Shown here piece by piece: positions 1 to 64,000 of a stretch of DNA of 64,000 nt (position 1 is the first letter of the stretch; every line of letters begins with the position of its first letter). The stretch comes from Chloroflexota bacterium (GTDB lineage Bacteria > Chloroflexota > UBA11872 > UBA12225 > JAJDUF01), in the NCBI GenBank assembly GCA_022826725.1, contig JAJDUF010000011.1, forward strand, positions 222,891-286,890, given 5' to 3'. Both the position numbers and the translations under genes were made by a program. Under the pieces are notes generated by a model. It searched no databases. It was given only the letters and a program-made list of their open reading frames with translations, and had not been told where the DNA came from.

Positions 1-2
1 AG

Positions 3-113
3 GGCGATTATACGCTGGGCGAGGAAGATGGCTTTTGGCATGAAACAGATGTGTCAGCGTTCGAGGGTGATCGGGACTATCAAGAAGCGAAGAGAGGACT
101 GGACCTGATCTAG
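3..113 (+). CDS. C-terminal end of an unidentified protein (partial)
   Basis: An open frame enters from the left edge of the window and ends at TAG 111-113, giving 36 residues. The tail is acidic and aromatic (for example GFWHETD and FEGDRDYQEA) and has a normal amino-acid mix for a real C-terminus. The rest of the gene lies outside the window, so no family can be named. The only support for coding is the composition and the open frame. Confidence 0.45.
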   Translation, partial: GDYTLGEEDGFWHETDVSAFEGDRDYQEAKRGLDLI

Positions 114-294
114 GACTCTCGTTGTCTAACTCTACCACTGACCACTATCCCACAGAGGTCATTCCACCAGATTATCGGAAGCCATGAGGAAGTGAACAAG
201 GCGTTTGCCGGGACACGAGGCCGGCCAGGAAATTGGTCAGTGGCACAATTGGTAGGGAGCGCGGTGCTCACCGGGCGGAGGAGGTACGGGTACG

Positions 295-1097
295 ATGCCA
301 AGAGGACAACCCCGCCCACGGCAAGCGGATGTGGAGGACCTGCGGGACGGCCACAGCGAAAGCTATCACAAGGTGCTGCAGGAGCGCCTCGCCCCCCGCC
401 AACACCCCAGGCCGTTGCGATGGACACCGTGTGGGTCGCCGCGCGTGCCCGGGACGTGGCCCTATGTCAGGCTTGGCTCGGCGAGGCGGCAGCGGCGCGG
501 GCGTGGCTCGCCCGTGCCGCCACGCACTATCACGAGCTGTTCGCCCTCCCCCAGCGGGCGGCCGATCCCGCGGTGCGCGAAGGGGCGCGATGGAAAGCTT
601 CGGTGCTCAGTGCGGTGTCTGCCCTACCCTGCCTGGCCTTGGCCGGCACCCCCACCCAGCGCCAGGACGGCGCAACCCTGATGCAGCAGTTCAACGAGCG
701 GCAGGACGACCACCTGAATTACCATCCCATCCAGCGGCTGTACGTCTGCACGTTGCGCGACCTGGTGGTTGGGGACATGGCCGGGTGTCGCCACTGGGCG
801 GCGCAAGCAAGCCAACTGCGCCGTGTGGGGAAAATGTGGGCCATGTACGTGCAGGGGGTTGTCGCCTGCCGGGCCATCGTGGATGAGGATGCCGACGCCT
901 TGGCAGCGGCGCTGCAGGTGGTGCTGCGCGAGCAGCTACGTGATGCCCGAGGCTCGGAGCGGGGGCACGCGGGCGGCCTGTTCTCGCTGCAAGGCACGGC
1001 GCTGGTGGCATTGGCCCTAGAGCGGGGGCTGGCCGTGGACTTGGATGTGCCGAACGGGGCGTACATCGCGCGGTGCTTCCTGCCGGCAACAGCGTAG
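295..1097 (+). pseudogene. Frameshifted gene, possibly Imm49-family immunity-like protein
   Basis: The start ATG at 295 follows a strong Shine-Dalgarno, GGAGGAGG at about 277-284. The first frame encodes about 33 sensible residues (ADVEDLRDGHSESYHKVLQE), then meets a run of six C at 392-397. The good coding sequence continues in another frame to TAA-type termination at 1097. Adding one C would join the two parts as ERLAPPPTPQAVAMDTVW. The joined product would be about 267 aa, alpha-helical and rich in Ala, Leu and Arg. Its C-terminal part, with GLFSLQGTALVALALERGL and a final short tail, resembles the Imm49 immunity-protein pattern, but this is a weak family guess. The break is either a homopolymer sequencing error or a true frameshift. 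No toxin gene is visible beside it. Confidence 0.5.
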
Positions 1098-1269
1098 GCC
1101 GGTCGCCTCACCACCTCCGCACCTTTCCAACTGAAGACACCACGCCTTGAGCAGTGGCTGCTGCTCATATACGCCCCGTTCGGGGTGCCCTGGCACGCGG
1201 TGGGAGCTTGTGGCGAAGGACCGGCGCTACACGGGCCAGCGCGCGCTGGAGAGGAGCCTGGGGAGCGTA

Positions 1270-1278
1270 TGCTACACT
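1270..1278 (+). promoter_or_regulatory. Candidate extended -10 promoter of the thrS T-box transcript
   Basis: TG-C-TACACT at 1270-1278 is an extended -10 element placed just before the T-box leader. No convincing -35 is present 17 bp upstream. The same TG-N-TATAxT layout recurs before other genes in this window, which supports it mildly. Confidence 0.35.
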
Positions 1279-1299
1279 GGGGGGCGAAGCGAATACGGT

Positions 1300-1590
1300 A
1301 GGCGTTGACGAGGACACGTCCCGGTCCGGTGGCGCGGCAGAGAGGGGAGGCCACCGGCTGCAAGCCTCCCAAGTGGACGAGGCCGGGATACCACCTCCGA
1401 GCCGGTCGGTTGAAGGCGAGCGGTCCGCGCTAGAGTGGAACCGCGCTGCTGCGTAAGCCGACCCCGGTGGCTCCGGATAGCAGCCGGCGAGTGCGTCACG
1501 ATTGCCCGTTTGGGCAGTGCGGCGAATTCGGGTGGAACCGCGCGAGGCGATGCCTCCCGTCCCGAGAGGGCGGGGGGCGTTTTGTTTGGC
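1300..1590 (+). promoter_or_regulatory. T-box riboswitch, threonine-specific (thrS leader)
   Basis: This leader senses uncharged tRNA-Thr and controls transcription of thrS. Visible parts: an AGAGAG box near 1341-1346; an apical Stem I hairpin with arms GGGAGGC and GCCTCCC; and a specifier ACC (Thr) at 1390-1392, six nucleotides before GAGCC at 1399-1403. A Stem III-like hairpin, TGCCC-GTTT-GGGCA, lies near 1503-1516. The antiterminator bulge TGGAACC is at 1533-1539. The flanking arms TCGGG (1528-1532) and GCG pair with CGT-CCCGA (1559-1565), and the same 3' strand is used by the terminator. The variable base in TGGA should pair with U73 of tRNA-Thr. A second TGGAACCGCG occurs at 1436-1445 and is discussed in the findings. 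Confidence 0.93.
1552..1587 (+). terminator. Intrinsic terminator of the thrS T-box
   Basis: Arms at 1552-1563 and 1568-1578 form 11 pairs with one bulged T and a GAGA tetraloop at 1564-1567. The T-rich run GTTTTGTTT follows. The 5' arm contains CGTCCCGA, which the antiterminator uses in the alternative fold. Confidence 0.9.
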
Positions 1591-1737
1591 TGCCAGTCTA
1601 GCAAGCGCAGAGACGAATAATACGACAGGTCGGTACGATGATTGCGGCGATCACCGAGCAACGAGTGTTGGAGGGAGCTTCCCTGGCCGTTCACCGCGGC
1701 CGGGGTGTGACCGTTTGCTAGGCGCAACGCCGGCCTC

Positions 1738-1793
1738 CCTATGGTACCCCCGCTTCGCAGGGGGACGGGCGCAGCGTGCTGCGCCCCTACGGT
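1738..1793 (+). repeat. Mosaic palindromic repeat (B + D types) in the thrS leader
   Basis: A B-type element (CCTATGGTACCCCCGC...GGGGGAC) is joined to a D-type palindrome at 1767-1786 (GGGCGCAG/CGTGCTGCGCCC), then CCTACGG. It lies between the T-box terminator and the thrS start, so it would be part of the thrS mRNA leader. Confidence 0.7.
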
Positions 1794-1840
1794 TTGGCCC
1801 TACCAACCCACATCTTTGAAACCTGAGATAGGAGTATGTG

Positions 1841-3688
1841 ATGAGTAAGAACGAGGCTGCGGAGGGTGCTGCGGCGCCGGACGACGGGCCGATTCCGCTG
1901 GACACGCTGCGGCATTCGGCTGCACATGTCATGGCCGAGGCGGTGCAGCAAATCTGGCCGCACGCGAAGTTCGGCATTGGCCCGCCGATTGCCGACGGTT
2001 TCTACTACGACTTCGACCTGCCCCGGCCGCTGACTCCCGACGATCTGGCGCAAATCGAGCGGCGGATGCGGCGGATCATCAAAGCCAATCTGCCCTTTTC
2101 CAGTCAGGAGATCGAGGGTGAGGCGGCCAAGGAACTGTTCCGCGAGCGCGGGCAGCCCTACAAGCTGGAGCTGATCGAGGCGCTGATGGCCGGTGAGGCG
2201 AGCGGCGAGGTTGCCGACTCGCCGGATGCCGCCGGTGTCAGCGGGGGTAACGTAAGGCTCTACGAACAGGGCAAGTTTCTCGACCTGTGCGGTGGTCCGC
2301 ACGTCGCGCGCACGGGCGAGGTCGGGCCGTTCAAGCTGCTGCGGGTCGCCGGTGCCTACTGGCGAGGCGACGAGAACCGCCCGCAGCTCCAGCGCATCTA
2401 CGGGACGGCCTGGCACACGCAGCAGGAGCTTGACGACTACCTGTGGAAGCTCGAAGAGGCGCGCCGACGCGATCACCGGCGCCTCGGCACCGACTTGGGG
2501 CTGTTCTTCTTCAACGAGCAGGTCGGCGGCGGCCTGCCGCTGTGGGAGCCGGACGGGGCGGTCCTGCGGAGCGTGTCGGAGGACTTTTGGAAGGAAGAGC
2601 ATCGCAAGTGGGGCTATGAATACGTCTATTCGCCGCATATCGGCACTGCCGATTTGTGGTCAAGCTCCGGCCACCTGGAGTTCTTCCGGGACGCCATGTA
2701 CGCGCCGATTGACATTGACCAGCAGCAGTTCCTACTCAAGCCGATGAACTGTCCCTTCCACGTGCAGGTCTACCGGCGGCGGCTCCGCTCGTATCGTGAG
2801 CTACCGGTGCGGTACTGCGAGCTGGGCACGGTCTATCGCTACGAGCGGGCCGGCGTGCTGCATGGTCTCCTGCGCGTGCGCGGCTTCACGCAGGACGACT
2901 CGCATATCTTCTGCCGGCCCGATCAGCTTGAAGACGAGATCAACGGCGTGCTCGATCTCGGCCTACACCTGCTGCGCTCGTTCGGCTTCCACGAGTACGA
3001 GATCGAACTTTCCGTGCGCGATCCGAACAACCTGGACCAGTACATGGGTGGCGACAAGGAGTGGGAGCAGGCCGAGGGTGCGCTGCGGCGTGCCCTTGAA
3101 GGGCACAATCTGGACTTCCACGTTGCCGAGGGCGAGGCCGTCTTCTACGCACCCAAGATTGATATTCACCTGCTCGACTCGCTCGGCCGCACGTGGCAGT
3201 GTACGACCGTCCAGGTGGACTTCAACCTCCCGGAGCGATTTGATCTTGGCTATATCGGCGAGGACGGGGCCGAGCACCGGCCCTTCATGGTCCATCGCGC
3301 CTTGCTCGGCTCGCTGGAGCGGTTCCTCGGCACGCTGATCGAGCACTACGGGGGCGCTTTCCCGCTCTGGCTGGCGCCGGCGCAGGCCATCGTGCTGCCC
3401 ATCGCCGACCGCCACAATGCCTACGCAGCGGAAGTGGCGGCGGCGCTGGAGCAGGCCGGTCTGCGCGCACGGGTGGATAGCCGGTCGCAGCGTATCGGGG
3501 CGAAAATACGTGAAGCGCAGCTCCAGAAAATTCCATACATGCTCGTCGTCGGCGACCGCGAGGCAGCGGCGCAGCAGGTGGCGGTACGCCGGCGGAGTGG
3601 GGAGGACCGCGGGACGGTCGCGGTGCCTGAGGTCGTTGCCGTCATGCAGCGCGAAGTCGAGGCGAAAGCCAGCGAGCCGCTGCTGTAG
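1841..3688 (+). CDS. thrS: Threonyl-tRNA synthetase without TGS domain
   Basis: It charges tRNA-Thr with threonine in the cytoplasm. The 615-aa product opens directly with the N2 editing domain: HSAAH gives H25 and H29, and LCGGPH gives C150 and H154. The class II core follows, with zinc ligands C304 (MNCPFH), H355 (DDSH) and H485 (VHRALLG). The C-terminal anticodon-binding domain (residues about 510-610) contains the VVGDRE stretch. The usual N-terminal TGS domain of about 60 residues is absent. ATG 1841 is chosen because GGAG at 1831-1834 lies six bases upstream; a GTG at 1838 is the alternative. Expression is controlled by the T-box upstream, and asd follows after 41 bases. Confidence 0.97.
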
Positions 3689-3729
3689 TAAAATGGTTGC
3701 AGAGCACACCAAAACCGAGGAGACGGCTT

Positions 3730-4782
3730 GTGGAAAAGATACCGGTAGGCGTTCTGGCTGCTACGGGCATTGTAGGGCAGCGATTTATCCAGCTGCTCGC
3801 CGACCATCCGTGGTTCGAGATCACGGCGGTCGCTGCTTCGGAGCGCAGCGCCGGTAAGCGTTACAGCGACGCGGTGCATTGGCTGCTGCCGACACCGATT
3901 CCGGAGGGGGTCGCCGACATGACGGTGGTCGAGAGCCGGCCGCCGCTCGACTGCGCGCTCGTCTTTTCGGCGCTGCCGTCGGACGTGGCGCGGGAGGTCG
4001 AGCCGGCGTTTGCCGAGGCCGGCTACGTCGTCAGCAGCAACGCGAGCGCCTACCGTCGGGAGCCGGATGTGCCCCTGTTGATCCCGGAGGTCAACCCGGA
4101 CCATCTCGGCTTACTGCCGTCGCAGCAGAAGAGCCGGGGCTGGGACCACGGCTGCCTGGTGACGAATCCCAACTGCTCGACCATTACGCTCGTGATGGCG
4201 CTCAAGCCGCTGGTTGACGCCTTTGGGGTCGAGCAGGTCATTGTCACCACGATGCAAGCGACTTCCGGCGCCGGCTATCCGGGTGTGCCGTCGCTCGACG
4301 TGATTGACAACGTGCTCCCACACACCGACGGCGAGGAGCCGAAGATGGAATGGGAGCCGCTGAAGCTGCTCGGCTCGCTGAACGGGGCGGAGATCACGCT
4401 GGCGGACTTGCCGATCAGCGCCCACTGCCATCGAGTGGCGGTATGGGACGGGCACACGGAGGCCGTCTCGGTCAAGCTCGGTCGCCCGGCGACGGCCGAC
4501 GAGCTACGACAGGTGTTGCACGACTTTCGGGGCTTACCGCAAGAGTTGGGGCTGCCGAGTGCGCCGGAGCGGCCCTTGTCGGTGCCGGCACAGGAGAATC
4601 GCCCGCAGCCGCGCCTTGACCGCGACGCCGCCGGTGGCATGGCGACGGCGGTGGGCCGCATTCGACCCTGCCCGATCCTCGACTGGAAGCTGCTCGTGGT
4701 GGGCCACAACACGGTCCGCGGTGCTGCCGGGGCCGCCATCCTCAACGCCGAGCTGATGAAGGCGCAAGGATACCTGTCGTAG
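3730..4782 (+). CDS. asd: Aspartate-semialdehyde dehydrogenase
   Basis: It reduces aspartyl phosphate to aspartate semialdehyde with NADPH, the branch point to lysine, methionine and threonine. The 350-aa protein starts with a Rossmann motif (ATGIVGQ). It carries the catalytic cysteine in NPNCST (C149) and a catalytic-type histidine in DGHT (H242). Length and the NPNCST context match the archaeal/fungal-like type of Asd better than the E. coli type. GTG 3730 is chosen as start: GAGGAGA lies about eight bases upstream and the Rossmann motif comes at once; a TTG at 3697 would add eleven residues without conservation. Lying directly behind T-box-controlled thrS, it may be co-regulated by threonine supply, which fits its pathway. 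Confidence 0.95.
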
Positions 4783-4841
4783 CCGGCTGTCCCCTATCAC
4801 TGCACCATAAGGCGGTGCTCTGGCCTGGTGCCGGAGAAAAG

Positions 4842-4850
4842 TGCTATAGT
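4842..4850 (+). promoter_or_regulatory. Candidate extended -10 promoter for rpmI-rplT
   Basis: TG-C-TATAGT at 4842-4850 sits in the 135-base gap between asd and rpmI, about 68 bases before the rpmI start. No clear -35 is seen. No L20-type leader structure was recognised. Confidence 0.4.
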
Positions 4851-4917
4851 TACGGTCGCTACGTTGCCGGCCTGTCCATACTTCCGGCCGGATAATTCCC
4901 CCCTGAGGACGGCACTC

Positions 4918-5115
4918 ATGCCCAAGATGAAGACCCACAAGGCATCGGCCAAGCGGTTTCGTGTCACGCGCAACGGCAAGGTGATGCGCGCGAAGGGATC
5001 GGTCAGCCACCATCGCATGAAGAAGCGCGGGCGCACCAAGCGCATGATTGACGAGACGTCCGCGGCAGCGCCGAGCGATGCCAAGCGGATCAAGAGAATT
5101 CTGGTAGGCAGTTAG
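4918..5115 (+). CDS. rpmI: 50S ribosomal protein L35 (bL35)
   Basis: A structural protein of the large ribosomal subunit. The 65-aa, strongly basic product begins [13 protein letters not shown], the standard L35 opening, and contains the [10 protein letters not shown] stretch and repeated basic residues. ATG 4918 is fixed by this conserved N-terminus. rplT follows 34 bases later, as in most bacteria. The usual upstream partner infC (IF-3) is missing here and asd takes its place. Confidence 0.97.
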
Positions 5116-5149
5116 CACCGGGCCGGGAGAGGCAGAGCAGGATACAGAC

Positions 5150-5500
5150 ATGGTACGGGTCAAGCGCGGCGTCACCAATCACCGCCGGCACAAGAAGGTG
5201 CTCAAGCGGACAAAGGGCCAGTACGGGGCACGGAGCCGCCGTTACAAAGTGGCGCACGAGGCCATGATTCACAGCCTCGACTACGCCTATCGTGGCCGCC
5301 GACAGCGCAGACGCGACCTGCGCCGGCTGTGGATTCTGCGGATCAACGCCGCGTCGCGACAGCACGGGCTGACCTACAGCACCTTCATGCATGGCCTCCG
5401 CAAAGCCGGCATCTCCATAGACCGCAAGATGCTGGCCGACCTCGCCGTGCGTGATGCCGAGGCGTTCGGACAGATTGCGGCGCAGGCGGCAGCCGCCTAA
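5150..5500 (+). CDS. rplT: 50S ribosomal protein L20 (bL20)
   Basis: An early assembly protein of the large subunit that binds 23S rRNA. The 116-aa product starts [19 protein letters not shown] and has the conserved [11 protein letters not shown] segment and the ID-RK-LADLA C-terminal helix region. Length is typical for the family. It is followed by the methyltransferase gene after only six bases, so the two are probably co-transcribed. Confidence 0.97.
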
Positions 5501-5506
5501 TCCGGC

Positions 5507-6370
5507 TTGATTACCAGCCTCGCCAATCCACGCATTCGCCTCGCCCTCAGCCTCCACACGCGCCGGGGGCGGCAGCGCACCGGCGCCTTCTTGTTGGAAG
5601 GCACGCGGCTCGTCACCGAGGCGCTCCGCGCCACCACGCCGCAGCTAGTGCTCCACAGCGCCGATTTTGCCCAACGGCAGCGCCGCCACCGCCACCTGCT
5701 CGACACCCTCCGCCGTGCGGGGGCGGAGGTGCGCGAGGTATCACTGGGCGTGCTGAGTGCCGTCAGCGATACGGTCACGCCGCCGGGCATCGCCGCGATT
5801 GTGCCGGAGGTGCGTCTTGACCCCGACGAGAACGCCGTGCCGCTCGTGCTGTTGCTGGACGGCATCAGCGACCCTGGCAACGCCGGGGCGATCCTGCGCG
5901 TGGCCGCAGCCAGTGGTGTGACTGAAGTGCTGGCTGCACGCGGCTGCGTTGATCTGTGGAGTCCCAAGGTCGTGCGAGCCGCGGCCGGGGCGCATTTCCA
6001 GGTGCCCGTCCGGCAGGGTATGGAGTGGCTGGCGCTGGGTGAGAGGCTGGCTGCGGTACCGGCGCGCTGGCTTGCCGATCCGCGCGGCGGTGTTGCCTAC
6101 TGGGCGCCGGATTGGACGCAGCCGGCGGTGGTCGTCGTCTCCAGCGAGGCGCAGGGCGCCAGCGCCGAGGCCGTGCAGCTCACGGACGGGCAGGCGGTAA
6201 CGGTGCCAATGGCGAGCGGGCGGTCGTTGGACTCGTTGAACGTCGGGGTTGCAGCCGGTATCATCTTATTCGAGGCGTTACGCCAGCGCACGGCGAGCGG
6301 TGAGGCAAAGGCTTCATCGGCCGACGTGCGAGCGGAAGTTAATAGCGAACGGCGAGGACGAAGCGAGTAG
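5507..6370 (+). CDS. SpoU/TrmH-family rRNA or tRNA 2'-O-methyltransferase
   Basis: It probably transfers a methyl group from SAM to a ribose 2'-OH in 23S rRNA or tRNA. The 287-aa protein has an N-terminal substrate-binding part (ITSLANPRIRLALSL, then FLLEGTRLVTEAL) and a C-terminal SPOUT knot domain. The SPOUT motifs are LLDGISDPGNAGAILR (motif 1), VVVVSSEAQGAS (motif 2) and VTVPMASGRSLDSLNVGVA (motif 3). A TTG start at 5507 gives the family-typical N-terminus and lies six bases after rplT. This gene often follows rplT in bacteria. The exact target nucleotide cannot be told from sequence. Confidence 0.93.
   Translation: MITSLANPRIRLALSLHTRRGRQRTGAFLLEGTRLVTEALRATTPQLVLHSADFAQRQRRHRHLLDTLRRAGAEVREVSLGVLSAVSDTVTPPGIAAIVPEVRLDPDENAVPLVLLLDGISDPGNAGAILRVAAASGVTEVLAARGCVDLWSPKVVRAAAGAHFQVPVRQGMEWLALGERLAAVPARWLADPRGGVAYWAPDWTQPAVVVVSSEAQGASAEAVQLTDGQAVTVPMASGRSLDSLNVGVAAGIILFEALRQRTASGEAKASSADVRAEVNSERRGRSE
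6236..6264 (+). promoter_or_regulatory. Candidate sigma-A promoter inside the methyltransferase gene, for pheS T-box
   Basis: TTGAAC at 6236-6241 and TATCAT at 6259-6264 are separated by exactly 17 bases. The predicted start near 6272 lies about 100 bases before Stem I of the phenylalanine T-box, so pheST could be transcribed independently of the ribosomal genes. This is a motif match only. Confidence 0.45.
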
Positions 6371-6371
6371 G

Positions 6372-6715
6372 ACGGCCTGACTGTCCGCAGAGAGCCGGGG
6401 TCAGCGGCTGCGAGCACCGGCGGCAATGGTCGTACTGAAGTTCCCTTCTGAGCCGGCGGAGGAAAGGCCAATGCGCCTGATGCCACTGAGGAACCGATGT
6501 GGCACGGCGCGGTGGCCGAGTAATGCCGACCCGGAAGCCCACCGATAGCGGGGCAATGGCTCTTGGGGCAGGTGTGTCCCGGAGCTAGCGAGAGTGGGCT
6601 TGCTGCTGCCGTAGTCATTATGTAGGCGCGGCCGGCGAGCTAACGCGGGTGGTACCGCGGCGATGACCGGCCACGGCCGTCGCTTCGTCCCGGACGAGGC
6701 GACGGTTCTTTTGTT
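6372..6715 (+). promoter_or_regulatory. T-box riboswitch, phenylalanine-specific (pheS leader)
   Basis: This leader senses uncharged tRNA-Phe and controls pheST. Visible parts: AGAGAGCCGG with the partner ACCGG (Stem I apex, about 6389-6420), and a specifier TTC (Phe) at 6441-6443. The specifier lies six nucleotides before GAGCC, the same distance as the Thr specifier in the thrS leader. The antiterminator bulge is GGGTGGTACCGCG at 6647-6659, whose arms can pair with CGTCCCG near 6686-6692. TGGT should pair with A73 of tRNA-Phe. The leader begins right after the stop of the methyltransferase gene. Confidence 0.94.
6677..6715 (+). terminator. Intrinsic terminator of the pheS T-box
   Basis: Complementary arms 6677-6690 and 6692-6705 (up to 14 pairs, with the innermost ones opened by the short loop) are followed by TTCTTTTGTTG. 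The 5' arm includes the CGTCCCG strand needed by the antiterminator, so the two folds exclude each other. Confidence 0.92.
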
Positions 6716-6725
6716 GTGTGGTGGG

Positions 6726-6772
6726 CCTCACCCCCCGGCCCCCTCTCCACCATGTAGAGAGGGGGAGTCTGC
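6726..6772 (+). repeat. A-type palindromic repeat in the pheS leader
   Basis: CCTCACCCCCCGGCCCCCT begins the element; the arms CCCTCTC and GAGAGGG follow around ACCATGTA. It sits between the T-box terminator and the pheS ribosome binding site. Confidence 0.7.
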
Positions 6773-6807
6773 TGGAGGTGTGTGGGTGAGGTGTGAAGGA
6801 GTGGACG

Positions 6808-7845
6808 ATGCAGGATACGTGGGAAGCGCTGCAACAGGCGGCCGAGCGGGAACTGGCCGCGGCCGGGGACGTGCAGGCATTGGAAGCCTGGCGTATCGAG
6901 TATCTCGGGCGGCGCGGGCGCCTCGCCCAAGCCATGCGCGGGCTGGGGCAACTGCCGCCGGAGGCGCGTCCGGCCGCCGGGGCGGCGGGCAACGCGGTCA
7001 AGGCGGCCTTGACCGGCGTGTATGACGCCCGGAAGCAGGCCCTCGCCGCGGCGGAGCAAGCGCCGGTTGAGGAGACGGCGGCGTTCGACGTGACGCTGCC
7101 CGGCATTCGGCCGCGCGTGGGCCAGGCGCATGTCATCAACCAAGTCATGGCCAAGGTCATGGCCGCTTTCGGTCAGTTGGGCTTCCGCGCCACGGACGGG
7201 CCGGAGGTGGAGTGGGACCGCAACAACTTCACCTTGCTCAACCTGCCCGAAGAGCATCCGGCCCGCGATATGTGGGACACCTTCTACGTCGGGAACGTGG
7301 GGAAGCCGGGGGAAGTGCTGCTCCGCACGCACACCTCACCGATGCAGATTCGGGTGATGGAGCAGACCGAGCCGCCGGTGCGAGTCATTGTGCCCGGCAA
7401 GGTGTACCGCTACGAGGCAACCGACGCCACGCACGGCTGGATGCTGTATCAGGTCGAGGGCTTTGCCGTGGATTGCCGGGTGACGATGGCCGATCTGAAA
7501 GGCACTCTGACACAAGCCATCCAGCTTATCTTCGGCCGAGAACGGCGCACTCGGTTCCGCTGCGATTACTTCCCGTTCGTGGAGCCGGGGGTGGACATGG
7601 CGATGGAATGCCACGTCTGCGACGGGAGCGGATGTGGCGTGTGCAGCAGTACGGGCTGGATCGAGATTCTGGGCGCCGGGATGATCCATCCGCAGGTGCT
7701 ACGCAACGTCGGCTACGACCCGGAGGAGTACAGCGGCTTTGCCTTTGGCATGGGTCTTGACCGTATTGCCATGCTGCTCTACGGCATTGACGACCTGCGC
7801 CTGTTCTACGACAACGATCTGCGGTTCCTACGCCAGTTCCGCTAG
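6808..7845 (+). CDS. pheS: Phenylalanyl-tRNA synthetase alpha subunit
   Basis: Catalytic subunit of the alpha2beta2 enzyme that charges tRNA-Phe. The 345-aa protein has the N-terminal coiled coil (residues 1-90), then a class II core with THTSPMQIRVM, the cysteine-rich CHVCDGSGCGVC stretch with GWIEILGAGM, and motif 3 FAFGMGLDRIAMLLYG near the C-terminus. ATG 6808 is preferred over GTG 6793 because AAGGAG at 6796-6801 lies six bases upstream. It is controlled by the T-box leader, and pheT follows after 116 bases that hold a degenerate repeat. Confidence 0.97.
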   Translation: MQDTWEALQQAAERELAAAGDVQALEAWRIEYLGRRGRLAQAMRGLGQLPPEARPAAGAAGNAVKAALTGVYDARKQALAAAEQAPVEETAAFDVTLPGIRPRVGQAHVINQVMAKVMAAFGQLGFRATDGPEVEWDRNNFTLLNLPEEHPARDMWDTFYVGNVGKPGEVLLRTHTSPMQIRVMEQTEPPVRVIVPGKVYRYEATDATHGWMLYQVEGFAVDCRVTMADLKGTLTQAIQLIFGRERRTRFRCDYFPFVEPGVDMAMECHVCDGSGCGVCSSTGWIEILGAGMIHPQVLRNVGYDPEEYSGFAFGMGLDRIAMLLYGIDDLRLFYDNDLRFLRQFR

Positions 7846-7849
7846 GCCG

Positions 7850-7904
7850 CCCCCTACTGGTGCTCTCCTCTCTCGGATCGTAGAGAAAGAGACGGGGTGA
7901 GGTC
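7850..7904 (+). repeat. Degenerate A-type repeat between pheS and pheT
   Basis: CCCCCTACTGGTGCTCTCC with CTCTCTC and a partner GAGAAAGAGACGGGGTGAGG resembles the A-type element with many mismatches. It occupies most of the gap between the two subunit genes. Confidence 0.45.
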
Positions 7905-7961
7905 CATTCAGCCACGGCTTGGCAGCACAGGCAAGGCCGGGCATTGATCAGGAGAGACAAC

Positions 7962-10547
7962 ATGTTAGTGTCGCTGAAGTGGTTACGCGAATACGTAGCG
8001 ACCGACCTGCCGGCGAGCGATGTGGCCCACCGGCTCACGATGGCCGGCCTGGAAGTGACGGCGCAGCACGCCGTCGGCGGCTCCTGGGAGGGCATCTACA
8101 CGAGCGAGGTGCGCCGCCTGGAGCAGCATCCGAACGCGGACCGCCTGCTGCTCGCCACCGTGGACTACGGCGAGGGGCGCTCGCTCCAAATCGTGACCGG
8201 AGCGCCCAACCTGCACGAAGGCGCCAAGGTGCCGCTCGCGCTCGTGGGAGCACAACTGTGGGACAACTACGCCGATCCGCCGAAGCAGTTTCGGCTCAAG
8301 GCCTCGCGCATCCGCGGCGTCCGCTCCGAGGGGATGGTCTGCTCGGCACGCGAGCTGGGGATTGGCGATGATGCCAGCGGCATTCTGATCCTCCCGCCTG
8401 ATACGCCCGCGGGCCTATCCCTGGAGGAAGTGCTTGGCGACGTGGTGCTGGAGCTGGACATCAAGGGGCCGCGTGCCGACTGCCTCTCGATGCTCGGCGT
8501 CGCACGGGAGTTGGCCGCCATCACGGGTACCGAGTTGCAGGTGCCCGCGGCGGAGATCGCCCGGCGAGAAGACGCCGCACAGCCGCCGGCCTCCGTGCAG
8601 ATCGCCGACCCGGACCTGTGTAGTCGCTACGTAGCGATTGTGGTGCGTGGCGTCACGGTCGGCGAGTCGCCCGGTTGGATGCAGGAGCGCCTGAACGCGG
8701 CGGGGCTGCGGCCCATCAATAACATCGTAGACATCACCAACTACGTCATGCTCGAATGGGGGCAGCCGCTCCACGCCTTCGATCTGGACACGCTGCGCGG
8801 GCAGGCGATTATCGTGCGGCTGGCCGAGGCCGGCGAGCAACTGATTACGCTGGATGGAGAAGGTCGGATCCTCACGCCGGAGATGCTCGTGATCGCCGAT
8901 GCCGCGCGTCCGGTAGCGCTGGCCGGTGTGATGGGTGGGGTAGCTACCGAGGTGAGCGCCGGCACAACGTCGGTGCTGATCGAGAGCGCGAACTTCGACC
9001 CGGTGAGCATCCGCCGCACCCGCCGCGCGCTCACACTACCGACCGAGGCCTCGCGGCGGTTCGAGAAAGGGCTACCGCCGGAAGTGCCGTTGCCGGCGGC
9101 GCTGCGGGCCGCGGCGCTGATGGTCGAGCTGGCCGGTGGCACGATGGTCGGTGAGCCGATTGACGCCTTTCCCCGGCCGCGCCAACGCATGGCTATCGAG
9201 CTACGCCCCTCCGACCTGGAGCGACTGCTCGGTATGACCTACCCGCCGGCGCAGGTGACGCAAACGCTGCACGCGCTCGGTTTCGAGGTGGCGGCGCTGC
9301 CTGCTGGGGAAGGTGGCTGGCTGGTGACGCCGCCCATCCATCGGACCGACGTGGCTATTCCTGAGGACTTGGTAGAGGAAGTGGCGCGGATCGTCGGCTA
9401 CGACACGATTCCCAGCACGCTGCTCACCGGCGGCACCCCGCGCCCGGAGCTAGATGCGCCGCTCTACTGGGAAGCAGCGGCGCGTGAGGTGCTCACCGCG
9501 GCCGGCTACGACGAGATCATCGCCTACACCTTATCTAACCGGGAGCACCTCGCCCGCCTCCCGGTGCTGGACGAACCGCCAGCGCAACCGGAGCAAAGCG
9601 CCGGGCGGTCCCGACGCTCCCGGCGCTCGGCAGCCGCCGGTGAGGACCTCGCCAGGTGGGTACAGGGGCGGGTTTTCCCGGCCGTTGATGCGCCGGTCAT
9701 GCTCGCCAACCCGTTGAGCAGCGACCGCGACGTGCTCCGCATTTCGGCCATTCCCGATCTCGTCGAGACGGCTCGTCGAAACCTGCGGCAAGCCGAGGAG
9801 GACGTGTGTCTCTTCGAGCTTGGGCGGCTGTATCTGCCCACTGCCGACGGGCTGCCGGAGGAGCGGCGCGTGCTGACGGCGGCCCTAGCGCAGCATCCCA
9901 ACAGCAACTGGTCGTCCGCAGCTGGCTGGGGCAGCCAGGCCGGGGCCGGCTTCTTCCACCTGAAAGGCGCGACCGAAGAGCTGCTAGAGCGCTTGGGTGC
10001 CTCGCGACCCGGCTTCATTCCGCTGACTCACCCGGCCTTTGCGGTAGGGCCGGCGGCGGCGATCATCAGCGACCATCACCCGGAAGCGATGGGCAAGCGT
10101 CCCGTCCGCGAGGGCCAAGTTCTGGGCGTGCTGGGTGCGCTACACTGCGATACGGCGCGCGCGTTCGGCCTCGGCGGGCAGTGCGTAGTTTTGGCGCTCG
10201 ACTTCGACCGGATCATTGCGCTGGCCGGGGATCATCGGCAGTTCGACGGCGTGGCACGCTATCCATCGGTTGTGCAGGACCTCGCAGTGGTGCTTGATGA
10301 GGCGGTGCCAGCCGAGCACGTCGAGGCCATCATGCGCCGGGCGAGCCGCCAACTGCTGACGCGCGTGCGGCTCTTCGATGTCTATCAGGGCGATCAGGTG
10401 CCGGCCGGCCAGCGCAGCCTCGCGTTCGCCTTGACCTTCCAGGCGCCGGACCGCACGTTGACCGATGCCGAGGTCGAGCCGACACGCCAGCGCATCATCG
10501 GCACGCTGAAGCGGCAGCTTGGCGCAACCTTGCGCGGTGGATCGTAG
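7962..10547 (+). CDS. pheT: Phenylalanyl-tRNA synthetase beta subunit
   Basis: Beta subunit with editing and tRNA-binding functions. In order: an N-terminal EMAP/OB tRNA-binding domain (about 40-150, with the VTGAPNLHEGAKVPLA stretch), the B3/B4 editing domain (about 210-390), the B5 domain (about 400-480), the catalytic-like core (about 490-760) and the C-terminal FDX-ACB domain (about 770-861, RYPSVVQDLAVVLDE). At 861 aa it is longer than the usual 800 or so. An insert rich in Ser, Arg and Pro (residues about 538-576) lies at the start of the core and looks like a disordered loop. ATG 7962 has CAGGAGAG upstream; the MLVSLKWLREYV start is typical. Confidence 0.97.
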   Translation: MLVSLKWLREYVATDLPASDVAHRLTMAGLEVTAQHAVGGSWEGIYTSEVRRLEQHPNADRLLLATVDYGEGRSLQIVTGAPNLHEGAKVPLALVGAQLWDNYADPPKQFRLKASRIRGVRSEGMVCSARELGIGDDASGILILPPDTPAGLSLEEVLGDVVLELDIKGPRADCLSMLGVARELAAITGTELQVPAAEIARREDAAQPPASVQIADPDLCSRYVAIVVRGVTVGESPGWMQERLNAAGLRPINNIVDITNYVMLEWGQPLHAFDLDTLRGQAIIVRLAEAGEQLITLDGEGRILTPEMLVIADAARPVALAGVMGGVATEVSAGTTSVLIESANFDPVSIRRTRRALTLPTEASRRFEKGLPPEVPLPAALRAAALMVELAGGTMVGEPIDAFPRPRQRMAIELRPSDLERLLGMTYPPAQVTQTLHALGFEVAALPAGEGGWLVTPPIHRTDVAIPEDLVEEVARIVGYDTIPSTLLTGGTPRPELDAPLYWEAAAREVLTAAGYDEIIAYTLSNREHLARLPVLDEPPAQPEQSAGRSRRSRRSAAAGEDLARWVQGRVFPAVDAPVMLANPLSSDRDVLRISAIPDLVETARRNLRQAEEDVCLFELGRLYLPTADGLPEERRVLTAALAQHPNSNWSSAAGWGSQAGAGFFHLKGATEELLERLGASRPGFIPLTHPAFAVGPAAAIISDHHPEAMGKRPVREGQVLGVLGALHCDTARAFGLGGQCVVLALDFDRIIALAGDHRQFDGVARYPSVVQDLAVVLDEAVPAEHVEAIMRRASRQLLTRVRLFDVYQGDQVPAGQRSLAFALTFQAPDRTLTDAEVEPTRQRIIGTLKRQLGATLRGGS

Positions 10548-10561
10548 GAGGGGGTGCGACG

Positions 10562-10858
10562 ATGGCGTGGGAGCGGCAAGAGGCGATGGACTGGCTTCAT
10601 GGCCCCAATCGTCGCAGCAATAGGCTCTCCGGGCTGGACTCCGGCGCGGCTTCGAGCCTGGTCCTCGCCCTGGAGCGGGCCGGCTGCACCGTGGAGGTCC
10701 TCGCCGAGGATATCGTGGACGGAGCGGCAGCGGCGGTGGTGCTCACGGTGCCGGCCTCGGCACGGCTGAACGCGGTATGGCAGACCGTGCGGGAGAGTGG
10801 TGCTGTGCAGGTGACGACGCTGCGCTCCGGCACGTTTCGGGTGAGTTGGCAGCGGTAA
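10562..10858 (+). CDS. Small conserved-looking protein behind pheT, unknown function
   Basis: The 98-aa product is not recognised. ATG 10562 has an excellent ribosome binding site (AGGAGGG about eight bases upstream) and lies only 14 bases after the pheT stop, so it is probably co-translated with pheST. It has a mixed alpha/beta pattern: a helical first third, then VLTVPASARLNAVWQTVRES and a short C-terminal strand region ending FRVSWQR. Many bacteria carry zapA after pheT, but this sequence lacks ZapA features. No cysteine pair, membrane segment or signal peptide is seen beyond a single cysteine. Confidence 0.75.
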   Translation: MAWERQEAMDWLHGPNRRSNRLSGLDSGAASSLVLALERAGCTVEVLAEDIVDGAAAAVVLTVPASARLNAVWQTVRESGAVQVTTLRSGTFRVSWQR

Positions 10859-10872
10859 CCCGGCCGTCCTAG

Positions 10873-10945
10873 CCGTCATTCCCGCTTGCACGGGAATCCA
10901 CACCCCCTCTCCACGCATGTGGAGAGGGGGCCGGGGGCTGAGGCC
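10873..10945 (+). repeat. Mosaic palindromic repeat (C + A types)
   Basis: A C-type element (ATTCCCGCTTGCACGGGAAT) is joined to an A-type hairpin whose arms CCCCCTCTCCAC and GTGGAGAGGGGG enclose GCAT. It lies between two convergent genes and could also act as a bidirectional transcription barrier. Confidence 0.75.
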
Positions 10946-10952
10946 AAGGCGG

Positions 10953-12116
10953 CTAGTCAATATACGTTTCGAGCTTGCGGACCAGCGGGTTGCAGCGCAG
11001 CTTGGTAAGCGCTTCCGCCTCGATCTGACGCACCCGCTCGCGGCTCATGCCCAACTCTTCGCCAATCTCGGCCAATGTCGCTGCCGGACCAAGCTCGCGG
11101 TCGGCAGCGTTGCTGCCCAGCCCGAACCGCAGCTTCAGGACCACCTGCTCGCGTGGCGTGAGCGACTGGAGGGCACGCTCTAGCTCGTCTACCAGTAGCG
11201 AGCGCATCGCGGCCGAGTCCGGTGGCGGGCTGGCGTCGTCCGCGATGAGGTCGCCCAAGCCCAGTTCGCCGTCGTCGGCGATGCCGAGCGGACGTTCCAG
11301 CGAGAGCGTGGCGCGCGATGCCCGCAAGGCTTCCCGCACCTGTAGCTCCGGGAGCTTCAGGCGCGAGGCGATCTCCGGCGCGGTCGCCGGCCGCCCCAAC
11401 TGCTGTTCTAGCTCGCGCTGCGCCTTGCCAATGGCACTCAGCCGCTCGACCACGTGGACCGGCAGGCGGATCACCCGGCCCTGATCGGCCAGGGCACGAC
11501 TCACGGCCTGACGGATCCACCAGTAGGCGTAGGTCGAGAAGCGGTAGCCGGTGTGGGGATTGTACTTCGTCACGGCGCGCTCAAGGCCCAGATTGCCTTC
11601 CTGGATCAGATCGAGGAGCGGTAGCCCCCGTCCCGTGTACTTCCGGGCCACGGTGACGACGAGGCGGAGGTTGGACTCCACCATGCGCCGCCGCGCCGCC
11701 GCGCCGGCTAAAACGACTTGTTCGATCTCAAGCTGCAACTGCCGCTCGAACGTGCTTTCCTCGAGTTGGCGCTGCGCCTCAAGACCGGCGTCGCGGGCGA
11801 GCGCCAAGTCTATCTCTTCTTGGGGCGTGAGCAGCGGGTACCGGCGGATGTCCCGCAGGTACAACGCCTCGGTGGTCTCGGGCAGATCCTCTGAGGCCGG
11901 GGCGCTCGGCGTCCCCTCTCCCCAAGACCACCGCTTTCTCGGTGTACCCAGCGCTGCACTGGCCGGGTCCTGCAACTCCTCCTCCTCGGAGGTGCTGGGC
12001 CGCGCGAGCCGCGCCAGGGTTTCTTCGGTTAGCCCCGTGCCGATCAGCCGGTCGGCCGTCAAGTCAGCCGGGGCACTCCCGTCTCGAATCTCTAGCTCCT
12101 CAAGTGTGTTCGCCAT
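10953..12116 (-). CDS. rpoD: Primary sigma factor, RpoD/SigA family
   Basis: It directs RNA polymerase to housekeeping promoters. The 387-aa product has an acidic N-terminus (1-80), region 1.2 (EALYLRDIRRYPLLTPQEE), region 2 with RMVESNLRLVVTVARKY, DLIQEGNLGL and FSTYAYWWIRQAVSRAL, region 3 (about 230-310) and region 4 with LTPREQVVLKLRFGL and the helix-turn-helix TLAEIGEELGMSRERVRQIE. Region 2.4 and 4.2 contacts look intact, so -10/-35 recognition should be ordinary. It lacks the long region 1.1 and the non-conserved insert of proteobacterial RpoD. It is probably the main sigma factor, but a close paralogue elsewhere cannot be excluded. Confidence 0.93.
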   Translation of the reverse strand: MANTLEELEIRDGSAPADLTADRLIGTGLTEETLARLARPSTSEEEELQDPASAALGTPRKRWSWGEGTPSAPASEDLPETTEALYLRDIRRYPLLTPQEEIDLALARDAGLEAQRQLEESTFERQLQLEIEQVVLAGAAARRRMVESNLRLVVTVARKYTGRGLPLLDLIQEGNLGLERAVTKYNPHTGYRFSTYAYWWIRQAVSRALADQGRVIRLPVHVVERLSAIGKAQRELEQQLGRPATAPEIASRLKLPELQVREALRASRATLSLERPLGIADDGELGLGDLIADDASPPPDSAAMRSLLVDELERALQSLTPREQVVLKLRFGLGSNAADRELGPAATLAEIGEELGMSRERVRQIEAEALTKLRCNPLVRKLETYID

Positions 12117-12575
12117 TCGACCGTCTCATCCTTTCCACCTTGGCGGAACCGTCCATTAGGCCTCTCCGTCACGGCCCTTACGCGCATCCGGCGTGCATCT
12201 GCCAAGGCGCAGATTCCCCCTACCTGCCAACGTTCATTGGAACGGCTTAGGCTACTTATGGTGGCGAGCGGCACGTATCGGCCAGCCACTACCACCTGGG
12301 ACCGCACGACAATCGCGATGCCTCTTGTCGGTATCAGAGAGCCACTATCGGCGCGTATCTTGCGACTGCCGCTCGACCAATCATCCAAGTGAAGTATAGC
12401 GTAGTTGCCACAGTCTCAAGACGTGGTCGGATCAGCGACGCAGCAGATAGATAAACCTTTCACTACGCAGGCCGTGGGCACCGGAACAGCGTATCTTTGG
12501 CTAGTGTACGCCGCTTTGCACCGAAAGTCAATAGGTCAAGCCGCCGAATCCGGCCTTTTTCGGTGAATAGGTGGC
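12117..12575. other. 459-base intergenic region upstream of the sigma factor gene
   Basis: This gap separates the symporter gene from the sigma factor gene, both read on the minus strand. It is less GC-rich than the flanking genes and holds no convincing open frame. A candidate promoter for the sigma gene lies at 12393-12419. No known riboswitch or small RNA was recognised. Confidence 0.5.
12393..12419 (-). promoter_or_regulatory. Candidate promoter of the sigma factor gene
   Basis: On the minus strand TTGAGA (12419-12414) and TATACT (12398-12393) are 15 bases apart, a shorter spacer than ideal. The leader would be about 270 bases long. Confidence 0.3.
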
Positions 12576-14009
12576 TCAACCGGCATCATCTGCGGCGGAA
12601 GCCGTCCGTGCGGGAGCCGATTTCACTTGGTCGGGGAGCGTATATCCGCGCGCGAAGATGAGCAATCCGAGCACGACGGCCACGCCGGCGACCGGCCCGA
12701 TGAGCCGGATGCCGAGCGGATTGGCGGCCGTGTTCCCGAACGCTCCCAATATAAGTCCGAAGATGAGCGACGAGAGGGCGAGGGCGAGCTTGTTGATCGT
12801 TGATAGCACGCCGAAATACATCCCTTCGCGGCGTTGCCCCGTCAACTGCGCGTCATAGTCAATCACGTCGGCCAGCAGCGCATTCGGGAAGACGAACAGG
12901 CCGGCGATGGGCGCGCCGGCCAGGGCAATGTACACCAGTCCTTGTATCACGGTCGGGATGCCAGGGACATAGCCAGCGAAGAACTGGAACGGGAAGTACA
13001 GCGCCAGCACGCCCATGCACGCGATGTGGGCACGGCGCTTGGTCCACCGCTGCCCCAGCGCGACCGTCCCCGGCAGGCTGGCCAACATGACGAGCAGGAA
13101 GAGGCCAACGTACAGACTGACCTGATCGGTGCTTTGTCCCATGATGGCAACGACAAAGTACGGCATCATCTGTGTCAGCATATTGAGAGCGAGATTAAAC
13201 AGCACGAGGCTGGCGGCAAAGATGAGGAAGGGCCGATTGGCCAACGTGGCGCGAAAAGCAACCCACAAGTCTAAGTTGGAGCGCTGGCCGCGCGCGCGGC
13301 GACCGGCTGCCCCGAACACTGCCAAGTAGTAACTCAGCATAGTCGCGGCGCCGAGAACGATCGCCATGCCGGCAAACCCCAGCCACTTTACGAGTTGCGG
13401 GCTGGCGACCAACGCCAGGGCGGCTCCGATCACCCCGAATAGCGATTTCCACGCGGAGAGGCTCACGCGGTCGTTCGATGTGACGGCCACCTCCGGGAGC
13501 CAGGCCTCGTAGGGCGCATTGGCAACGGTGGTGGAGAAAAACAGCACTTGTAGGACGATGAACAGCAGCACGGCGTTCAGATAGGAAGCTCCTGCATCGG
13601 GAGGGAGCCAGATCAGCACGAAGGCAATTGACATAATCGGAGTGCCGACCAGAACGAAGGGGGCGCGGCGTCCCCAGCGGGAGCGGAAGTTGTCACTCCA
13701 GTGCCCGATCAGCGGATCGTCGAAGATTTCCACCAGCCGTCCGACGCCCAGAATCACGCCGGCAAGTGCCACTGGTGCCAGCGTGCCCAGTAAGGGAAGA
13801 GTGAGTGAAGGTAGGCGGGTGGGTAGATCGGCCTCGGTCGGCGCATAGAAGAAGACCAGCCAGAGAGCCAGGGTCTGAAAGTTGATGGTCGCGCCGAGGC
13901 TACCATTGGCGTAGAGCAGTCGTCGCCACTGCGGCAGGCCACGGTCCGGAGACACTGGAGTATCGGCCGCTGCCGCAGCGGCCGCTGGCGATGGGTGTTC
14001 GCCGCTCAT
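12576..14009 (-). CDS. GPH-type sugar/cation symporter (MFS_2 family)
   Basis: An integral membrane transporter of the glycoside-pentoside-hexuronide:cation symporter group. The 477-aa protein shows about twelve hydrophobic segments. The loop after the second segment reads DDPLIGHWSD followed by RWGRRAPFVLVG, the family hallmark. The region LLADVIDYDAQLTGQRREGMYFG matches the conserved late loop. An Ala-rich N-terminal tail (residues 5-14) is unusual. ATG 14009 is chosen; an upstream start would add only a basic stretch. It is divergent from the marR-ABC operon and could be a regulatory target of that MarR protein. The substrate is unknown. Confidence 0.88.
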   Translation of the reverse strand: MSGEHPSPAAAAAAADTPVSPDRGLPQWRRLLYANGSLGATINFQTLALWLVFFYAPTEADLPTRLPSLTLPLLGTLAPVALAGVILGVGRLVEIFDDPLIGHWSDNFRSRWGRRAPFVLVGTPIMSIAFVLIWLPPDAGASYLNAVLLFIVLQVLFFSTTVANAPYEAWLPEVAVTSNDRVSLSAWKSLFGVIGAALALVASPQLVKWLGFAGMAIVLGAATMLSYYLAVFGAAGRRARGQRSNLDLWVAFRATLANRPFLIFAASLVLFNLALNMLTQMMPYFVVAIMGQSTDQVSLYVGLFLLVMLASLPGTVALGQRWTKRRAHIACMGVLALYFPFQFFAGYVPGIPTVIQGLVYIALAGAPIAGLFVFPNALLADVIDYDAQLTGQRREGMYFGVLSTINKLALALSSLIFGLILGAFGNTAANPLGIRLIGPVAGVAVVLGLLIFARGYTLPDQVKSAPARTASAADDAG

Positions 14010-14067
14010 AGCCCGGCCAGCATACGTGTCTCGTGGACGGCAATACAAGGGCGCCAGGCTGAATAGT

Positions 14068-14110
14068 CCTCACTCTCGGCCCTCCCTTACCATGTGGACA
14101 GGGAGAGTCC
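14068..14110 (+). repeat. Degenerate A-type palindromic repeat
   Basis: CCTCACTCTCGGCCCTCCCT, then ACCATGTGGACAGGGAGAG. It lies in the divergent region between the symporter and marR genes, upstream of the marR promoter. Confidence 0.5.
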
Positions 14111-14136
14111 GTCGTCCGGCTTACCGAATGGCCTCA

Positions 14137-14165
14137 TTGCAATGGGTTAGCGGAGGCTGTATGAT
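14137..14165 (+). promoter_or_regulatory. Promoter of the marR-ABC operon
   Basis: TTGCAA (14137-14142) and TATGAT (14160-14165) are separated by 17 bases, with the predicted start near 14172, about 27 bases before the marR start codon. Confidence 0.65.
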
Positions 14166-14167
14166 GG

Positions 14168-14182
14168 ATAGCATCAGGCTAT
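14168..14182 (+). promoter_or_regulatory. Candidate MarR operator
   Basis: ATAGC-ATCAG-GCTAT is a perfect 5-bp inverted repeat with a 5-base centre that overlaps the predicted transcription start. A MarR dimer bound here would block initiation, which fits autoregulation. Inference from position and symmetry. Confidence 0.4.
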
Positions 14183-14198
14183 AGGATAGCGAGACGGT

Positions 14199-14810
14199 AT
14201 GAGACGGGACGATCAAATCGGCAGGATCATTGATCTCAAGCGGCAGGTCAGTCGCGCCCTCCACGGCGCGACGCCCGAGCCACTGAGTCGACTCGACCTG
14301 ACCGTGGCGCAGATGCGTATTCTCTATCTCCTGGGGCGGGAAGGCGAGGTGGCGGTAGGACGGATTGCCGAGCGGCTCGGCGTCGCCCAGCCGAGCGCCA
14401 CGCGCACGCTCGACCGGCTCGTGCGCCAGGAGTTGGTCGAGTGCTTCAGACACCCTTCCGACCGGCGCGTGTCACTCCACCGCCTCGCGCCGGCCGGGCA
14501 GGGCCTGCTCGATCAGTTGCAGCAAGGGCGGCGGGCACGATTGGAGGCGGCGCTACGCCGGCTCGATCCGTCCGTCCTCGGTCAGATCGAGGAGTCGTTC
14601 CGGCTCTTGCGGGACGCGCTCGATGAAGTTGCGGCCGACACGAGCAGGGAGGCCGCCGCTCCCGGCGAGGACCGCGAGCGGCACGCGCTGCAACCCACGC
14701 CGATCGATGCTCACGGGACCGGGCCGCCGACTACCATGGAATTGCCTGGAGACGGTGCTGCGCCGGTCATGGCGACGGCGCCGGGAGCAGCCGCGGAGGG
14801 ACAGACGTGA
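14199..14810 (+). CDS. MarR-family transcriptional regulator
   Basis: A dimeric winged-helix repressor that usually answers to small hydrophobic or aromatic ligands. The 203-aa product has the family core: LDLTVAQMRILYLL, the recognition region RIAERLGVAQPSATRTLDRL (about 52-71), and the wing FRHPSDRRVSLHRLAPAG. A disordered, Pro/Ala-rich tail of about 55 residues after position 148 is unusual. The gene overlaps the next ABC gene by four bases (GTGA), so it is the first gene of a three-gene operon. It probably controls the exporters behind it. Confidence 0.9.
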   Translation: MRRDDQIGRIIDLKRQVSRALHGATPEPLSRLDLTVAQMRILYLLGREGEVAVGRIAERLGVAQPSATRTLDRLVRQELVECFRHPSDRRVSLHRLAPAGQGLLDQLQQGRRARLEAALRRLDPSVLGQIEESFRLLRDALDEVAADTSREAAAPGEDRERHALQPTPIDAHGTGPPTTMELPGDGAAPVMATAPGAAAEGQT

Positions 14811-16648
14811 AGACACTGGTTCGTCTCTTGCAATTTGTGCGGCCGTACTGGCTGGCGACAGCCGTCGTCATCGTGATGATCCTCGCCATGACCGGCTTAC
14901 GCATAGCCCCGGCCTGGCTGACGAAGCTCGTCATTGACGACGGCATCGGTCAGGGCGACATGGGCCTCGTGCTGTGGTATGTCCTGCTGCTCGTTGCTGC
15001 CTCCATCCTTACCAACGGCATCACCGCCGTTCAGACTTACCTGGAGCAGTTTGTCGGACAACGGGTGATCTACGATTTGCGGAATGCCTTGTATACGCAC
15101 GTGCAGTCACAGAGCATGAGTTTCTTCGACTCCAATCAGAGCGGCCAGCTCATGTCGCGCGTCACGAACGATGTGAACCAGGTCCAGTTCTTCCTCACGC
15201 AAGGGCTATCGCGGCTGACGACGACCGGGGTGATGGTCGCGTTTCACCTCGTCGCGCTGGCCGCTATTGATCTTCCGCTCACCATCGTGGCCCTGCTTGT
15301 CACGCCGGTGGTTGTCTATTACCAGCGGCGCATGCACGGGTTGATGCCGATGTACCGCGCCATGATGGAGCGGATGGCCGACCTGAACGTCGTGATCCAG
15401 GAGAACGTCTCCGGCATCAAGCTGGTCAAGGCCTACACCCGAGAGGCATACGAGGCGGAGCGCTTCAACACCATCAATCAGGAAATCCGGGACCGTCGCA
15501 TCACTATCTCGCGGATGATGGCGTTTGTGATGCCGGGCCAGGAGTTTGCGGGGCAGTTGAGTACGATCATCGTCCTGGTTGTCGGCGCGAGCCGGGTGAT
15601 GACCGGCAACATGACTATTGGTGATCTGGTGGCTTTCAACAGCCTGTTACTCATGCTGTGGATGCCGATGCGGTTTATCGGGTTTATCAACCAGATGGCG
15701 CAACAGGCTGTCGCCGCCGGCGAGCGCGTGTTCGAAATCCTGGATACGCAGTTGGAAGTAACCGAGAAAGCGGACGCAATCGAGCTAACACGGTTCGCCG
15801 GCCGCGTCGAGTTCCGCGACGTCTCCTTCGCCTACGGCAAGAACCCGCCACTCCTGCGCGACATTGGCTTCACCATCGAACCCGGCGGGACGTTGGCACT
15901 GGTCGGCGCGAGCGGCTCCGGCAAATCAACGCTGATTAACCTGATCCCGCGCTTCTACGACGTGACCACGGGCGCCGTGCTCACCGACGGCCACGACGTG
16001 CGCGACGTGCAGCTCAAGAGCCTGCGCTCGCAGGTGGGGATGGTGATGCAGGAGACGTTCCTGTTCAACGCGACGATCCGCGAGAACATCTGCTATGGCC
16101 GCGAGGACGCCACCTCCGAGGAAATGGAACGAGCCGCCCGCGCTGCCAACGCGCACGAGTTCATCATGGAGCAGACCGACGGCTACGAAACGCTGGTGGG
16201 CGAGCACGGTGTCCGCTTGTCGGGTGGACAGCGCCAGCGTCTCGCTATCGCCCGTGCGCTCCTCGTGGACCCGCGCATCCTGATCCTCGACGAGGCCACC
16301 TCCAGCGTGGACACGCAAACGGACTTCATGATCCAGCGCGCCCTCGATGACTTGATGGAGGGCCGCACGACCATTGTCATCGCGCACCGGCTCTCGACGG
16401 TGCAGCGTGCCGACATGATCTTGGTGCTGGAGGACGGTCGGATTGTGAGTCGTGGGACTCACCGTGAGCTACTCGAGAGCAGCCCGCACTACCGCCGCAT
16501 CCACGACTTGCAGTTCCGCCTCCAATACGAGGGGGCTGCGACCACGAACGGCGACCAACTGGCGCTGGCCGGCGCGCGGTCGAACGGTGGCAAGGGCACC
16601 AACGGGCGCCGCTCCGGCCGGGACGCGAACGAGGAGGTGCCACGATGA
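14807..16648 (+). CDS. ABC exporter half-transporter 1 (TMD-NBD)
   Basis: An ATP-driven exporter subunit of the MsbA/LmrA/BmrCD type. The 613-aa protein has six membrane segments (about 15-300). A nucleotide-binding domain follows, with Walker A GASGSGKST (about 368), signature LSGGQRQR, Walker B ILILDEATS and the H-loop IAHRLSTV. The GTG start at 14807 overlaps the marR stop and has GGAGGG upstream. A Gly/Asn/Arg-rich tail follows the domain. Together with the next gene it probably forms a heterodimer for drug, lipid or peptide export. The catalytic glutamate is present here. Confidence 0.92.
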   Translation: MKTLVRLLQFVRPYWLATAVVIVMILAMTGLRIAPAWLTKLVIDDGIGQGDMGLVLWYVLLLVAASILTNGITAVQTYLEQFVGQRVIYDLRNALYTHVQSQSMSFFDSNQSGQLMSRVTNDVNQVQFFLTQGLSRLTTTGVMVAFHLVALAAIDLPLTIVALLVTPVVVYYQRRMHGLMPMYRAMMERMADLNVVIQENVSGIKLVKAYTREAYEAERFNTINQEIRDRRITISRMMAFVMPGQEFAGQLSTIIVLVVGASRVMTGNMTIGDLVAFNSLLLMLWMPMRFIGFINQMAQQAVAAGERVFEILDTQLEVTEKADAIELTRFAGRVEFRDVSFAYGKNPPLLRDIGFTIEPGGTLALVGASGSGKSTLINLIPRFYDVTTGAVLTDGHDVRDVQLKSLRSQVGMVMQETFLFNATIRENICYGREDATSEEMERAARAANAHEFIMEQTDGYETLVGEHGVRLSGGQRQRLAIARALLVDPRILILDEATSSVDTQTDFMIQRALDDLMEGRTTIVIAHRLSTVQRADMILVLEDGRIVSRGTHRELLESSPHYRRIHDLQFRLQYEGAATTNGDQLALAGARSNGGKGTNGRRSGRDANEEVPR

Positions 16649-18522
16649 TGATGCGTGGCGTTGGCGGCGGCATGGGCATGGGTTCCTCCATGACGGGTCG
16701 CCGCCGCACGTCCATGATGGAGAAGCCGGAGTTCGAAACCAGCCCCTGGCAGGTGCTCAAGCGGCTCGCGCCGATTGTGGCCGATCATCGTCGCCAGGTC
16801 ATCATCGCCCTGGTCTCGGTGCTCGCGGCGTCGAGCCTGCAAATGCTCGTGCCGTTGAGCTTCAAGTACACGATTGACGAGGTGATCCCCAGCGGCGATC
16901 TGACCTTGCTTTGGGTCATCGGCGGTGGGCTGCTGGTGCTGGAGATAGTCCGCTACTTCCTCGGCTACGCCCAGCGTGTTGCGCTCGCAATAGCCGCGCA
17001 GCAGCTCGTCTTCGAGATGGCCAAGCGGCTCTTCGAGCACGTGCAGCGCCTGTCGCTGCGCTTCTACGAGCGGCAAGGGACGGGCGAGATCATCTCGCGG
17101 GCCACCAACGACGTGGGCGTCTTGCAGCAGTCCATTAGCGGGGGCACCGTCGCTTCAGCCATCCGCCTCTTTACCATGCTGGCCTACGCCGTGCTGATGC
17201 TGTTGCTCCACTGGCAGTTGGCGCTCATCGTGTACGCCACGGTGCCGCTGCTCTTGCTGGCCGGACTGGTATCGGCCAACATGCTCCGCTCGCGCTACCG
17301 GCTGGTGCAAGAGAAGATCGCCGACGTGAACTCGGCCTTGGCCGAGGACATCTCCGGGGTGCGCGTCAGCAAGGCGTTTGCGCGCGAGGACGCCCAACGG
17401 CGGCGCTTCCAGAGCGAGAACCGCGAGAACTTGCAAGCCAACATGAGCACGGCGCAGGTCCAGGCCGTCGCCACGCCGGCCATTCAGCTGATCGCCATGC
17501 TCGGCATGGGCATCGTCCTGCTGGCCGGCTCCTGGTTTGTCATCGGGGGCACGATGACGCTCGGCACGCTGGCGACGTTCGTGACGTACCTGATTGCCTT
17601 CTACCAGCCGATCGAGCAGCTCAGTATGGTCAATCGGAGCATCCAGCAGGCGCTCGCGGCCAGTGAGCGCATCTTCCAGTTCCTCGACGAGCCGACGGAG
17701 GTGCTGGAGAAGCCTGACGCTCACGATCTGACTGCGGTGCAAGGCGCGGTCACGTTCGAGCAGGTGGGCTTCGCCTACAACCCTGGCGTGCCCGTGCTCA
17801 AGGACATCAATATCGCAGCACAGCCCGGCGAGACCATCGCGCTCGTGGGACATACCGGGTCGGGCAAGACGACGATTGCCAACCTGATCCCGCGCTTCTT
17901 CGACCCGCAGGAGGGCCGGGTGGCGCTCGACGGGCAAGATGTCCGCGACCTCACGCTCGACAGCGTGCGCCGGTCATTGGCGATGGTCATCCAGGAGACC
18001 TTCCTCTTCGGCACGACCGTCCGCGAGAACATCCGCTACGGCAAGCTGGACGCTACCCAAGCGGAGATCGAGGCCGCAGCAGAGCAGGCGCACGCCCACG
18101 AGTTCATCTCGAAGCTGCCGCAAGGCTACGATTCGCCGGTGGGTGAGGGGGGCGTGATGCTCTCGCGCGGTCAGCGGCAGCGCATTGCCCTCGCTCGCGC
18201 GATCATCAAGGACCCGGCCATTCTCATCCTGGATGAGGCCACCTCGGACGTGGACACCGAGACGGAGGCGCTGATTCAGGACGCGCTATCCCGCGTCATG
18301 GAAGGGCGCACGACCTTTGTGATTGCCCACCGCCTCTCGACCATCCGCAGCGCGGACCAGATCATCGTGCTGGACAAGGGCGAGATCGTGGAGCGCGGTC
18401 GGCACGAAGAGCTACTGGCCCGCAATGGCACCTACCGCGCGCTGTACGACATCCAGTTCGCGCACCAAGAAGAGGCAGCCGAAGCAGCGCCTCCGTCCCT
18501 CGCACCGGCCGCCGGCGGCTAG
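16645..18522 (+). CDS. ABC exporter half-transporter 2 (TMD-NBD)
   Basis: Partner of the preceding exporter. The 625-aa protein starts with a Met/Gly-rich tail (about 25 residues), then six membrane segments. The nucleotide-binding domain has Walker A GHTGSGKTT, Walker B ILILDEATS and H-loop IAHRLSTI. The ABC signature is LSRGQ, not the standard LSGGQ found in the partner, so the two ATP sites are not equal. The ATG at 16645 overlaps the previous stop (ATGA) and is preceded by GAGGAGGTG, which indicates translational coupling. Transport direction and family are clear; the substrate is not. Confidence 0.92.
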   Translation: MMMRGVGGGMGMGSSMTGRRRTSMMEKPEFETSPWQVLKRLAPIVADHRRQVIIALVSVLAASSLQMLVPLSFKYTIDEVIPSGDLTLLWVIGGGLLVLEIVRYFLGYAQRVALAIAAQQLVFEMAKRLFEHVQRLSLRFYERQGTGEIISRATNDVGVLQQSISGGTVASAIRLFTMLAYAVLMLLLHWQLALIVYATVPLLLLAGLVSANMLRSRYRLVQEKIADVNSALAEDISGVRVSKAFAREDAQRRRFQSENRENLQANMSTAQVQAVATPAIQLIAMLGMGIVLLAGSWFVIGGTMTLGTLATFVTYLIAFYQPIEQLSMVNRSIQQALAASERIFQFLDEPTEVLEKPDAHDLTAVQGAVTFEQVGFAYNPGVPVLKDINIAAQPGETIALVGHTGSGKTTIANLIPRFFDPQEGRVALDGQDVRDLTLDSVRRSLAMVIQETFLFGTTVRENIRYGKLDATQAEIEAAAEQAHAHEFISKLPQGYDSPVGEGGVMLSRGQRQRIALARAIIKDPAILILDEATSDVDTETEALIQDALSRVMEGRTTFVIAHRLSTIRSADQIIVLDKGEIVERGRHEELLARNGTYRALYDIQFAHQEEAAEAAPPSLAPAAGG

Positions 18523-18556
18523 CCGCTCGCCACACCGGCGCGATTCTCCGGCTACC

Positions 18557-18565
18557 TGGTAATAT
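18557..18565 (+). promoter_or_regulatory. Candidate extended -10 promoter
   Basis: TG-G-TAATAT at 18557-18565, about 69 bases before the small acidic gene. No -35 match is visible. Confidence 0.35.
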
Positions 18566-18633
18566 GTCTTGGTGAGGCTGTTGAGGCCGGGTGTGGCCTC
18601 CGATCCGTTGAACGGCAGGGGGCATGAGGGACT

Positions 18634-19005
18634 ATGCGCGAGGACATGGCGGAAGACTGGGCCGACCCGAACGAGGCCGCCGACGAGGCGGATGAGGTGC
18701 GCGTCGGCCGTATCGTGCAGCACCTCCTCAGCTTGGCCGGCGATGAGGAAGCCAGGCGGCTGCTCGGACTGGACGGCACCCTGGAAGATAGCCTCGATAT
18801 GATGTTCGTCGCCGATCCGCTGACCTGGATCGCCAACGACATCGCCCAGGCCATCCGGCTTGAGGACGACGAGACCGACACGGTGAGCTTGTCCTCCGTG
18901 GTCGCCGCCCTGCGCCTGTATCAGATCATCCACGGCGCACCCGACCAAGCCGAGCTAGGCGAAGCCGTCCTCGACTACCTCGACGATTCCGAGGACGACC
19001 TGTAG
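18634..19005 (+). CDS. Small acidic protein, unknown function
   Basis: The 123-aa product is very acidic (many Asp and Glu; it ends in YLDDSEDDL) and predicted helical, with no membrane segment or signal peptide. I do not recognise a family. ATG 18634 is used; ATG 18646 is an equal alternative. It stands alone between the ABC operon and uvrC with its own possible promoter. Coding is supported by the biased codon positions and balanced hydrophobic pattern, not by homology. Confidence 0.65.
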   Translation: MREDMAEDWADPNEAADEADEVRVGRIVQHLLSLAGDEEARRLLGLDGTLEDSLDMMFVADPLTWIANDIAQAIRLEDDETDTVSLSSVVAALRLYQIIHGAPDQAELGEAVLDYLDDSEDDL

Positions 19006-19036
19006 CTGCTGCTGTACTCCCACGCGGCGTCGTTGG

Positions 19037-19072
19037 CCCCCCTATGGTCCCCCCGCTGCGGCGGGGGGACGG
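19037..19072 (+). repeat. B-type palindromic repeat
   Basis: CCCCCTATGGTCCCCCCGC, then TGCGGCGGGGGGACGG: arms of six to seven G/C pairs around CTGC. It lies between the acidic gene and uvrC. Confidence 0.7.
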
Positions 19073-19128
19073 TGCGTTTCTGCCCTGTCGCAGGTGTTAT
19101 TTTCGTGCCAATGTCGTAGGGGTGTTGC

Positions 19129-21150
19129 ATGACTGTTGACTGCGCCGCCGCTGCCCGGCCCCAAGCCGGCCCAGCGGAACCGCCGGAGCATCCCCTGGCT
19201 GTGCGGGTCCCGTTCGTCCCGCGGCGCAGCGGCGTGTACCTGTTCAAGGATCGGGCCGGTCAGGTCATCTACGTCGGCAAGGCGGCCGTGCTCCGTAGCC
19301 GGCTGACCTCGTATTTCGGGCATCAGGGCGGACTAGGCCCGCGCCAGCGTCAACTGGTTGCGCGCACGACCGACTTCGAGCTGGCCGTCACCGCTTCGGA
19401 AAAAGAGGCGCTGCTACTCGAAGCGAGTCTCATCAAGGAGCATCGGCCGCGCTACAACATCGCGCTGCGGGACGACAAGAGCTACCTGTATCTCAAGATC
19501 ACGCTCGGCGAGCCGTATCCCCGCATCTATACGGTGCGCCAGGTGCGGGACGACGGAGCACGCTATTTCGGGCCGTACACCGATGCCAAGGGGCTGCGCG
19601 CCACGATGGCGCATCTCCAGCGAGTGTTTCAGTTCCGCACCTGCGATATTGACATGGAGAAGGGACTGGACCGGCCCTGTCTGCTCTATCACATCAAGCG
19701 CTGCCTGGCCCCCTGTATTGGCGTTACCACTCCCGAGGAGTACGGCCAGGCGCTCGATGAGCTAGTGCTCTTTCTGGATGGCAAGCAAGACGACGTGATG
19801 CGCCAACTGCGGACGGCGATGGCCGCGGCGGCACAGGAGCTGGCCTTCGAGCGGGCCGCGGCCATCCGTGACCGCCTCAGCGCCGCCGAGCGCGTGCTGG
19901 AGCGGCAGCGGATTACGGCGCCGGGTCGCGGCGACCTCGACGCTATCGCCTTCGCGCTGGATGCGCCGGATGCCTGTGTGCAGGTGTTCCAGGTGCGCGG
20001 CGATAAGGTCGTCAGCCGAGAGAACTTCGTCCTCCAGCGCGCCGAGGACACAGCGGAAGCCGCGCTGCTCACGCACTTCCTCCAGCAGTACTACCTCCGC
20101 GCTACGACGGTCCCGCCAGTGATCTTGCTGCCACTTCAGTGCGCTGACCCGGATGCGGTCGCAGCGTGGCTCAGTGACCGCCGCGGGAGGCGAGTCCGGC
20201 TGGAGGTGCCGCAGCGTGGGGGTAAGCGTCAACTGGTCGCGCTCGTGGCCGAGAATGCGGCAGCGGCGCTCGAAGAGCTGAAGGTCAAGTGGCTGGCGGA
20301 CGAGCGTCGGACGTGGGGAGCGGTCCGCGAGCTGGCCGCGGCGCTCGACCTACCGGAGCCGCCGCGGCGAATCGAGTGCTACGACATCTCCAACATCCAG
20401 GGGGCGGCGGCCGTCGGCTCGATGGTCGTCTTCGAGCAGGGGCGGCCACGGCCCGATGCCTACCGCCGCTTCCGTATCAAGACGGTCCACCAACCCGACG
20501 ACTTTGCGATGATGGCCGAGGTGATCGGGCGTCGCTTCCGCCGCGCGGCGACCTCCCCCGGCGCCACCGGGAACGAGCGGTCAGAGGGGGCCACCGTGAC
20601 GCTGGAGGCGCCGCGCTTGCCGGCGTCGCCGACACCGCACGACAATGAGCCGCCCGAGTTCGCTATCGGCACGCCCGAGGATGGTCCGGCAGCCGAGGCC
20701 GGCCAGGCAACTGCCGAGGGCTGGGAGCTACCGGAGCTGGTCATCGTGGATGGGGGCAAGGGCCAACTGAGCGCGGCGCTCGCTGCGATGCGCGCCGCCG
20801 GTGCCCCGGCATTGCCGATCATCGGGCTGGCGAAAGAGCAGGAGGAAATCTTTCGACCCGACCAGGCCGAATCGTTAGTGCTGCCGCGGACCTCGCAGGC
20901 GCTCTACCTGATCCAGCGCATCCGCGACGAGGCCCATCGCTTTGCCATCACGTATCACCGCAGCGTGCGCCGTCGGCGGACCATCGTCTCGGCGTTGGAT
21001 CGCGTTCCCGGCATCGGTCCCAAGCGGAAGCGCGCCCTGCTGCGGCAGTTCGGCTCCGTGCCCCGCATTCGGGAAGCCAGCGACGCCGACCTCCTAGCCG
21101 TCAGCGGCATGACGAAACGGGCCGTCGCGGCGCTGCGCGAGCACCTGTAA
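19129..21150 (+). CDS. uvrC: Excinuclease ABC subunit C
   Basis: The dual-incision nuclease of nucleotide excision repair, acting with UvrA and UvrB. The 673-aa protein has the GIY-YIG domain (about 25-110: RSGVYLFKD, VIYVGKA), the Cys-rich segment (FRTCDID to CLAPCIG), the UVR UvrB-binding motif (about 225-260), the RNase H-like endonuclease (ECYDISNIQG, ELVIVDGGKGQL, DEAHRFAITYHR) and the C-terminal helix-hairpin-helix pair (VPGIGPKRKRALL). An insert of about 60 residues rich in Pro, Glu and Ala (about 473-535) splits the endonuclease domain and looks disordered. The ATG at 19129 is chosen with AGGGGTG before it. Confidence 0.97.
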   Translation: MTVDCAAAARPQAGPAEPPEHPLAVRVPFVPRRSGVYLFKDRAGQVIYVGKAAVLRSRLTSYFGHQGGLGPRQRQLVARTTDFELAVTASEKEALLLEASLIKEHRPRYNIALRDDKSYLYLKITLGEPYPRIYTVRQVRDDGARYFGPYTDAKGLRATMAHLQRVFQFRTCDIDMEKGLDRPCLLYHIKRCLAPCIGVTTPEEYGQALDELVLFLDGKQDDVMRQLRTAMAAAAQELAFERAAAIRDRLSAAERVLERQRITAPGRGDLDAIAFALDAPDACVQVFQVRGDKVVSRENFVLQRAEDTAEAALLTHFLQQYYLRATTVPPVILLPLQCADPDAVAAWLSDRRGRRVRLEVPQRGGKRQLVALVAENAAAALEELKVKWLADERRTWGAVRELAAALDLPEPPRRIECYDISNIQGAAAVGSMVVFEQGRPRPDAYRRFRIKTVHQPDDFAMMAEVIGRRFRRAATSPGATGNERSEGATVTLEAPRLPASPTPHDNEPPEFAIGTPEDGPAAEAGQATAEGWELPELVIVDGGKGQLSAALAAMRAAGAPALPIIGLAKEQEEIFRPDQAESLVLPRTSQALYLIQRIRDEAHRFAITYHRSVRRRRTIVSALDRVPGIGPKRKRALLRQFGSVPRIREASDADLLAVSGMTKRAVAALREHL

Positions 21151-21274
21151 TCCAGGCCGGGCAGCGGCTTTCCTCGGCTGCCGGTCGCCCGGGGTGACGA
21201 GCATACCGGCCCAGCGGTATGCTGAAGGAAAGGCGGTGGAACTACTTCGGGTGCTCCGCTATCGGAGGTTTGGC

Positions 21275-22027
21275 GTGTCGCACAGTCGAAGCGTGACCAC
21301 CCGGCGCGGGAATCGCGGCCCACTGGTGCTCCGGTTGGCTTATGTCGTAGCTCTGCTGGCGCTCTTGGCACTTTCCTCGATGCCACCCTCGGTCGCCGCT
21401 GCGGCCCCGCCCGACAGACCGGTCTGCACCATCTTCACACCTATCGGCTCGTGCCGACTGACCGCGTCCCCAGGCGGTGGTGAGCCGCTGGCAGCCGACC
21501 TCAGTAAGCACCGCTGGATCGCGTTCGACCGGCGCTCCGGTATGACGCAGCTGATGTTCGGCACGTGGGTTGTGGCCGAGATGCAGAGCGCCTGGGGCCG
21601 CGGCACTCCCGGTAGCGCCAGCGATTTCTACGCCACGGTGCCCGGTATCTATCGGGTCTACTTCAAGCGCGGTCCGCTCAAGTACAACGCTTGGTTCGAT
21701 ACCCATTACGAAGCCTGGGTGGCCTTTGATCCGGCCCGCTTCAACGGCTTCCACTCCCTGCTCATGGACGACCGGGGCCGCGTCACGGACGCCCGCACCG
21801 GACCGATCTCAGCCGGCTGCATCCGCAATATGCACGCCTGGGAGGTCTACGACTTCGCGGAGATCGGTATGGCGGTGGTGGTTCACGAAGGGAATCTGCC
21901 GGCAGCCGCCGCGGCGCTGGGTTACACGACGCCCGGTCCGGCACCGGGACACGATGACCTCTTCGGCAGCGGTGCCTGGACCTTCTGTGCTCAGGACCCG
22001 TCGGAGGCGGTGTGCTTTGGGAATTGA
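21275..22027 (+). CDS. Secreted L,D-transpeptidase-like (YkuD fold) protein
   Basis: Probably an exported enzyme of peptidoglycan cross-linking or a relative. GTG 21275 is chosen because GGAGG lies six bases upstream. The 250-aa product then has a signal peptide: basic RRGNRG, a hydrophobic core of about 20 residues, and cleavage near VAAAAP. The C-terminal domain has WVAFD, a histidine in GFHSLLMDD and the signature PISAGCIRN. The canonical L,D-transpeptidase signature is SHGC[IV]R, so the histidine before GC is replaced by Ala here. The catalytic cysteine is kept. Activity therefore needs proof. Neighbouring genes give no further hint. Confidence 0.75.
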   Translation: MSHSRSVTTRRGNRGPLVLRLAYVVALLALLALSSMPPSVAAAAPPDRPVCTIFTPIGSCRLTASPGGGEPLAADLSKHRWIAFDRRSGMTQLMFGTWVVAEMQSAWGRGTPGSASDFYATVPGIYRVYFKRGPLKYNAWFDTHYEAWVAFDPARFNGFHSLLMDDRGRVTDARTGPISAGCIRNMHAWEVYDFAEIGMAVVVHEGNLPAAAAALGYTTPGPAPGHDDLFGSGAWTFCAQDPSEAVCFGN

Positions 22028-22059
22028 TGTTGAATGCGGAGCCATGCGCCAGTCGTTGG

Positions 22060-22611
22060 CTATAGCCTCAGCTTGTCAACCAAGGCTTGCGTAATTTCGA
22101 CTCGTTCGTCCATTGCATCCAGCAGATCGTTGTGGCAGCTTGAACGATGGTAATATAGCCGCACCAGCACACCCTGGCTTTTCGCAACTTCAACCGCCGG
22201 CAAGAAGTCACTATCACCCGTGAGAATCACGGCGTCAGCAATACTGCGCTGGGCACTGAGCAACGCGAGGTCAATACCCATGAGCGCATCTACACGCTTC
22301 TGAGCGAAAGATGGTCTCCCTGTCTGTGGGTTTCTTCCTCGGTATTCCAGCTTCCCTAGCCTCACTTCGTAGCGGGGTAGGCGTCGCAGTGTAGCGAAGA
22401 AGCCTTCCGTCTTGGAGAAGCGGCGTTTCTCCGCGAGTGTCGGAGGATCGCTCTGGTAAGGCAAACAGTCGTAATAGTATGTGCGTAGGATATCGGTGTT
22501 GCCCGCCATCTCTTGCGATAACAAGCTATAATCCACCCGCGCGCGGTTGAAATGGTCGGTCAGAATTCGGCGCAAATAACCACCGTCAATGAATATCGCT
22601 GCACGTGCCAT
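22060..22611 (-). CDS. NYN/LabA-type PIN-like ribonuclease domain protein
   Basis: A probable metal-dependent RNase of the NYN (DUF88) group. The 183-aa protein begins with AAIFIDGGYLRR, has KRVDALMGIDLALLSAQR in the middle, and the motif AVILTGDSDFLPAVEVAKSQG. The aspartates in FIDGG, VDALMGID and TGDSDF form the expected acidic active site. Codon use here is less GC-biased than in the neighbours, which may mean more recent arrival. It is convergent with the transpeptidase-like gene and lies 270 bases behind pyrG. RNA target and partner are unknown; some NYN proteins serve in toxin or defence roles. Confidence 0.85.
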   Translation of the reverse strand: MARAAIFIDGGYLRRILTDHFNRARVDYSLLSQEMAGNTDILRTYYYDCLPYQSDPPTLAEKRRFSKTEGFFATLRRLPRYEVRLGKLEYRGRNPQTGRPSFAQKRVDALMGIDLALLSAQRSIADAVILTGDSDFLPAVEVAKSQGVLVRLYYHRSSCHNDLLDAMDERVEITQALVDKLRL

Positions 22612-22881
22612 CGTTTACTTCGAAATGTGCAGAGCGGACGAACTATAGTTATCGGATCATGCCCCATGCCCGTAGCTGGAACATGGCCAAATGCATCCGC
22701 TTGTAGCTCGCCCGCTCACTGCCATGAACACCTGACATCCCGATCCTGCAACGGGCAGGGGAACGCCAGGGAAGATTGTGTCTACATTCTATACCCAGCG
22801 ACGCAGGATTGCAAGGTCCTGGCGGCACACGACGGATTCTTCGCCGCTCAACACCGCCGGCTGGCCGCCAGCTAGGACGGG

Positions 22882-24564
22882 CTAGGTGCCGCTGGGCCCA
22901 TCGTGCGGCGTACCGGCGAGCGCCAACTCCGGTGCCAGGGGCAGTTCTTGCTGGGTGCCGTCGAGCGGCTGCTGCCGGCAGGCCCGCACGAATTCGCGGA
23001 AGAGTGGATGCGGATGGTTCGGGCGGGACGCAAACTCTGGGTGGAACTGGGTGGCGACGAACCACGGGTGATCGCGTAGCTCGATCATCTCGACCAGCTC
23101 GCCGTCCGGCGAGAGGCCGCTCCCGATCAGGCCGTGCGCTGCGAGCCGCTCGCGGTAGCGGTTCTTCACCTCGAAGCGGTGGCGGTGGCGTTCATGCACT
23201 AGCGCTTGCCCGTATGCAGCGGCAGCGTGGGTGCCGGGTGTCAGCTCGCAGGGGTAGTTGCCCAGCCGCATAGTCCCGCCTTTGGCCCCGTCGGCCTCCT
23301 GACCCGGCAGGTAGTCTATGACGGGATCGGGCGTGTCGGGATCGAACTCGGTGCTGTCGGCCTGGGCCAAGCCGAGCACGTTGCGGGCAAACTCGATGAC
23401 CGCGCACTGAAGGCCCAGGCAGAGACCCAAGTACGGGATGCGGTTGGTGCGGGCGAACTGGGCGGCCAGGCACTTGCCGCGCACGCCGCGCGGCCCGAAG
23501 CCGCCCGGCACCACAATGCCCTGAATATCGCCCAACAGCCGCGCCGGCCGCCCGGTTTCGAGGTCTTCCGAGTTCACCCACTTGAGGTCGAGGTCGAGTT
23601 GATGGAAAGCACAGGCATGGCGCAATGCTTCGGTCACGCTGAGATAGGCATCGTGCAGCTGCACGTACTTACCCACCAAGGCAATGCGTACCGGCCGGTG
23701 CGCTTGCTTCAGGCGCTGAACGATCATGCTCCAGTCAGAGAGCAGCGGCTCAGACGACGGCAAGGCCAACTCGTCAACGAGGAGGCGGCCGAGGCCGGCA
23801 CGCTCCAAGATAAGCGGCACTTCGTAGATCTCGTCCACGGTGGGCAAGGGGATGATCGCGTTGGCCGGGACGCCGCTATAGAGCGCGATCTTCTCGCGGA
23901 TGTCGTCCGGTAGCTCGTGATCCGACCGGCAGACGATGATGTCCGGGGTAATGCCGATCCGGCGTAGCTCTTGGACGGACTGCTGTGTCGGCTTGGTCTT
24001 TAGCTCATTCGTCGTGGAGAGGTGCGGAACGAGGGTGAGGTGGATGTAGAGCACGTTTTGGCGGCCGAGATCGTTCCGCATCTGGCGTATTGCTTCCAGG
24101 AAGGGCAAGCCTTCCATGTCGCCCACGGTGCCGCCCACCTCGACGATGACCACGTCGGCGCCGCTCTGCTCGCCCACCGACCGGATGCGGGCCTTTAGCT
24201 CGTCGGTGATGTGGGGGATGAGCTGGATGGTGCCGCCGAGGTAATCGCCGCGACGCTCGCGCTCAATGACGGACCAATAAATCTGCCCCGTGGTCACGTT
24301 ATTCAGCTTGCCGAGCGCCTCATTCGTAAAGCGCTCGTAGTGGCCGAGGTCCAGGTCCGTCTCCGCGCCGTCTTGGGTCACGAACACCTCGCCGTGTTGG
24401 TACGGACTCATGGTGCCCGGATCAACGTTGATGTACGGGTCCAGCTTCTGGATCGAAACGGACACGCCCCGCGACTTCAGCAAACGTCCGATGGAGGCGA
24501 CGGTGATGCCCTTACCGAGGGAGGACACCACCCCGCCCGTCACGAAGATGTATTTGGTTGCCAT
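22882..24564 (-). CDS. pyrG: CTP synthase
   Basis: It converts UTP to CTP using ATP and glutamine. The 560-aa product has the N-terminal synthetase domain (1-270: [49 protein letters not shown]) and a C-terminal class I glutamine amidotransferase with the nucleophile in LGLCLGLQC and the His-Glu pair in FHPEF. The Ala/Pro-rich tail of about 20 residues is variable. The ATG at 24564 matches the standard N-terminus. Upstream lie a GAAC-N4-GTTC palindrome and the tRNA-Trp gene. Confidence 0.97.
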
Positions 24565-24671
24565 CCCGTCTCCTCTCGCTGCCGGCGGTATGTCGCGGTC
24601 ACGCTCACAGGGGGAGGACGCAGCTTTGGCCTGCGAGCGGCCGCCACCGCCTGAGCAGCGGCGCTGTTGTC

Positions 24672-24685
24672 AGAACGAGCGTTCT
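24672..24685 (+). promoter_or_regulatory. SOS-box-like palindrome
   Basis: AGAACG-AG-CGTTCT is a perfect 14-bp palindrome that contains GAAC-N4-GTTC, the core of Gram-positive-type LexA boxes. It lies 108 bases upstream of pyrG. Assignment to LexA is inference. Confidence 0.25.
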
Positions 24686-24788
24686 ACGGCCGTGCCTCGC
24701 TCCTGCCGCGCACGACGCGGCGTGGGCGGGGTCTTTCCGGCCGCAGTGGCCGCCCGGAGCGGGGAGAATTCGATCTGAGGGGAGAGGG

Positions 24789-24859
24789 CACGGGCGGAGG
24801 GAATCGAACCCCCGTTTTCGGTTTTGGAGACCGATGCGTTACCACTACACCACGCCCGC
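24789..24859 (-). tRNA. tRNA-Trp (anticodon CCA)
   Basis: Read on the minus strand, the acceptor arms GCGGGCG (24859-24853) and CGCCCGT (24796-24790) pair, closing with a G-U pair. The D arm contains AGTGGTAA. The anticodon stem TCGGT/ACCGA holds the loop CTCCAAA with anticodon CCA. The T arm has GGTTCGATTCC. The discriminator is G, as usual for tRNA-Trp. The CCA end is not encoded. Confidence 0.95.
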
Positions 24860-25031
24860 TCGGCAGCACCAAGCAGATTCTACCGCATGTCGTGGCCGTC
24901 GGCCAGTGCCTCTGTCTCCTGGGTTGCGGCCGGTGCTGCACTGACGATGCTGGCTGCTACCTCCCTCTCACTGCCGCATACTAGCCCGAGGCGCGATCCA
25001 CCAGCCGGTCAAGGAAGATAGGCTCGGCGCC

Positions 25032-25040
25032 TGGTATAAG
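25032..25040 (+). promoter_or_regulatory. Candidate extended -10 promoter of the SppA-like gene
   Basis: TG-G-TATAAG at 25032-25040, about 26 bases before the GTG start. No -35 match is seen. Confidence 0.45.
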
Positions 25041-25065
25041 TAGGGGGAGCAGGGGGAGGCGGAGC

Positions 25066-26922
25066 GTGGGATTTGCTGGGCGCGGCAGTATGGGGCAGGG
25101 TGCGAGGCCGACGCCGGCTGCGGCTGCGGAAGCCGGGAGCGAGCCGGACGGCACGGCCGCTGCGACGGTCCGCAAGGGCACCGTGGCGGTCGGGACGGCG
25201 GCGCGCCGCTATGGGCTGGCCGCCCGCAATGCCGCGCGGCAGCGGCGCAAGGCGCGGCTCGATTACGTGGTGGTGCCGATTGAGGGGCCGCTGGCGGAGC
25301 GCGACGCGCGGCCGCGGCCGTTTCCGCTCAATCGAATACCATTCCTCGCCCGGCGGCCGGTGAGCTTGGCCGAGCTACGCCGCCGGGTGGATACGCTCGC
25401 CGCCGATCCGCGCGTGCGGGGCGTTGTGTTTCATCTGCGCCAACCGCCGCCCGGACTGGCCGGTGCGGAGGCGCTGCGGGCCGTCTTTGCGCGGGCCAAG
25501 CGGCGGGGGCTGGAGACCGTCGCCTATCTCAACGAGGTCAATCTGGCCAGCTATTTCGCCGCCACCGCCTGTGATCGCGTGGTGGCGGTGCCGGCGGGCG
25601 AGTTCAACGCCTTGGGCCTCCACCTCTCCGCGACCTTTCTGCGCGACACGTTCGCTCGCGCGGGTCTCCGTTTTGAGGTGGTCGCCGTCTCGCCGTACAA
25701 GGCTGCCGGTGACTCGTTGACGCGCCGCGATATGTCTCCGGAGCACCGCCAGAACCTGGACTGGCTGCTCGACGATCTCTACGCGCACGTCGTCGGGACA
25801 CTCGCCGCGGACCGGAGCCTGACGCCGGAGCGGGTGCGTGCCTTGCTAAACCGGGCGCCATTCGACGTGCAGCACGCCATCAAGGCGGGCCTGCTCGATG
25901 GGACCCGATTCGAGGACGAGCTAGGCGACTACCTGGGCAGCGACGGCAAGCCGGCGGCGGTCGTTACGTGGGAGAGCGCCGCCGCGCGGCTCGTCGTGCC
26001 CTTCCGGCCGCGCCCGGAGCGGGTGATTGCCGTGCTCACCGTCGCGGGGATGATTGTCGAGGGCGCCGGCCGCCGGCCGCCCCCGCTGCCGCTCCCGGCG
26101 CCGGCGCTGGCCGGCAGCCGCGCGGTCGTGCAGGCGCTGCGGCAGGCGGCCACCGACAAGCGAGTGGCGGCTATCGTGCTGGCGATAGATTCGCCGGGCG
26201 GCTCCGAGCGTGCCTGTGCGGCGATTGCCCACGAGGTGCAGCGCGTGCGGGCGCTGAAACCGGTCGTGGCGTATCTCGGAGCGACGGCCGCGTCGGGCGG
26301 GTACTACGTGGCTGCGCCGTGCAACGCCATCATCACGCAAGCGACGACGATCACCGGCTCGATCGGGGTGCTGCTGGTGCGGGCGGTGCTCGGCGGCGTG
26401 TACGACTGGCTCGGCGCGGCGACCGTCGAGTTGAGCCGTGGTCAGAGCGCCGGTCTCTATCAAACGGCACAGCCGTGGAATGAGCGCCAGCGCCAGCAAG
26501 TCGGGCGCATGTTGGGGACGGCTTATGATCGCTTCAAGGCGGTCGTCGGTACCGGCCGGCGCTTCGATAGCGCCCGGCTCGATGACCTCGCGCAAGGCCG
26601 GGTATGGACGGGCCGCCAGGCCGTCGCACAGGGCTTGGCGGATTGCCTGGGTGATCTCACGACCGCCGTCGAGTACGCGCGTACCTTGGCCCACTTGCCG
26701 GACGACCACGATCCCGAGGTGGTAGATGTCCGTCCCCGCGCCCCGGAGCTGCTGCCGGAGACGGCCGACGAGGCGAGCGCACTGCACCATCTCGGGCTGG
26801 GGCGGATGCTGCCGGCCGAGCGGTCGGAGGCGGCAGCGTGGCTGGCGGCGCTGGTTGCTCCCGTCACGGGCAGCGGTCAGGCGCTCACGGTCACACCCTG
26901 GCTCATCAGGATTCGCTGTTGA
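25066..26922 (+). CDS. sppA: SppA-type signal peptide peptidase (long form)
   Basis: A Ser-Lys protease that degrades signal peptides or membrane-protein remnants. The 618-aa length and two tandem S49 domains match the long (67K) form. The N-terminal domain (about 75-290) carries the Lys in SPYKAAGDSLTRRDMS, and the C-terminal domain (about 325-540) carries the Ser in ATAASGGYYVAAP with the downstream TGSIGV. Unlike typical SppA, the N-terminal 70 residues are hydrophilic and basic, with no clear membrane anchor, so location is uncertain. GTG 25066 has a GGGGGAGGCGGA tract before it. It lies upstream of the membrane-protein genes. Confidence 0.9.
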   Translation: MGFAGRGSMGQGARPTPAAAAEAGSEPDGTAAATVRKGTVAVGTAARRYGLAARNAARQRRKARLDYVVVPIEGPLAERDARPRPFPLNRIPFLARRPVSLAELRRRVDTLAADPRVRGVVFHLRQPPPGLAGAEALRAVFARAKRRGLETVAYLNEVNLASYFAATACDRVVAVPAGEFNALGLHLSATFLRDTFARAGLRFEVVAVSPYKAAGDSLTRRDMSPEHRQNLDWLLDDLYAHVVGTLAADRSLTPERVRALLNRAPFDVQHAIKAGLLDGTRFEDELGDYLGSDGKPAAVVTWESAAARLVVPFRPRPERVIAVLTVAGMIVEGAGRRPPPLPLPAPALAGSRAVVQALRQAATDKRVAAIVLAIDSPGGSERACAAIAHEVQRVRALKPVVAYLGATAASGGYYVAAPCNAIITQATTITGSIGVLLVRAVLGGVYDWLGAATVELSRGQSAGLYQTAQPWNERQRQQVGRMLGTAYDRFKAVVGTGRRFDSARLDDLAQGRVWTGRQAVAQGLADCLGDLTTAVEYARTLAHLPDDHDPEVVDVRPRAPELLPETADEASALHHLGLGRMLPAERSEAAAWLAALVAPVTGSGQALTVTPWLIRIRC

Positions 26923-26960
26923 GCCGCGCGGGTCATCGCACCGGTGCCGTTCGGCCAAGC

Positions 26961-26969
26961 TGGTATAAC
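26961..26969 (+). promoter_or_regulatory. Candidate extended -10 promoter of the YfhO-like gene
   Basis: TG-G-TATAAC at 26961-26969, about 87 bases before the start codon; very similar to the element at 25032-25040. Confidence 0.4.
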
Positions 26970-27055
26970 CAGCACCGCTGGCCGGCCGTTGGTGGTATGT
27001 CTGCCGCGTTCACTGACGACCGGGCCGCCCGGTTGGGGGTGCCGCCCCGCGACGT

Positions 27056-29506
27056 ATGAAACGTATAGCCCTGGCGACTCGGTGGCTGCCTGATGCGCTG
27101 GCCCTGCTTTCCTTGGGCGGCTTCATCGCGTTCCTCTTCCGGCATACGCTCTTCGGCCCCGGAGTCATCGCCGGGTTCGATCTTGTCAACTACTTCTATC
27201 CGCTGAAGACTTACGCCGCGCGCCGCCTCGCCGCCGGGGATATCCCGCTCTGGAATCCCGACCTCTTCTTTGGCAGCCCCTTCCTGGCCAACATCCAGAA
27301 CGGCGTGCTCTATCCACCCAATCTGCTCTTCTCCTGGTTGAGCTTCCCGGATGCCCTGCTCGCCAACGCCGTCGGTCACTTCTGGTGGGGCGCGCTCGGC
27401 ATGTACCTGCTCGTGCGGCTGGGCTGGGGCTGCTCGCGGTTTGCTGCCCTGCTGGCCGGCGGTGTTTTCGCCGGCAGTGGGTTCCTCGGCGCGCACGTGG
27501 GCCACCTCAATCAGGTCCAGGCGGCGGTGTGGCTGCCCTGGCTGCTGCTGGCCCTGGAGCGCGCCGCCACCGGCTCGCTGGTGTGGCTCGCCCTCGGTGG
27601 CTGGCTGCTCGCGCTCCAGCTTTTGGCCGGCCACACGCAGGAAGCGTACTACTCGCTGCTTACCGTGGGTATCTGGGCCGTCACGCTGGTCGTGCTCCGG
27701 CGGTCCAACGGGTGGCGCGGGGGTGGTTCGACAGCCCGGCGTTTCCGGAATCGTCAGTGGCGCACGTTGGCGCGGCGGCTGCCCAGGATCGGCGCGGGTC
27801 TGACGCCGCTCATCGTGCTGGTGGTCGTGTTGGTCAATGCCGCCGGGCTGGCCGCTGCCCAGCTCCTCCCTACCCTGGAGTTGAGGGGCCTCTCCCACCG
27901 AGCGGACGGTCTGACGATCCATGAAGCCACCGCGCTGGCCGTAGATCGGACGCACATCCTCGAATCGCTGCTGCCCACGTTCTGGGAACTGCCTAATCAG
28001 GAAGTCATCGGCTACGTGGGCGTCGCCGCCCTGGTTGTCGCGCTGGCCGGGCTGACCCACCCGCTGCGCCTGGGCCGGGCCGTCGTGCTGGCCGGCATCG
28101 CGGCGCTCGCCGTCACGCTCGCGTTGGGCCTCTATACCTCCCTGTATCTGCTGCTCCACGATTGGCTCCCGGCCTTTGACGCCTTCCGCGCCCCCGGCCG
28201 CTGGCTCTTCATCACGACCGTCGCGCTGGCCGGGCTGACCGGGCTGGGCGCCGACGCAGTGCTACGTCAGTGGTCGGGGAGTGTGGACCAGGCTACCGGC
28301 TCCCACCGGGCAGCCCTGTTTACGCTGGCGCTCGTAGCCGTGGTCGGCGGGCTGGCGCTCTATGCCTGGCGGTCACTGGTTGTCGTCGCTATTCCTTGGC
28401 TGCCGCATGGCCGGGTGGTCGTGCTTTGGAGCCTGGTGGCGCTACTCGCCGTGGGCCTCGTGCTGCACGCCCTCACCGCCGGGCCGCGCTGGTGGCACCG
28501 GCTGCTGCTGGTCGGCTTGGTGGCCGGGGAATTGGTGTTCGCGGCGCGGCCGATGGAGTACCAGCGCAGCCGGCCGGCCGAGGTCTATGCCTGGCAGCCG
28601 GCGGTAGCGCAGCAGCTTGTATCACCGGTGACTGACCGGAACGGCCTCGCGCCGCGGCTCTTGTCCGTTGCGGACGAGGATCGGGTGCTCGAGCTGCACC
28701 GGCCGGAGCTGGCTAGAGCCGGCGTTGCTGCGGAAGCAGTGGTATACACCCGGTACTATGAGCAGCTACGGCCCAACCTGCATCTGCTCTTCGGCTTGAG
28801 CAGCGCCGACGGCTACGACGGGGGCCTACTCCCGCTCCGCGCCTATGTTCCCTTGCAGCGGGCGCTGGCAAGCGCGGATGGCCCCGGGGAGACGCACCAC
28901 ACCCTCGCTATCCTGGCGCGGCGCGGCTGCACCATCCTCACGCCACCCGGCCTGTGCAGCCCCGACGCGGTGCCGGCGCGAAATGGTGGTGCCCTCGCCG
29001 TGCTGGGACAGTACGGTATCGGGTATGTCATCATGGAGCGGGATGTCCGGCCGCCCGGCGGCTGGGAGCGCGTAGCGGGTGCCGGGGAGTCAGTAGCGTT
29101 GTACCGGCACCCGGCACCGGCGCCGCGCATCGGCGTGCGGGCAGACGGTGAGGCGGAACAGCCGGCGCACGTCATCCGTTTTACCCCTGAGCACATAGAA
29201 GTTGACGTGTCGGAGCAGGGCGCTGTGACCCTGATCCTGCGCCAGTCACCCTACCCCGGCTGGCGCGTCACCATTGACGACCGCCCGGCGACCCTGCGCG
29301 TCGGTGACGATAGGCTCTCACTGACGGTCGCGCTGCCCGCCGCTGCCTCACGAGTGCAAATCCGGTATGACCCCTGGACGTGGAAAGCCGGCCTCGCTAT
29401 CAGTGGTGTGACGATACTCCTCAACGTCGGACTGACGTGGACATGGGTGATGGCTGGCCGCCGGAGACTGCGCCCAGACAAGGGGAGTGTGGCGAGTGCT
29501 GAGTGA
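27056..29506 (+). CDS. YfhO-family membrane protein (GT-C-like)
   Basis: A large polytopic membrane protein of 816 aa. The opening fits the YfhO family: a first membrane segment, then a conserved luminal loop with DLVNYFYPLKTYAA and GDIPLWNPDLFFGSPFLANIQ. About twelve membrane segments fill residues 10-500, followed by a long soluble C-terminal domain (about 510-780) and a final membrane helix. YfhO proteins are GT-C-fold relatives linked to glycosylation of lipoteichoic acids or other cell-surface polymers; the donor here is unknown. Together with the next two genes it forms a membrane glycosylation cluster on the same strand. Confidence 0.82.
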   Translation: MKRIALATRWLPDALALLSLGGFIAFLFRHTLFGPGVIAGFDLVNYFYPLKTYAARRLAAGDIPLWNPDLFFGSPFLANIQNGVLYPPNLLFSWLSFPDALLANAVGHFWWGALGMYLLVRLGWGCSRFAALLAGGVFAGSGFLGAHVGHLNQVQAAVWLPWLLLALERAATGSLVWLALGGWLLALQLLAGHTQEAYYSLLTVGIWAVTLVVLRRSNGWRGGGSTARRFRNRQWRTLARRLPRIGAGLTPLIVLVVVLVNAAGLAAAQLLPTLELRGLSHRADGLTIHEATALAVDRTHILESLLPTFWELPNQEVIGYVGVAALVVALAGLTHPLRLGRAVVLAGIAALAVTLALGLYTSLYLLLHDWLPAFDAFRAPGRWLFITTVALAGLTGLGADAVLRQWSGSVDQATGSHRAALFTLALVAVVGGLALYAWRSLVVVAIPWLPHGRVVVLWSLVALLAVGLVLHALTAGPRWWHRLLLVGLVAGELVFAARPMEYQRSRPAEVYAWQPAVAQQLVSPVTDRNGLAPRLLSVADEDRVLELHRPELARAGVAAEAVVYTRYYEQLRPNLHLLFGLSSADGYDGGLLPLRAYVPLQRALASADGPGETHHTLAILARRGCTILTPPGLCSPDAVPARNGGALAVLGQYGIGYVIMERDVRPPGGWERVAGAGESVALYRHPAPAPRIGVRADGEAEQPAHVIRFTPEHIEVDVSEQGAVTLILRQSPYPGWRVTIDDRPATLRVGDDRLSLTVALPAAASRVQIRYDPWTWKAGLAISGVTILLNVGLTWTWVMAGRRRLRPDKGSVASAE

Positions 29507-29544
29507 GCAGCGTGCTACCCCACTGCCTACACCGCCCAAGGGTA

Positions 29545-29604
29545 GGTTTTTGTCTGCATCAGGATTTGCAGGATGCAAGGATGAGCAGGATGGAGAGGGA
29601 ACAG
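29545..29604 (+). repeat. Short AGGAT-type repeat
   Basis: TTTTTGTCTGCATCAGGATT, then TGCAGGATGCAAGGATGAGCAGGAT: phased AGGAT words spaced by about 8-10 bases. It directly precedes the A/C-type mosaic before the next membrane-protein gene. Confidence 0.45.
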
Positions 29605-29673
29605 GACTCACCCCCCGGCCCCCCTCTCCGCAAAGGGGAGAGGGGGTAGATTCCCGCTTTCGTGGGAACGACG
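29605..29673 (+). repeat. Mosaic palindromic repeat (A + C types)
   Basis: ACTCACCCCCCGGCCCCCCT starts an A-type hairpin (arms CCCCTCTCC/GGGGAGAGGGGG around GCAAA). A C-type element (ATTCCCGCTTTCGTGGGAA) follows. It is in frame with the following gene, but its translation (PRPPSPQRGEG and DSRFRGND) is the product of the repeat, so it is not counted as coding. Confidence 0.75.
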
Positions 29674-29681
29674 ACTTTGCA

Positions 29682-31337
29682 ATGGTCTCCGAAAGCGGCA
29701 GTCCATCCGCTGAGGCACAGCCCGCGGCTCATGCCAAGGACACGCTCTCGCGGTCGGAGCGGCACACCGACCAGCAGTGCGCGTGGCGCCTCGCCGTCGT
29801 CTTGATCGTGCTCTACCTGCTGACCGCAGCGGGCCGTCTCACGTCACTCGACGGCATAGCCATGTATCGGACGGCCCAGCAGCTTGTGAGTGCCGGCCAG
29901 GTGGCGGTGCCGCCATCACCGGAAGCACCGGCCGGCCGCGACGGGCGCCACTACGCCAAGTACGGACTGGGCCAGAGCCTCGTGGAGCTGCCGCTGGTGT
30001 TGCTCGGTCACACACTGGCAACGCTGACCAACCAGCCCGATGACCGCCTGACCCAGTTCTGGGCCAGCCTGACGAATACATTCGTCTCCGTGGGAATCGT
30101 GCTCGTCTGGTGGCGCTTTGCCCGCGACTTGGGCTATATCCGGCCGGTTGCGACGGCCGGGGCGGTGACGTTGGCGAGCGCCTCGCTCTTGTGGCCCTAT
30201 GCGCGCACCGACTTCAGCGAGCCGCTGCTCGCCCTCGCGCTGCTCTCGACGGCGTGGTGTCTGTATCGCTGGCACTGCGCTCCGCCGCGTGCGTGGGCTT
30301 GGGCGCTGGCGGCGGGGGCCTGTGGCGGCTTCGCGTTCGTCACCAAGCCCACGGCGGCCATTCTGTGCCCGGCGTTCGCGCTGTATGTCCTCTGGCTCCT
30401 CCGATCCGGTGGCCGTTCCTGGGGCAGCGGCCTGCGGTCACTGAGCACGAGCCTCGGGCCGCTCGTCGTCGCGGGCGGCTTTGTGCTGGCCTTCAACTAC
30501 TATCGCTTCGGCTCCGTGCTGGACCTCGGCTACGGTGACGAGCCGGTCGTCGGCTTTACTACACCGCTGCCGACCGGGATTGCGCTGCTCTTGACCAGTT
30601 CCGGGAAGGGGCTGCTGTGGTTCTGTCCGGCGGTGGTGGTGGGACTGTGGGGCTGGCGCGCGTTTGCACGCGCGCATCCGGCGCCGGCGGTCCTCGCAGC
30701 ATTGCTCTTGGTGTCCCAACTGGCCTTTTTCGGCCGCTGGTGGGCCTGGCATGGCGACTGGTCCTGGGGACCGCGCTATCTGGTGGCGGTGGTCCCGTTC
30801 CTCATGTGGGGCTGGCTGCCACTCTGGCAGCACGTGCTCCGCAAATCGCGCTTCTCCCTCGCGGCACTCGTCGTCGTCGTGGGCATGACGACCGGCATCG
30901 GTGTGAACGCCCTCGGCATCCTCGTAGACTTCGGCACGTACTACAGCGTCGTCGGTCATCAGCTGGGGCACGGTGCGGACGTTGCCGACGCTCGCACCGA
31001 GCCGGCGTTCTCGCCGTTGGCCGGGCACTGGTGGCTGCTCCGCGCCGCGCTGTACGACGCGCTCGGTGATGATGAAAGCGATCCGTTGGCTAACCCGTTC
31101 CTGCACGCCTATCCCTGGGCCGATGCCTTCCCCGACCGCGTACCGCCCCATCCCGAGTACGCCGTCAAGCTAGACCTCTGGTTTGCGGGACCGGATGACC
31201 GCCCGGCGTGGGTCGAGTTCGTGAGTGCGCTGGTGGCTTGGTGGCTGCTGGTCGCGCTGATCCCGGCTGGCCGGGCGCTGTGGTCGGCCGCCCGGCCAGC
31301 CGGCCCTCCCGACCGCTTGGCCCACACGGTCCGATGA
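29682..31337 (+). CDS. Polytopic membrane protein, probable GT-C glycosyltransferase
   Basis: The 551-aa product has about eleven hydrophobic segments after a polar N-terminus of about 35 residues. The first periplasmic loop has SLDGIAMYRTAQQLVSAG, with an acidic residue after the first helix, as in GT-C enzymes that use lipid-linked sugars. The segment WWAWHGDWSWGPRYLVAVVPFL resembles the conserved late loop of Chloroflexota mannosyltransferase-like proteins. The frame is open from 29487, but the part before 29682 is made of repeat DNA, so ATG 29682 is preferred. The stop overlaps the next gene (ATGA). Donor and acceptor are unknown. Confidence 0.75.
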   Translation: MVSESGSPSAEAQPAAHAKDTLSRSERHTDQQCAWRLAVVLIVLYLLTAAGRLTSLDGIAMYRTAQQLVSAGQVAVPPSPEAPAGRDGRHYAKYGLGQSLVELPLVLLGHTLATLTNQPDDRLTQFWASLTNTFVSVGIVLVWWRFARDLGYIRPVATAGAVTLASASLLWPYARTDFSEPLLALALLSTAWCLYRWHCAPPRAWAWALAAGACGGFAFVTKPTAAILCPAFALYVLWLLRSGGRSWGSGLRSLSTSLGPLVVAGGFVLAFNYYRFGSVLDLGYGDEPVVGFTTPLPTGIALLLTSSGKGLLWFCPAVVVGLWGWRAFARAHPAPAVLAALLLVSQLAFFGRWWAWHGDWSWGPRYLVAVVPFLMWGWLPLWQHVLRKSRFSLAALVVVVGMTTGIGVNALGILVDFGTYYSVVGHQLGHGADVADARTEPAFSPLAGHWWLLRAALYDALGDDESDPLANPFLHAYPWADAFPDRVPPHPEYAVKLDLWFAGPDDRPAWVEFVSALVAWWLLVALIPAGRALWSAARPAGPPDRLAHTVR

Positions 31338-33427
31338 ACGCCAAGGTGGTGTGGTCCTGGCGGTCGGCTACCCTGGCCATCGTCACCCTCTTCCTCGTGA
31401 CCCGTCTGTATAACCTCACCCTGCTCCCGTTATCGGGCGGCGAGGCCACGCCGCTTACCTGGGCGCTCCAGGCGCAACAGGCACGCGACTGGAGCGATTG
31501 GCTCGCGGTGGTGCGTGAGGCAGCCCAGCCCTTGCATAGCTGGCTCCTGGCTCCCGTCATCAGCCTTGCACCGGATCGCGTGCTGGCCGCCAGATTGCTT
31601 GCCGTGGCAAGCGGTGCAGTGATGCTGGCCCTCGTCGTTGCGCTGACGCGGCGGCTCTTTGGCCGGGCGGCGGCGTGCGCCGCGGCGCTGGTGTACGTCT
31701 GCGCGCCGCTGACGCTGCTGCACGACCGGCTGGCGCTGCCGGCGGCGCTGCTGGCTGCCCTGTCGCTCCTGGTGCTGTGGCGCCTGCTGGTCTGGTGCGA
31801 GCAGCCCACTACGTGGCGGACGGGGGCACTCGGTTTAGCGCTGGGGCTGGCGCTGCTCACCTCGTTGCAGGCGCTGGTGCTGCTCTTTGTGGTGCCCGGC
31901 GTTGTGGCGCTTTGGCAACCGGCGGCGCTGCGGCGCTGGTGGTCACTGGCGAACGCTTACTTGTTGGCGGGACTGCTGTTTTCCGTCGTCTTCACCGATC
32001 CGCTTGCCGGCATCGTCGCCGCTCCTGCTTCGGGGCCGGTGGCGGCGGCGGCAGTCGCTCCCGATTGGATCACCAACGTCCGGTCCCTAGCCGCGGCGGC
32101 ATGGACCTACCTGACTTGGCCGTTCGTCGTGCTGCTGGGCGGGGCGCTCGTTGCAGTCGGGGCTGCGGAACTGCGGCACCGCCTAACCACCGAGCACACC
32201 GAGTGGTCGGATGCGGGAAATCGGGTGACCCGTGCCAACACCGGCTCCGCCTGGCGCGGGGGAGGGGTATGCCTACTCTGGTCTACCGGGTCAGCCGTTG
32301 GCGTGCTGATTAACGAGCCGGTCCCGACTGCTGCCGATCTGGTGTTCGTCGTGGTGCCGGCCTTCCCACTCGTGGGGTGGGGGCTGGTCCAGTTGATCGC
32401 TGCTGCCCGACGGCTCCCGGCGCTCGTCAGCAGGGCAGAACCGATTGCTGTGAACGCTGTGGCCCAAAATACGGTAGCCGGGATCGTCCTGGGCGCGTGT
32501 ATCGCGCCGGCGGTCGTCTGGGACCGGTCGCTGCTCACCGATCCGACGCGCGTGGCCTGGCACGACTGTCCTGGGTTTTCGGACCGTGCCCGCTACGTCG
32601 AGGGCCGGCAGTCCGGCTACGGCCTTGGCGAGATCGTGGATCGGTTGCGGGCGACGGCCGAGCGCCAGCGGGTCGTCGTCTTCACCGCGGACACCGCCGG
32701 GCTGCCGCGCGACGGTGTGCGGGTGCTGCTGGGCGACGGGCAGAACCCGGTGCTGGCTCCGGTGCCGCCGGGGATGCCGGTTGCCGAGCGGCTCGCGCAA
32801 AGGGGAGGACGTGCGTATCAAGCCGCCAGTACCGGAGCGACGCTGTTCTATCTGCTCGATGACGATCATGGTGGTGCCGGCGACCAAGAGTTTCGGCAGG
32901 CCAATCCTGGCGCTCGTGTGATACAGCGCGTTGGGAAGCCGGGCAACGCGAGTCATCGGCTCGTCCTGTACGAGCTACCCTGGCAACCACCGGGCGATGA
33001 TCGCTGGCTCGACCCGGCGCCGCACTTTGGTGAGCGCATTGCCCTGGCCGGGTACGCGCTGCCGGCGACAACCTACCGGGCCGGAGACGCGGTGCGATTC
33101 ACGCTGTTCTGGGAGGCCCTAGCAATGCCAGCCAACAGCTATACCGTTTTCACGCACATCGTGGCCGACGACCCAACGCAGAAGATCGGCCAACGGGACC
33201 AGCTCCCCGTCGCCGGCAAGCATCCCACCTCGACGTGGCGACGCGGTGACTTCATCACCGACTCCTATGCGGTGCCGATAGACCCCAATACCCGGCCGGG
33301 TAGCTATCATGTGATCGTGGGCTTGTATCGGTTCGAGACGCTGGAGCGTCTGCCGATAACGCTCGATGGTGAGCCGGTCGGTGGTGACTTCTATGCGCTA
33401 GGGAAGATTGTGGTGGCTGCGCGGTAG
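31334..33427 (+). CDS. ArnT/PMT-like GT-C membrane glycosyltransferase with C-terminal beta domain
   Basis: The 697-aa protein has a first helix, then a loop LSGGEATPLTWALQAQQARDW, similar to the first loop of the PMT_2/ArnT group, and about ten more membrane helices up to residue 400. A soluble region follows, and the last 140 residues form a beta-sandwich-like domain: GYALPATTYRAGDAVRFTLF, TVFTHIV, QRDQLP, HPTSTWRRGDFITDSY and SYHVIVGLYRFET. This tail is a familiar attachment in Chloroflexota GT-C proteins (from memory). ATG 31334 overlaps the previous stop, so the pair is translationally coupled. It probably adds sugars to an extracellular acceptor. Confidence 0.8.
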   Translation: MNAKVVWSWRSATLAIVTLFLVTRLYNLTLLPLSGGEATPLTWALQAQQARDWSDWLAVVREAAQPLHSWLLAPVISLAPDRVLAARLLAVASGAVMLALVVALTRRLFGRAAACAAALVYVCAPLTLLHDRLALPAALLAALSLLVLWRLLVWCEQPTTWRTGALGLALGLALLTSLQALVLLFVVPGVVALWQPAALRRWWSLANAYLLAGLLFSVVFTDPLAGIVAAPASGPVAAAAVAPDWITNVRSLAAAAWTYLTWPFVVLLGGALVAVGAAELRHRLTTEHTEWSDAGNRVTRANTGSAWRGGGVCLLWSTGSAVGVLINEPVPTAADLVFVVVPAFPLVGWGLVQLIAAARRLPALVSRAEPIAVNAVAQNTVAGIVLGACIAPAVVWDRSLLTDPTRVAWHDCPGFSDRARYVEGRQSGYGLGEIVDRLRATAERQRVVVFTADTAGLPRDGVRVLLGDGQNPVLAPVPPGMPVAERLAQRGGRAYQAASTGATLFYLLDDDHGGAGDQEFRQANPGARVIQRVGKPGNASHRLVLYELPWQPPGDDRWLDPAPHFGERIALAGYALPATTYRAGDAVRFTLFWEALAMPANSYTVFTHIVADDPTQKIGQRDQLPVAGKHPTSTWRRGDFITDSYAVPIDPNTRPGSYHVIVGLYRFETLERLPITLDGEPVGGDFYALGKIVVAAR

Positions 33428-33489
33428 CCCCCCTACATCGAAAACCTAACCTGGTCAGGATAAGGACGGATGCCGCGGCGTAGGAGCGG

Positions 33490-33849
33490 CTACTTGGCTT
33501 GCGCGATAAGCTCCTGGATACGCTTGGCGCTGTAGCCGACACTCAGCTCGTTGCCAATGGTGATGACCGGTCGGCGCCAGAGGCCCGGCTCGGCGGCTAG
33601 CAACTGGATCAAGGTGTCGTCGTCGGGGAGCTGCTCGCGGAGGTTCAGTTCACGCGCCTTGGCGCTGCGTAGGGAGACGACCTCGCGGGGAGACCGCTCA
33701 CCGAGCAGCGTCCGCACTTCCGCTTCGGTCAGCGGCTCGCGGAATAGCTCGCGGCTCCGGTACGGGACACCGGCTTGCGAAAGCGCCGCTTTCGCCTTTG
33801 TGCAGCTTGTTCAGCTCTGCCGGTGGTAGAAGTTGATCTCGTTACTCAC
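33490..33849 (-). CDS. Spx/ArsC-family protein with in-frame UGA, probable selenoprotein (UxxC)
   Basis: Read with the UGA at 33813-33811 as selenocysteine, this is a complete 119-aa thioredoxin-fold protein. It starts at GTG 33849 with GGAGA five bases upstream: MSNEINFYHRQS-U-TSC-TKAKAALS. U13 falls exactly on the first Cys of the CxxC of Spx (CTSCRKA) and on the catalytic Cys of ArsC. The rest is typical: REPLTEAEVRTLL, the SLRSAKARELNL helix, then GLWRRPVITIGNELSVGYS with the family's R-P turn. A SECIS-like hairpin follows the UGA. It lies 30 bases behind glmS on the same strand. Role: either a reductase or a Spx-type RNA polymerase-binding redox regulator. Without recoding only 12 residues, or a start at 33717 without the motif, would be made. 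Confidence 0.85.
33777..33813 (-). promoter_or_regulatory. Bacterial SECIS-like element after the UGA codon
   Basis: On the minus strand, after UGA 33813-33811, a perfect 8-bp stem (GCGAAAGC/GCTTTCGC, 33795-33788 with 33784-33777) closes a GGC loop (33787-33785). Exactly 23 bases separate the UGA from the loop, and the loop starts with G. Known bacterial SECIS elements have a loop guanine about 16-37 bases after UGA and are read by SelB. It also encodes protein (AKAALSQ), as in other bacterial selenoprotein genes. Confidence 0.75.
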
Positions 33850-33879
33850 TATTGTCTCCAGCTGTGCTTTCTAGGCGTG

Positions 33880-35772
33880 TTATTTAACGGTGACGGACTT
33901 GGCGAGGTTGCGGGGCTTATCCGGGTTCAACCCGCGCTCGATTGCCAAGTGGTAGGCCAACAGCTGCGCCGGGACGACGCTCACAATCGGCGAGGCGTAG
34001 CCAACGTCGGGGACATGCACATACTCGTCGAATACATCCTCTCGCTCCGGACCGATGCCGATGATCGTCGCGCCGCGGCTCCGCATCTCGATGGCGTTGG
34101 AGAGCACCGCGGCGCGGCTGCGGTCCTGCGCGGCAAACACGATGCAGGGAGTACCGTCTTCGATCAGCGCGATGACCCCGTGCTTCAGCTCACCGCCGGC
34201 AAAGCCCTCGGCGTGGATATATGACGTTTCCTTGATTTTCAGCGCGGCTTCGAGTGCGGTGGGATAGTTGACATCGCGTCCGATGGTAAAGAGATGCTCG
34301 TGAGCGGCAAGCTCCCCCGCCAGTCTGCGGAGCTGTTTGTCCAAACCGTTGGAGAACAAGTCCGAAAGGGCCACGCTGGCCTGCTGCAAGACGGCCCGGC
34401 CCGGCGCCTGCTCGCCGGCGACGGTATACGCTAGGAGCAAGAAGACACCCAGCTTGGCGGTGTACGCCTTGGTGCTCACGACGGCCTTCTCCGGCCCGGC
34501 ATAGAGGTCCAGCACATAGTCGGCGAGCCGCGTGAGCGAGGACCCGGGCACGTTGACGAGCGCCATCACCTGGCTGTCGTGGCGCTTAGCCGCGCGCACG
34601 GCCTCGATAGTGTCCATCGTCTCGCCGGACTGCGAGGCGGCGACCAGCAGCGATTCCGGGACCAGAAAGTCCTCCAGAAAATAGAACTCGGAGCCGACGG
34701 CAAAGTTCACGTGCTTGCGGGCCAGGTGCGAGAAGAGATAGGTCGCTTCCAGCGCGGCGTAGGAGGCGGTGCCGCAGGCCGTGAAGTAGGTGCCGAAGGC
34801 GCGCTCGATCATGGCGGCGGCTGTGCTGATGGGCGCTGCGGGGTAGGCGGCAATCCGCGCCAGCACTTCTGCCTGTTCGTGAATCTCCTTGAGCATGAAG
34901 TGGGGATACGCGCCCTTGTCTGCGACGGGCGGCGGCGTGGTACATGCCGAGTGTGTCCAAGGCGGGTCGGATTGTCGTGCTGACCCAAGGTGCCCATTCC
35001 GCCGGGTGCTGAAATGCTGCTGCTTGAGCGTGTCGCTTCGTGCGTCGAGGCGCACCGGCGGCTGATCGAGCGTGAGCAGAGCGCCCTCGCCATCGTCGAG
35101 CAGCAGCACGCGATCCGTGTAGGCGCTCAAGGCCGGCAGGTCGGACGACACGAGTGCCGCGACGCCGTTCAGTCCCACCGCGAGCGGCGAGCCAAGTCGA
35201 AACAGTGCCAAGCTCGCCGCTTCCGTTGACCCGACGACGATGGCGTTCAGGCCGTGCAGCTGCCGGAAGGCACGATGCACGGCAGCGGCAAAGTCGCTCG
35301 GCGCGTAGTCCGGCGTGTCATTCGCACTCGCCAGCTCCTCCTCGACGAGGTGCGCGACGACCTCGGTGTCCGTGTCGGAGGTGAAGCGATGCCCTCGGTC
35401 CAGGAGCTGTTGCTTGAGCGACTGGTAGTTCTCGATGATGCCGTTATGGACGACGACGATGGAGCCGGTGCAATCGAGGTGCGGGTGCGCGTTGGCGACG
35501 GTCACGCCGCCGTGAGTGGCCCAGCGCGTGTGACCGATCCCGATGCTGCCGGGCAGCTGACTGCGCCCGACCTTGGTGGCGAGCTGACCAACCGGGCCGA
35601 CCTCCTTGAACAGCGGGAGACCGTTTGGCGGTTGACCGGCATGTCCATTGCGATCCAGCACTGCGAAGCCCGCCGAGTCATAGCCGCGGTACTCCAGACG
35701 CTCCAACCCTTCGAGAAAGAAGGTCGCCAGGTTGTCTTGCCGCTCGCCAACGTAGCCGAGAATTCCACACAT
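33880..35772 (-). CDS. glmS: Glutamine-fructose-6-phosphate aminotransferase
   Basis: It makes glucosamine-6-phosphate from fructose-6-phosphate and glutamine, the first step to UDP-GlcNAc. The 630-aa product begins MCGILGYVG with the N-terminal nucleophile Cys, then RLEYRGYDSAG, GHTRWATHG and HNGIIENY of the glutaminase domain (1-240). Two SIS isomerase domains follow (about 310-450 and 480-620: FTACGTASYAALEATYL, ASQSGETMDT, EGFAGGELKHG). It ends in NLAKSVTVK as usual. The linker near residues 225-290 is longer than normal. No glmS ribozyme was recognised upstream. The Spx/ArsC selenoprotein gene follows 30 bases downstream. Confidence 0.97.
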   Translation of the reverse strand: MCGILGYVGERQDNLATFFLEGLERLEYRGYDSAGFAVLDRNGHAGQPPNGLPLFKEVGPVGQLATKVGRSQLPGSIGIGHTRWATHGGVTVANAHPHLDCTGSIVVVHNGIIENYQSLKQQLLDRGHRFTSDTDTEVVAHLVEEELASANDTPDYAPSDFAAAVHRAFRQLHGLNAIVVGSTEAASLALFRLGSPLAVGLNGVAALVSSDLPALSAYTDRVLLLDDGEGALLTLDQPPVRLDARSDTLKQQHFSTRRNGHLGSARQSDPPWTHSACTTPPPVADKGAYPHFMLKEIHEQAEVLARIAAYPAAPISTAAAMIERAFGTYFTACGTASYAALEATYLFSHLARKHVNFAVGSEFYFLEDFLVPESLLVAASQSGETMDTIEAVRAAKRHDSQVMALVNVPGSSLTRLADYVLDLYAGPEKAVVSTKAYTAKLGVFLLLAYTVAGEQAPGRAVLQQASVALSDLFSNGLDKQLRRLAGELAAHEHLFTIGRDVNYPTALEAALKIKETSYIHAEGFAGGELKHGVIALIEDGTPCIVFAAQDRSRAAVLSNAIEMRSRGATIIGIGPEREDVFDEYVHVPDVGYASPIVSVVPAQLLAYHLAIERGLNPDKPRNLAKSVTVK

Positions 35773-35877
35773 TGCCCGTTGTCCCGGTTATCCGCAGCGG
35801 AGCACACCTGCCGGGCCAAGGCGGCGCCGGCGTAGCCGGTATCGTGTGGATTCAACGGTCGGGGGGAGGGGGCGGCC

Positions 35878-37497
35878 TCAGAGGTCGTGGATTGCGCCCG
35901 GTACAATCCACTCGACCGGGGCGACATTCACACCGCCGACCCGCACTTCCCAGTGCAGATGCGGGCCGTTGGCGAAGCCGGTCGCACCGACCTGACCGAT
36001 GATCTGGCCGCGCTCCACCGGCTCGCCAACCCGCACGTGGAGCTGCGAGAGATGGAGGTAGCCGGAATAGACCCCTAGCCCATGGTCGAGATAGACCGCG
36101 TTCCCGCGGATGGTCAGCCCCTCCGCTAACGCGACCCGTCCGGTCGCGCAGGCCGGCACCGGCGTTCCGGTGGCGGCGCCGTAGTCCACGCCGCCGTGTG
36201 CCGTATTCGCTGGGCCACCATTGATCGAGCGCCGGGCGCCGAACGGTGAGGTGATGGGAGCGTTCAGCGGCCGCTGGAAAGCGCCTGACCAGAGCCGTTG
36301 CGGCGTCAACCGGGTCGTCGCCTCCCTTAGAAGCGCGACCTCGTGCGCTATCGCCTCCGGGGTCAGGAGAGCGAGCTGGGCCTGACCGATCCAGAATCGC
36401 TCCAACGGGTAGTGTCCGGAGGACACTGCGACGTGCTCGACCAACTCCGGGCCGGCGTGCAGTGTTCCGTGCTGATCCTCGGCCACCAACCGCAGGGGGA
36501 GGGAACCGACGGCCGCCAGCCGCTCCACGCCACCAATCCCGACCCACCAGCTGCCGCGCTGCGCCAGGAGCAGCGGGTTGTGGCCGATGGTGCCCGCGAT
36601 CCGGCGCGCCTGCGGTGCCCACAGGTGCACTACCACCGTCCGCCCCTGCGCGACCGATGAGCGAGAGAGCGCAACGTGACCGATCACGGCCGGTACCGGG
36701 GGAGCCGCCGCCGCGGTCGCCGCGGCGGGGAAGATGCCGGCTTGGCGCGCCAGATCACCGGCGAGGGCACCGACGACCGTCCCTTTGAGCGGCAGACCGG
36801 GGATCGCCGCGGTCCAATACTGGAGGACCCCGCGTTGGAAGCGTTGGGCGATAAAGGGGCCGTGTTGCTCCGGCAGCGAGGTCGGCAGTCCGTAGACGGC
36901 GATACCGCGCTCCGTGCTGTCTATGGGGCTAGGCTGCGCGGCCCCGGCCTGCATGAAATAGCGCTTGATCGGCGCGTTGGTCAGCCAGCGTAGCCGCGCG
37001 GCCTTGATCTGCGCGAAGTCCGTGAGCGAGCCGTCGTCGTTTCGCTGCCGCGGCACGCCGAGCGACAGCAGCCAGTCGTCGTGACCGCCATCGTGCAGCC
37101 AGTCCATGACGTTGGCCAGCCAGGTCTCGCCGCTGTCCGGTCGCCATTGCAGCACCCCGCGCTGAAAAGCCTGGTATTGGAGGCCGTCTTGTCCGAGGTA
37201 GGGCCGGGAAATCGGGTAGCCGAGAACCTGGATGCCACCGAGATGACGCATTCCGGCCCAGAACTGCGGGCCGCCGGCCTCATCCACCACCGCAAACCCT
37301 GTCTGGCCGAAGTAGTGGCCGCCGGGCGTGCGGTACTCCAGCGGGACATCGGCTGCCGGGAGAGAGGCTGGCCAGGCCCGCTGAGCATGTTTGGCCGCCG
37401 GAGCCGCGGCCAAGGGGCGTACTCCGAGTGCCGTCGCGCTGGCGGCGGCTAAAGCAGCGCGCAGCGTAGCGCGGCGGCCAATGCCGCTATACATCAT
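35878..37497 (-). CDS. Secreted M23 metallopeptidase
   Basis: A probable peptidoglycan endopeptidase of the LytM group. The 539-aa protein starts with a twin-arginine-like or Sec signal (GRRATLRAALAAASATALG, cleavage near AAAPA). A middle part (about 60-300) holds WG/FQRGVLQ-type repeats: QAFQRGVLQWRPD and QRFQRGVLQYWTA. The C-terminal domain (about 400-539) has SPFGARRSING, HGGVDYGA (His and Asp zinc ligands), LYHGLGVYSGYLH-like strands and GPHLHWEVRV with the HxH motif. All zinc ligands are present, so activity is likely. It is transcribed toward glmS after 105 bases, which fits a cell-wall theme. Confidence 0.9.
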   Translation of the reverse strand: MMYSGIGRRATLRAALAAASATALGVRPLAAAPAAKHAQRAWPASLPAADVPLEYRTPGGHYFGQTGFAVVDEAGGPQFWAGMRHLGGIQVLGYPISRPYLGQDGLQYQAFQRGVLQWRPDSGETWLANVMDWLHDGGHDDWLLSLGVPRQRNDDGSLTDFAQIKAARLRWLTNAPIKRYFMQAGAAQPSPIDSTERGIAVYGLPTSLPEQHGPFIAQRFQRGVLQYWTAAIPGLPLKGTVVGALAGDLARQAGIFPAAATAAAAPPVPAVIGHVALSRSSVAQGRTVVVHLWAPQARRIAGTIGHNPLLLAQRGSWWVGIGGVERLAAVGSLPLRLVAEDQHGTLHAGPELVEHVAVSSGHYPLERFWIGQAQLALLTPEAIAHEVALLREATTRLTPQRLWSGAFQRPLNAPITSPFGARRSINGGPANTAHGGVDYGAATGTPVPACATGRVALAEGLTIRGNAVYLDHGLGVYSGYLHLSQLHVRVGEPVERGQIIGQVGATGFANGPHLHWEVRVGGVNVAPVEWIVPGAIHDL

Positions 37498-37519
37498 GAG
37501 TCCCTACCGACGACTCAAT

Positions 37520-37574
37520 CTACACCACCACGCTCCCGCCGCCCCGTCATTGCGGTGCAAGCGTGGTGGTGTAG
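37520..37574. repeat. 14-bp perfect inverted repeat
   Basis: CTACACCACCACGC (37520-37533) and GCGTGGTGGTGTAG (37561-37574) are perfect complements around a 27-base loop. The repeat starts directly after the stop of the small basic protein gene on the minus strand. It could end that transcript or be a protein site; there is no T run. Confidence 0.7.
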
Positions 37575-37994
37575 TCAGCTATGGGTTGTGGAAGGGTCGT
37601 ATAGTCCGCGTGGAGGGGTGTACTCTTCGATCACGATGTCCTCAGCCGGGGCTGGGGCGAGCGACGGGTCGTCCATGTATTTGGCGGCCTCATCGAGCAG
37701 CTGATTCAACTCCGACGCGGCGTCGGGGCCGAGGGCACGTTGCGTTTTGAGCAGGCGCTGGAGCACGTCGCAGGCGCGGCCGACGGCGGCGATCTGCTGA
37801 AACAGGACGGAGCGTTGCCAGCGCCGGCCGGCACCGCCGCGCCGCCGGCCGCGGGGTTGCGCCCGGTCGGGTTGCAGGGCCAGGACCCGCCCAATGAGCA
37901 CCTGCAGCACACGGATCTCGCCATCGAGCACTGGTGCGGAGGCGGCTGCCAGCAGTGCCTGGACTTCAGCGGCGGTGAACAATCGGTCGTACAC
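37575..37994 (-). CDS. Small basic-acidic protein, unknown function
   Basis: GTG 37994 is chosen because a perfect AGGAGGG lies four bases upstream. The 139-aa product starts MYDRLFTAAEVQALLAAA, has helices LDGEIRVLQVLIGRVLAL and CDVLQRLLKTQRAL, a basic loop RGRRRGGAGRR in the centre and an acidic end (AEDIVIEEYTPP). The frame stays open upstream to 38480, but that part is a 75-base tandem repeat and would give a Pro/Ala-rich extension of about 160 residues. I do not recognise the family. The helical pattern and the start signal support a real gene. Confidence 0.65.
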   Translation of the reverse strand: MYDRLFTAAEVQALLAAASAPVLDGEIRVLQVLIGRVLALQPDRAQPRGRRRGGAGRRWQRSVLFQQIAAVGRACDVLQRLLKTQRALGPDAASELNQLLDEAAKYMDDPSLAPAPAEDIVIEEYTPPRGLYDPSTTHS

Positions 37995-38142
37995 AGTTCC
38001 CTCCTGGGTGATGGATTGGGTGACGGAGGCTGACGGTGACCCGGCGGCGACGGACACACGACGGGAGCAGTCGTGACCCAATGCCGGCGGGGGCGAGACG
38101 GGGGAGTAGTCGGGGGCCGCGGCGGCGGCAAGGGTGGCGTCG

Positions 38143-38440
38143 GAGCGGTTGTGCTCCGGCACCGGCTGGGCGGCACTCAGACGGTCGTGACGCGGAACTC
38201 TGGCCGTGATGGCAAGGGGTACGTCAGAACCCGGTGCCCTCGGGGCGGCACTCTGACAGTACTGACCCGGCGCCCGCGCTGAAGGAGCGCGGGGTATGTC
38301 AGCACCCGGTGCCGTAGCAGCGGCACTCAGGCGGCCATGCCGCGCCGCATCCGCAGACGCGGGGCGGGGTCGTTCATGACCCGGTGCCCTCGGCTGGGTG
38401 ACGATGCCACCGCTGTTGGCCGGCAAGATGCCAAGACCGC
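38143..38440. repeat. Degenerate tandem repeat, about four units of 75 bases
   Basis: Imperfect units begin near 38143, 38217, 38293 and 38368. Shared words are ACCCGGTGCC, GCGGCACTC and GGGTAYGTCAG. Seventy-five is a multiple of three, so a minus-strand frame stays open through the array as 25-residue Pro/Ala-rich units. There are no unique spacers, so this is not CRISPR. Confidence 0.65.
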
Positions 38441-38544
38441 TCCCGGCCTGTGCAGCGTGTGCGCTAGACCTGTCTCGCATCCGTCAGCCTCCGTTCAGGG
38501 GGGGATATTGACGGAGTGAGGCGGGACGCAACGGGGGGATTTGG

Positions 38545-38648
38545 ACCTCACCCCCGGCCCCCTCTCCAACATTTGGAGAGGGGGAGTAGCCCCGCTAGGG
38601 TCCCCCCGCACTGCGAGGGGGCGGGCGCAACATGTTGAGCCCCTACGG
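38545..38648 (+). repeat. Mosaic palindromic repeat (A + B + D types)
   Basis: Three element types lie end to end: an A-type hairpin (CCCCCTCTCCAA/TTGGAGAGGGGG), a B-type arm pair (GTCCCCCCGCA...GAGGGGGC) and a D-type palindrome at 38623-38642 (GGGCGCAACATGTTGAGCCC, one mismatch), ending CCTACGG. It separates the HTH-MBL gene from the tandem-repeat region. Confidence 0.75.
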
Positions 38649-38697
38649 CTTGACCCGTACCTACCCCAGTCAGGAGAGGAGGCCGGGGGGATCCGGT

Positions 38698-39528
38698 CTA
38701 GGCGAAGGGGTTGCGGGCCTGTTCGTTGGCTATCGTCGTGGCGGGGCCGTGAGCCGGGAACACCGGCGTCTCCGGTGGCAGCCGCAGCAGCCGCTCCCGG
38801 ACGGACCGGAGAATGTCCTGGTAGGCCGCCGGTGAGCGCGTGCCCCCGGCCGAGCCGGCAAACATGGTGTCGCCGACGAACGCTGCCCCACCGATCAGGT
38901 AGGAGATGCTGCCCGGCGTGTGACCGGGTGTGAGGATGGCCTCTGCGGCTAATGATCCCCACGAGAGCTGCCGGTCGGTAGCTATGCGGTGGACCGCGTC
39001 CGACGGGACGTGCGCTGCGGCGCTGGCGTCCGCCGCGCCAATGTAGACCGGCGCCCCGGTGGCCCGCTGCACCTCGGTCAGGCCGCCGGTGTGGTCGCCG
39101 TGTCCGTGCGTAATGAGGATGGCCGCTACCCGCCAGCCCGTCTCGCGTAGCTTGGCCAGCAGCGGGCCGGCCTCCGTCCCGGTGTCTATGACGAGGCACG
39201 AGCCGTCCGCTGTCGCCACCAGGAAGCAATGCACCGGATACGGCAGCGTCACACACTCGATCCGGAGCGAGGCCAGCGGGCGGGTGGTCAATGGTACCGG
39301 CGGGGCGTCCCACGCCTCGGTCGCAATGTCCCAGAGGCGGTTGGCGGGCAGCGAGAAAAGCTCCGCGAAGCGCTCCACTTCGTCGCGGGTCGGCAGCCGC
39401 TCGTAGCTTTCCATGGCGGCCAGCGCAGCCTCGGTCGCGCCGACGGCCGACGCGACGGCGGTCGGGCTGAGGCCATGTCCCCGGCGAGCCTTCCCGATCA
39501 CGTCTCCGAACTCATCTTCTAGCGGCAT
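38698..39528 (-). CDS. HTH domain fused to MBL-fold (glyoxalase II-like) hydrolase
   Basis: The 276-aa protein has an N-terminal Xre-like helix-turn-helix (1-75: GKARRGHGLSPTAVASAVGATEAALAAMESYERLP). A metallo-beta-lactamase domain follows (about 95-270) with THGHGDHTGG (HxHxDH), ILTPGHTPGSISY, FVGDTMFAG and PAHGPATT. All metal ligands are visible. ATG 39528 has AAGGAG seven bases upstream; the longer frame to 39666 is repeat DNA. The fusion suggests a DNA-binding hydrolase or one regulated by DNA; the substrate may be a thioester. It is divergent from selB, sharing the 39529-39742 region. Confidence 0.85.
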   Translation of the reverse strand: MPLEDEFGDVIGKARRGHGLSPTAVASAVGATEAALAAMESYERLPTRDEVERFAELFSLPANRLWDIATEAWDAPPVPLTTRPLASLRIECVTLPYPVHCFLVATADGSCLVIDTGTEAGPLLAKLRETGWRVAAILITHGHGDHTGGLTEVQRATGAPVYIGAADASAAAHVPSDAVHRIATDRQLSWGSLAAEAILTPGHTPGSISYLIGGAAFVGDTMFAGSAGGTRSPAAYQDILRSVRERLLRLPPETPVFPAHGPATTIANEQARNPFA

Positions 39529-39562
39529 AGTGTGCTCCTTCTTTCGGCGTGGGTTGGACCTT

Positions 39563-39630
39563 ACCCTAGCCCCCCGGTGGCCCCCCCGCGAGCGGGGGGA
39601 CGGGGATTCCCGCTTGCGCGGGAATGACGG
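39563..39630 (+). repeat. Mosaic palindromic repeat (B + C types)
   Basis: CCCCCCGGTGGCCCCCCCGC with GAGCGGGGGGACGG, joined to a C-type palindrome ATTCCCGCTTGCGCGGGAAT and GACGG. It lies in the divergent region of the HTH-MBL and selB genes and is followed by short direct repeats GAGGGCTGATAGCT. Confidence 0.75.
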
Positions 39631-39724
39631 CCCTCGGCTGACGGTCTCCCGACTGACGGCTCCCAACTGATAGTTGAGGGCTGATAGCTGAGGGCTGACA
39701 GCCGAAAGCCGCTAGGAGTTCCCC

Positions 39725-39730
39725 TATAAT
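39725..39730 (+). promoter_or_regulatory. Consensus -10 element before selB
   Basis: A perfect TATAAT at 39725-39730 would start RNA near 39737. No -35 match lies at a normal distance; CTGACA at 39695-39700 is 24 bases away. ATG 39743 would then be almost leaderless. Confidence 0.4.
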
Positions 39731-39799
39731 CTGCACCAGGGTATGAGACTTGCCCCCCGGCGGCAAGGGCGCGCCGCACCCGCTACGCTCTCGACTACC

Positions 39800-41707
39800 A
39801 TGACACCATCGTCAGCTGCTGCGTATACCATCGGCACCGCCGGGCACGTTGACCACGGCAAGTCAACGTTGATTAGCGCGCTCACGGGCATTGACCCCGA
39901 CCGGCTGCGTGAGGAAAAAGAGCGCGGCATGACGATTGATCTCGGCTTTGCCTGGTTGCAGCTCCCGAGCGGCCGTGAGGTCAGCATCGTTGACGTGCCT
40001 GGGCACGAGCGCTTTGTCCACAACATGCTGGCCGGCGTCGGTGGGATTGATGCCGCCCTGGTCGTCATCGCTGCCGACGAGGGAGTGATGCCGCAGACCC
40101 GCGAGCACGTGGCCATCCTCGACCTGCTCGGCATCAGCCGGGCCGTCGTGGCCCTGACCAAATGCGACCTCGTGGACGAGGAGTGGCGCGAGCTGGTCCG
40201 CGAGGACCTCGCCGAGACCTTAGCCGGAACGGTGGTCGGCACGGCGCCGGTGGTCGAGGTCTCGGCGACGCAAGGGCGGGGTCTCGATGCGCTGGTGGCG
40301 CAGTTGGAGCAGCTGCTCGCCGATACGCCGCCGAAGCGTGACTTGGGGCATCCGCGCCTGCCCGTGGACCGCGTCTTTACGCTGGGCGGCTTTGGCACTG
40401 TCGTGACCGGGACGCTGCTGGATGGCGCCATTGACCTCGGGCAAGAACTGAAGATTCAGCCTGGCGGCCTGCGGACCCGCGCCCGTGGCCTGCAATCCCA
40501 TCAGTCGAAAGTTGATCGCGCCGATCCGGGCCGGCGCGTGGCGATCAATCTCGCCGGATTGGCGGTTGACGACCTGGAGCGCGGCGCCGTCGTCACGTCC
40601 CCCGACTGGCTGCAGCCAACCCAGCGCCTCGATGCTCGCTTGCAGCTGGTGGCCGACGCGCCGCGTCCCCTCAAGGGCGGCACCGCCGTCGCGCTGCACA
40701 TCGGCACCGCCGAGGTCGTCGGCAAGATCCGCCTCCTCGACGCGCCGGTACTGGAGCCGGGCGCTCAGGGTTGGGTACAGTTCACCCTCCAGGCGCCGGT
40801 AGCGGCCCTGAAAGGCGACTTGTTCATCATCCGGCAGCTTTCTCCCGCCGTCACCTGGGGAGGAGGCGAGATCGTAGACGTGCGGCCGACGCAGCGGCAT
40901 CGGCGCGGACGCCCGGAGGTGCTGACGGCGCTGGAAACCCTGGCTACCGGCGAGCCGGACGAGATCGTCTTGCAGACGCTGGCGCTCAGAGAGCCGCTCA
41001 CGCCGCCGACCCTCGCCCGGGCGAGCGGCCTGGCAACGAGTGTGGCGCAGGCGGCGCTGGCCCGTCTCCAGCAAGCGGGACAGGTCACGTCGCTCGGTGC
41101 CCTGCTGATGACGACGGACGGCTGGGAACGGGTACGTGAGCAGCTATTGAGCACCGTGCAGGCCTACCATGGGCAGTACCCGCTGCGGCGGGGGATGCCC
41201 CGCGAGGAGCTGCGGAGCCGCCGCCGGTTGCGGCCCCGCCAGTTTGCGGCCAGTTTGGACCGCCTGCTGGCGGCCGGTGAACTGGTGGAAGAGGAGGCGC
41301 TGGTCCGGACCGCTGGCCATGTGGTGCAACTCTCCCCGGCCGATGAGGCGACGGCCGCAGAGCTGCTCCGGCACTTGGCCGCCGCGCCGCGCTCGCCACC
41401 AGGTCTGGCCGAGCTACGTGGTACATTGACCGGCCTCTCCGATGACCTGCTCGACGCTTTGGCCGCACAGGAGCGCGTTATTCGTGTGAGCCAAGACGTA
41501 TGCTTCACGCCGGCAGCTTTTGACGACATGACCGCCATGGTGGTCGCCTACCTGCGGGAGCACGGCAGCATCACGGTCGCCGCGGCCCGCGACCTCTTCG
41601 GCACGAGCCGGCGGTATGTCCTCGCCTTGCTGGAGCAACTGGACCACCGGCGGGTCACGCGCCGGGTTGGCGATGAGCGCGTCCTGCTCCAACGCACGGA
41701 GGGGTAG
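39800..41707 (+). CDS. selB: Selenocysteine-specific elongation factor SelB
   Basis: A GTPase that brings Sec-tRNA to UGA codons by binding the SECIS hairpin. The 635-aa product has the G domain: IGTAGHVDHGKSTL (G1), the SelB-type GMTIDLGFAWL switch region, DVPGHERFV (G3) and TKCDLV (G4). Domains II-III follow (about 175-340), with LGGFGTVVTGTLLDGAI. The C-terminal half (about 370-635) is a series of winged-helix domains (DDMTAMVVAYLREHGSITVAAARDLF), which bind SECIS RNA. This clearly separates it from EF-Tu. ATG 39800 is used; ATG 39743 would add 19 basic residues. No selA, selD or tRNA-Sec gene was found in the window. Confidence 0.96.
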   Translation: MTPSSAAAYTIGTAGHVDHGKSTLISALTGIDPDRLREEKERGMTIDLGFAWLQLPSGREVSIVDVPGHERFVHNMLAGVGGIDAALVVIAADEGVMPQTREHVAILDLLGISRAVVALTKCDLVDEEWRELVREDLAETLAGTVVGTAPVVEVSATQGRGLDALVAQLEQLLADTPPKRDLGHPRLPVDRVFTLGGFGTVVTGTLLDGAIDLGQELKIQPGGLRTRARGLQSHQSKVDRADPGRRVAINLAGLAVDDLERGAVVTSPDWLQPTQRLDARLQLVADAPRPLKGGTAVALHIGTAEVVGKIRLLDAPVLEPGAQGWVQFTLQAPVAALKGDLFIIRQLSPAVTWGGGEIVDVRPTQRHRRGRPEVLTALETLATGEPDEIVLQTLALREPLTPPTLARASGLATSVAQAALARLQQAGQVTSLGALLMTTDGWERVREQLLSTVQAYHGQYPLRRGMPREELRSRRRLRPRQFAASLDRLLAAGELVEEEALVRTAGHVVQLSPADEATAAELLRHLAAAPRSPPGLAELRGTLTGLSDDLLDALAAQERVIRVSQDVCFTPAAFDDMTAMVVAYLREHGSITVAAARDLFGTSRRYVLALLEQLDHRRVTRRVGDERVLLQRTEG

Positions 41708-41731
41708 CGGCACCGGGCTGCGCCACGGCCA

Positions 41732-42229
41732 ATGGCTAGACCTACTCGCCGCCAGCAACGTCGCCGTCGTCCGAGCGGACGCGGGCGGGGTGGTCGCACC
41801 AAGGGTCGCGGCGGCACCGCCGTGCCGGGCGAGGATCTGCGGCATCCTTTCCGGATAGCGGACCGTTTCGGGCCACGAGTGCAACTCGCCGCGGCGCTCG
41901 TCGCCTGGGTGATCGTCGGCGTCCTGATATACGCCGTGGAGCCGGCCTCGCCACTCGTCATTGTGGTTTTCTTAGTCTTACTCTTTCTGGCGCTCGCACT
42001 GACCTGCGCTCCGATCATCTATGGTCTCTCGCTGCGCTTTGCGACCTCGCCGCGGTCACGCGAGGACACGCTGCGCCGGTCTCTCCGCCAAGGCATCCTC
42101 GCCGCCGGCTTTGTCGTGGCCAACGCCGTCCTGCTGCTCATCCATGCCCTGAGCTTCCTGACGGCACTGTTGACCCTCGGTGCGTTTGCGACGTTCGAGT
42201 TGATGCTGTTCGTGCGGAGCCGATCCTGA
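41732..42229 (+). CDS. Small membrane protein, unknown function
   Basis: The 165-aa product starts with a very basic tail (RRQQRRRRPSGRGRGGR, residues 6-22) and has about four hydrophobic helices (near 50-68, 72-97, 118-138 and 141-160). It has no recognised family. The gene begins 24 bases after selB and is probably co-transcribed. The basic tail could bind nucleic acid or lipids. ATG 41732 has no good ribosome binding site, so a later start is possible. A related function to SelB is not implied by sequence. Confidence 0.6.
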   Translation: MARPTRRQQRRRRPSGRGRGGRTKGRGGTAVPGEDLRHPFRIADRFGPRVQLAAALVAWVIVGVLIYAVEPASPLVIVVFLVLLFLALALTCAPIIYGLSLRFATSPRSREDTLRRSLRQGILAAGFVVANAVLLLIHALSFLTALLTLGAFATFELMLFVRSRS

Positions 42230-42359
42230 CGATGCGCTGCGGCCCGTCATTGTGGCGGAAGCCGCAATCCAGGGGCCGCGGGCTGGCCTCCCGCTCCGGA
42301 TGGAGGCGGAGATTTGCACTTGCGCGGGAATGGCGACTTCTGCAAAGGTCCCCGCTGGG

Positions 42360-43151
42360 ATGATGGTGGTGCAACCTGCAGATTCAGCCGATTTCGACCG
42401 CCTCGCGGTCTACTACGACCTCGAGCACCATGACAGCACCGACGATCTGCCGGTACTGACGGAGTTCGCGCGGGCGTCGCCGGGGCCGATCCTGGAGCTG
42501 GCCTGCGGCACCGGTCGCGTGCTGCCGGCACTGGCCGCGGCCGGACAGCCGGTCGTGGGCCTCGATTGCTCGAAGGCGATGCTGCGGCGGGCACAGCGCC
42601 GCCTGACCGCAGAGGCAGTACCGGGCGCAGTGTGGCTGCTGCGTGGCGACATGGGCGCCTTCCGACTACGCACGCGGTTCGGCCTCATCGTGGTGGCGTT
42701 CAACTCCTTCATGCACCTGACCACGCAGCACGCTCAGGAGCAGGCGCTGCGGGTCATCGCGCGGCACTTGCGCCCCGACGGTCGGGTGATCGTGGACCTG
42801 TTCAATCCGGCCAGCACGCTCGACGACGACAGCGAGGGCGCGCTGCTGCTGCACTGTCTCCACTATCTGCCGGAGCGGTCGGCCTACGTGCTGCACTTCC
42901 ATGCGGTGCGGACCGACCGCGCGGCGCAGCTCGTGAGTGTGGACAGCTACTATGACGAGACCGCGGCTGATGGTACGATCAAGCGACACGTGGCGCCGTA
43001 CCGGCTGCGTTACCTGCACCGCGCGGAGATCGAGCTGCTGTGGCGGCGGGCCGGCTTGCATATCGAAGCGGTCTACGGCGATTACGACCTAGGACCGGCA
43101 GAAGACGACAGCCCGCGCCTCGTGGTAGTCGCGCGCAAAGAGCGCGGCTGA
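42360..43151 (+). CDS. SAM-dependent class I methyltransferase
   Basis: The 263-aa protein has a Rossmann-type methyltransferase domain: YDLEHHDSTDDLPVLTEFA, motif I ILELACGTGRVLPALA, motif II VVGLDCSKAMLRRAQ, the acidic motif GDMGAFRL and LRPDGRVIVDLFNP. The C-terminal part has a beta-strand hairpin common in Methyltransf_25-like enzymes. ATG 42360 is preferred; the frame upstream to 42252 covers degraded repeat DNA. It resembles the two halves of the tandem enzyme at 61706-63265 in layout. The substrate is unknown. mobA follows 29 bases later. Confidence 0.85.
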   Translation: MMVVQPADSADFDRLAVYYDLEHHDSTDDLPVLTEFARASPGPILELACGTGRVLPALAAAGQPVVGLDCSKAMLRRAQRRLTAEAVPGAVWLLRGDMGAFRLRTRFGLIVVAFNSFMHLTTQHAQEQALRVIARHLRPDGRVIVDLFNPASTLDDDSEGALLLHCLHYLPERSAYVLHFHAVRTDRAAQLVSVDSYYDETAADGTIKRHVAPYRLRYLHRAEIELLWRRAGLHIEAVYGDYDLGPAEDDSPRLVVVARKERG

Positions 43152-43180
43152 TGGTCCGGACCCATGGGGGGAGATCAGCG

Positions 43181-43909
43181 ATGCCAGCGGCGCCAGTGAC
43201 GGGCATTATCCTCGCCGGGGGGAAGAGCCGCCGCCTGGGCAGAGACAAAACGAGGCTACCGTGGCCGCCACCGGCTCCAGGGCAGCCGGCAGCGCCGGGT
43301 ACCCCCACGCTCCTCGCCGTCACCGCCGGCCGGTTGGCGACTGTGTGCGCCGAGGTCGTGCTGGTGGGCTACCGTGCCGATGGCGACGCCAAGTCTGCAC
43401 ACTCGGATGGAAATAGGTGGTGCGGACCTGGCACGCCATACCAGCCCTTGCCCTACCGGACCGTACCGGACGCCTACCCGGACTCCGGGAGTTTAGGTGG
43501 TATCTACTCCGGGCTGGCTGCTGCGGGCCGGTGGTCCTTTGCTATCGCCGCGGACATGCCCTTCCTGAACCTGGCGCTGGTGCGCTATATGCTCTCTCTA
43601 CCGCGCGAATGGGACGCGCTGGTACCGGTCATCGCGGGACGACCGGAGCCGTTGCACGCGCTGTATGGGCCGGCGTGCCTGCCAGCCATGCGCGAGCGGA
43701 TTGAGGCCCGGCGGCTCAAGATCGCCGGATTCTTCGATGCCGTGCGGGTGTGCTATCTCGACGAGGCCAGCGTGCGCGGCTACGACCCCGAGCTGCGTTC
43801 CTTCTTCAACATCAACACGCCGGCCGACCTCGCGCGGGCGCAGGCCATGCAGCGGGAAGAAAAAAGTGCCGACCGTGTCCCCCGGCGGCGCGAGGCGGGT
43901 ATACTATAA
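43181..43909 (+). CDS. mobA: Molybdenum cofactor guanylyltransferase
   Basis: It attaches GMP to molybdopterin to make the MGD cofactor used by formate dehydrogenases and other DMSO-reductase-family enzymes. The 242-aa protein begins with ITGIILAGGKSRRLGRDK-like sequence (GIILAGGKSRRLGRDKTRL, GTP-binding loop). It has DSGSLGGIYSGL and the metal-binding AADMPFLNLALV, then PEPLHALYGPACL and FFNINTPADL, all typical. An extra loop of about 30 residues, rich in Gly and Pro, follows position 60. GGGGGAGATC precedes ATG 43181. Its nearness to selB fits a genome with Sec- and Mo-containing formate dehydrogenase. Confidence 0.9.
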   Translation: MPAAPVTGIILAGGKSRRLGRDKTRLPWPPPAPGQPAAPGTPTLLAVTAGRLATVCAEVVLVGYRADGDAKSAHSDGNRWCGPGTPYQPLPYRTVPDAYPDSGSLGGIYSGLAAAGRWSFAIAADMPFLNLALVRYMLSLPREWDALVPVIAGRPEPLHALYGPACLPAMRERIEARRLKIAGFFDAVRVCYLDEASVRGYDPELRSFFNINTPADLARAQAMQREEKSADRVPRRREAGIL

Positions 43910-43943
43910 GTCCCTGGACCCCGCACCCGATTCCGAGACCGCC

Positions 43944-44699
43944 ATGACAGCTACAGCAGCCGCGCCTGTGCCCACCATGCGGCCCTACCACCAACAGGGC
44001 GAGATTGACTACGCCTGCCTGGACTACGATCCTGACGAGCCGGTCCTGAAGCCTGAGGCGATGGAACAAAACCTCCCGCTCCTCGCTATCTATCAGTTGC
44101 TTGCCGCCCACTTTACCGATTTCCACCGCCGCCCCGACGTGTTTCTCGATGTCAACACGATCCTCTGCTACGACCCGCACAACCTCAACGTGCGCGTCTC
44201 CCCGGACGTGTATCTGGCCTTTGGGGTGGAGGCGGAAGCCATCCGGCGGCGCAAGCTCTACTTGCCCTGGGAAGTGGGCAAGCCGCCGGATTGGGTGCTG
44301 GAGGTGGCTTCATCGAGCACCGGGGCGGAGGACGTCGGTCGGAAGCGGGCGATCTATGCGCGCATTGGCGTGCCGGAATACTGGCGCTTCGATCCGCAGG
44401 ATGGCGCGCATCACGGGGCGAGGCTGGCCGGGGACCGATTGGTGGGCGGCAAGTACCGGCCCGTCGCGCTGAGTACGGCGCCGGACGGTATTCTGAAGGG
44501 GTACAGCCCCGTGTTGGGGCTGAGTCTGTGCTGGGATGATAACTGGCCACGGTTGTACGATCCGGCGGCGAACCACTACCTGGAGACCTGGCAGCAGGAG
44601 CGGGCGGCGCGGCAGCAGGAGCGAGCGGCGCGGCTGGCAGCCGAGGCGCGCGTTCGGCAGTTGGAGGCGGCGCTGAGTCGTCGGCAAGCGGACCCCTAG
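43944..44699 (+). CDS. Uma2-family (DUF820) endonuclease-like protein
   Basis: The 251-aa protein belongs to the Uma2 group, which has a PD-(D/E)XK-like fold and is common in cyanobacteria and Chloroflexota. Visible motifs: VSPDVYLAFGV (metal-binding Asp), PPDWVLEVASSST (Glu) and KRAIYARIGVPEYWRFDP. The C-terminal 45 residues form a charged coiled coil (QQERAARQQERAARLAAEA), rich in Arg and Gln. The gene starts 34 bases after mobA, with TATACT at 43900-43905 as a possible -10. Cellular function of this family is unsettled; nuclease activity is assumed from fold. Confidence 0.85.
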   Translation: MTATAAAPVPTMRPYHQQGEIDYACLDYDPDEPVLKPEAMEQNLPLLAIYQLLAAHFTDFHRRPDVFLDVNTILCYDPHNLNVRVSPDVYLAFGVEAEAIRRRKLYLPWEVGKPPDWVLEVASSSTGAEDVGRKRAIYARIGVPEYWRFDPQDGAHHGARLAGDRLVGGKYRPVALSTAPDGILKGYSPVLGLSLCWDDNWPRLYDPAANHYLETWQQERAARQQERAARLAAEARVRQLEAALSRRQADP

Positions 44700-44766
44700 C
44701 CTTGGGTCGGCATGACGGAGCGGGGCCTACTCCGCCGGCCTGGTTCTGGTCCGCTCCGATCCTCTG

Positions 44767-44805
44767 GCGGCGGGGGGACGGGCGCAACATGTTGCGCCCC
44801 TACGG
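44767..44805 (+). repeat. Mosaic palindromic repeat (B + D types)
   Basis: GGCGGCGGGGGGACG is followed by a perfect 20-bp D-type palindrome at 44780-44799 (centre AACATGTT) and CCCTACGGC. Compare the copies at 1767-1786 and 38623-38642. Confidence 0.8.
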
Positions 44806-44842
44806 CTAACCTGTAGCTACCCCAGTCAGCAGGTTGGTGGGG

Positions 44843-45361
44843 TTAGGTCCCACCCGCCTCCCAGTCGCGTAGCACCGCGCGGTGTCCCTGGAAGGCGATC
44901 CGTGGCGGCAGCGCACCGCGCCGGAAGAAGGCCGCCGCCCGGGCATCGTCGCCGGGTCGCAACTCGCCACCGGCAATCGTTGCTCGATAGACCAAGAGGA
45001 TGGCGACGTTGCGCGGATCGTCGTCGCCAAAGTAGACGCCGATCAGGCCGTTAAGTGTCACGGTCAGGCCAAGCTCTTCCAGCGCCTCGCGGATGGCGGT
45101 CTCATCGGGTCGCTCGCCGTACTCGACGAAGCCGGCCGGGAGCATCCAGTAGCCTTGATATGGCTCGCCTTTCCGCTGCACGAGCAGTACCCCGTTGGCC
45201 GACTCGATCAGCACCGCAGCGCCGAGGGCATTCTTGGCGTAATACACCCAGCCGCAGACCGCGCAGGCCGGTCGGACGACGCCGCCACGTTTCTGCTCGC
45301 CCAACGGGGCGGCACAGCGGGCGCAATACAGGGGCCGGCCAGGGTCGGGATACTGGGGCAT
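44843..45361 (-). CDS. Nudix hydrolase with N-terminal zinc ribbon
   Basis: It probably hydrolyses a nucleoside diphosphate derivative, such as NADH or ADP-ribose. The 172-aa protein has an N-terminal zinc ribbon (CARCA at 13-17 and CAVCG near 33-37) and a Nudix box, GFVEYGERPDETAIREALEE, that matches GX5EX7REUXEEXGU. The zinc ribbon plus Nudix order recalls NudC-like enzymes, but the protein is much shorter than NudC and lacks its SQPWPFP-type motif. It stands alone on the minus strand. Confidence 0.9.
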   Translation of the reverse strand: MPQYPDPGRPLYCARCAAPLGEQKRGGVVRPACAVCGWVYYAKNALGAAVLIESANGVLLVQRKGEPYQGYWMLPAGFVEYGERPDETAIREALEELGLTVTLNGLIGVYFGDDDPRNVAILLVYRATIAGGELRPGDDARAAAFFRRGALPPRIAFQGHRAVLRDWEAGGT

Positions 45362-45467
45362 CTAGGACCTCCTACGACTCTACGGCTCGTGCGATAGAAT
45401 ACCGGAGACTATCAGTCGGCATGATGGGGCCTGCAATGCACGTGACGGGCTGGGCAAGGGGAATGCC

Positions 45468-45758
45468 GTGGCTATAAAGACTGCGCTTGCTTGGGTCGTT
45501 GACTTCAAGGCGAAAGCTGCCCAGCCATACACAGCGGCAGAGTTGGCGAGGCTCCAGGCGTGGGCGAAGACAGTTGATCGGGTCAATGCTAGGAAGCAGT
45601 GGCCTCCCGGTACGCTGCAGGACCTACTGGATAAGGCTCACGTAGAAGATAACGAACGGTATGAACGGCGGGGGGACGAGGATCGGCTACCGGGGCACGT
45701 CTGGCTAGGACCTGCTGAGAGGTGCAGCGACGCAGAATCCAGAGCCTATGCCGGTTAG
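45468..45758 (+). CDS. Small hypothetical protein
   Basis: The 96-aa product is not recognised. GTG 45468 has AAGGGG about six bases upstream. The first 55 residues look like a soluble helical protein (AELARLQAWAKTVDRVNARKQ); the rest is charged and ends CSDAESRAYAG. Base composition is lower in G+C than in the flanking genes. It lies alone between two minus-strand genes. Coding is likely but weakly supported. Confidence 0.5.
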   Translation: MAIKTALAWVVDFKAKAAQPYTAAELARLQAWAKTVDRVNARKQWPPGTLQDLLDKAHVEDNERYERRGDEDRLPGHVWLGPAERCSDAESRAYAG

Positions 45759-45775
45759 AGTCTCTGGTCATAGAC

Positions 45776-45803
45776 TTAGATTCCCGCGTTCGCGGGAATG
45801 ACC
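45776..45803 (+). repeat. C-type palindromic repeat
   Basis: AGATTCCCGCGTTCGCGGGA then ATGACCGG: perfect seven-base arms TTCCCGC/GCGGGAA around GTTC. It lies between two convergent genes. Confidence 0.75.
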
Positions 45804-45821
45804 GGGAAGCGTTAGCAGAGC

Positions 45822-46769
45822 CTAGAAACCGGCTGCTTTGTCCACGACGTTCCGGAGCGGCGCCCCGGTGACATAGCGCCGCAGGTTGTCGGCGAGTACG
45901 CCGATACGGCGATCCTCGTCGTTGTCGTCAACGCCCGCGACGTGCGGCGTCATCAGCACGTTATCGAAACCCCAGAGCGGGTGGTCGGCGGGAAGCGGCT
46001 CCTGCTCGTACACGTCGAGGGCGGCGCCGGCGAGGTGCCCGGAGCGCAGCGCCGCGACGAGCGCATCGAGCTGCACCACCTTACCGCGCCCGATGTTGAT
46101 GAAGTAGGCGCCGGCTCGCATCTGGGCAAAGCGTGTGGCGTCGAACAGCCCGCGTGTCCCCGGTGTCTCCGGCACACAGACGGCCACGATGTCGGCCTGT
46201 CCCAGGAGGTCGGCCAGCCGGTCGGGTGTCCAGATGGCCTCGATCTCCGGCGGGCATTCCTCGCGCCGCGCGTCTACGGCGATAATACGCAGCCCGAATC
46301 CGGCGGCCCGCTTGGCCACGCCGTAGCCGATGCCGCCCAGGCCCACGATGCCGAGGGTGCGGGCGGCGAGCTGGAACGCGGTGGTGCCGGCACGATGGCG
46401 CCAGGTGCGTTCCCGCTGTGCTGCCCAATAACGGGGCATGTCCCGCGCAAAACAGAGGATGAAGCACAGGACGTGGTCCGGAATCGTGTCGTAGAAGATG
46501 CCCCGCATGTTGGTCACGACGACTGGATGGGCGATCAGCTCGGCAAAGAAGTAGCTCTCCAGGCCGGCCATCGGCGTCTGAATCCAGCGCAGCTTTGGCG
46601 CGGCTTGCAGCATCGCCGGGGAGATTTGGCCGTAGAACGCCTCGGCGTCCGCAATCTCATGCAGGGCAACGTCGGCGTCGCTCGTCACGGCGATGTCCGC
46701 CTCCGGTGCGACCTGCTGCAACCGTTCCGGCCAGGACGCCGGGATATCGCCGTATAACAGTAGCTTCAT
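45822..46769 (-). CDS. D-2-hydroxyacid dehydrogenase family protein
   Basis: An NAD(P)H-dependent reductase of 2-keto acids. The 315-aa protein has the family's catalytic domain (1-100) and the nucleotide-binding domain (about 100-285). Key motifs: LGIVGLGGIGYGVAKRA (GxGxxG), INIGRGKVVQLDAL (catalytic Arg region), DVYEQEPLPADHPLW (Glu) and MTPHVAGV (catalytic His). ATG 46769 has a GAGAGAGGGGGA tract before it and overlaps the stop of the upstream UDG gene by four bases, which fixes the start. The substrate is unknown. Confidence 0.9.
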   Translation of the reverse strand: MKLLLYGDIPASWPERLQQVAPEADIAVTSDADVALHEIADAEAFYGQISPAMLQAAPKLRWIQTPMAGLESYFFAELIAHPVVVTNMRGIFYDTIPDHVLCFILCFARDMPRYWAAQRERTWRHRAGTTAFQLAARTLGIVGLGGIGYGVAKRAAGFGLRIIAVDARREECPPEIEAIWTPDRLADLLGQADIVAVCVPETPGTRGLFDATRFAQMRAGAYFINIGRGKVVQLDALVAALRSGHLAGAALDVYEQEPLPADHPLWGFDNVLMTPHVAGVDDNDEDRRIGVLADNLRRYVTGAPLRNVVDKAAGF

Positions 46770-47482
46770 GTCAATCCCCCTCTCTCCGTGCTTCCGGGCG
46801 CCGCCGCGGTGCCCGCGACGAGGCCGCTGCCCCGCAGCAACTCGAGCGCCTGCGTGAGTAGCGCCTGGTGGCGGGGTTGGTTTAGCCAGGTGCTGGCGCC
46901 CGATGGGTGCGGCAGCGGGAGCCAGCGCCGCTCGGCGCGGTCGAAGCTCCGGCCAACCGCGTCTGCCAGCCGTACCTGGCCCAGAAAGGTCTCGATGGCG
47001 AGCCGGCCGACGAGGATGACCAAGCGTGGGTTGACGAGCCGCACCTGCCGGTCCAGAAATGGCCGGCACAGCGCCCGCTCGGCGGCCGATGGGAGACGAT
47101 CCCCGTGTCCCCCGGCGCTGGGGCCAGGGTAGCACTTGGTCACGGCGGTCATGTAGACCTGCCGTCGGAAAGAGCGCTCGTCTATCCCAATGCGCTCCAG
47201 CCAGGCAAACAGCCGGCGCCCGGCCGGCCCCATGAACGGCTGCCCGCCGGCGGCTTCTTGGCGTCCCGGTGCCTGGCCGATGAGCATGACCCGCCCAAGC
47301 GGTGGGTTGTGACGACTTAGTGAGTCGAGGGTGCCCAAAATCGGCTGCCCCTGAATGGGATAGCCAGTTTCCCCGCAGCGCCGGCAGGAGGCGATCTCGC
47401 GGTGCAGCGCGTCGAGCGCGTCGCTGTGTGCAACTGCGGAGGCCATGCTCGGGCACTCAACTGTGGTCGCGGCTTCGGTCAC
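46766..47482 (-). CDS. Family 4 uracil-DNA glycosylase (Fe-S)
   Basis: It removes uracil from DNA during base excision repair. The 238-aa protein has motif A GQAPGRQEAAGGQPFMGPAG and the C-terminal motif LPLPHPSGAS. Four cysteines, CRRC (near 33-36), VTKCYP (near 116) and ALCRPF (near 138), fit the 4Fe-4S cluster of family 4. A loop between motif A and the second Cys pair is Gly/His-rich. A later start at Met13 is possible. It overlaps the dehydrogenase gene by four bases. Confidence 0.88.
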   Translation of the reverse strand: MTEAATTVECPSMASAVAHSDALDALHREIASCRRCGETGYPIQGQPILGTLDSLSRHNPPLGRVMLIGQAPGRQEAAGGQPFMGPAGRRLFAWLERIGIDERSFRRQVYMTAVTKCYPGPSAGGHGDRLPSAAERALCRPFLDRQVRLVNPRLVILVGRLAIETFLGQVRLADAVGRSFDRAERRWLPLPHPSGASTWLNQPRHQALLTQALELLRGSGLVAGTAAAPGSTERGGLT

Positions 47483-47526
47483 GCAAGAAGAGCGTGTGTG
47501 GCGAGAATGTGGAGCGGCCTACTAGG

Positions 47527-49359
47527 TCAGTGATTTTCGCGCAGATACCGCACGATCTCCATCATCACCTTGCAGTCCACCTCGTTATAGCAAATGATGT
47601 CTTGCATCAGATCAATCCGGCTCATCGGTACTCCCGTGCGACGGGACTCCTCGGCGCACCACCACGCTCCCACCATAGCGCCCAACCCGTCAGCCGGCCC
47701 ATCGCCCCAAAGCGTCTCAATCAGACCATGCGCGTGCATGGCTTTGGCCACAGCCTTCAACCCGAATGCTAGAGCGCCGCGGAGCACAATCGGCTCCGCA
47801 CGAACTACCCGCTGCAGGAAATCGAACCAGTTCAGGGAAGGCCAATCGGGCCGGCGCTGGCGTGCTCTGGCGGAGTCATACGCCTTTTCGAAGAAGCTGA
47901 CCTCGGCTGGTGACCAGTGAATGAGCCTTGGCGTTGCGAGTTGGAGTGCTAGGCGTTGTCGCACCTGCTCCATATGCGCCAGCCATTCCGCGATGATGCG
48001 TGCCTCTTCAGGCTCGGTGAGCGCGTCCACGACAAAGGACTCGAAGCGCCAGGTGCCCGCTTCAACGTGTCCACAGCCGATCATGAAGATAAGCGGCTGG
48101 CCGCCGCGCTCCGGGAGGCGCGAGAAATCGTCGGCGAGGTCGCTGACGCTCTCGAAGTCCACGTAGAACTCCAGCGGGGGTGTGGAGTGCCATTCTTCAC
48201 GGCAGGCGCCGATCCGCGGCGGATGAACGACGGGACCGTTGGCATCCCGGTTGACGTTGAGAATGTGGGCCAGCGTGGACGCCGTACCAGCGCGTGTGAT
48301 GCCCAGATGCTCTGGGGTGACACGGGGATCGGTCCACCTGGAGATACCGACCTCGTGTGCCTGGCGGCGTCCCTTTGGCGATACCCACCACAACTGCGTT
48401 AACTCGTCAAGCTCACTGGCGATCCGGCGCTTGGCGTTGTGCCACGGGGCGTCCATGTCGTTGCTGCCGTTCGGATAAAGCTCAGGTACGGACGGTTTAG
48501 GCAACACCTCCCACGCCGCGCTGGCGGACCTGACTCGCCTCACCCACTGTACGGCGGCCGCGGTGATCTCCGCGATTGGCGTCTTGTTGGTCACGGTGCC
48601 GGCTTGCGGCACCGGAGCGAGCCGGTCGAGGGCACTGGAACCGCGTTGCCGGCCCTGCGTCCAGCCGCGACCCAAGAGATAGGACATGGGTGACTCATAG
48701 CCTTGGAGGCGGCCCAACGCTCGGTTGTAGATGAAGAGCTGCGCCTTGTAGGTGGGGCCTGAGCCAGAGTTATCTAGCTCACCGCGGGACGAGAGATAAA
48801 GCGTCGTGAACTTGATGTCTACGACACGATAGTGCCAATTCGCGCCGGGCAGGTCCGGGGCGGCGTGGCCGGCCTCTGCCGGTGAAATAGCGTCCGGAAA
48901 TAGCTCCCGGAGCACGTCAGTGCGGACCAGCAGGTCCGGTATGCCATAGGTCCTGTGCTCCGCGTCCCACAGCACACCTTGGTAGATGATCGGTACCGCC
49001 CGCTCCATCGCAGCGAACGTCGCCTCAGCCTGCTCTAAGCGACGGGCATCAACGCGCGGCGTGGTCGCAATCGTTTCGACATGATGGCCCTTGCCCAGCA
49101 ACTCGGCGATAGCCGCCTCAAACTTGTGGCCTTGCTCGAATAGGAACTCGGTGAAGTCCGTGCGCGGGTCGTATTGGGAAGACGACGGATCTCGCTCAAA
49201 GCCATGCGCCTCGCCGTAGAGTTCGAGCCAATCGAGCAGAGGATCGTCGAGGATGAAGTTGCGCGTCCGTGTAGGACTTACCCAGCGGTCCCAGTCGGAT
49301 GCGGTCTGGGGGCACCGCGCTGTGCCGTCGTCGCGGTGCGTGAGCGCCTCAATTCCCAT
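47527..49359 (-). CDS. RecB-like PD-(D/E)XK nuclease fused to DEDD exonuclease domain (TM0106-like)
   Basis: The 610-aa protein joins two nuclease domains. The N-terminal part (about 40-215) has YGIPDLLVR and YRVVDIKFTTLYL, the D and DxK of a PD-(D/E)XK site, then YKAQLFIYNRALG as in RecB/Cas4-like nucleases. The C-terminal part (about 395-605) has LEFYVDFESV (DxE), LIHWSPAEVSFF and IICYNEVDCKVMMEIVRYL, which match the YprB-like ribonuclease H/3'-5' exonuclease group. No helicase motif or Fe-S cysteine set is present. The layout resembles TM0106-type putative nucleases; a role in repair or defence is possible but unproven. Confidence 0.82.
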   Translation of the reverse strand: MGIEALTHRDDGTARCPQTASDWDRWVSPTRTRNFILDDPLLDWLELYGEAHGFERDPSSSQYDPRTDFTEFLFEQGHKFEAAIAELLGKGHHVETIATTPRVDARRLEQAEATFAAMERAVPIIYQGVLWDAEHRTYGIPDLLVRTDVLRELFPDAISPAEAGHAAPDLPGANWHYRVVDIKFTTLYLSSRGELDNSGSGPTYKAQLFIYNRALGRLQGYESPMSYLLGRGWTQGRQRGSSALDRLAPVPQAGTVTNKTPIAEITAAAVQWVRRVRSASAAWEVLPKPSVPELYPNGSNDMDAPWHNAKRRIASELDELTQLWWVSPKGRRQAHEVGISRWTDPRVTPEHLGITRAGTASTLAHILNVNRDANGPVVHPPRIGACREEWHSTPPLEFYVDFESVSDLADDFSRLPERGGQPLIFMIGCGHVEAGTWRFESFVVDALTEPEEARIIAEWLAHMEQVRQRLALQLATPRLIHWSPAEVSFFEKAYDSARARQRRPDWPSLNWFDFLQRVVRAEPIVLRGALAFGLKAVAKAMHAHGLIETLWGDGPADGLGAMVGAWWCAEESRRTGVPMSRIDLMQDIICYNEVDCKVMMEIVRYLRENH

Positions 49360-49401
49360 GCTGTCGTCCGCTGTCCTGGCGTGGTTCGCCGGCGCCGCAG
49401 C

Positions 49402-49608
49402 TTACCGGCGCAGCCGGCGGTAGAGGTGTAAGAGCAATGAGGAGCCGGTGAGCATGGTACCCGGGATCACCCCGGAGAGGTGCCAGGCGAGGTGAACGGG
49501 AAACGGCAGCCACGGGTCCAGACCGATCAGGAGGAATCCGAAGTATGGTATCCAGGCCAGCCCACCCCAGATAATCAGTGCCACACCCAAACGATAGCGC
49601 GTTATCAT
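49402..49608 (-). CDS. Small two-helix membrane protein
   Basis: The 68-aa product has two hydrophobic helices (about 8-28 and 40-60) and a basic C-terminus LYRRLRR. No family is recognised. The gene starts 86 bases before the cupredoxin gene's end on the same strand. The ribosome binding site is weak. Support comes from a well-formed membrane protein pattern only. Confidence 0.55.
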   Translation of the reverse strand: MITRYRLGVALIIWGGLAWIPYFGFLLIGLDPWLPFPVHLAWHLSGVIPGTMLTGSSLLLHLYRRLRR

Positions 49609-49694
49609 CTTGCTTTACCCATGCTCGTAGAGTCTAGCCGCGGAACGGCTTGGGTCAGATGCCCAGACCATTCTACCCGATGGTCAGGATAGAC

Positions 49695-50144
49695 CTACTC
49701 TACGGTGAGCGTGCCGCGCATACCGGCCGCCTCGTGGCCGGGGATGGTGGATACGAAGTCGTAGGTGCCCGGAGTCGAGGCTTGCACGGTGAGCGCGAGG
49801 CGCTGTCCCCGCTCTGCGTATATGTAGACCTGGCCCTGTACCCATTCCCCTTGAAGCTGCTGCACCTGGACTTCCAACTGCTCGACGCTGATGTCATGCG
49901 CGAGTACACCGTCGTTCTGCAGGACGATCCGGACCGGCTGATCGCGCGGAATAGTGACGTGCTGCGGCTCGTAGCGGAGATCGAGGGCACGGATCGTCAC
50001 CGTCGGTAGCACCGGCTCGGTGTCCGCGCAGCCAGTAAGCAGTGTGAGCAGCAAGAGCATCACCGCCGCCAGCAACCGTGTCCCCGGAGGCCATAAGCCG
50101 TCCAGCCGCCGGAAGAAGAGAGGTGACATGAGTGAGCCTGACAT
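49695..50144 (-). CDS. Cupredoxin-like lipoprotein lacking the copper cysteine
   Basis: The 149-aa product has a lipoprotein signal: a hydrophobic stretch ending LLTLLTGC, with Cys as lipid site. The remainder is a cupredoxin fold: LDLRYEPQHVTIPRDQPV, HDISVEQ (first His ligand) and a C-terminal loop TYDFVSTIPGHEAAGMRG. Type I copper proteins have Cys at the position read here as Ser, while the second His and the Met are kept. Copper binding is therefore altered or lost. ATG 50144 overlaps the stop of the YqeK-like gene (TGATG), so translation is coupled. It would be exposed outside the membrane. Confidence 0.8.
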   Translation of the reverse strand: MSGSLMSPLFFRRLDGLWPPGTRLLAAVMLLLLTLLTGCADTEPVLPTVTIRALDLRYEPQHVTIPRDQPVRIVLQNDGVLAHDISVEQLEVQVQQLQGEWVQGQVYIYAERGQRLALTVQASTPGTYDFVSTIPGHEAAGMRGTLTVE

Positions 50145-50719
50145 CAGCCAAGACGTTTCAGGAGCAGCGCATGGACCGCAACGTCCTGTCGCAACAGCGG
50201 CCGCCGCCGCTCGATATGCTCGCGGAGGCGCATTTCGATGGCGCAGAGGAGTGCTTGGTCCGGATCGGCGCACCGGGCGGGGAGACCATCTAGTGTTGAC
50301 TTGAGCTGCGTTGGCCCAGCGTCGAGCTTATCGGCCACAAAGATGAGCTTCGTGAGCACGCTGGCGTCCGGCTGCGGCACCGAATGGTACTTGATCGCAT
50401 CCAGGACGCTGCGGTCTGTTTCTCCGAAGTGCTGCCAGGATACCACGGCACCGGCCGGGCCATGCCAGCCGAGATCGGCAGCCTCCTCCCAGCGGGATGG
50501 CAGGATCAAAGCGCGTTGCTCCGCACGACTCAGCTCACGCGCACAGTCGTGGAGCCAGGCCGCGCGCAGAACCGGCTCATTATCGAGGTCCCACAACTCC
50601 GCCAGATGGCCGGCGATAGTCGCTACCCGCTCGACGTGTGCAAAGCGCGAGCGACTGAGCCGGGCCGCCAACGCTGCCTGCACCTCCGCGATCTCGCTGG
50701 CATTGAGCGCATCGTTCAT
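50144..50719 (-). CDS. YqeK-like HD-domain hydrolase
   Basis: A probable metal phosphohydrolase; YqeK proteins cleave diadenosine tetraphosphate. The 191-aa protein has SRFAHVERVATIAGHLAELW (first His), AAWLHDCARELS (HD pair), GWHGPAGAVVSWQHFG and AIKYHSVPQPD (further His ligands), and ends with VADKLDAG (Asp). This order and spacing are typical of YqeK. It usually sits beside nadD and rsfS, but here it precedes the cupredoxin gene and overlaps it by one base. A general HD-domain function cannot be excluded. Confidence 0.85.
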   Translation of the reverse strand: MNDALNASEIAEVQAALAARLSRSRFAHVERVATIAGHLAELWDLDNEPVLRAAWLHDCARELSRAEQRALILPSRWEEAADLGWHGPAGAVVSWQHFGETDRSVLDAIKYHSVPQPDASVLTKLIFVADKLDAGPTQLKSTLDGLPARCADPDQALLCAIEMRLREHIERRRPLLRQDVAVHALLLKRLG

Positions 50720-50783
50720 GTCGAGTGGGAGTCTACCTGCCGCGGCGCGTGGGGGGTAGCGAGGGCGGCTCGGACGGCGCGGG

Positions 50784-51608
50784 TCAGGTGTGCCGGACGG
50801 AGACGGCGGCGTAGTCGAAGCGGCGCGTGTCGCCCGACGGCTGGCGCACGATTAGCGCGCCGTCGGACTCCAGCCGGATGGCCAGCCCGGAGGCGATCTG
50901 CTGGCCGGAGCGGGCGTCGTGGACGGTTACGGTGTGCCCCACCGTTGCACAGCGGGCGGCCCACGTGCCCAGGACGGCCGGCTGGGGCTGGGTTTCTGCG
51001 ATCCAGCCGTCAAGCTCGTGCAGGAGGCGGATGAGCAGGGCGCTGCGGTCGGCTGGCTGGCCGGTAAACAGCCGGATGCTGGTTGCCGATGCTCGCAGGT
51101 CCGGCCGGTCGCGGAGGTCGTCGTTGACGTTGAGACCGACGCCGACGATAGCGTGCTGCACCGCCGTTCCCTGGAGGGACGCCTCGCAAAGCACGCCGCC
51201 TAGCTTCCGTTCGCCGACCACGATGTCGTTCGGCCATTTGACTTGCGCCGGCACGTTAGCGGCGCGGCAAGCCTCTACCGCGGCAATGGCGGCTGCCATG
51301 CCGAGTCCGGCCAGCTCGGATGGTGCTAGGGTCGGGCGGAGGATCACCGAACAGGCGATGCTTGCTCGCTCGCGCATGTGCCAGGTGCGGCCGAAGCGTC
51401 CGCGCCCGCCAACCTGGGCGTCGGTCGTGACGACGGTCCCGGGCGGGTACCCCTGCTGTGCCAGGCGGTGCGCGGTGCCGTTGGTAGATGCCATTCGCGG
51501 CTCGTAGACGACGCGCCGGCCGACGAGACGGTCAGCACAGGCGGCCTCGATCACCCTGGCATCGAGGGGGGGCGCCTCTGCGTGCAGCGGGGCAGGCGGC
51601 ACGGTCAT
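50784..51608 (-). CDS. birA: Biotin-[acetyl-CoA-carboxylase] ligase
   Basis: It activates biotin with ATP and joins it to a lysine of biotin carboxyl carrier protein. The 274-aa product lacks the N-terminal helix-turn-helix of E. coli BirA, so it is an enzyme only, not a repressor. Motifs: GGRGRFGRTWH (ATP/biotin-AMP loop, about 67-77), VKWPNDIVV and KLGGVLCEA (catalytic Lys). The C-terminal SH3-like domain (about 220-274) is complete. It lies between the YqeK-like gene and secG. Confidence 0.94.
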   Translation of the reverse strand: MTVPPAPLHAEAPPLDARVIEAACADRLVGRRVVYEPRMASTNGTAHRLAQQGYPPGTVVTTDAQVGGRGRFGRTWHMRERASIACSVILRPTLAPSELAGLGMAAAIAAVEACRAANVPAQVKWPNDIVVGERKLGGVLCEASLQGTAVQHAIVGVGLNVNDDLRDRPDLRASATSIRLFTGQPADRSALLIRLLHELDGWIAETQPQPAVLGTWAARCATVGHTVTVHDARSGQQIASGLAIRLESDGALIVRQPSGDTRRFDYAAVSVRHT

Positions 51609-51632
51609 GGCCCCGGTACCTTGCTGCGGTAC

Positions 51633-51857
51633 CTAGCCGGTGACGATGAGGACGACCAGCGAGAGCAGGATGAACAGCGCGCCGAGGACAATGGTGAAGT
51701 TGAAGAGCACTTTGTCGAAGCCGCGCCGCGTGGAGAAAACCGAGGCATCGCTGGAGCCGAAGGCGCTACCGAGCGTGGCGCTTTTTACTTGGAGCAATAC
51801 GACCACCACCATCGTTACCGAGAGTACGATCATTGCGATGTGCAAGACGCTCGCCAT
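51633..51857 (-). CDS. secG: Preprotein translocase subunit SecG
   Basis: An accessory subunit of the SecYEG protein-export channel. The 74-aa product has two membrane helices (about 6-23 and 52-72) joined by the conserved loop GSAFGSSDASVFSTRRGFDK. Length and loop are typical. It lies just upstream of birA and downstream of tpiA, a common neighbour in bacteria, with its own extended -10 candidate. Confidence 0.95.
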   Translation of the reverse strand: MASVLHIAMIVLSVTMVVVVLLQVKSATLGSAFGSSDASVFSTRRGFDKVLFNFTIVLGALFILLSLVVLIVTG

Positions 51858-51894
51858 TATGCTTTCCCTGATGTGTTACTTCCGCTTCAGCAGT

Positions 51895-51903
51895 AGTATA
51901 GCA
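51895..51903 (-). promoter_or_regulatory. Candidate extended -10 promoter of secG
   Basis: TG-C-TATACT on the minus strand (51903-51895) lies about 38 bases before the secG start and just at the tpiA stop. No -35 is seen. Confidence 0.45.
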
Positions 51904-52686
51904 CTACGGCAGTGAGACCTCGGCAGCAGCGATGATCGCGGCGAATTCGTCGGCCTTGAGACTCGCGCCGCCCACCAGCGCCCCGTCAATCTCCGGCTCG
52001 GCCAGCAGTGTCGCGGCGTTTGCCGCTGCCACGCTGCCGCCGTACTGAATGCGGACTCGCCCCGCAGCCGCAGCACCCCACGTATCGGCGACGGTGGCGC
52101 GGATTGCGCCAATCATCGTATTGGCGTCCGCGGCCGTTGCAGCGTGGCCGGTGCCAATCGCCCAGATGGGTTCGTAGGCGATCACCAGTGAGCCAACCGC
52201 GTCGGCGGACAGGTCGTGGAGGCTCCCGGTAATCTGCGCCGTGACGAAAGCCGCGCCGGTGCCGGCCTCGTAGTGCTCCAGGCTTTCTCCCACGCAGACG
52301 ATGGGCGTCAGTCCGTGGGCGAGCGCGTGGGCAGCCTTCTGCTGCACGAAGGCGTTGTCCTCGCCGAAGTACCCGCGACGCTCCGAGTGTCCGACGATGA
52401 CGTATTGGCAGAGGCCCACCAGCATCGCCGCCGATACCTCGCCGGTATACGCGCCGGAGTCGGCCGGGTAGCAGTTCTGCGCGCCAACGCCGATAGGGGC
52501 ATCTTCTACCGCCGCAGCCACTGCCGAGAGCGAGAGAAACGGTGGGCATAGCACGACCTCGGTGTGGTAGTCGGGGTGGCTTGCCACCGCAGCGCGGACC
52601 TGCCTAGCGAGGTCCGTTGCCTCGGCCACCGTGGTGTTCATTTTCCAGTTGCCGGCGATGATCGGCCGGCGTACAGCACTGACCAT
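51904..52686 (-). CDS. tpiA: Triosephosphate isomerase
   Basis: It interconverts dihydroxyacetone phosphate and glyceraldehyde-3-phosphate in glycolysis. The 260-aa product has IAGNWKMNTT (catalytic Lys), YVIVGHSERRGYF (catalytic His), AYEPIWAIGTG (catalytic Glu) and the phosphate loops VRIQYGGSV and GALVGGASL. Length is close to the usual 250. The ATG at 52686 gives an N-terminus VSAVRRPIIAGNWKM that fits the family. Confidence 0.97.
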   Translation of the reverse strand: MVSAVRRPIIAGNWKMNTTVAEATDLARQVRAAVASHPDYHTEVVLCPPFLSLSAVAAAVEDAPIGVGAQNCYPADSGAYTGEVSAAMLVGLCQYVIVGHSERRGYFGEDNAFVQQKAAHALAHGLTPIVCVGESLEHYEAGTGAAFVTAQITGSLHDLSADAVGSLVIAYEPIWAIGTGHAATAADANTMIGAIRATVADTWGAAAAGRVRIQYGGSVAAANAATLLAEPEIDGALVGGASLKADEFAAIIAAAEVSLP

Positions 52687-52749
52687 GGTGAATACTCCTC
52701 GTGCCTTACTGCTGTCTTTCCGGCGCGGGCCAGGGTCCAGCGGCGAAAG

Positions 52750-52780
52750 GTGGATGCCCGCTTTGGCGGAAATGACGGAT
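52750..52780 (+). repeat. Degenerate C-type repeat
   Basis: GGATGCCCGCTTTGGCGGAA followed by ATGACGG resembles the C-type element with mismatches. It lies between tpiA and the AICAR transformylase gene. Confidence 0.45.
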
Positions 52781-52791
52781 GGGTATTGGAC

Positions 52792-53985
52792 TCAGTGGTG
52801 GAAGAGCCGCACTCCTGTCAGCGCCATCACCATACCGTATTCGTCGCAGGCGGCGATGACCGGCTCGTCGCGGAGCGAGCCGCCCGGTTGGGCTATGTAC
52901 CGCACGCCGCTCGCGCTCGCGCGGTCAATGTTGTCGCGGAACGGGATGAAGCCGTCCGAGCCGAGCGCCACGCCGGTGAGTCCTTGGAGCCAGGTCTGCT
53001 TCTCGTCCGCGTTGAGACGCTGGGGAACGACACGAAAGCATTCGCGCCAGACGCGCTCCTCGGCCGGGGTCAGCGTGTCGAGGAGATACTGGTCTATGGC
53101 ATTGTCGCGGTCCGGGCGTCTCAGGCCGCGGCGGAAGCGGAGGTCCAGGACGGCGGAGTGCTGGCGCAGGTACCAGGTATCGGCTTTGGTCGCCGCCAGC
53201 CGCGTGCAATGGATGCGCGACTGCTGGCCGGCACCCATGCCGATCACTTGCCCGTCAACGGCCAGACAGACCGAGTTGGACTGGGTGTACTTCAGCGCAA
53301 TCAGCGCCACAAGCAGATCGCGCGTCGCCGTTGCCGGGAGGTCGCGCCGCTGCGTGACGACGTTCTCCAGGTCTTGGGCGCTCGCCAGGTGTGTATTGCG
53401 CTGCTGCTCCAGCATGATGCCGAACACGTGGCGGCTTTCCGTGTCGGACGGCGTATAGCTCGGGTCTACCTCGACCACGTGGTACTTGCCGCCCTTCTTA
53501 CGGCGGAGGATGGCGAGGGCCGCCGGTGCGTAACCCGGCGCAATCACCCCGTCGGACACCTCGCGCCCGATCAGGCGTGCGGTTGGCTCATCCACCGGAT
53601 CGCTCAAGGCGATCCAATCGCCATACGACGACACGCGGTCGGCGCCCCGCGCGCGGGCATAGGCCGTCGCCAGCGGCGAAAGCTCCAGGTCCGCGACGAA
53701 ATAGGCGCGGGCGAGCGCCGGGCTGAGGGGCACGGCCACGGCTGCTCCGGCCGGACTGACGTGCTTGAACGAAGCAGCGGCCGGCAGGTCCAGCGCAGCG
53801 CGTAGCTCCTGCACGAGCTGCCAGGAGTTGAAGGCGTCGAGCAGATTGATATAGCCGGGACTGCCGGCCAGCACCGTGATCGGCAACTGTCCCGACGGGG
53901 CCGCGGCGCGGGCCGGCGTCTGATGGGGATTGCAGCCGTACCGGAGCGTTAGCTGGCGGGGGTTCATGCCGGTGTCGGTATCCAT
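52792..53985 (-). CDS. Stand-alone AICAR transformylase (PurH C-domain type)
   Basis: It formylates AICAR to FAICAR in purine synthesis. The 397-aa protein is only the transformylase half of PurH: LRYGCNPHQTPA, ASFKHVSPAGAAVAV (catalytic Lys-His), WIALSDPVDEPTA, YTQSNSVCLAVDGQVIGMGAGQQSR and GSDGFIPFRDNID are all present. The N-terminal IMP cyclohydrolase (MGS-like) domain is absent, so cyclisation must be done by another gene. It lies 42 bases before the his cluster on the same strand. AICAR is also a by-product of the HisF/HisH reaction, so the link is logical. Confidence 0.93.
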   Translation of the reverse strand: MDTDTGMNPRQLTLRYGCNPHQTPARAAAPSGQLPITVLAGSPGYINLLDAFNSWQLVQELRAALDLPAAASFKHVSPAGAAVAVPLSPALARAYFVADLELSPLATAYARARGADRVSSYGDWIALSDPVDEPTARLIGREVSDGVIAPGYAPAALAILRRKKGGKYHVVEVDPSYTPSDTESRHVFGIMLEQQRNTHLASAQDLENVVTQRRDLPATATRDLLVALIALKYTQSNSVCLAVDGQVIGMGAGQQSRIHCTRLAATKADTWYLRQHSAVLDLRFRRGLRRPDRDNAIDQYLLDTLTPAEERVWRECFRVVPQRLNADEKQTWLQGLTGVALGSDGFIPFRDNIDRASASGVRYIAQPGGSLRDEPVIAACDEYGMVMALTGVRLFHH

Positions 53986-54027
53986 CTCGATTCAGTACGC
54001 CTCCCGTAAGGGCGCCCCTACACAAAA

Positions 54028-54738
54028 CTACTCTTGCGAGGGGGAAGCGCTTCCGCCGCGCCGCTCGGCCAGGACGGTCGTTACGTCGGCCGGAGTCATG
54101 CCCTGCTCGGCCAACAGCACTAGGGTATGAAACCAGAGATCGGCAACTTCATGGGCCACTTGCGCTAGGTCGTAGTTTTTGGCGGCGATGATGACCTCGG
54201 CAGCCTCCTCACCGACTTTCTTTGCGATCCGGTCGAGGCCTTGATCGAGCAGCGTCGCGACGTAGGAGCCGGCCGGTTTGGTTCGCTGTCGCTCCAGGAT
54301 GACCGCGAAGACGCTATCGAGCACCTCCGTAGGCGCCGCCGCGGGCACCTGCTCCTCCGCCGATAGCGGTGATAGCTCGATACCGGCGAGATCGCGGAAG
54401 AAGCACCCCGGCCGCCCCGTGTGGCAGGCCGGTCCTTGCGGCTCTACCTCATAGAGCAGCGAGTTGTCCTCGCAGTTGCGGCGAATGCGCCGCAGCCGCA
54501 GAAAGTGCCCGGAGGTGGCGCCCTTGTGCCATAACTCCTGCCGACTGCGGCTCCAGAACCAGGCATCGCCGGTGTCGAGCGACCGCTGCACGGCCTCCCG
54601 GTTGGCGGACCCCAGGATCAGGACGTCGCGTGTGCGGGCGTCCTGTGCAACGACCGGCACGAGGCCCTGAGCGTCGAAGTGCAGGCCCCAGTCCGGCGCG
54701 TCCAGCAGTGCTGCTGCCCGGTGACGCTGTTCGCTCAT
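54028..54738 (-). CDS. hisI: Bifunctional PR-AMP cyclohydrolase / PR-ATP pyrophosphatase
   Basis: It carries out steps two and three of histidine synthesis. The 236-aa protein has the HisI domain (1-115): [18 protein letters not shown], then the zinc cysteines in [12 protein letters not shown] and [10 protein letters not shown]. The HisE domain (about 135-236) has [20 protein letters not shown] and [11 protein letters not shown]. Catalytic and zinc residues are intact. It overlaps hisF by four bases, so the two are translationally coupled. Confidence 0.95.
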
Positions 54739-55511
54739 TGGCGTACCGGTACCCCCTTCGACGCGAGGTGGTCCTTGACTTGCCCAATGGTGAACGTGCC
54801 GTAGTGAAACACGGAGGCGGCCAGAACCGCGTGCGCGTGACCCTCGTAGAGCGCCTGAGAGAAGTGCTCCAGCTTACCGGCGCCGCCCGATGCGACCACC
54901 GGCACTTCGACTGCGTCGCTGATCGTGCGGAGCAAGGGTAGATCGTAGCCGTCGAGCGTGCCGTCACCGTCAATGCTGTTCACCACGATCTCGCCAGCGC
55001 CTAGCTCCACGCCGCGCTGCGCCCACTCCAGCGCGTCAACGTCGGTAGCCACACGCCCGCCGCGCAGATAGCATTTCCAGCGCAACCGGTCATCATCCGG
55101 CGTGTCATCGGTCCGCTTCACGTCCATGGAAAGCACGATGCACTGGCTGCCGAACCGGTCGGCGCCCTCGGCGATCAACTGCGGGTTGCTCAATGCCGAC
55201 GAGTTGATCGAGACTTTGTCGGCACCTGCGCGGAGCATCCGGTGCATGTCGTCAACCGTCCGCAGGCCGCCGCCGACGGTGAGCGGGATGAACACCTGCT
55301 CGGCGGTGCGGCGCACGGCGTCCAGCATGATGTCCCGCTCTTCGTGGGAAGCGGTGATGTCGTAGAACACCAGCTCGTCGGCGCCTTGCTCGTTGTAGTA
55401 GGCCGACAGCTCGGCGGGATCACCGACGTCGCGCCGGTTGATGAATTGCACGCACTTGGTGACGCGCCCGTGATGCACGTCGAGACACGGAATGATGCGT
55501 TTCGTAAGCAT
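54735..55511 (-). CDS. hisF: Imidazole glycerol phosphate synthase, cyclase subunit
   Basis: With HisH it makes imidazole glycerol phosphate and AICAR. The 258-aa TIM barrel has [18 protein letters not shown] (catalytic Asp), [26 protein letters not shown] (second catalytic Asp) and [14 protein letters not shown]. All phosphate-binding loops are present. It lies between hisA and hisIE in a minus-strand run. Confidence 0.97.
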
Positions 55512-55535
55512 TGGTCAGTGTCCTGTCGTCAGTAG

Positions 55536-56282
55536 TCAGTGGCCAGTGCCGGTCGCCGCTCCGGCCGCCGCCGCCTGTGCGTCCTGAAGCGTCATATGTC
55601 CCTCGTAGAGCGCCGTCCCGACGATAGCACCCTCGCAGCCAGCGGCAGCCAGCGCCCGCACGTGGTCGGTGGTCGTCACGCCACCGGCCGCGATCACCGC
55701 GGCCCCGGTCGTTTCCACTAACGCGCGGGTGGCCGCGGTATTGGGCGCAGTCAGCGTGCCATCTTGGGTGATGTCGGTATATACAAAGCGCCCCACGCCG
55801 CGGTTCACTAGCTCGGCGGCCAACTCCTGCACCGAGTAGCGGCTCTGCATCCGCCAGGCGTGCGTCGCCACCACGCCGTCCTTGGCATCGAGCGATACGA
55901 CAATCCGCTCGGCGCCGAAGCGCTGCACCATCGCCTCGGCGAGGTCCGGCGATTTCGCCGCCGCCGTCCCCACCACCACGCGGCTGACCCCGGCACCCAG
56001 CGCCGCCGCCACGTCCGCTAACGTCCGCAGTCCCCCACCGAGCTGCACCGGCACACCGGCCTTGGCGGTCTCGCTGACAATGGCCGTCACGGCGGCGCCG
56101 TTGACCGGATGCCCGGCAGCCGCAGCGTCGAGGTCAACGATGTGGAGATACTGCGTGCCGGCCGCCAGCCAGCGCGCCGCCGCCGCCGCCGGATCACCAT
56201 ACTGCCTGGCCTGGTCGAAGTCGCCTTGCCGTAGCTGTACGGCTTGGCCGCCCTTCAGGTCAATCGCCGGTAAGACGAGCAT
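55536..56282 (-). CDS. hisA: ProFAR isomerase (HisA)
   Basis: It isomerises ProFAR to PRFAR, the substrate of HisF/HisH. The 248-aa TIM barrel has LPAIDLKGGQAVQLRQGDF (catalytic Asp), VPVQLGGGLRT, YTDITQDGTL (second Asp) and VIAAGGVTTTDHV. An Ala/Gly-rich tail of about ten residues follows. It lies 24 bases upstream of hisF and 87 bases downstream of hisH. Confidence 0.97.
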   Translation of the reverse strand: MLVLPAIDLKGGQAVQLRQGDFDQARQYGDPAAAAARWLAAGTQYLHIVDLDAAAAGHPVNGAAVTAIVSETAKAGVPVQLGGGLRTLADVAAALGAGVSRVVVGTAAAKSPDLAEAMVQRFGAERIVVSLDAKDGVVATHAWRMQSRYSVQELAAELVNRGVGRFVYTDITQDGTLTAPNTAATRALVETTGAAVIAAGGVTTTDHVRALAAAGCEGAIVGTALYEGHMTLQDAQAAAAGAATGTGH

Positions 56283-56369
56283 CAGTTGTGTTTCCTTAAG
56301 AAGTAGTCACAGAGAGCACCGAGTGTGAGCCGTCCGCTCCCTCACGCTCGCAGTGGTTCATCCCCGGCC

Positions 56370-57029
56370 TCAAAGTGCTGCGCCTACGGCGGCGGTAGTC
56401 AGGGTGGCTGCCGGGAGGCCATCCCGGACGATGCGGCTGAAGTTGCGGTACAGCCGCAGGCCGTCCTGGGCGCTTTTCTCCGGGTGGAACTGCGTGGCCA
56501 TCACGTTGTCCCGGATCAGGACGCTCGCAAACGGGTGGCCATAGTCGGTCTCGCCGGCCACGATGGCGCGGTCCTCGGGGTCGGCGTAGTAGGAGTGGAC
56601 GAAGTAGAAGTGGGAGTTGTCCGGGATGCCGGCAAAGAGCGGGTGATCGTGGACAAAGCGCACCTGATTCCAGCCCATGTGCGGTACCTTCAGGCCCAGG
56701 CCGAAGCGGCGCACCGTGCCGGGGAAGATGTCCAAGCAGGCCTGCCCGTTGTCCTCGTCGCTACTCGTCAGGAGCACTTGCAGCCCCATGCACACACCGA
56801 GAAACGGTGTACCCCGGTCAATGACCTCCCGGATTACCCGATCGAGGTCGAGCCGCTTCAGGCTCCGCATGATGTCTCCGGCAGCGCCGACACCGGGGAC
56901 AATGACTCCGTCCGCTGCGAGGATCGTCGGAATATCCGCAGTGACGACCGGCTTCACGCCGACGTGCTCGATAGCCTTGGCCACACTGCGGATATTCCCG
57001 GCGTCATAGTCAACGACCACTAGCTCCAT
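56370..57029 (-). CDS. hisH: Imidazole glycerol phosphate synthase, glutamine amidotransferase subunit
   Basis: It releases ammonia from glutamine for HisF. The 219-aa class I amidotransferase has IVPGVGAAGDIM, FLGVCMGLQVL (nucleophile Cys), VPHMGWNQV and ATQFHPEKS (His-Glu pair). The YFVHSYY stretch is also typical. It opens the his cluster on the minus strand; no His T-box or attenuator leader was recognised upstream in 57030-57192. Confidence 0.97.
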   Translation of the reverse strand: MELVVVDYDAGNIRSVAKAIEHVGVKPVVTADIPTILAADGVIVPGVGAAGDIMRSLKRLDLDRVIREVIDRGTPFLGVCMGLQVLLTSSDEDNGQACLDIFPGTVRRFGLGLKVPHMGWNQVRFVHDHPLFAGIPDNSHFYFVHSYYADPEDRAIVAGETDYGHPFASVLIRDNVMATQFHPEKSAQDGLRLYRNFSRIVRDGLPAATLTTAAVGAAL

Positions 57030-57192
57030 GTGCTTGTTCCTCTGATAGCTAATCCTGGCTCCGGTTAAGCCCCGCGATGCCCAGCCTCGCAGCGAGACAC
57101 GCGCCCGTCAGGCCACGAGTAGAGAATATCTTGCTCCGGCTTTTGCTGCCAACGGTTGCTCGGTGGTGGCGGAGGTCAAGAGATTGCCCCGG

Positions 57193-57459
57193 CTAACCGC
57201 CGGCGCCGGACAGGGTCGCAATCACGATACTGCGGACCACCTGTAACAGGATGATCGCCACAAACGGCGAGAGATCGAGCATCCCAATTGACGGAATGAC
57301 TCGCCGTAGGGGCACGATGAGCGGGTCTGTCACATCGCGGAGGATTCGCACGACCGGATGATCGCCTTCGGGCACAAACCAAGAGAGGATAGCGCGTAGG
57401 ACAATGGCTATGACGAGCGCTTGAGTCAAGAGGTTGATGAAGTTGGCCAAGAGTTCCAT
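57193..57459 (-). CDS. YggT-family membrane protein
   Basis: A small integral membrane protein linked to cell division and osmotic tolerance in other bacteria. The 88-aa product has two membrane helices (about 4-26 and 63-84) and the conserved middle segment PVVRILRDVTDPLIVPLRRV. ATG 57459 is preferred because GAGAGGAG lies about nine bases upstream. It lies between yggS and hisH; yggS-yggT is a common gene pair. Confidence 0.92.
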   Translation of the reverse strand: MELLANFINLLTQALVIAIVLRAILSWFVPEGDHPVVRILRDVTDPLIVPLRRVIPSIGMLDLSPFVAIILLQVVRSIVIATLSGAGG

Positions 57460-57616
57460 GCGGGTCTGCTCCTCTCTCGCATGTGTTTGCATTCCGGCCG
57501 GTGGGCGGTTCGCATGGGCAGCCTGATACAACCTGTCGTCTGACGAGAGCGACTGCGATGCTTAGCGCGCCGAGTCTGCCAGCTCCGGTGAGTGGATAGA
57601 GTCCAGGGGCCGCACG

Positions 57617-58303
57617 TCATGCCGGGCGCTCTCCGAACAGTGCCCGGCCGACGCGCACAAGCGTGGCGCCCTCTTCAATAGCGATCGGGTAGTCCTCCGT
57701 CATGCCCATCGAGAGATGACGCCAGGGATGTCCGGCGGCAGTCGCGGCAAGGTCACGATAGAGGTCTGCCAACTGGCGAAACCACGGCCGGACCGCCTCG
57801 CAGTCAGTCACTTGCGGCGCAATGGTCATCAGACCTTCGAGCGCCACACCGGATTCTCCCGCCAGCGCCGCGACGGCTGCGCCAACTTCCTCCGGTGCAA
57901 AGCCGGACTGCGAAGTTTTCCCGGTCAGGTTGACCTGGAGGAGCATCCGTATGGACTGGCCGGCGGCGGCGCGTGCCGCGAGGCGCTTCCCCAGCCGCAC
58001 CGAGTCAACGCTGTGAATCACGTCGAACAGGCCGGCACAGACCTTCGCTTTGTTCGATTGCAAATGGCCGATGAAGTGCCACTCGATATCCGCCGGTAGC
58101 TTGCCGATCTTGGGCTGCGCTTCCTGGACCCGATTCTCCCCGAAGACGCGCAGCCCGGCACCGTAGGCCTGCTCGATGATGTCGGTCGGCACGGTCTTCG
58201 TCACTGCGACCAGCTTGACCTCGGCCGGCGACCGATTCGCACGCTCACACGCTTCCGCAATTGTGCCTTTGACGTGAGCAACACGGTCGAATAATGCAGA
58301 CAT
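57617..58303 (-). CDS. PLP homeostasis protein, YggS/PROSC family
   Basis: A pyridoxal-phosphate binding protein that keeps the cofactor pool in balance; it has no known enzyme activity. The 228-aa product has VKLVAVTKTVPTD (PLP lysine in the TK motif), FGENRVQEA, WHFIGHLQSNK, HSVDSVRLG, GLMTIAP and LSMGMTEDYPIAIEEGATLVRVG, a complete family signature. The YggT gene follows in the same direction. Confidence 0.95.
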   Translation of the reverse strand: MSALFDRVAHVKGTIAEACERANRSPAEVKLVAVTKTVPTDIIEQAYGAGLRVFGENRVQEAQPKIGKLPADIEWHFIGHLQSNKAKVCAGLFDVIHSVDSVRLGKRLAARAAAGQSIRMLLQVNLTGKTSQSGFAPEEVGAAVAALAGESGVALEGLMTIAPQVTDCEAVRPWFRQLADLYRDLAATAAGHPWRHLSMGMTEDYPIAIEEGATLVRVGRALFGERPA

Positions 58304-58419
58304 GCACTCTTTCCGGAAAGGACTATGCGACGGTACCTGATTCTAGCACACCCTTTACGCCTCACCCGCTCCATCATGGTGGGGCGGGGAGGCTGTCGGA
58401 GGCTGTCAACCTGCAGTAG

Positions 58420-58448
58420 TTGACGCGCGTGCCGCCATAGCCTACGCT
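58420..58448 (+). promoter_or_regulatory. Promoter of the DegV-family gene
   Basis: TTGACG (58420-58425) and TACGCT (58443-58448) are 17 bases apart. The start would lie near 58455, about 40 bases before the start codon. Confidence 0.6.
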
Positions 58449-58495
58449 ATGCGTACTGTTGCCGCCGGAAGACTGCCGGACAAGGGGTGAGATTG

Positions 58496-59347
58496 ATGGG
58501 TACGGTACGGATCGTCACCGATAGCTTGGCTATGCTGCCGCCGGAGGTGGTCGAGCAACACGGCATTACGGTTGTGCCCGCGCATGTCTCCTTTGGCGAT
58601 GACCGCTACACGGAAAACGTGAACCTCACGAACGAGGAGTTCTATGCCCGGCTGCGTACCGATGACACCCATCCCACGACCTCGCAGCCGTCACCGGGCG
58701 ACTTCCAGCAGGTGTACGAGGCACTGGCTGCCGAAGCGGACACCGACAGTATCGTAAGCATTACCGTATCGGCAAAACTCAGTGGCACCTACAACTCGGC
58801 GCGCGCCGCCGCCCAGACCATGACCGGCCCGCGCATAGAGGTCGTGGACACCGGTCTCGCGGCGCTGGCCGAGGGCGCCTTGGTGATCGAGGCCGCACGG
58901 TTGGCAGCAGCCGGCGCCGATGCCGACGCGGTGCTGGCGCGCGTGAGCGAGCTACAGCCCCACTGCGGCGTGGCGTTGACGCTCGATACGCTGGATTATC
59001 TGCATAGAGGCGGACGCATTGGCCGGGCGCAACATATGATCGGGAGCCTGCTCCGCTTCCGGCCGGTGCTGCACTTGGATGATGGCGAACTGGCGCCGCT
59101 GGCTCGTCCCCGCACGCGGAGGAAAGCGGTAGCCCACTTGATCGAGTATGCCACCGAGCGTGCCGGGGGCAACGAACTGGCGATGGCCGGTATCCTCCAT
59201 GCCGCTACTCCGGACGGCGCCGCGGAGCTACGCCGGCAAGTTGAAGCCCGGTTTCGCATCGGCGAGCTTTACATGGGCGAAATCGGACCGGCCATCGGCT
59301 CGCACGTGGGGCCTGGTGCAGTCGGCCTTTGCTTCCGTACCCAGTGA
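58496..59347 (+). CDS. DegV-family fatty-acid-binding protein
   Basis: DegV/FakB proteins hold a fatty acid for phosphorylation by FakA. The 283-aa protein has RIVTDSLAMLPPEVVEQHGI, PTTSQPSPGDFQQVYEAL, VSAKLSGTYNSARAAAQ, the ALTLDTLDYLHRGGRIGRAQ helix and IGPAIGSHVGPGAVGLCF at the end, all typical. ATG 58496 is preferred over GTG 58487 as AAGGGGTGAG lies just before it. No fakA gene is nearby. Confidence 0.92.
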   Translation: MGTVRIVTDSLAMLPPEVVEQHGITVVPAHVSFGDDRYTENVNLTNEEFYARLRTDDTHPTTSQPSPGDFQQVYEALAAEADTDSIVSITVSAKLSGTYNSARAAAQTMTGPRIEVVDTGLAALAEGALVIEAARLAAAGADADAVLARVSELQPHCGVALTLDTLDYLHRGGRIGRAQHMIGSLLRFRPVLHLDDGELAPLARPRTRRKAVAHLIEYATERAGGNELAMAGILHAATPDGAAELRRQVEARFRIGELYMGEIGPAIGSHVGPGAVGLCFRTQ

Positions 59348-59349
59348 TC

Positions 59350-59399
59350 CTCACCCAGTCCCCCTGTGGTCCCCCCGTTGCGACGGGGGGACGGGGATG
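59350..59399 (+). repeat. B-type palindromic repeat
   Basis: TCACCCAGTCCCCCTGTGGT, then CCCCCCGTTGCGACGGGGGGACGGGG. The arms CCCCCCGT and ACGGGGGG are perfect. It lies between two convergent genes. Confidence 0.7.
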
Positions 59400-59429
59400 G
59401 TGCTCCCCTGTGGTCTCCTCGCTGGTGGG

Positions 59430-59927
59430 TTAGAGGTACTGCTGCTCGGCCGTTAGTTTGGCGAGGTCTACGAGCGCCCAGCTTGGCCGGCCGAGCCGGC
59501 CCATCACCTCGCCGGGATTGACCAGGAGCGTCGGTCGCGGCCCGACGTGGGCCGTTTCGTAGACGTGAGTGTGTCCGCAGAACACCACGTCGTAGCTGCC
59601 GCTGGTGGCTAGGTCATGGCCCAAGTCGGTGTAGTGGACGATGGCGGCTTGGCGCCCGCCCAGTTCCACGCGACCGATTTCCCCATGAAGATGCACGTGG
59701 GGTTGCTGACCGGCGATGGTGAGCAGCATGATCCGGTCGCCGTCGTTGTTGCCGAAGACGGCGTGGATGGGTCCGGCGTAGCCCTCGGCCAGCGCCGCCA
59801 GCGTAAACGGCGCGCAGAAGTCGCCGCAGAACACCAGCGCCTCTGCGCCGCTGTCCCGGACGGCGGCCAGCGCCCTGGTGAGCTGATCCAGGTGATCGTG
59901 CGTATCGGACAGGACGGCAACCTTCAT
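59430..59927 (-). CDS. MJ0936/YfcE-type metallophosphodiesterase
   Basis: A small calcineurin-like phosphodiesterase. The 165-aa protein has AVLSDTHDHLDQL (metal ligands DxH), VFCGDFCAP (GD), AVFGNNDGD (GNxD/H), IVHYTDLGH and VVFCGHTHVYE (GHxH). All metal-binding motifs are present, with HYTD in place of the usual HGH. The natural substrate is not known for most members. It is divergent from the next membrane-protein gene. Confidence 0.93.
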   Translation of the reverse strand: MKVAVLSDTHDHLDQLTRALAAVRDSGAEALVFCGDFCAPFTLAALAEGYAGPIHAVFGNNDGDRIMLLTIAGQQPHVHLHGEIGRVELGGRQAAIVHYTDLGHDLATSGSYDVVFCGHTHVYETAHVGPRPTLLVNPGEVMGRLGRPSWALVDLAKLTAEQQYL

Positions 59928-59994
59928 CGCGGTATGCTCCCTTCAGTATCATAGTAACGGTCTGTCGGCTAAGCCGGTAGGTGAGGGGGAGGCC

Positions 59995-60774
59995 ATGCGT
60001 GAAGCGTGGGTCAGCATTCTGGCGAATCTCGTCGCTCTCGTCGCCATCTATAGCGCCTTTTCCATCGCTATCGCCATCGCGCAGGCGCTCGGACCGGCCA
60101 CTCCGATCAATCAGGTTCTCACGTTGGCCGGCGCCATTGTGCTGGGGCTGGTGGGCGTATCCGGTGCGCTGTTCAAGCTCAGTGACTGGTTTGCGCGGCA
60201 TATTGAGATCGACGAGGAGGAGCCGGCTTCCTCCGACGCAACGCAACCCGCTCGCGGAGACCCGGAGCACGCCCGGCGTGCTGGCCTGGACGCAAGCACG
60301 GTGTACATGGGGATCGGCGGCCTGCGGTTTCGCCTGGAGTCGCAGGCGTTGATGCGGCAGCACCTCTTCGGACTTGGCGGTCCACCCTGGTATGAGCCAC
60401 TGTGGGCGCTGGTCGTGCGCGTCGCCGCGACCGGCTTGTGGGTCTACGTGGCGCTTTTTGTCGGCGTCTGGGCACTCGGTCAGGCGATGTTGTGGTTCTC
60501 GGAGTTGGCCGTCTCGCCCGGGGTGCTCAACGCGGTGATTGCGGTCGTGCTCTGCGTGGTTACGGCGGTAGTGCTGCTCCTGCCGGCGTGTCTCGCTGGG
60601 TGCAGTGCCTATTGGTCCTGGTTTGTCTGGCGTGGCGACTGGCCGGCGTGGCGCAAGCTGGGGATGACTTTGGCGCTCCTAGTCAGCGGCTACCTGGTGA
60701 GCGGTGCCCTCGGCGCCCTGATTCAGACGGTAAATAGCACGCTGACGACCCTGCGCCACACGCTGCTCATCTGA
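59995..60774 (+). CDS. Membrane protein, unknown function
   Basis: The 259-aa product has about five hydrophobic helices (near 10-30, 42-62, 137-160, 175-203 and 225-245) and one polar, acidic loop (about 75-105). No family is recognised. ATG 59995 has GAGGGGGAGG close upstream, so the start is sound. It has no partner gene on the same strand. Confidence 0.75.
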   Translation: MREAWVSILANLVALVAIYSAFSIAIAIAQALGPATPINQVLTLAGAIVLGLVGVSGALFKLSDWFARHIEIDEEEPASSDATQPARGDPEHARRAGLDASTVYMGIGGLRFRLESQALMRQHLFGLGGPPWYEPLWALVVRVAATGLWVYVALFVGVWALGQAMLWFSELAVSPGVLNAVIAVVLCVVTAVVLLLPACLAGCSAYWSWFVWRGDWPAWRKLGMTLALLVSGYLVSGALGALIQTVNSTLTTLRHTLLI

Positions 60775-60778
60775 GCGG

Positions 60779-60862
60779 GCCTAACCCCCAACCCCTTCCC
60801 TCCAGGGAAGGGGAGTCCGCGCGACGACCGGCCGGCCGCTGCGGCGGGGGACCATAGGGGGA
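60779..60862 (+). repeat. Two palindromic repeats in tandem (A-like and B types)
   Basis: CTAACCCCCAACCCCTTCCC with TCCAGGGAAGGGGAGTC forms the A-like hairpin; GCTGCGGCGGGGGACCATAG with GGGGGAC is an inverted B-type fragment. The pair lies between two convergent genes. Confidence 0.6.
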
Positions 60863-60867
60863 CAAAC

Positions 60868-61656
60868 TTACGCCAGACGCGACTCGACGGCGCGGCGGCG
60901 CATAGGTGAGTCGGCGAACACAGCGTCGCCGCCGTCCACGTTGACCGCCAGCCCGGTGACCCAGGCCGCCTCGTCGGAGGCCAGCCAGAGCGCCGCATAG
61001 GCCACGTCGGCGGCGTTGCCGAGCCGGTCGAGCTGGCGAGCGGCCGGGCTGACGCGCCCATCGGCGCTCTCGGCCAGCTGCTCCCACATGATGCCCGGGC
61101 ACATCGCGTGGACGCGGATATTCTTCGGGAACAGCTCACGCGCCAGGTTACGGGCGCCGCCGATCAGTCCCGCTTTCGCGGCGGCGTAGGCGCTATTTGC
61201 ATCCTGAACAACCAGATCGGCGGCCGACACGGTGATGATGCAGCCCCCGCCAACTGCTTCGAGGTGCGGCACTGCCTGGCGGGTCAGCCAGTAGAGCGAG
61301 CGCAGATTGTTGGCGAGTGCCCCTTCCCAGAAGTCCGCCGGCAGCGATTCGACAGCGTACTTGGGCGTGAAGAAGCCGCCGGCGTTGTGATACACGATGT
61401 CGAGCTGCCCAAAGGCCGCCACCGCCGCCTGAATGGCGCTCTGGGCGCCGGCCTCGGTGCTCACGTCGGCTTGCACCGCCCGCGCCGCGCCGCCAAAGCC
61501 CTCGATCCGCTCGACGGTGCCGGCGGTGCTCCCTGCGCCGCGAGCCGCGACGACCACCTTGGCGCCCTCTTGGGCAAAGAGCGTCGCTACCGCCCGGCCC
61601 ATGTTCGGTCCCGCTCCGGCTACCAATGCCACTTTGCCTGCCAATCGTCCCGCCAT
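60868..61656 (-). CDS. Short-chain dehydrogenase/reductase (SDR)
   Basis: An NAD(P)-dependent oxidoreductase of the classical SDR type. The 262-aa protein has AGAGPNMGRAVA (cofactor loop, with N-M in place of the usual G-I), QADVSTEA, YHNAGG, IITVSAAD with the catalytic Ser, SAYAAAKAGLI (YxxxK) and NVDGGDAVF near the end. ATG 61656 is chosen as GGAGGGA lies seven bases upstream. The substrate is unknown. The start of the tandem methyltransferase's 3' end lies 50 bases upstream on the same strand. Confidence 0.93.
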   Translation of the reverse strand: MAGRLAGKVALVAGAGPNMGRAVATLFAQEGAKVVVAARGAGSTAGTVERIEGFGGAARAVQADVSTEAGAQSAIQAAVAAFGQLDIVYHNAGGFFTPKYAVESLPADFWEGALANNLRSLYWLTRQAVPHLEAVGGGCIITVSAADLVVQDANSAYAAAKAGLIGGARNLARELFPKNIRVHAMCPGIMWEQLAESADGRVSPAARQLDRLGNAADVAYAALWLASDEAAWVTGLAVNVDGGDAVFADSPMRRRAVESRLA

Positions 61657-61705
61657 TGCTGTTCCCTCCGTTGCGTGGTTGGGCGAGGCGATCAGCCGTT
61701 CGCCC

Positions 61706-63265
61706 CTACGGTTTCTCGGCAACCAGGATGATATGCCGGCTCTCGCGTGTCAACTCGCCACCGGTCCAATCCCCGTAGTATGCAACCGGCCGCAGCCCGG
61801 CGGCCGCGACCATCCGCGTCAGCTCCGTTGCCGTGTAGAGACGCACTGCGAAACTAACTTGGCGACGCTGTCTGTCCTCGTGCCAGGTCAACTCCGTCCG
61901 GTTGAGGCCGCGCACCGGATCGAAGGAGCGTTCTTGCAGCAGCACCAGCCCGTCGCGCTCGTCCCAGTCGCGAGTGCGATACGTGCTCACCACGCGGTCG
62001 CGGTTGGACACGTCAATGAGCAGGCGGCCACCCGGTTTGAGCACCTGGGCGGCGCTGGCCAGCACGCGCTGATTCTCGTGGTCGTCGGAGAAGTAGCCAA
62101 AGGAATTCCAGATGCTGATGACTGCATCGAACCGCCCCGACCACTCCGATGGGGTGTCGCGCATGTCGGCGTGGTGCCACTCGGCAGCCACACCGGACTG
62201 GGCGGCGCGTTCGCGTCCGACGGCGAGCAACGGCTCGCTCGAGTCCAGGCCGGTCACCTGAAAGCCGCGTCGCGCGAGCGGTACGGCGATCCGACCGTAG
62301 CCGCAGGCGAGGTCTAGGATACGCCCCTCCGGCGGTAGCTCCAAGAGCGACACCAGCCCCGCGACCTCCGCTGGCTCGTGGTCCGGCGTTGAGCTAGATG
62401 GCCAGAGGTGTAGAAAGGTCTCTTCGAAGAACGATTCCCACCACGGCAACTCGGCAGGACGATCAACTTCGACCGGCCGTGGTTGCTCGCTTGGCTTCTC
62501 TGCGACGAGCGCCAGACGCCAGCTTTCGTGCGTCAACTCCCCGCCGGCGAGGCCGCCATAGGTAGCGACCGGTTCGAGTCCCGCCGCGCGGAGCAGCGCC
62601 GCAAGCTCGGTCGGCGTGTACAGCCGCACGCTGTGGCGTAGCGACTGGCGCTCACCGTCTTCATCCCACCGGTCTACGGTGCTGGCTACGCCACGGATCG
62701 GGTCAAAGCGCACCTCCGTACAGACCAGCAGCCCGTCCGCTTCGTACCAACCGCGCTCGCGGAACCGTCCCATGACGCCATCGCGATTCATTGACTCGAT
62801 CAGGAACCGGCCGCCGGGTTTCAACGCCTGTGCGACACCAGCGAGCACACGCTGATTCTCGGCCTCGTCGTCGAAATAGCCGAATGCCGTGAAGATGTTG
62901 ATGATGTAGTCGAAGCGGCCCGCCCATTCGGCCGGAATATCGCGCATATCGGCGCGGTGCCACTCCACGCCGACGCCGGCCGTGTCGGCTGCCGCGCGTG
63001 CCACGTCGAGCAATTGCTCGCTGAGGTCCAGCCCGGTGACCCGGTAGCCGCGCTGGGCCAGCGGCACGGCGATGCGCCCCTGCCCGCAGGCTAAGTCGAG
63101 GATTGCCGCGCCGGGCGTCGGTTGGAGTAGATCGAGCACGCCCGCGACCTCGCGCTCGGTCCGCTCCGGCGTCAGGTGGGAAGACCACAGTCGCAGATAG
63201 CTCCCATCGGCGAAAATGCGTTGCCACCACGGGGCAGCAGTCGGATCGGAGTCTTGGGCAGTCAT
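61706..63265 (-). CDS. Tandem-duplicated SAM methyltransferase (two domains in one chain)
   Basis: The 519-aa protein holds two related methyltransferase domains. Domain 1 (about 1-255) has AAILDLACGQGRIAVPLAQR, VTGLDLSEQLL, WHRADMRDIPAEW and LKPGGRFLIES. Domain 2 (about 268-519) repeats this: RILDLACGYGRIAVPLARR, VTGLDSSEPLL, WHHADMRDTPSEW and LKPGGRLLIDV. Even the ends match (GGLAGGELTHES and GDWTGGELTRES, both followed by VAEKP). Both SAM sites look intact. The duplication is clear; the substrate is not. ATG 63265 has no obvious strong ribosome binding site. Confidence 0.92.
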   Translation of the reverse strand: MTAQDSDPTAAPWWQRIFADGSYLRLWSSHLTPERTEREVAGVLDLLQPTPGAAILDLACGQGRIAVPLAQRGYRVTGLDLSEQLLDVARAAADTAGVGVEWHRADMRDIPAEWAGRFDYIINIFTAFGYFDDEAENQRVLAGVAQALKPGGRFLIESMNRDGVMGRFRERGWYEADGLLVCTEVRFDPIRGVASTVDRWDEDGERQSLRHSVRLYTPTELAALLRAAGLEPVATYGGLAGGELTHESWRLALVAEKPSEQPRPVEVDRPAELPWWESFFEETFLHLWPSSSTPDHEPAEVAGLVSLLELPPEGRILDLACGYGRIAVPLARRGFQVTGLDSSEPLLAVGRERAAQSGVAAEWHHADMRDTPSEWSGRFDAVISIWNSFGYFSDDHENQRVLASAAQVLKPGGRLLIDVSNRDRVVSTYRTRDWDERDGLVLLQERSFDPVRGLNRTELTWHEDRQRRQVSFAVRLYTATELTRMVAAAGLRPVAYYGDWTGGELTRESRHIILVAEKP

Positions 63266-63283
63266 CGGATGTGGTCCTTTGGC

Positions 63284-63340
63284 GTCTCACCCCCCGGCCC
63301 CCTCCCCATCGCCAAGCGATAGAGAGGGGGTAGGTCCCAC
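63284..63340 (+). repeat. A-type palindromic repeat
   Basis: GTCTCACCCCCCGGCCCCCT, then CCCCATCGCCAAGCGATAGAGAGGGGGTAGG, with an extra small stem ATCGC/GCGAT in the loop. It lies between the methyltransferase and edge genes. Confidence 0.65.
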
Positions 63341-63372
63341 TACTGGCAGCGCCGTCAGCATGATAGAAGCGC

Positions 63373-63996
63373 TTATAGCTTTTCCCCCCATGTGGCGAGG
63401 GGGAGCGCGAGCGCATCGACGATATCCGCTTGAAGTGCTCCCGATCCGCGCGGCTCCCACTCGTCAAGACTCCATTCGCGTGAGACTTCAAATCCTGGTA
63501 TGACGTTGATGCGCTGCTGGGATAGGTTAGTGATCTCTTCCCGGTCACTTGTGCTGATGATGCCATCGCGCTCCCATCGTCCGGCCCAGAACGACAGTGT
63601 GGCCCTGTCAACGTTCCCCCTATACGATGACTCATCCAAGAAATGGTCAAAGTATCTGTGGGTTTCCAAAGTAGTTTCGGCCCAGATCAAGTGTGTGCCT
63701 TGGATGGAGAAGTGGAGGTTTGCTTCGACCTTCCAACCTTTTAAGGAGAGAAATGCTGCCCTGTCGACCCTGGCGTAGAAATGGCGGGCTTGCCCAACAG
63801 TGTCCGCAGGCCAAAGATGAACCCTGAGCTTCCCCCCGGCTTCAACCCAAATGCCAATTCTCCTAGGGCGTGTCGTCAAATTGAGGATTGGATGGTAAGT
63901 TGATGCTGTAAGTAGGCCAGGAGCAAGTGTAGCATGTCCGCAGCACATCGTAGGCACGACCTTTCCGACCGGGTCTGGAAACGTCTGAAACCCCAT
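63373..63996 (-). CDS. Hypothetical protein at the window edge, possibly partial
   Basis: The frame gives 207 aa from an ATG at 63996, only four bases from the window end, so the true start may lie outside. The protein is soluble and aromatic-rich, with RRIGIWVEAGGKLRVHLW and FDHFLDESSYRGNVDRATLS. No family is recognised. Base composition is less GC-rich than in neighbouring genes, which suggests an accessory gene. Confidence 0.6.
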   Translation of the reverse strand: MGFQTFPDPVGKVVPTMCCGHATLAPGLLTASTYHPILNLTTRPRRIGIWVEAGGKLRVHLWPADTVGQARHFYARVDRAAFLSLKGWKVEANLHFSIQGTHLIWAETTLETHRYFDHFLDESSYRGNVDRATLSFWAGRWERDGIISTSDREEITNLSQQRINVIPGFEVSREWSLDEWEPRGSGALQADIVDALALPLATWGEKL

Positions 63997-64000
63997 TTGC

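Follow-up and report, generated by a model that had tools for sequence, protein, structure and literature searches.

Is the UGA codon that interrupts a short minus-strand gene of a Chloroflexota bacterium read as selenocysteine (Sec) and, if so, is the product a redox switch of the Spx type, an arsenate reductase or another kind of redox protein? The gene is found in the window analyzed here, a stretch of 64,000 nucleotides of contig JAJDUF010000011.1, and the original prediction held that it encodes a true selenoprotein in which Sec replaces the first Cys of the CxxC motif of the Spx/ArsC family. The gene and its elements are:

33490..33849, minus strand: predicted selenoprotein gene with a UxxC motif, Spx/ArsC fold group, 119 codons plus TAG
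33859-33856, minus strand: GGAG, a likely ribosome binding site judged from the sequence, 6 nt ahead of the GTG start
33813-33811, minus strand: in-frame TGA, codon 13, predicted Sec, the sole in-frame TGA of the gene
33802..33804, minus strand: TGC codon of Cys16, second residue of the UxxC pair and predicted resolving Cys
33777..33795, minus strand: predicted SECIS hairpin, nt 19-37 from the U of the UGA, with an 8-bp stem and the loop GGC (33787-33785)
33717-33715, minus strand: GTG used by gene callers as the start of a headless fragment (75-aa database proteins P0008-P0015)

The coordinates and the read-through translation bear out the description of an otherwise complete gene with a GTG start (33849-33847), a GGAG motif and a TAG stop (33492-33490), whose read-through product has 119 aa. 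When this product is aligned with Spx and ArsC, as the original prediction had proposed, the UGA falls, in the HMMER alignments, on the Cys that opens the Spx CxxC motif, exactly where it had been placed. The product matches PF03960 (ArsC) at 57.6 bits, above the gathering score of 24 bits, and its structure is predicted by AlphaFold2 with a pLDDT of 92 and a pTM of 0.81. At E <= 1e-3, the genome holds one match to the UxxC protein, which is the gene at 33490..33849 alone. A profile search returned 1129 proteins at E <= 1e-12; the best 120 of these 1129 are mostly full-length relatives and, where named, are called Spx/MgsR, ArsC or arsenate reductase. Each of the 15 close database proteins (E <= 1e-3; 75, 78, 93, 98 or 190 aa) starts 3' of the UGA, and nine of them, with 75 or 78 aa, start at or near GTG 33717-33715. 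Gene callers thus start where they had been expected to, at about 33717, and the close database entries contain the protein only in truncated form, lacking the active site. Such gene models, together with the standard code, in which UGA is a stop, are what would be seen if the UGA were an ordinary stop, that is, if the gene had decayed, if the TGA were a sequencing error or if translation of a short protein began at GTG 33717.

Comparison with relatives speaks against an ordinary stop. Among 400 evenly drawn Chloroflexota genomes, a homologue was found in 45 at a match limit of E <= 1e-6. The initial tally was 40 with one internal TGA and 5 without; after each site was read, the equivalent of codon 13 is TGA in 41 of the 45 genomes and Cys in 4 (G230, G294, G186 and G232). 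The initial count had placed G257 among those without TGA, because a frameshift hides its UTTC motif. This G257 sequence (L074) is a UGA form with UTTC in the neighbouring frame, and the apparent frameshift is either an assembly error or a sign of a decaying copy. Neither TAA nor TAG was seen at this codon in the 45 homologue-bearing genomes; random stop codons in relatives, named beforehand as a result that would count against a selenoprotein, were therefore looked for and not found, while the Cys homologues expected at the UGA site were. Further relatives from named records, with L007 left out, have UGA in 4 of 5 cases and Cys in 1 of 5. The identical TGA is found in relatives from separate assemblies, protein-level conservation is present both 5' and 3' of the UGA codon, and the second Cys of UxxC and the Arg93-Pro94 pair are each kept in 44/44 compared UGA sequences. 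The Cys form of G232 groups with E. coli ArsC in the tree. Reading of the UGA as Trp is disfavoured, as the homologues show Cys and not Trp at this site and the tRNA-Trp of the window has the anticodon CCA.

According to the excerpts of PMC1088965, the SECIS-type hairpin lies just 3' of the UGA and carries a G in a small apical loop. With the U of the UGA as nt 1, nt 19-26 of the window gene pair with nt 30-37 in 8/8 pairs, and the local stretch folds at -11.5 kcal/mol. Covariation was assessed in 28 UGA sequences (27 distinct), with family f3 left out, which had been split off after the folds of all 44 UGA sequences had been viewed. In these 28 sequences, 82.4% of stem cells are paired, compared with 67.4% in shuffles, and 28 cells have both sides changed, compared with 9.9 expected, a number reached in 0 of 500 shuffles. 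The best of the versions slid by 1-3 columns has 16 both-side-changed cells versus 28 in register, a comparison in which the register, taken from the window itself, is favoured over the slid versions. By the measure of pairs changed on both sides, the count is 5 versus 3.9, and 72 of 500 shuffles reached as many. The first loop position is G in 26/28 sequences. Six of the 28 (L008, L054, L064, L068, L041 and L073) form five or fewer of the eight pairs, and the stem formed by three of these, L008, L064 and L068, is one base off register. The five Cys forms have 5, 5, 5, 4 and 4 of the 8 pairs and fold locally at -3.3 to -8.7 kcal/mol, compared with -11.5 in the window.

Family f3 (16 UGA sequences, L044-L071) has another hairpin, AAGGCC-CGUGC-GGCCUU, which lies closer to the UGA at nt 16-32 and pairs nt 16-21 with nt 27-32 (6/6 pairs in 16/16 sequences). 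Its stem is almost invariant, and covariation therefore says little there. One protein family may thus possess two predicted SECIS types. The synonymous-codon folding-energy z-score is -0.01 for the window, with a mean of -0.57 in 44 sequences versus -0.22 in 88 control stretches; the dinucleotide-shuffle folding z-score is flat at -0.17, and RNAalifold over all 44 UGA sequences finds no common structure. The hairpin is not singled out by folding energy alone, and the flat z-scores are a further point on the side of an ordinary stop; the window gene fits the SECIS-type feature by covariation and by the loop G.

The genome (4.14 Mb, 23 contigs, 96.7% complete, 5.3% contamination) contains selA (559.9 bits), selD (369.9 bits; minus strand, 1405-2592 of L027, contig C21) and tRNA-Sec (74.5 bits, anticodon TCA), as well as selB (321.4 bits, 39830-41686), which is located in the window:

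39800..41689, plus strand: selB, Sec-specific elongation factor, TIGR00475 at 321.4 bits (above cut-off), with winged-helix domains PF09106 and PF09107

All components that the original prediction had asked to be confirmed are therefore in the genome, with selB in addition, and the absence of the machinery, which had been named as evidence to the contrary, is not the case. The selB and selenoprotein genes lie approximately 6 kb apart, on opposite strands; in the genus mate (L077), the distance is approximately 4.8 kb. The selD gene has an in-frame UGA of its own (ACAGUASK), so that SelD, too, is a predicted selenoprotein. Across the phylum sample, selA is above cut-off in 41/41 UGA genomes versus 320/400 genomes overall (Fisher p 1.1e-4, a value that ignores shared ancestry).

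The Cys-bearing genomes vary in this respect. G186 has TGC at the site, and neither selA nor tRNA-Sec was detected in its assembly, while its family mates G048 and G007, with UGA, both have selA and tRNA-Sec; the Cys form of G186 groups with the UGA forms of these two mates (support 88/91). The G186 assembly is only 80% complete, and the association of its Cys codon with the absence of detected Sec machinery is therefore just suggestive. Set against G048 and G007, G186 offers a natural Sec-to-Cys contrast: where neither selA nor tRNA-Sec is detected, the codon is Cys and the hairpin is weaker. The Cys forms of G230 and G232, by contrast, occur in genomes that have both selA and tRNA-Sec, and G294 has Cys and selA, with no tRNA-Sec match at E 1e-8.

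Because of the UGA conservation, the covarying SECIS-like hairpin, the Sec machinery, the co-occurrence with selA and the contrast offered by G186, the claim of a true selenoprotein is well supported, and the window protein is, from sequence comparison, almost certainly a selenoprotein. With UGA at the same codon in 41 genomes, no TAA or TAG there and protein-level conservation on both sides, an ordinary stop is hardly credible. We propose, with a probability of about 0.58, that the UGA is read as Sec and that the product is a UxxC thiol-selenol redox enzyme, not an RNA-polymerase-binding Spx.

The latter part of this proposal departs from the original prediction, which had drawn on the Spx redox switch on RNA polymerase. 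Spx chains are the best sequence matches of known structure (E about 3e-16), and Spx 1z3e is the top Foldseek match (E 2.2e-10, TM 0.83). Like Spx of Bacillota, the window protein has the ArsC fold with a redox pair near its N-terminus, here as UxxC at the CxxC position, and it keeps the equivalents of R60 (Arg in the window; R in 34 and K in 8 of 44 UGA sequences) and R92 (Arg in the window and in 44/44). These likenesses would suit a transcription regulator that senses redox state as Spx does, with a Sec-Cys bond as its switch instead of a disulfide and with an altered RNA-polymerase contact; a single unlinked gene would fit a regulator as well. Sec stands at Spx Cys10, however, and the residues of Spx that would make the contact are not kept. 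In Spx, Gly52 contacts alphaCTD, with Tyr263 on the alphaCTD side (PMC2801614, excerpts). The G52 equivalent is Ser in the window protein (Gly in 3/44 UGA sequences) and sits in a loop two residues shorter than in Spx, the K62 equivalent is Ala, and the Tyr263 equivalent in the RpoA of the genome, placed via the NCLK spacing, is Leu. The window protein has 119 aa, compared with 131-132 in Spx chains, and therefore has no C-terminal tail. In the tree, the three Spx references form their own starred clade apart from the UGA forms, and all Spx models score below cut-off: NF002459 (67.9/123 bits), TIGR01617 (65.4/75.05), NF009885 (42.5/152) and NF009210 (40/159). The protein thus probably does not make the RNA-polymerase contact of Spx, the Spx-type switch is not upheld and a regulator of this kind is, in our view, unlikely. 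A selenium version of the Spx switch in Chloroflexota, in which a Sec-Cys oxidant sensor influences gene expression by way of a contact surface shifted away from Gly52/Tyr263, seems more doubtful still. If the protein did regulate transcription, it would belong to the rare redox sensors based on selenium.

Arsenate reduction is the other function suggested by the family. A Sec-containing arsenate reductase of the ArsC type would agree with the ArsC fold and with the names under which the published selenoproteins of the family appear in the excerpts of PMC1088965 and PMC2398784. The anion site of ArsC is the part that differs. ArsC R60 is named in the PDB titles of the Foldseek matches. We take R94 and R107 to be the anion-site arginines alongside it. 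The window protein resembles ArsC, the glutaredoxin-type arsenate reductase, in fold, in the position of the nucleophile and in the R94 equivalent, and differs from it in that the second Cys is present while the equivalents of R60 (Ser in the window; Arg in 0/44 UGA sequences) and R107 (Tyr in the window) are missing, so that R94 is the only one of the three arginines kept. The ArsC model TIGR00014 reaches 33.7 bits against a cut-off of 106.05, and no ars gene is found among the 8 window neighbours and the 20 neighbours of relatives scanned. An arsenate reductase is therefore quite improbable. NF041106, named 'ArsC family (seleno)protein', shares the fold family and UxxC and is matched over residues 8-109, but at 51 bits it falls short of its cut-off of 85.

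By analogy, and from the Spx and ArsC residues that are missing, a redox enzyme that works on its own is the likely product. In our proposal, the SelB and tRNA-Sec of the genome likely insert Sec at the UGA (33813-33811) with the help of the predicted SECIS hairpin downstream. Sec13 would then attack an oxidised substrate, Cys16 would resolve the intermediate by forming a Sec-Cys bond, and the enzyme would be restored by a thioredoxin-type reductase.

The original prediction had left room for a Spx-type UxxC form to be new, which overstated the case. The available text of PMC1088965 lists 14 arsenate reductase selenoproteins (COG1393) from the Sargasso Sea, and that of the 2008 ocean survey (PMC2398784) lists 'Arsenate reductase (ArsC) 1' (UxxS, 77 sequences) and 'Arsenate reductase 2' (cd03032, UxxC, 42 sequences and 238 Cys homologues); cd03032 is given as ArsC_Spx in excerpts of PMC8755942. 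An arsenate reductase-like UxxC selenoprotein is also listed in parts of PMC9312934 and PMC13188914, the latter with NF041106. The word Spx is absent from PMC1088965, PMC2398784, PMC9312934 and PMC13188914. UxxC selenoproteins of the Spx/ArsC family are an already known kind, of which the window gene is a further member. 'Arsenate reductase 2' comes from ocean reads and has the subfamily label and the UxxC motif in common with the Chloroflexota clade. Among open-licence papers, none was found on the Chloroflexota forms. Assembled genomes across the phylum are now seen to carry this type of selenoprotein, which had been known mostly from reads of ocean DNA.

The gene neighbourhood was also compared, as a link to glmS had been claimed:

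33880..35772, minus strand: glmS-like gene with SIS and glutamine amidotransferase domains, 30 nt upstream, a neighbour in the genus

In the synteny comparison, this linkage is seen only in the genome of the window and in the one genus mate compared; the link therefore stands within the genus and is weaker than claimed. No fixed partner gene, arsenic-related or other, is found among the neighbouring genes scanned, 8 in the window and 20 in relatives. Elsewhere in the window, the minus strand encodes a metallo-beta-lactamase-fold protein with an N-terminal helix-turn-helix (38698-39666; PF13560 with PF00753) and a 301-aa open frame with no Pfam match (37575-38480), which has no counterpart in the corresponding stretch of the genus mate, where the two genes flanking this frame are approximately 100 bases apart.
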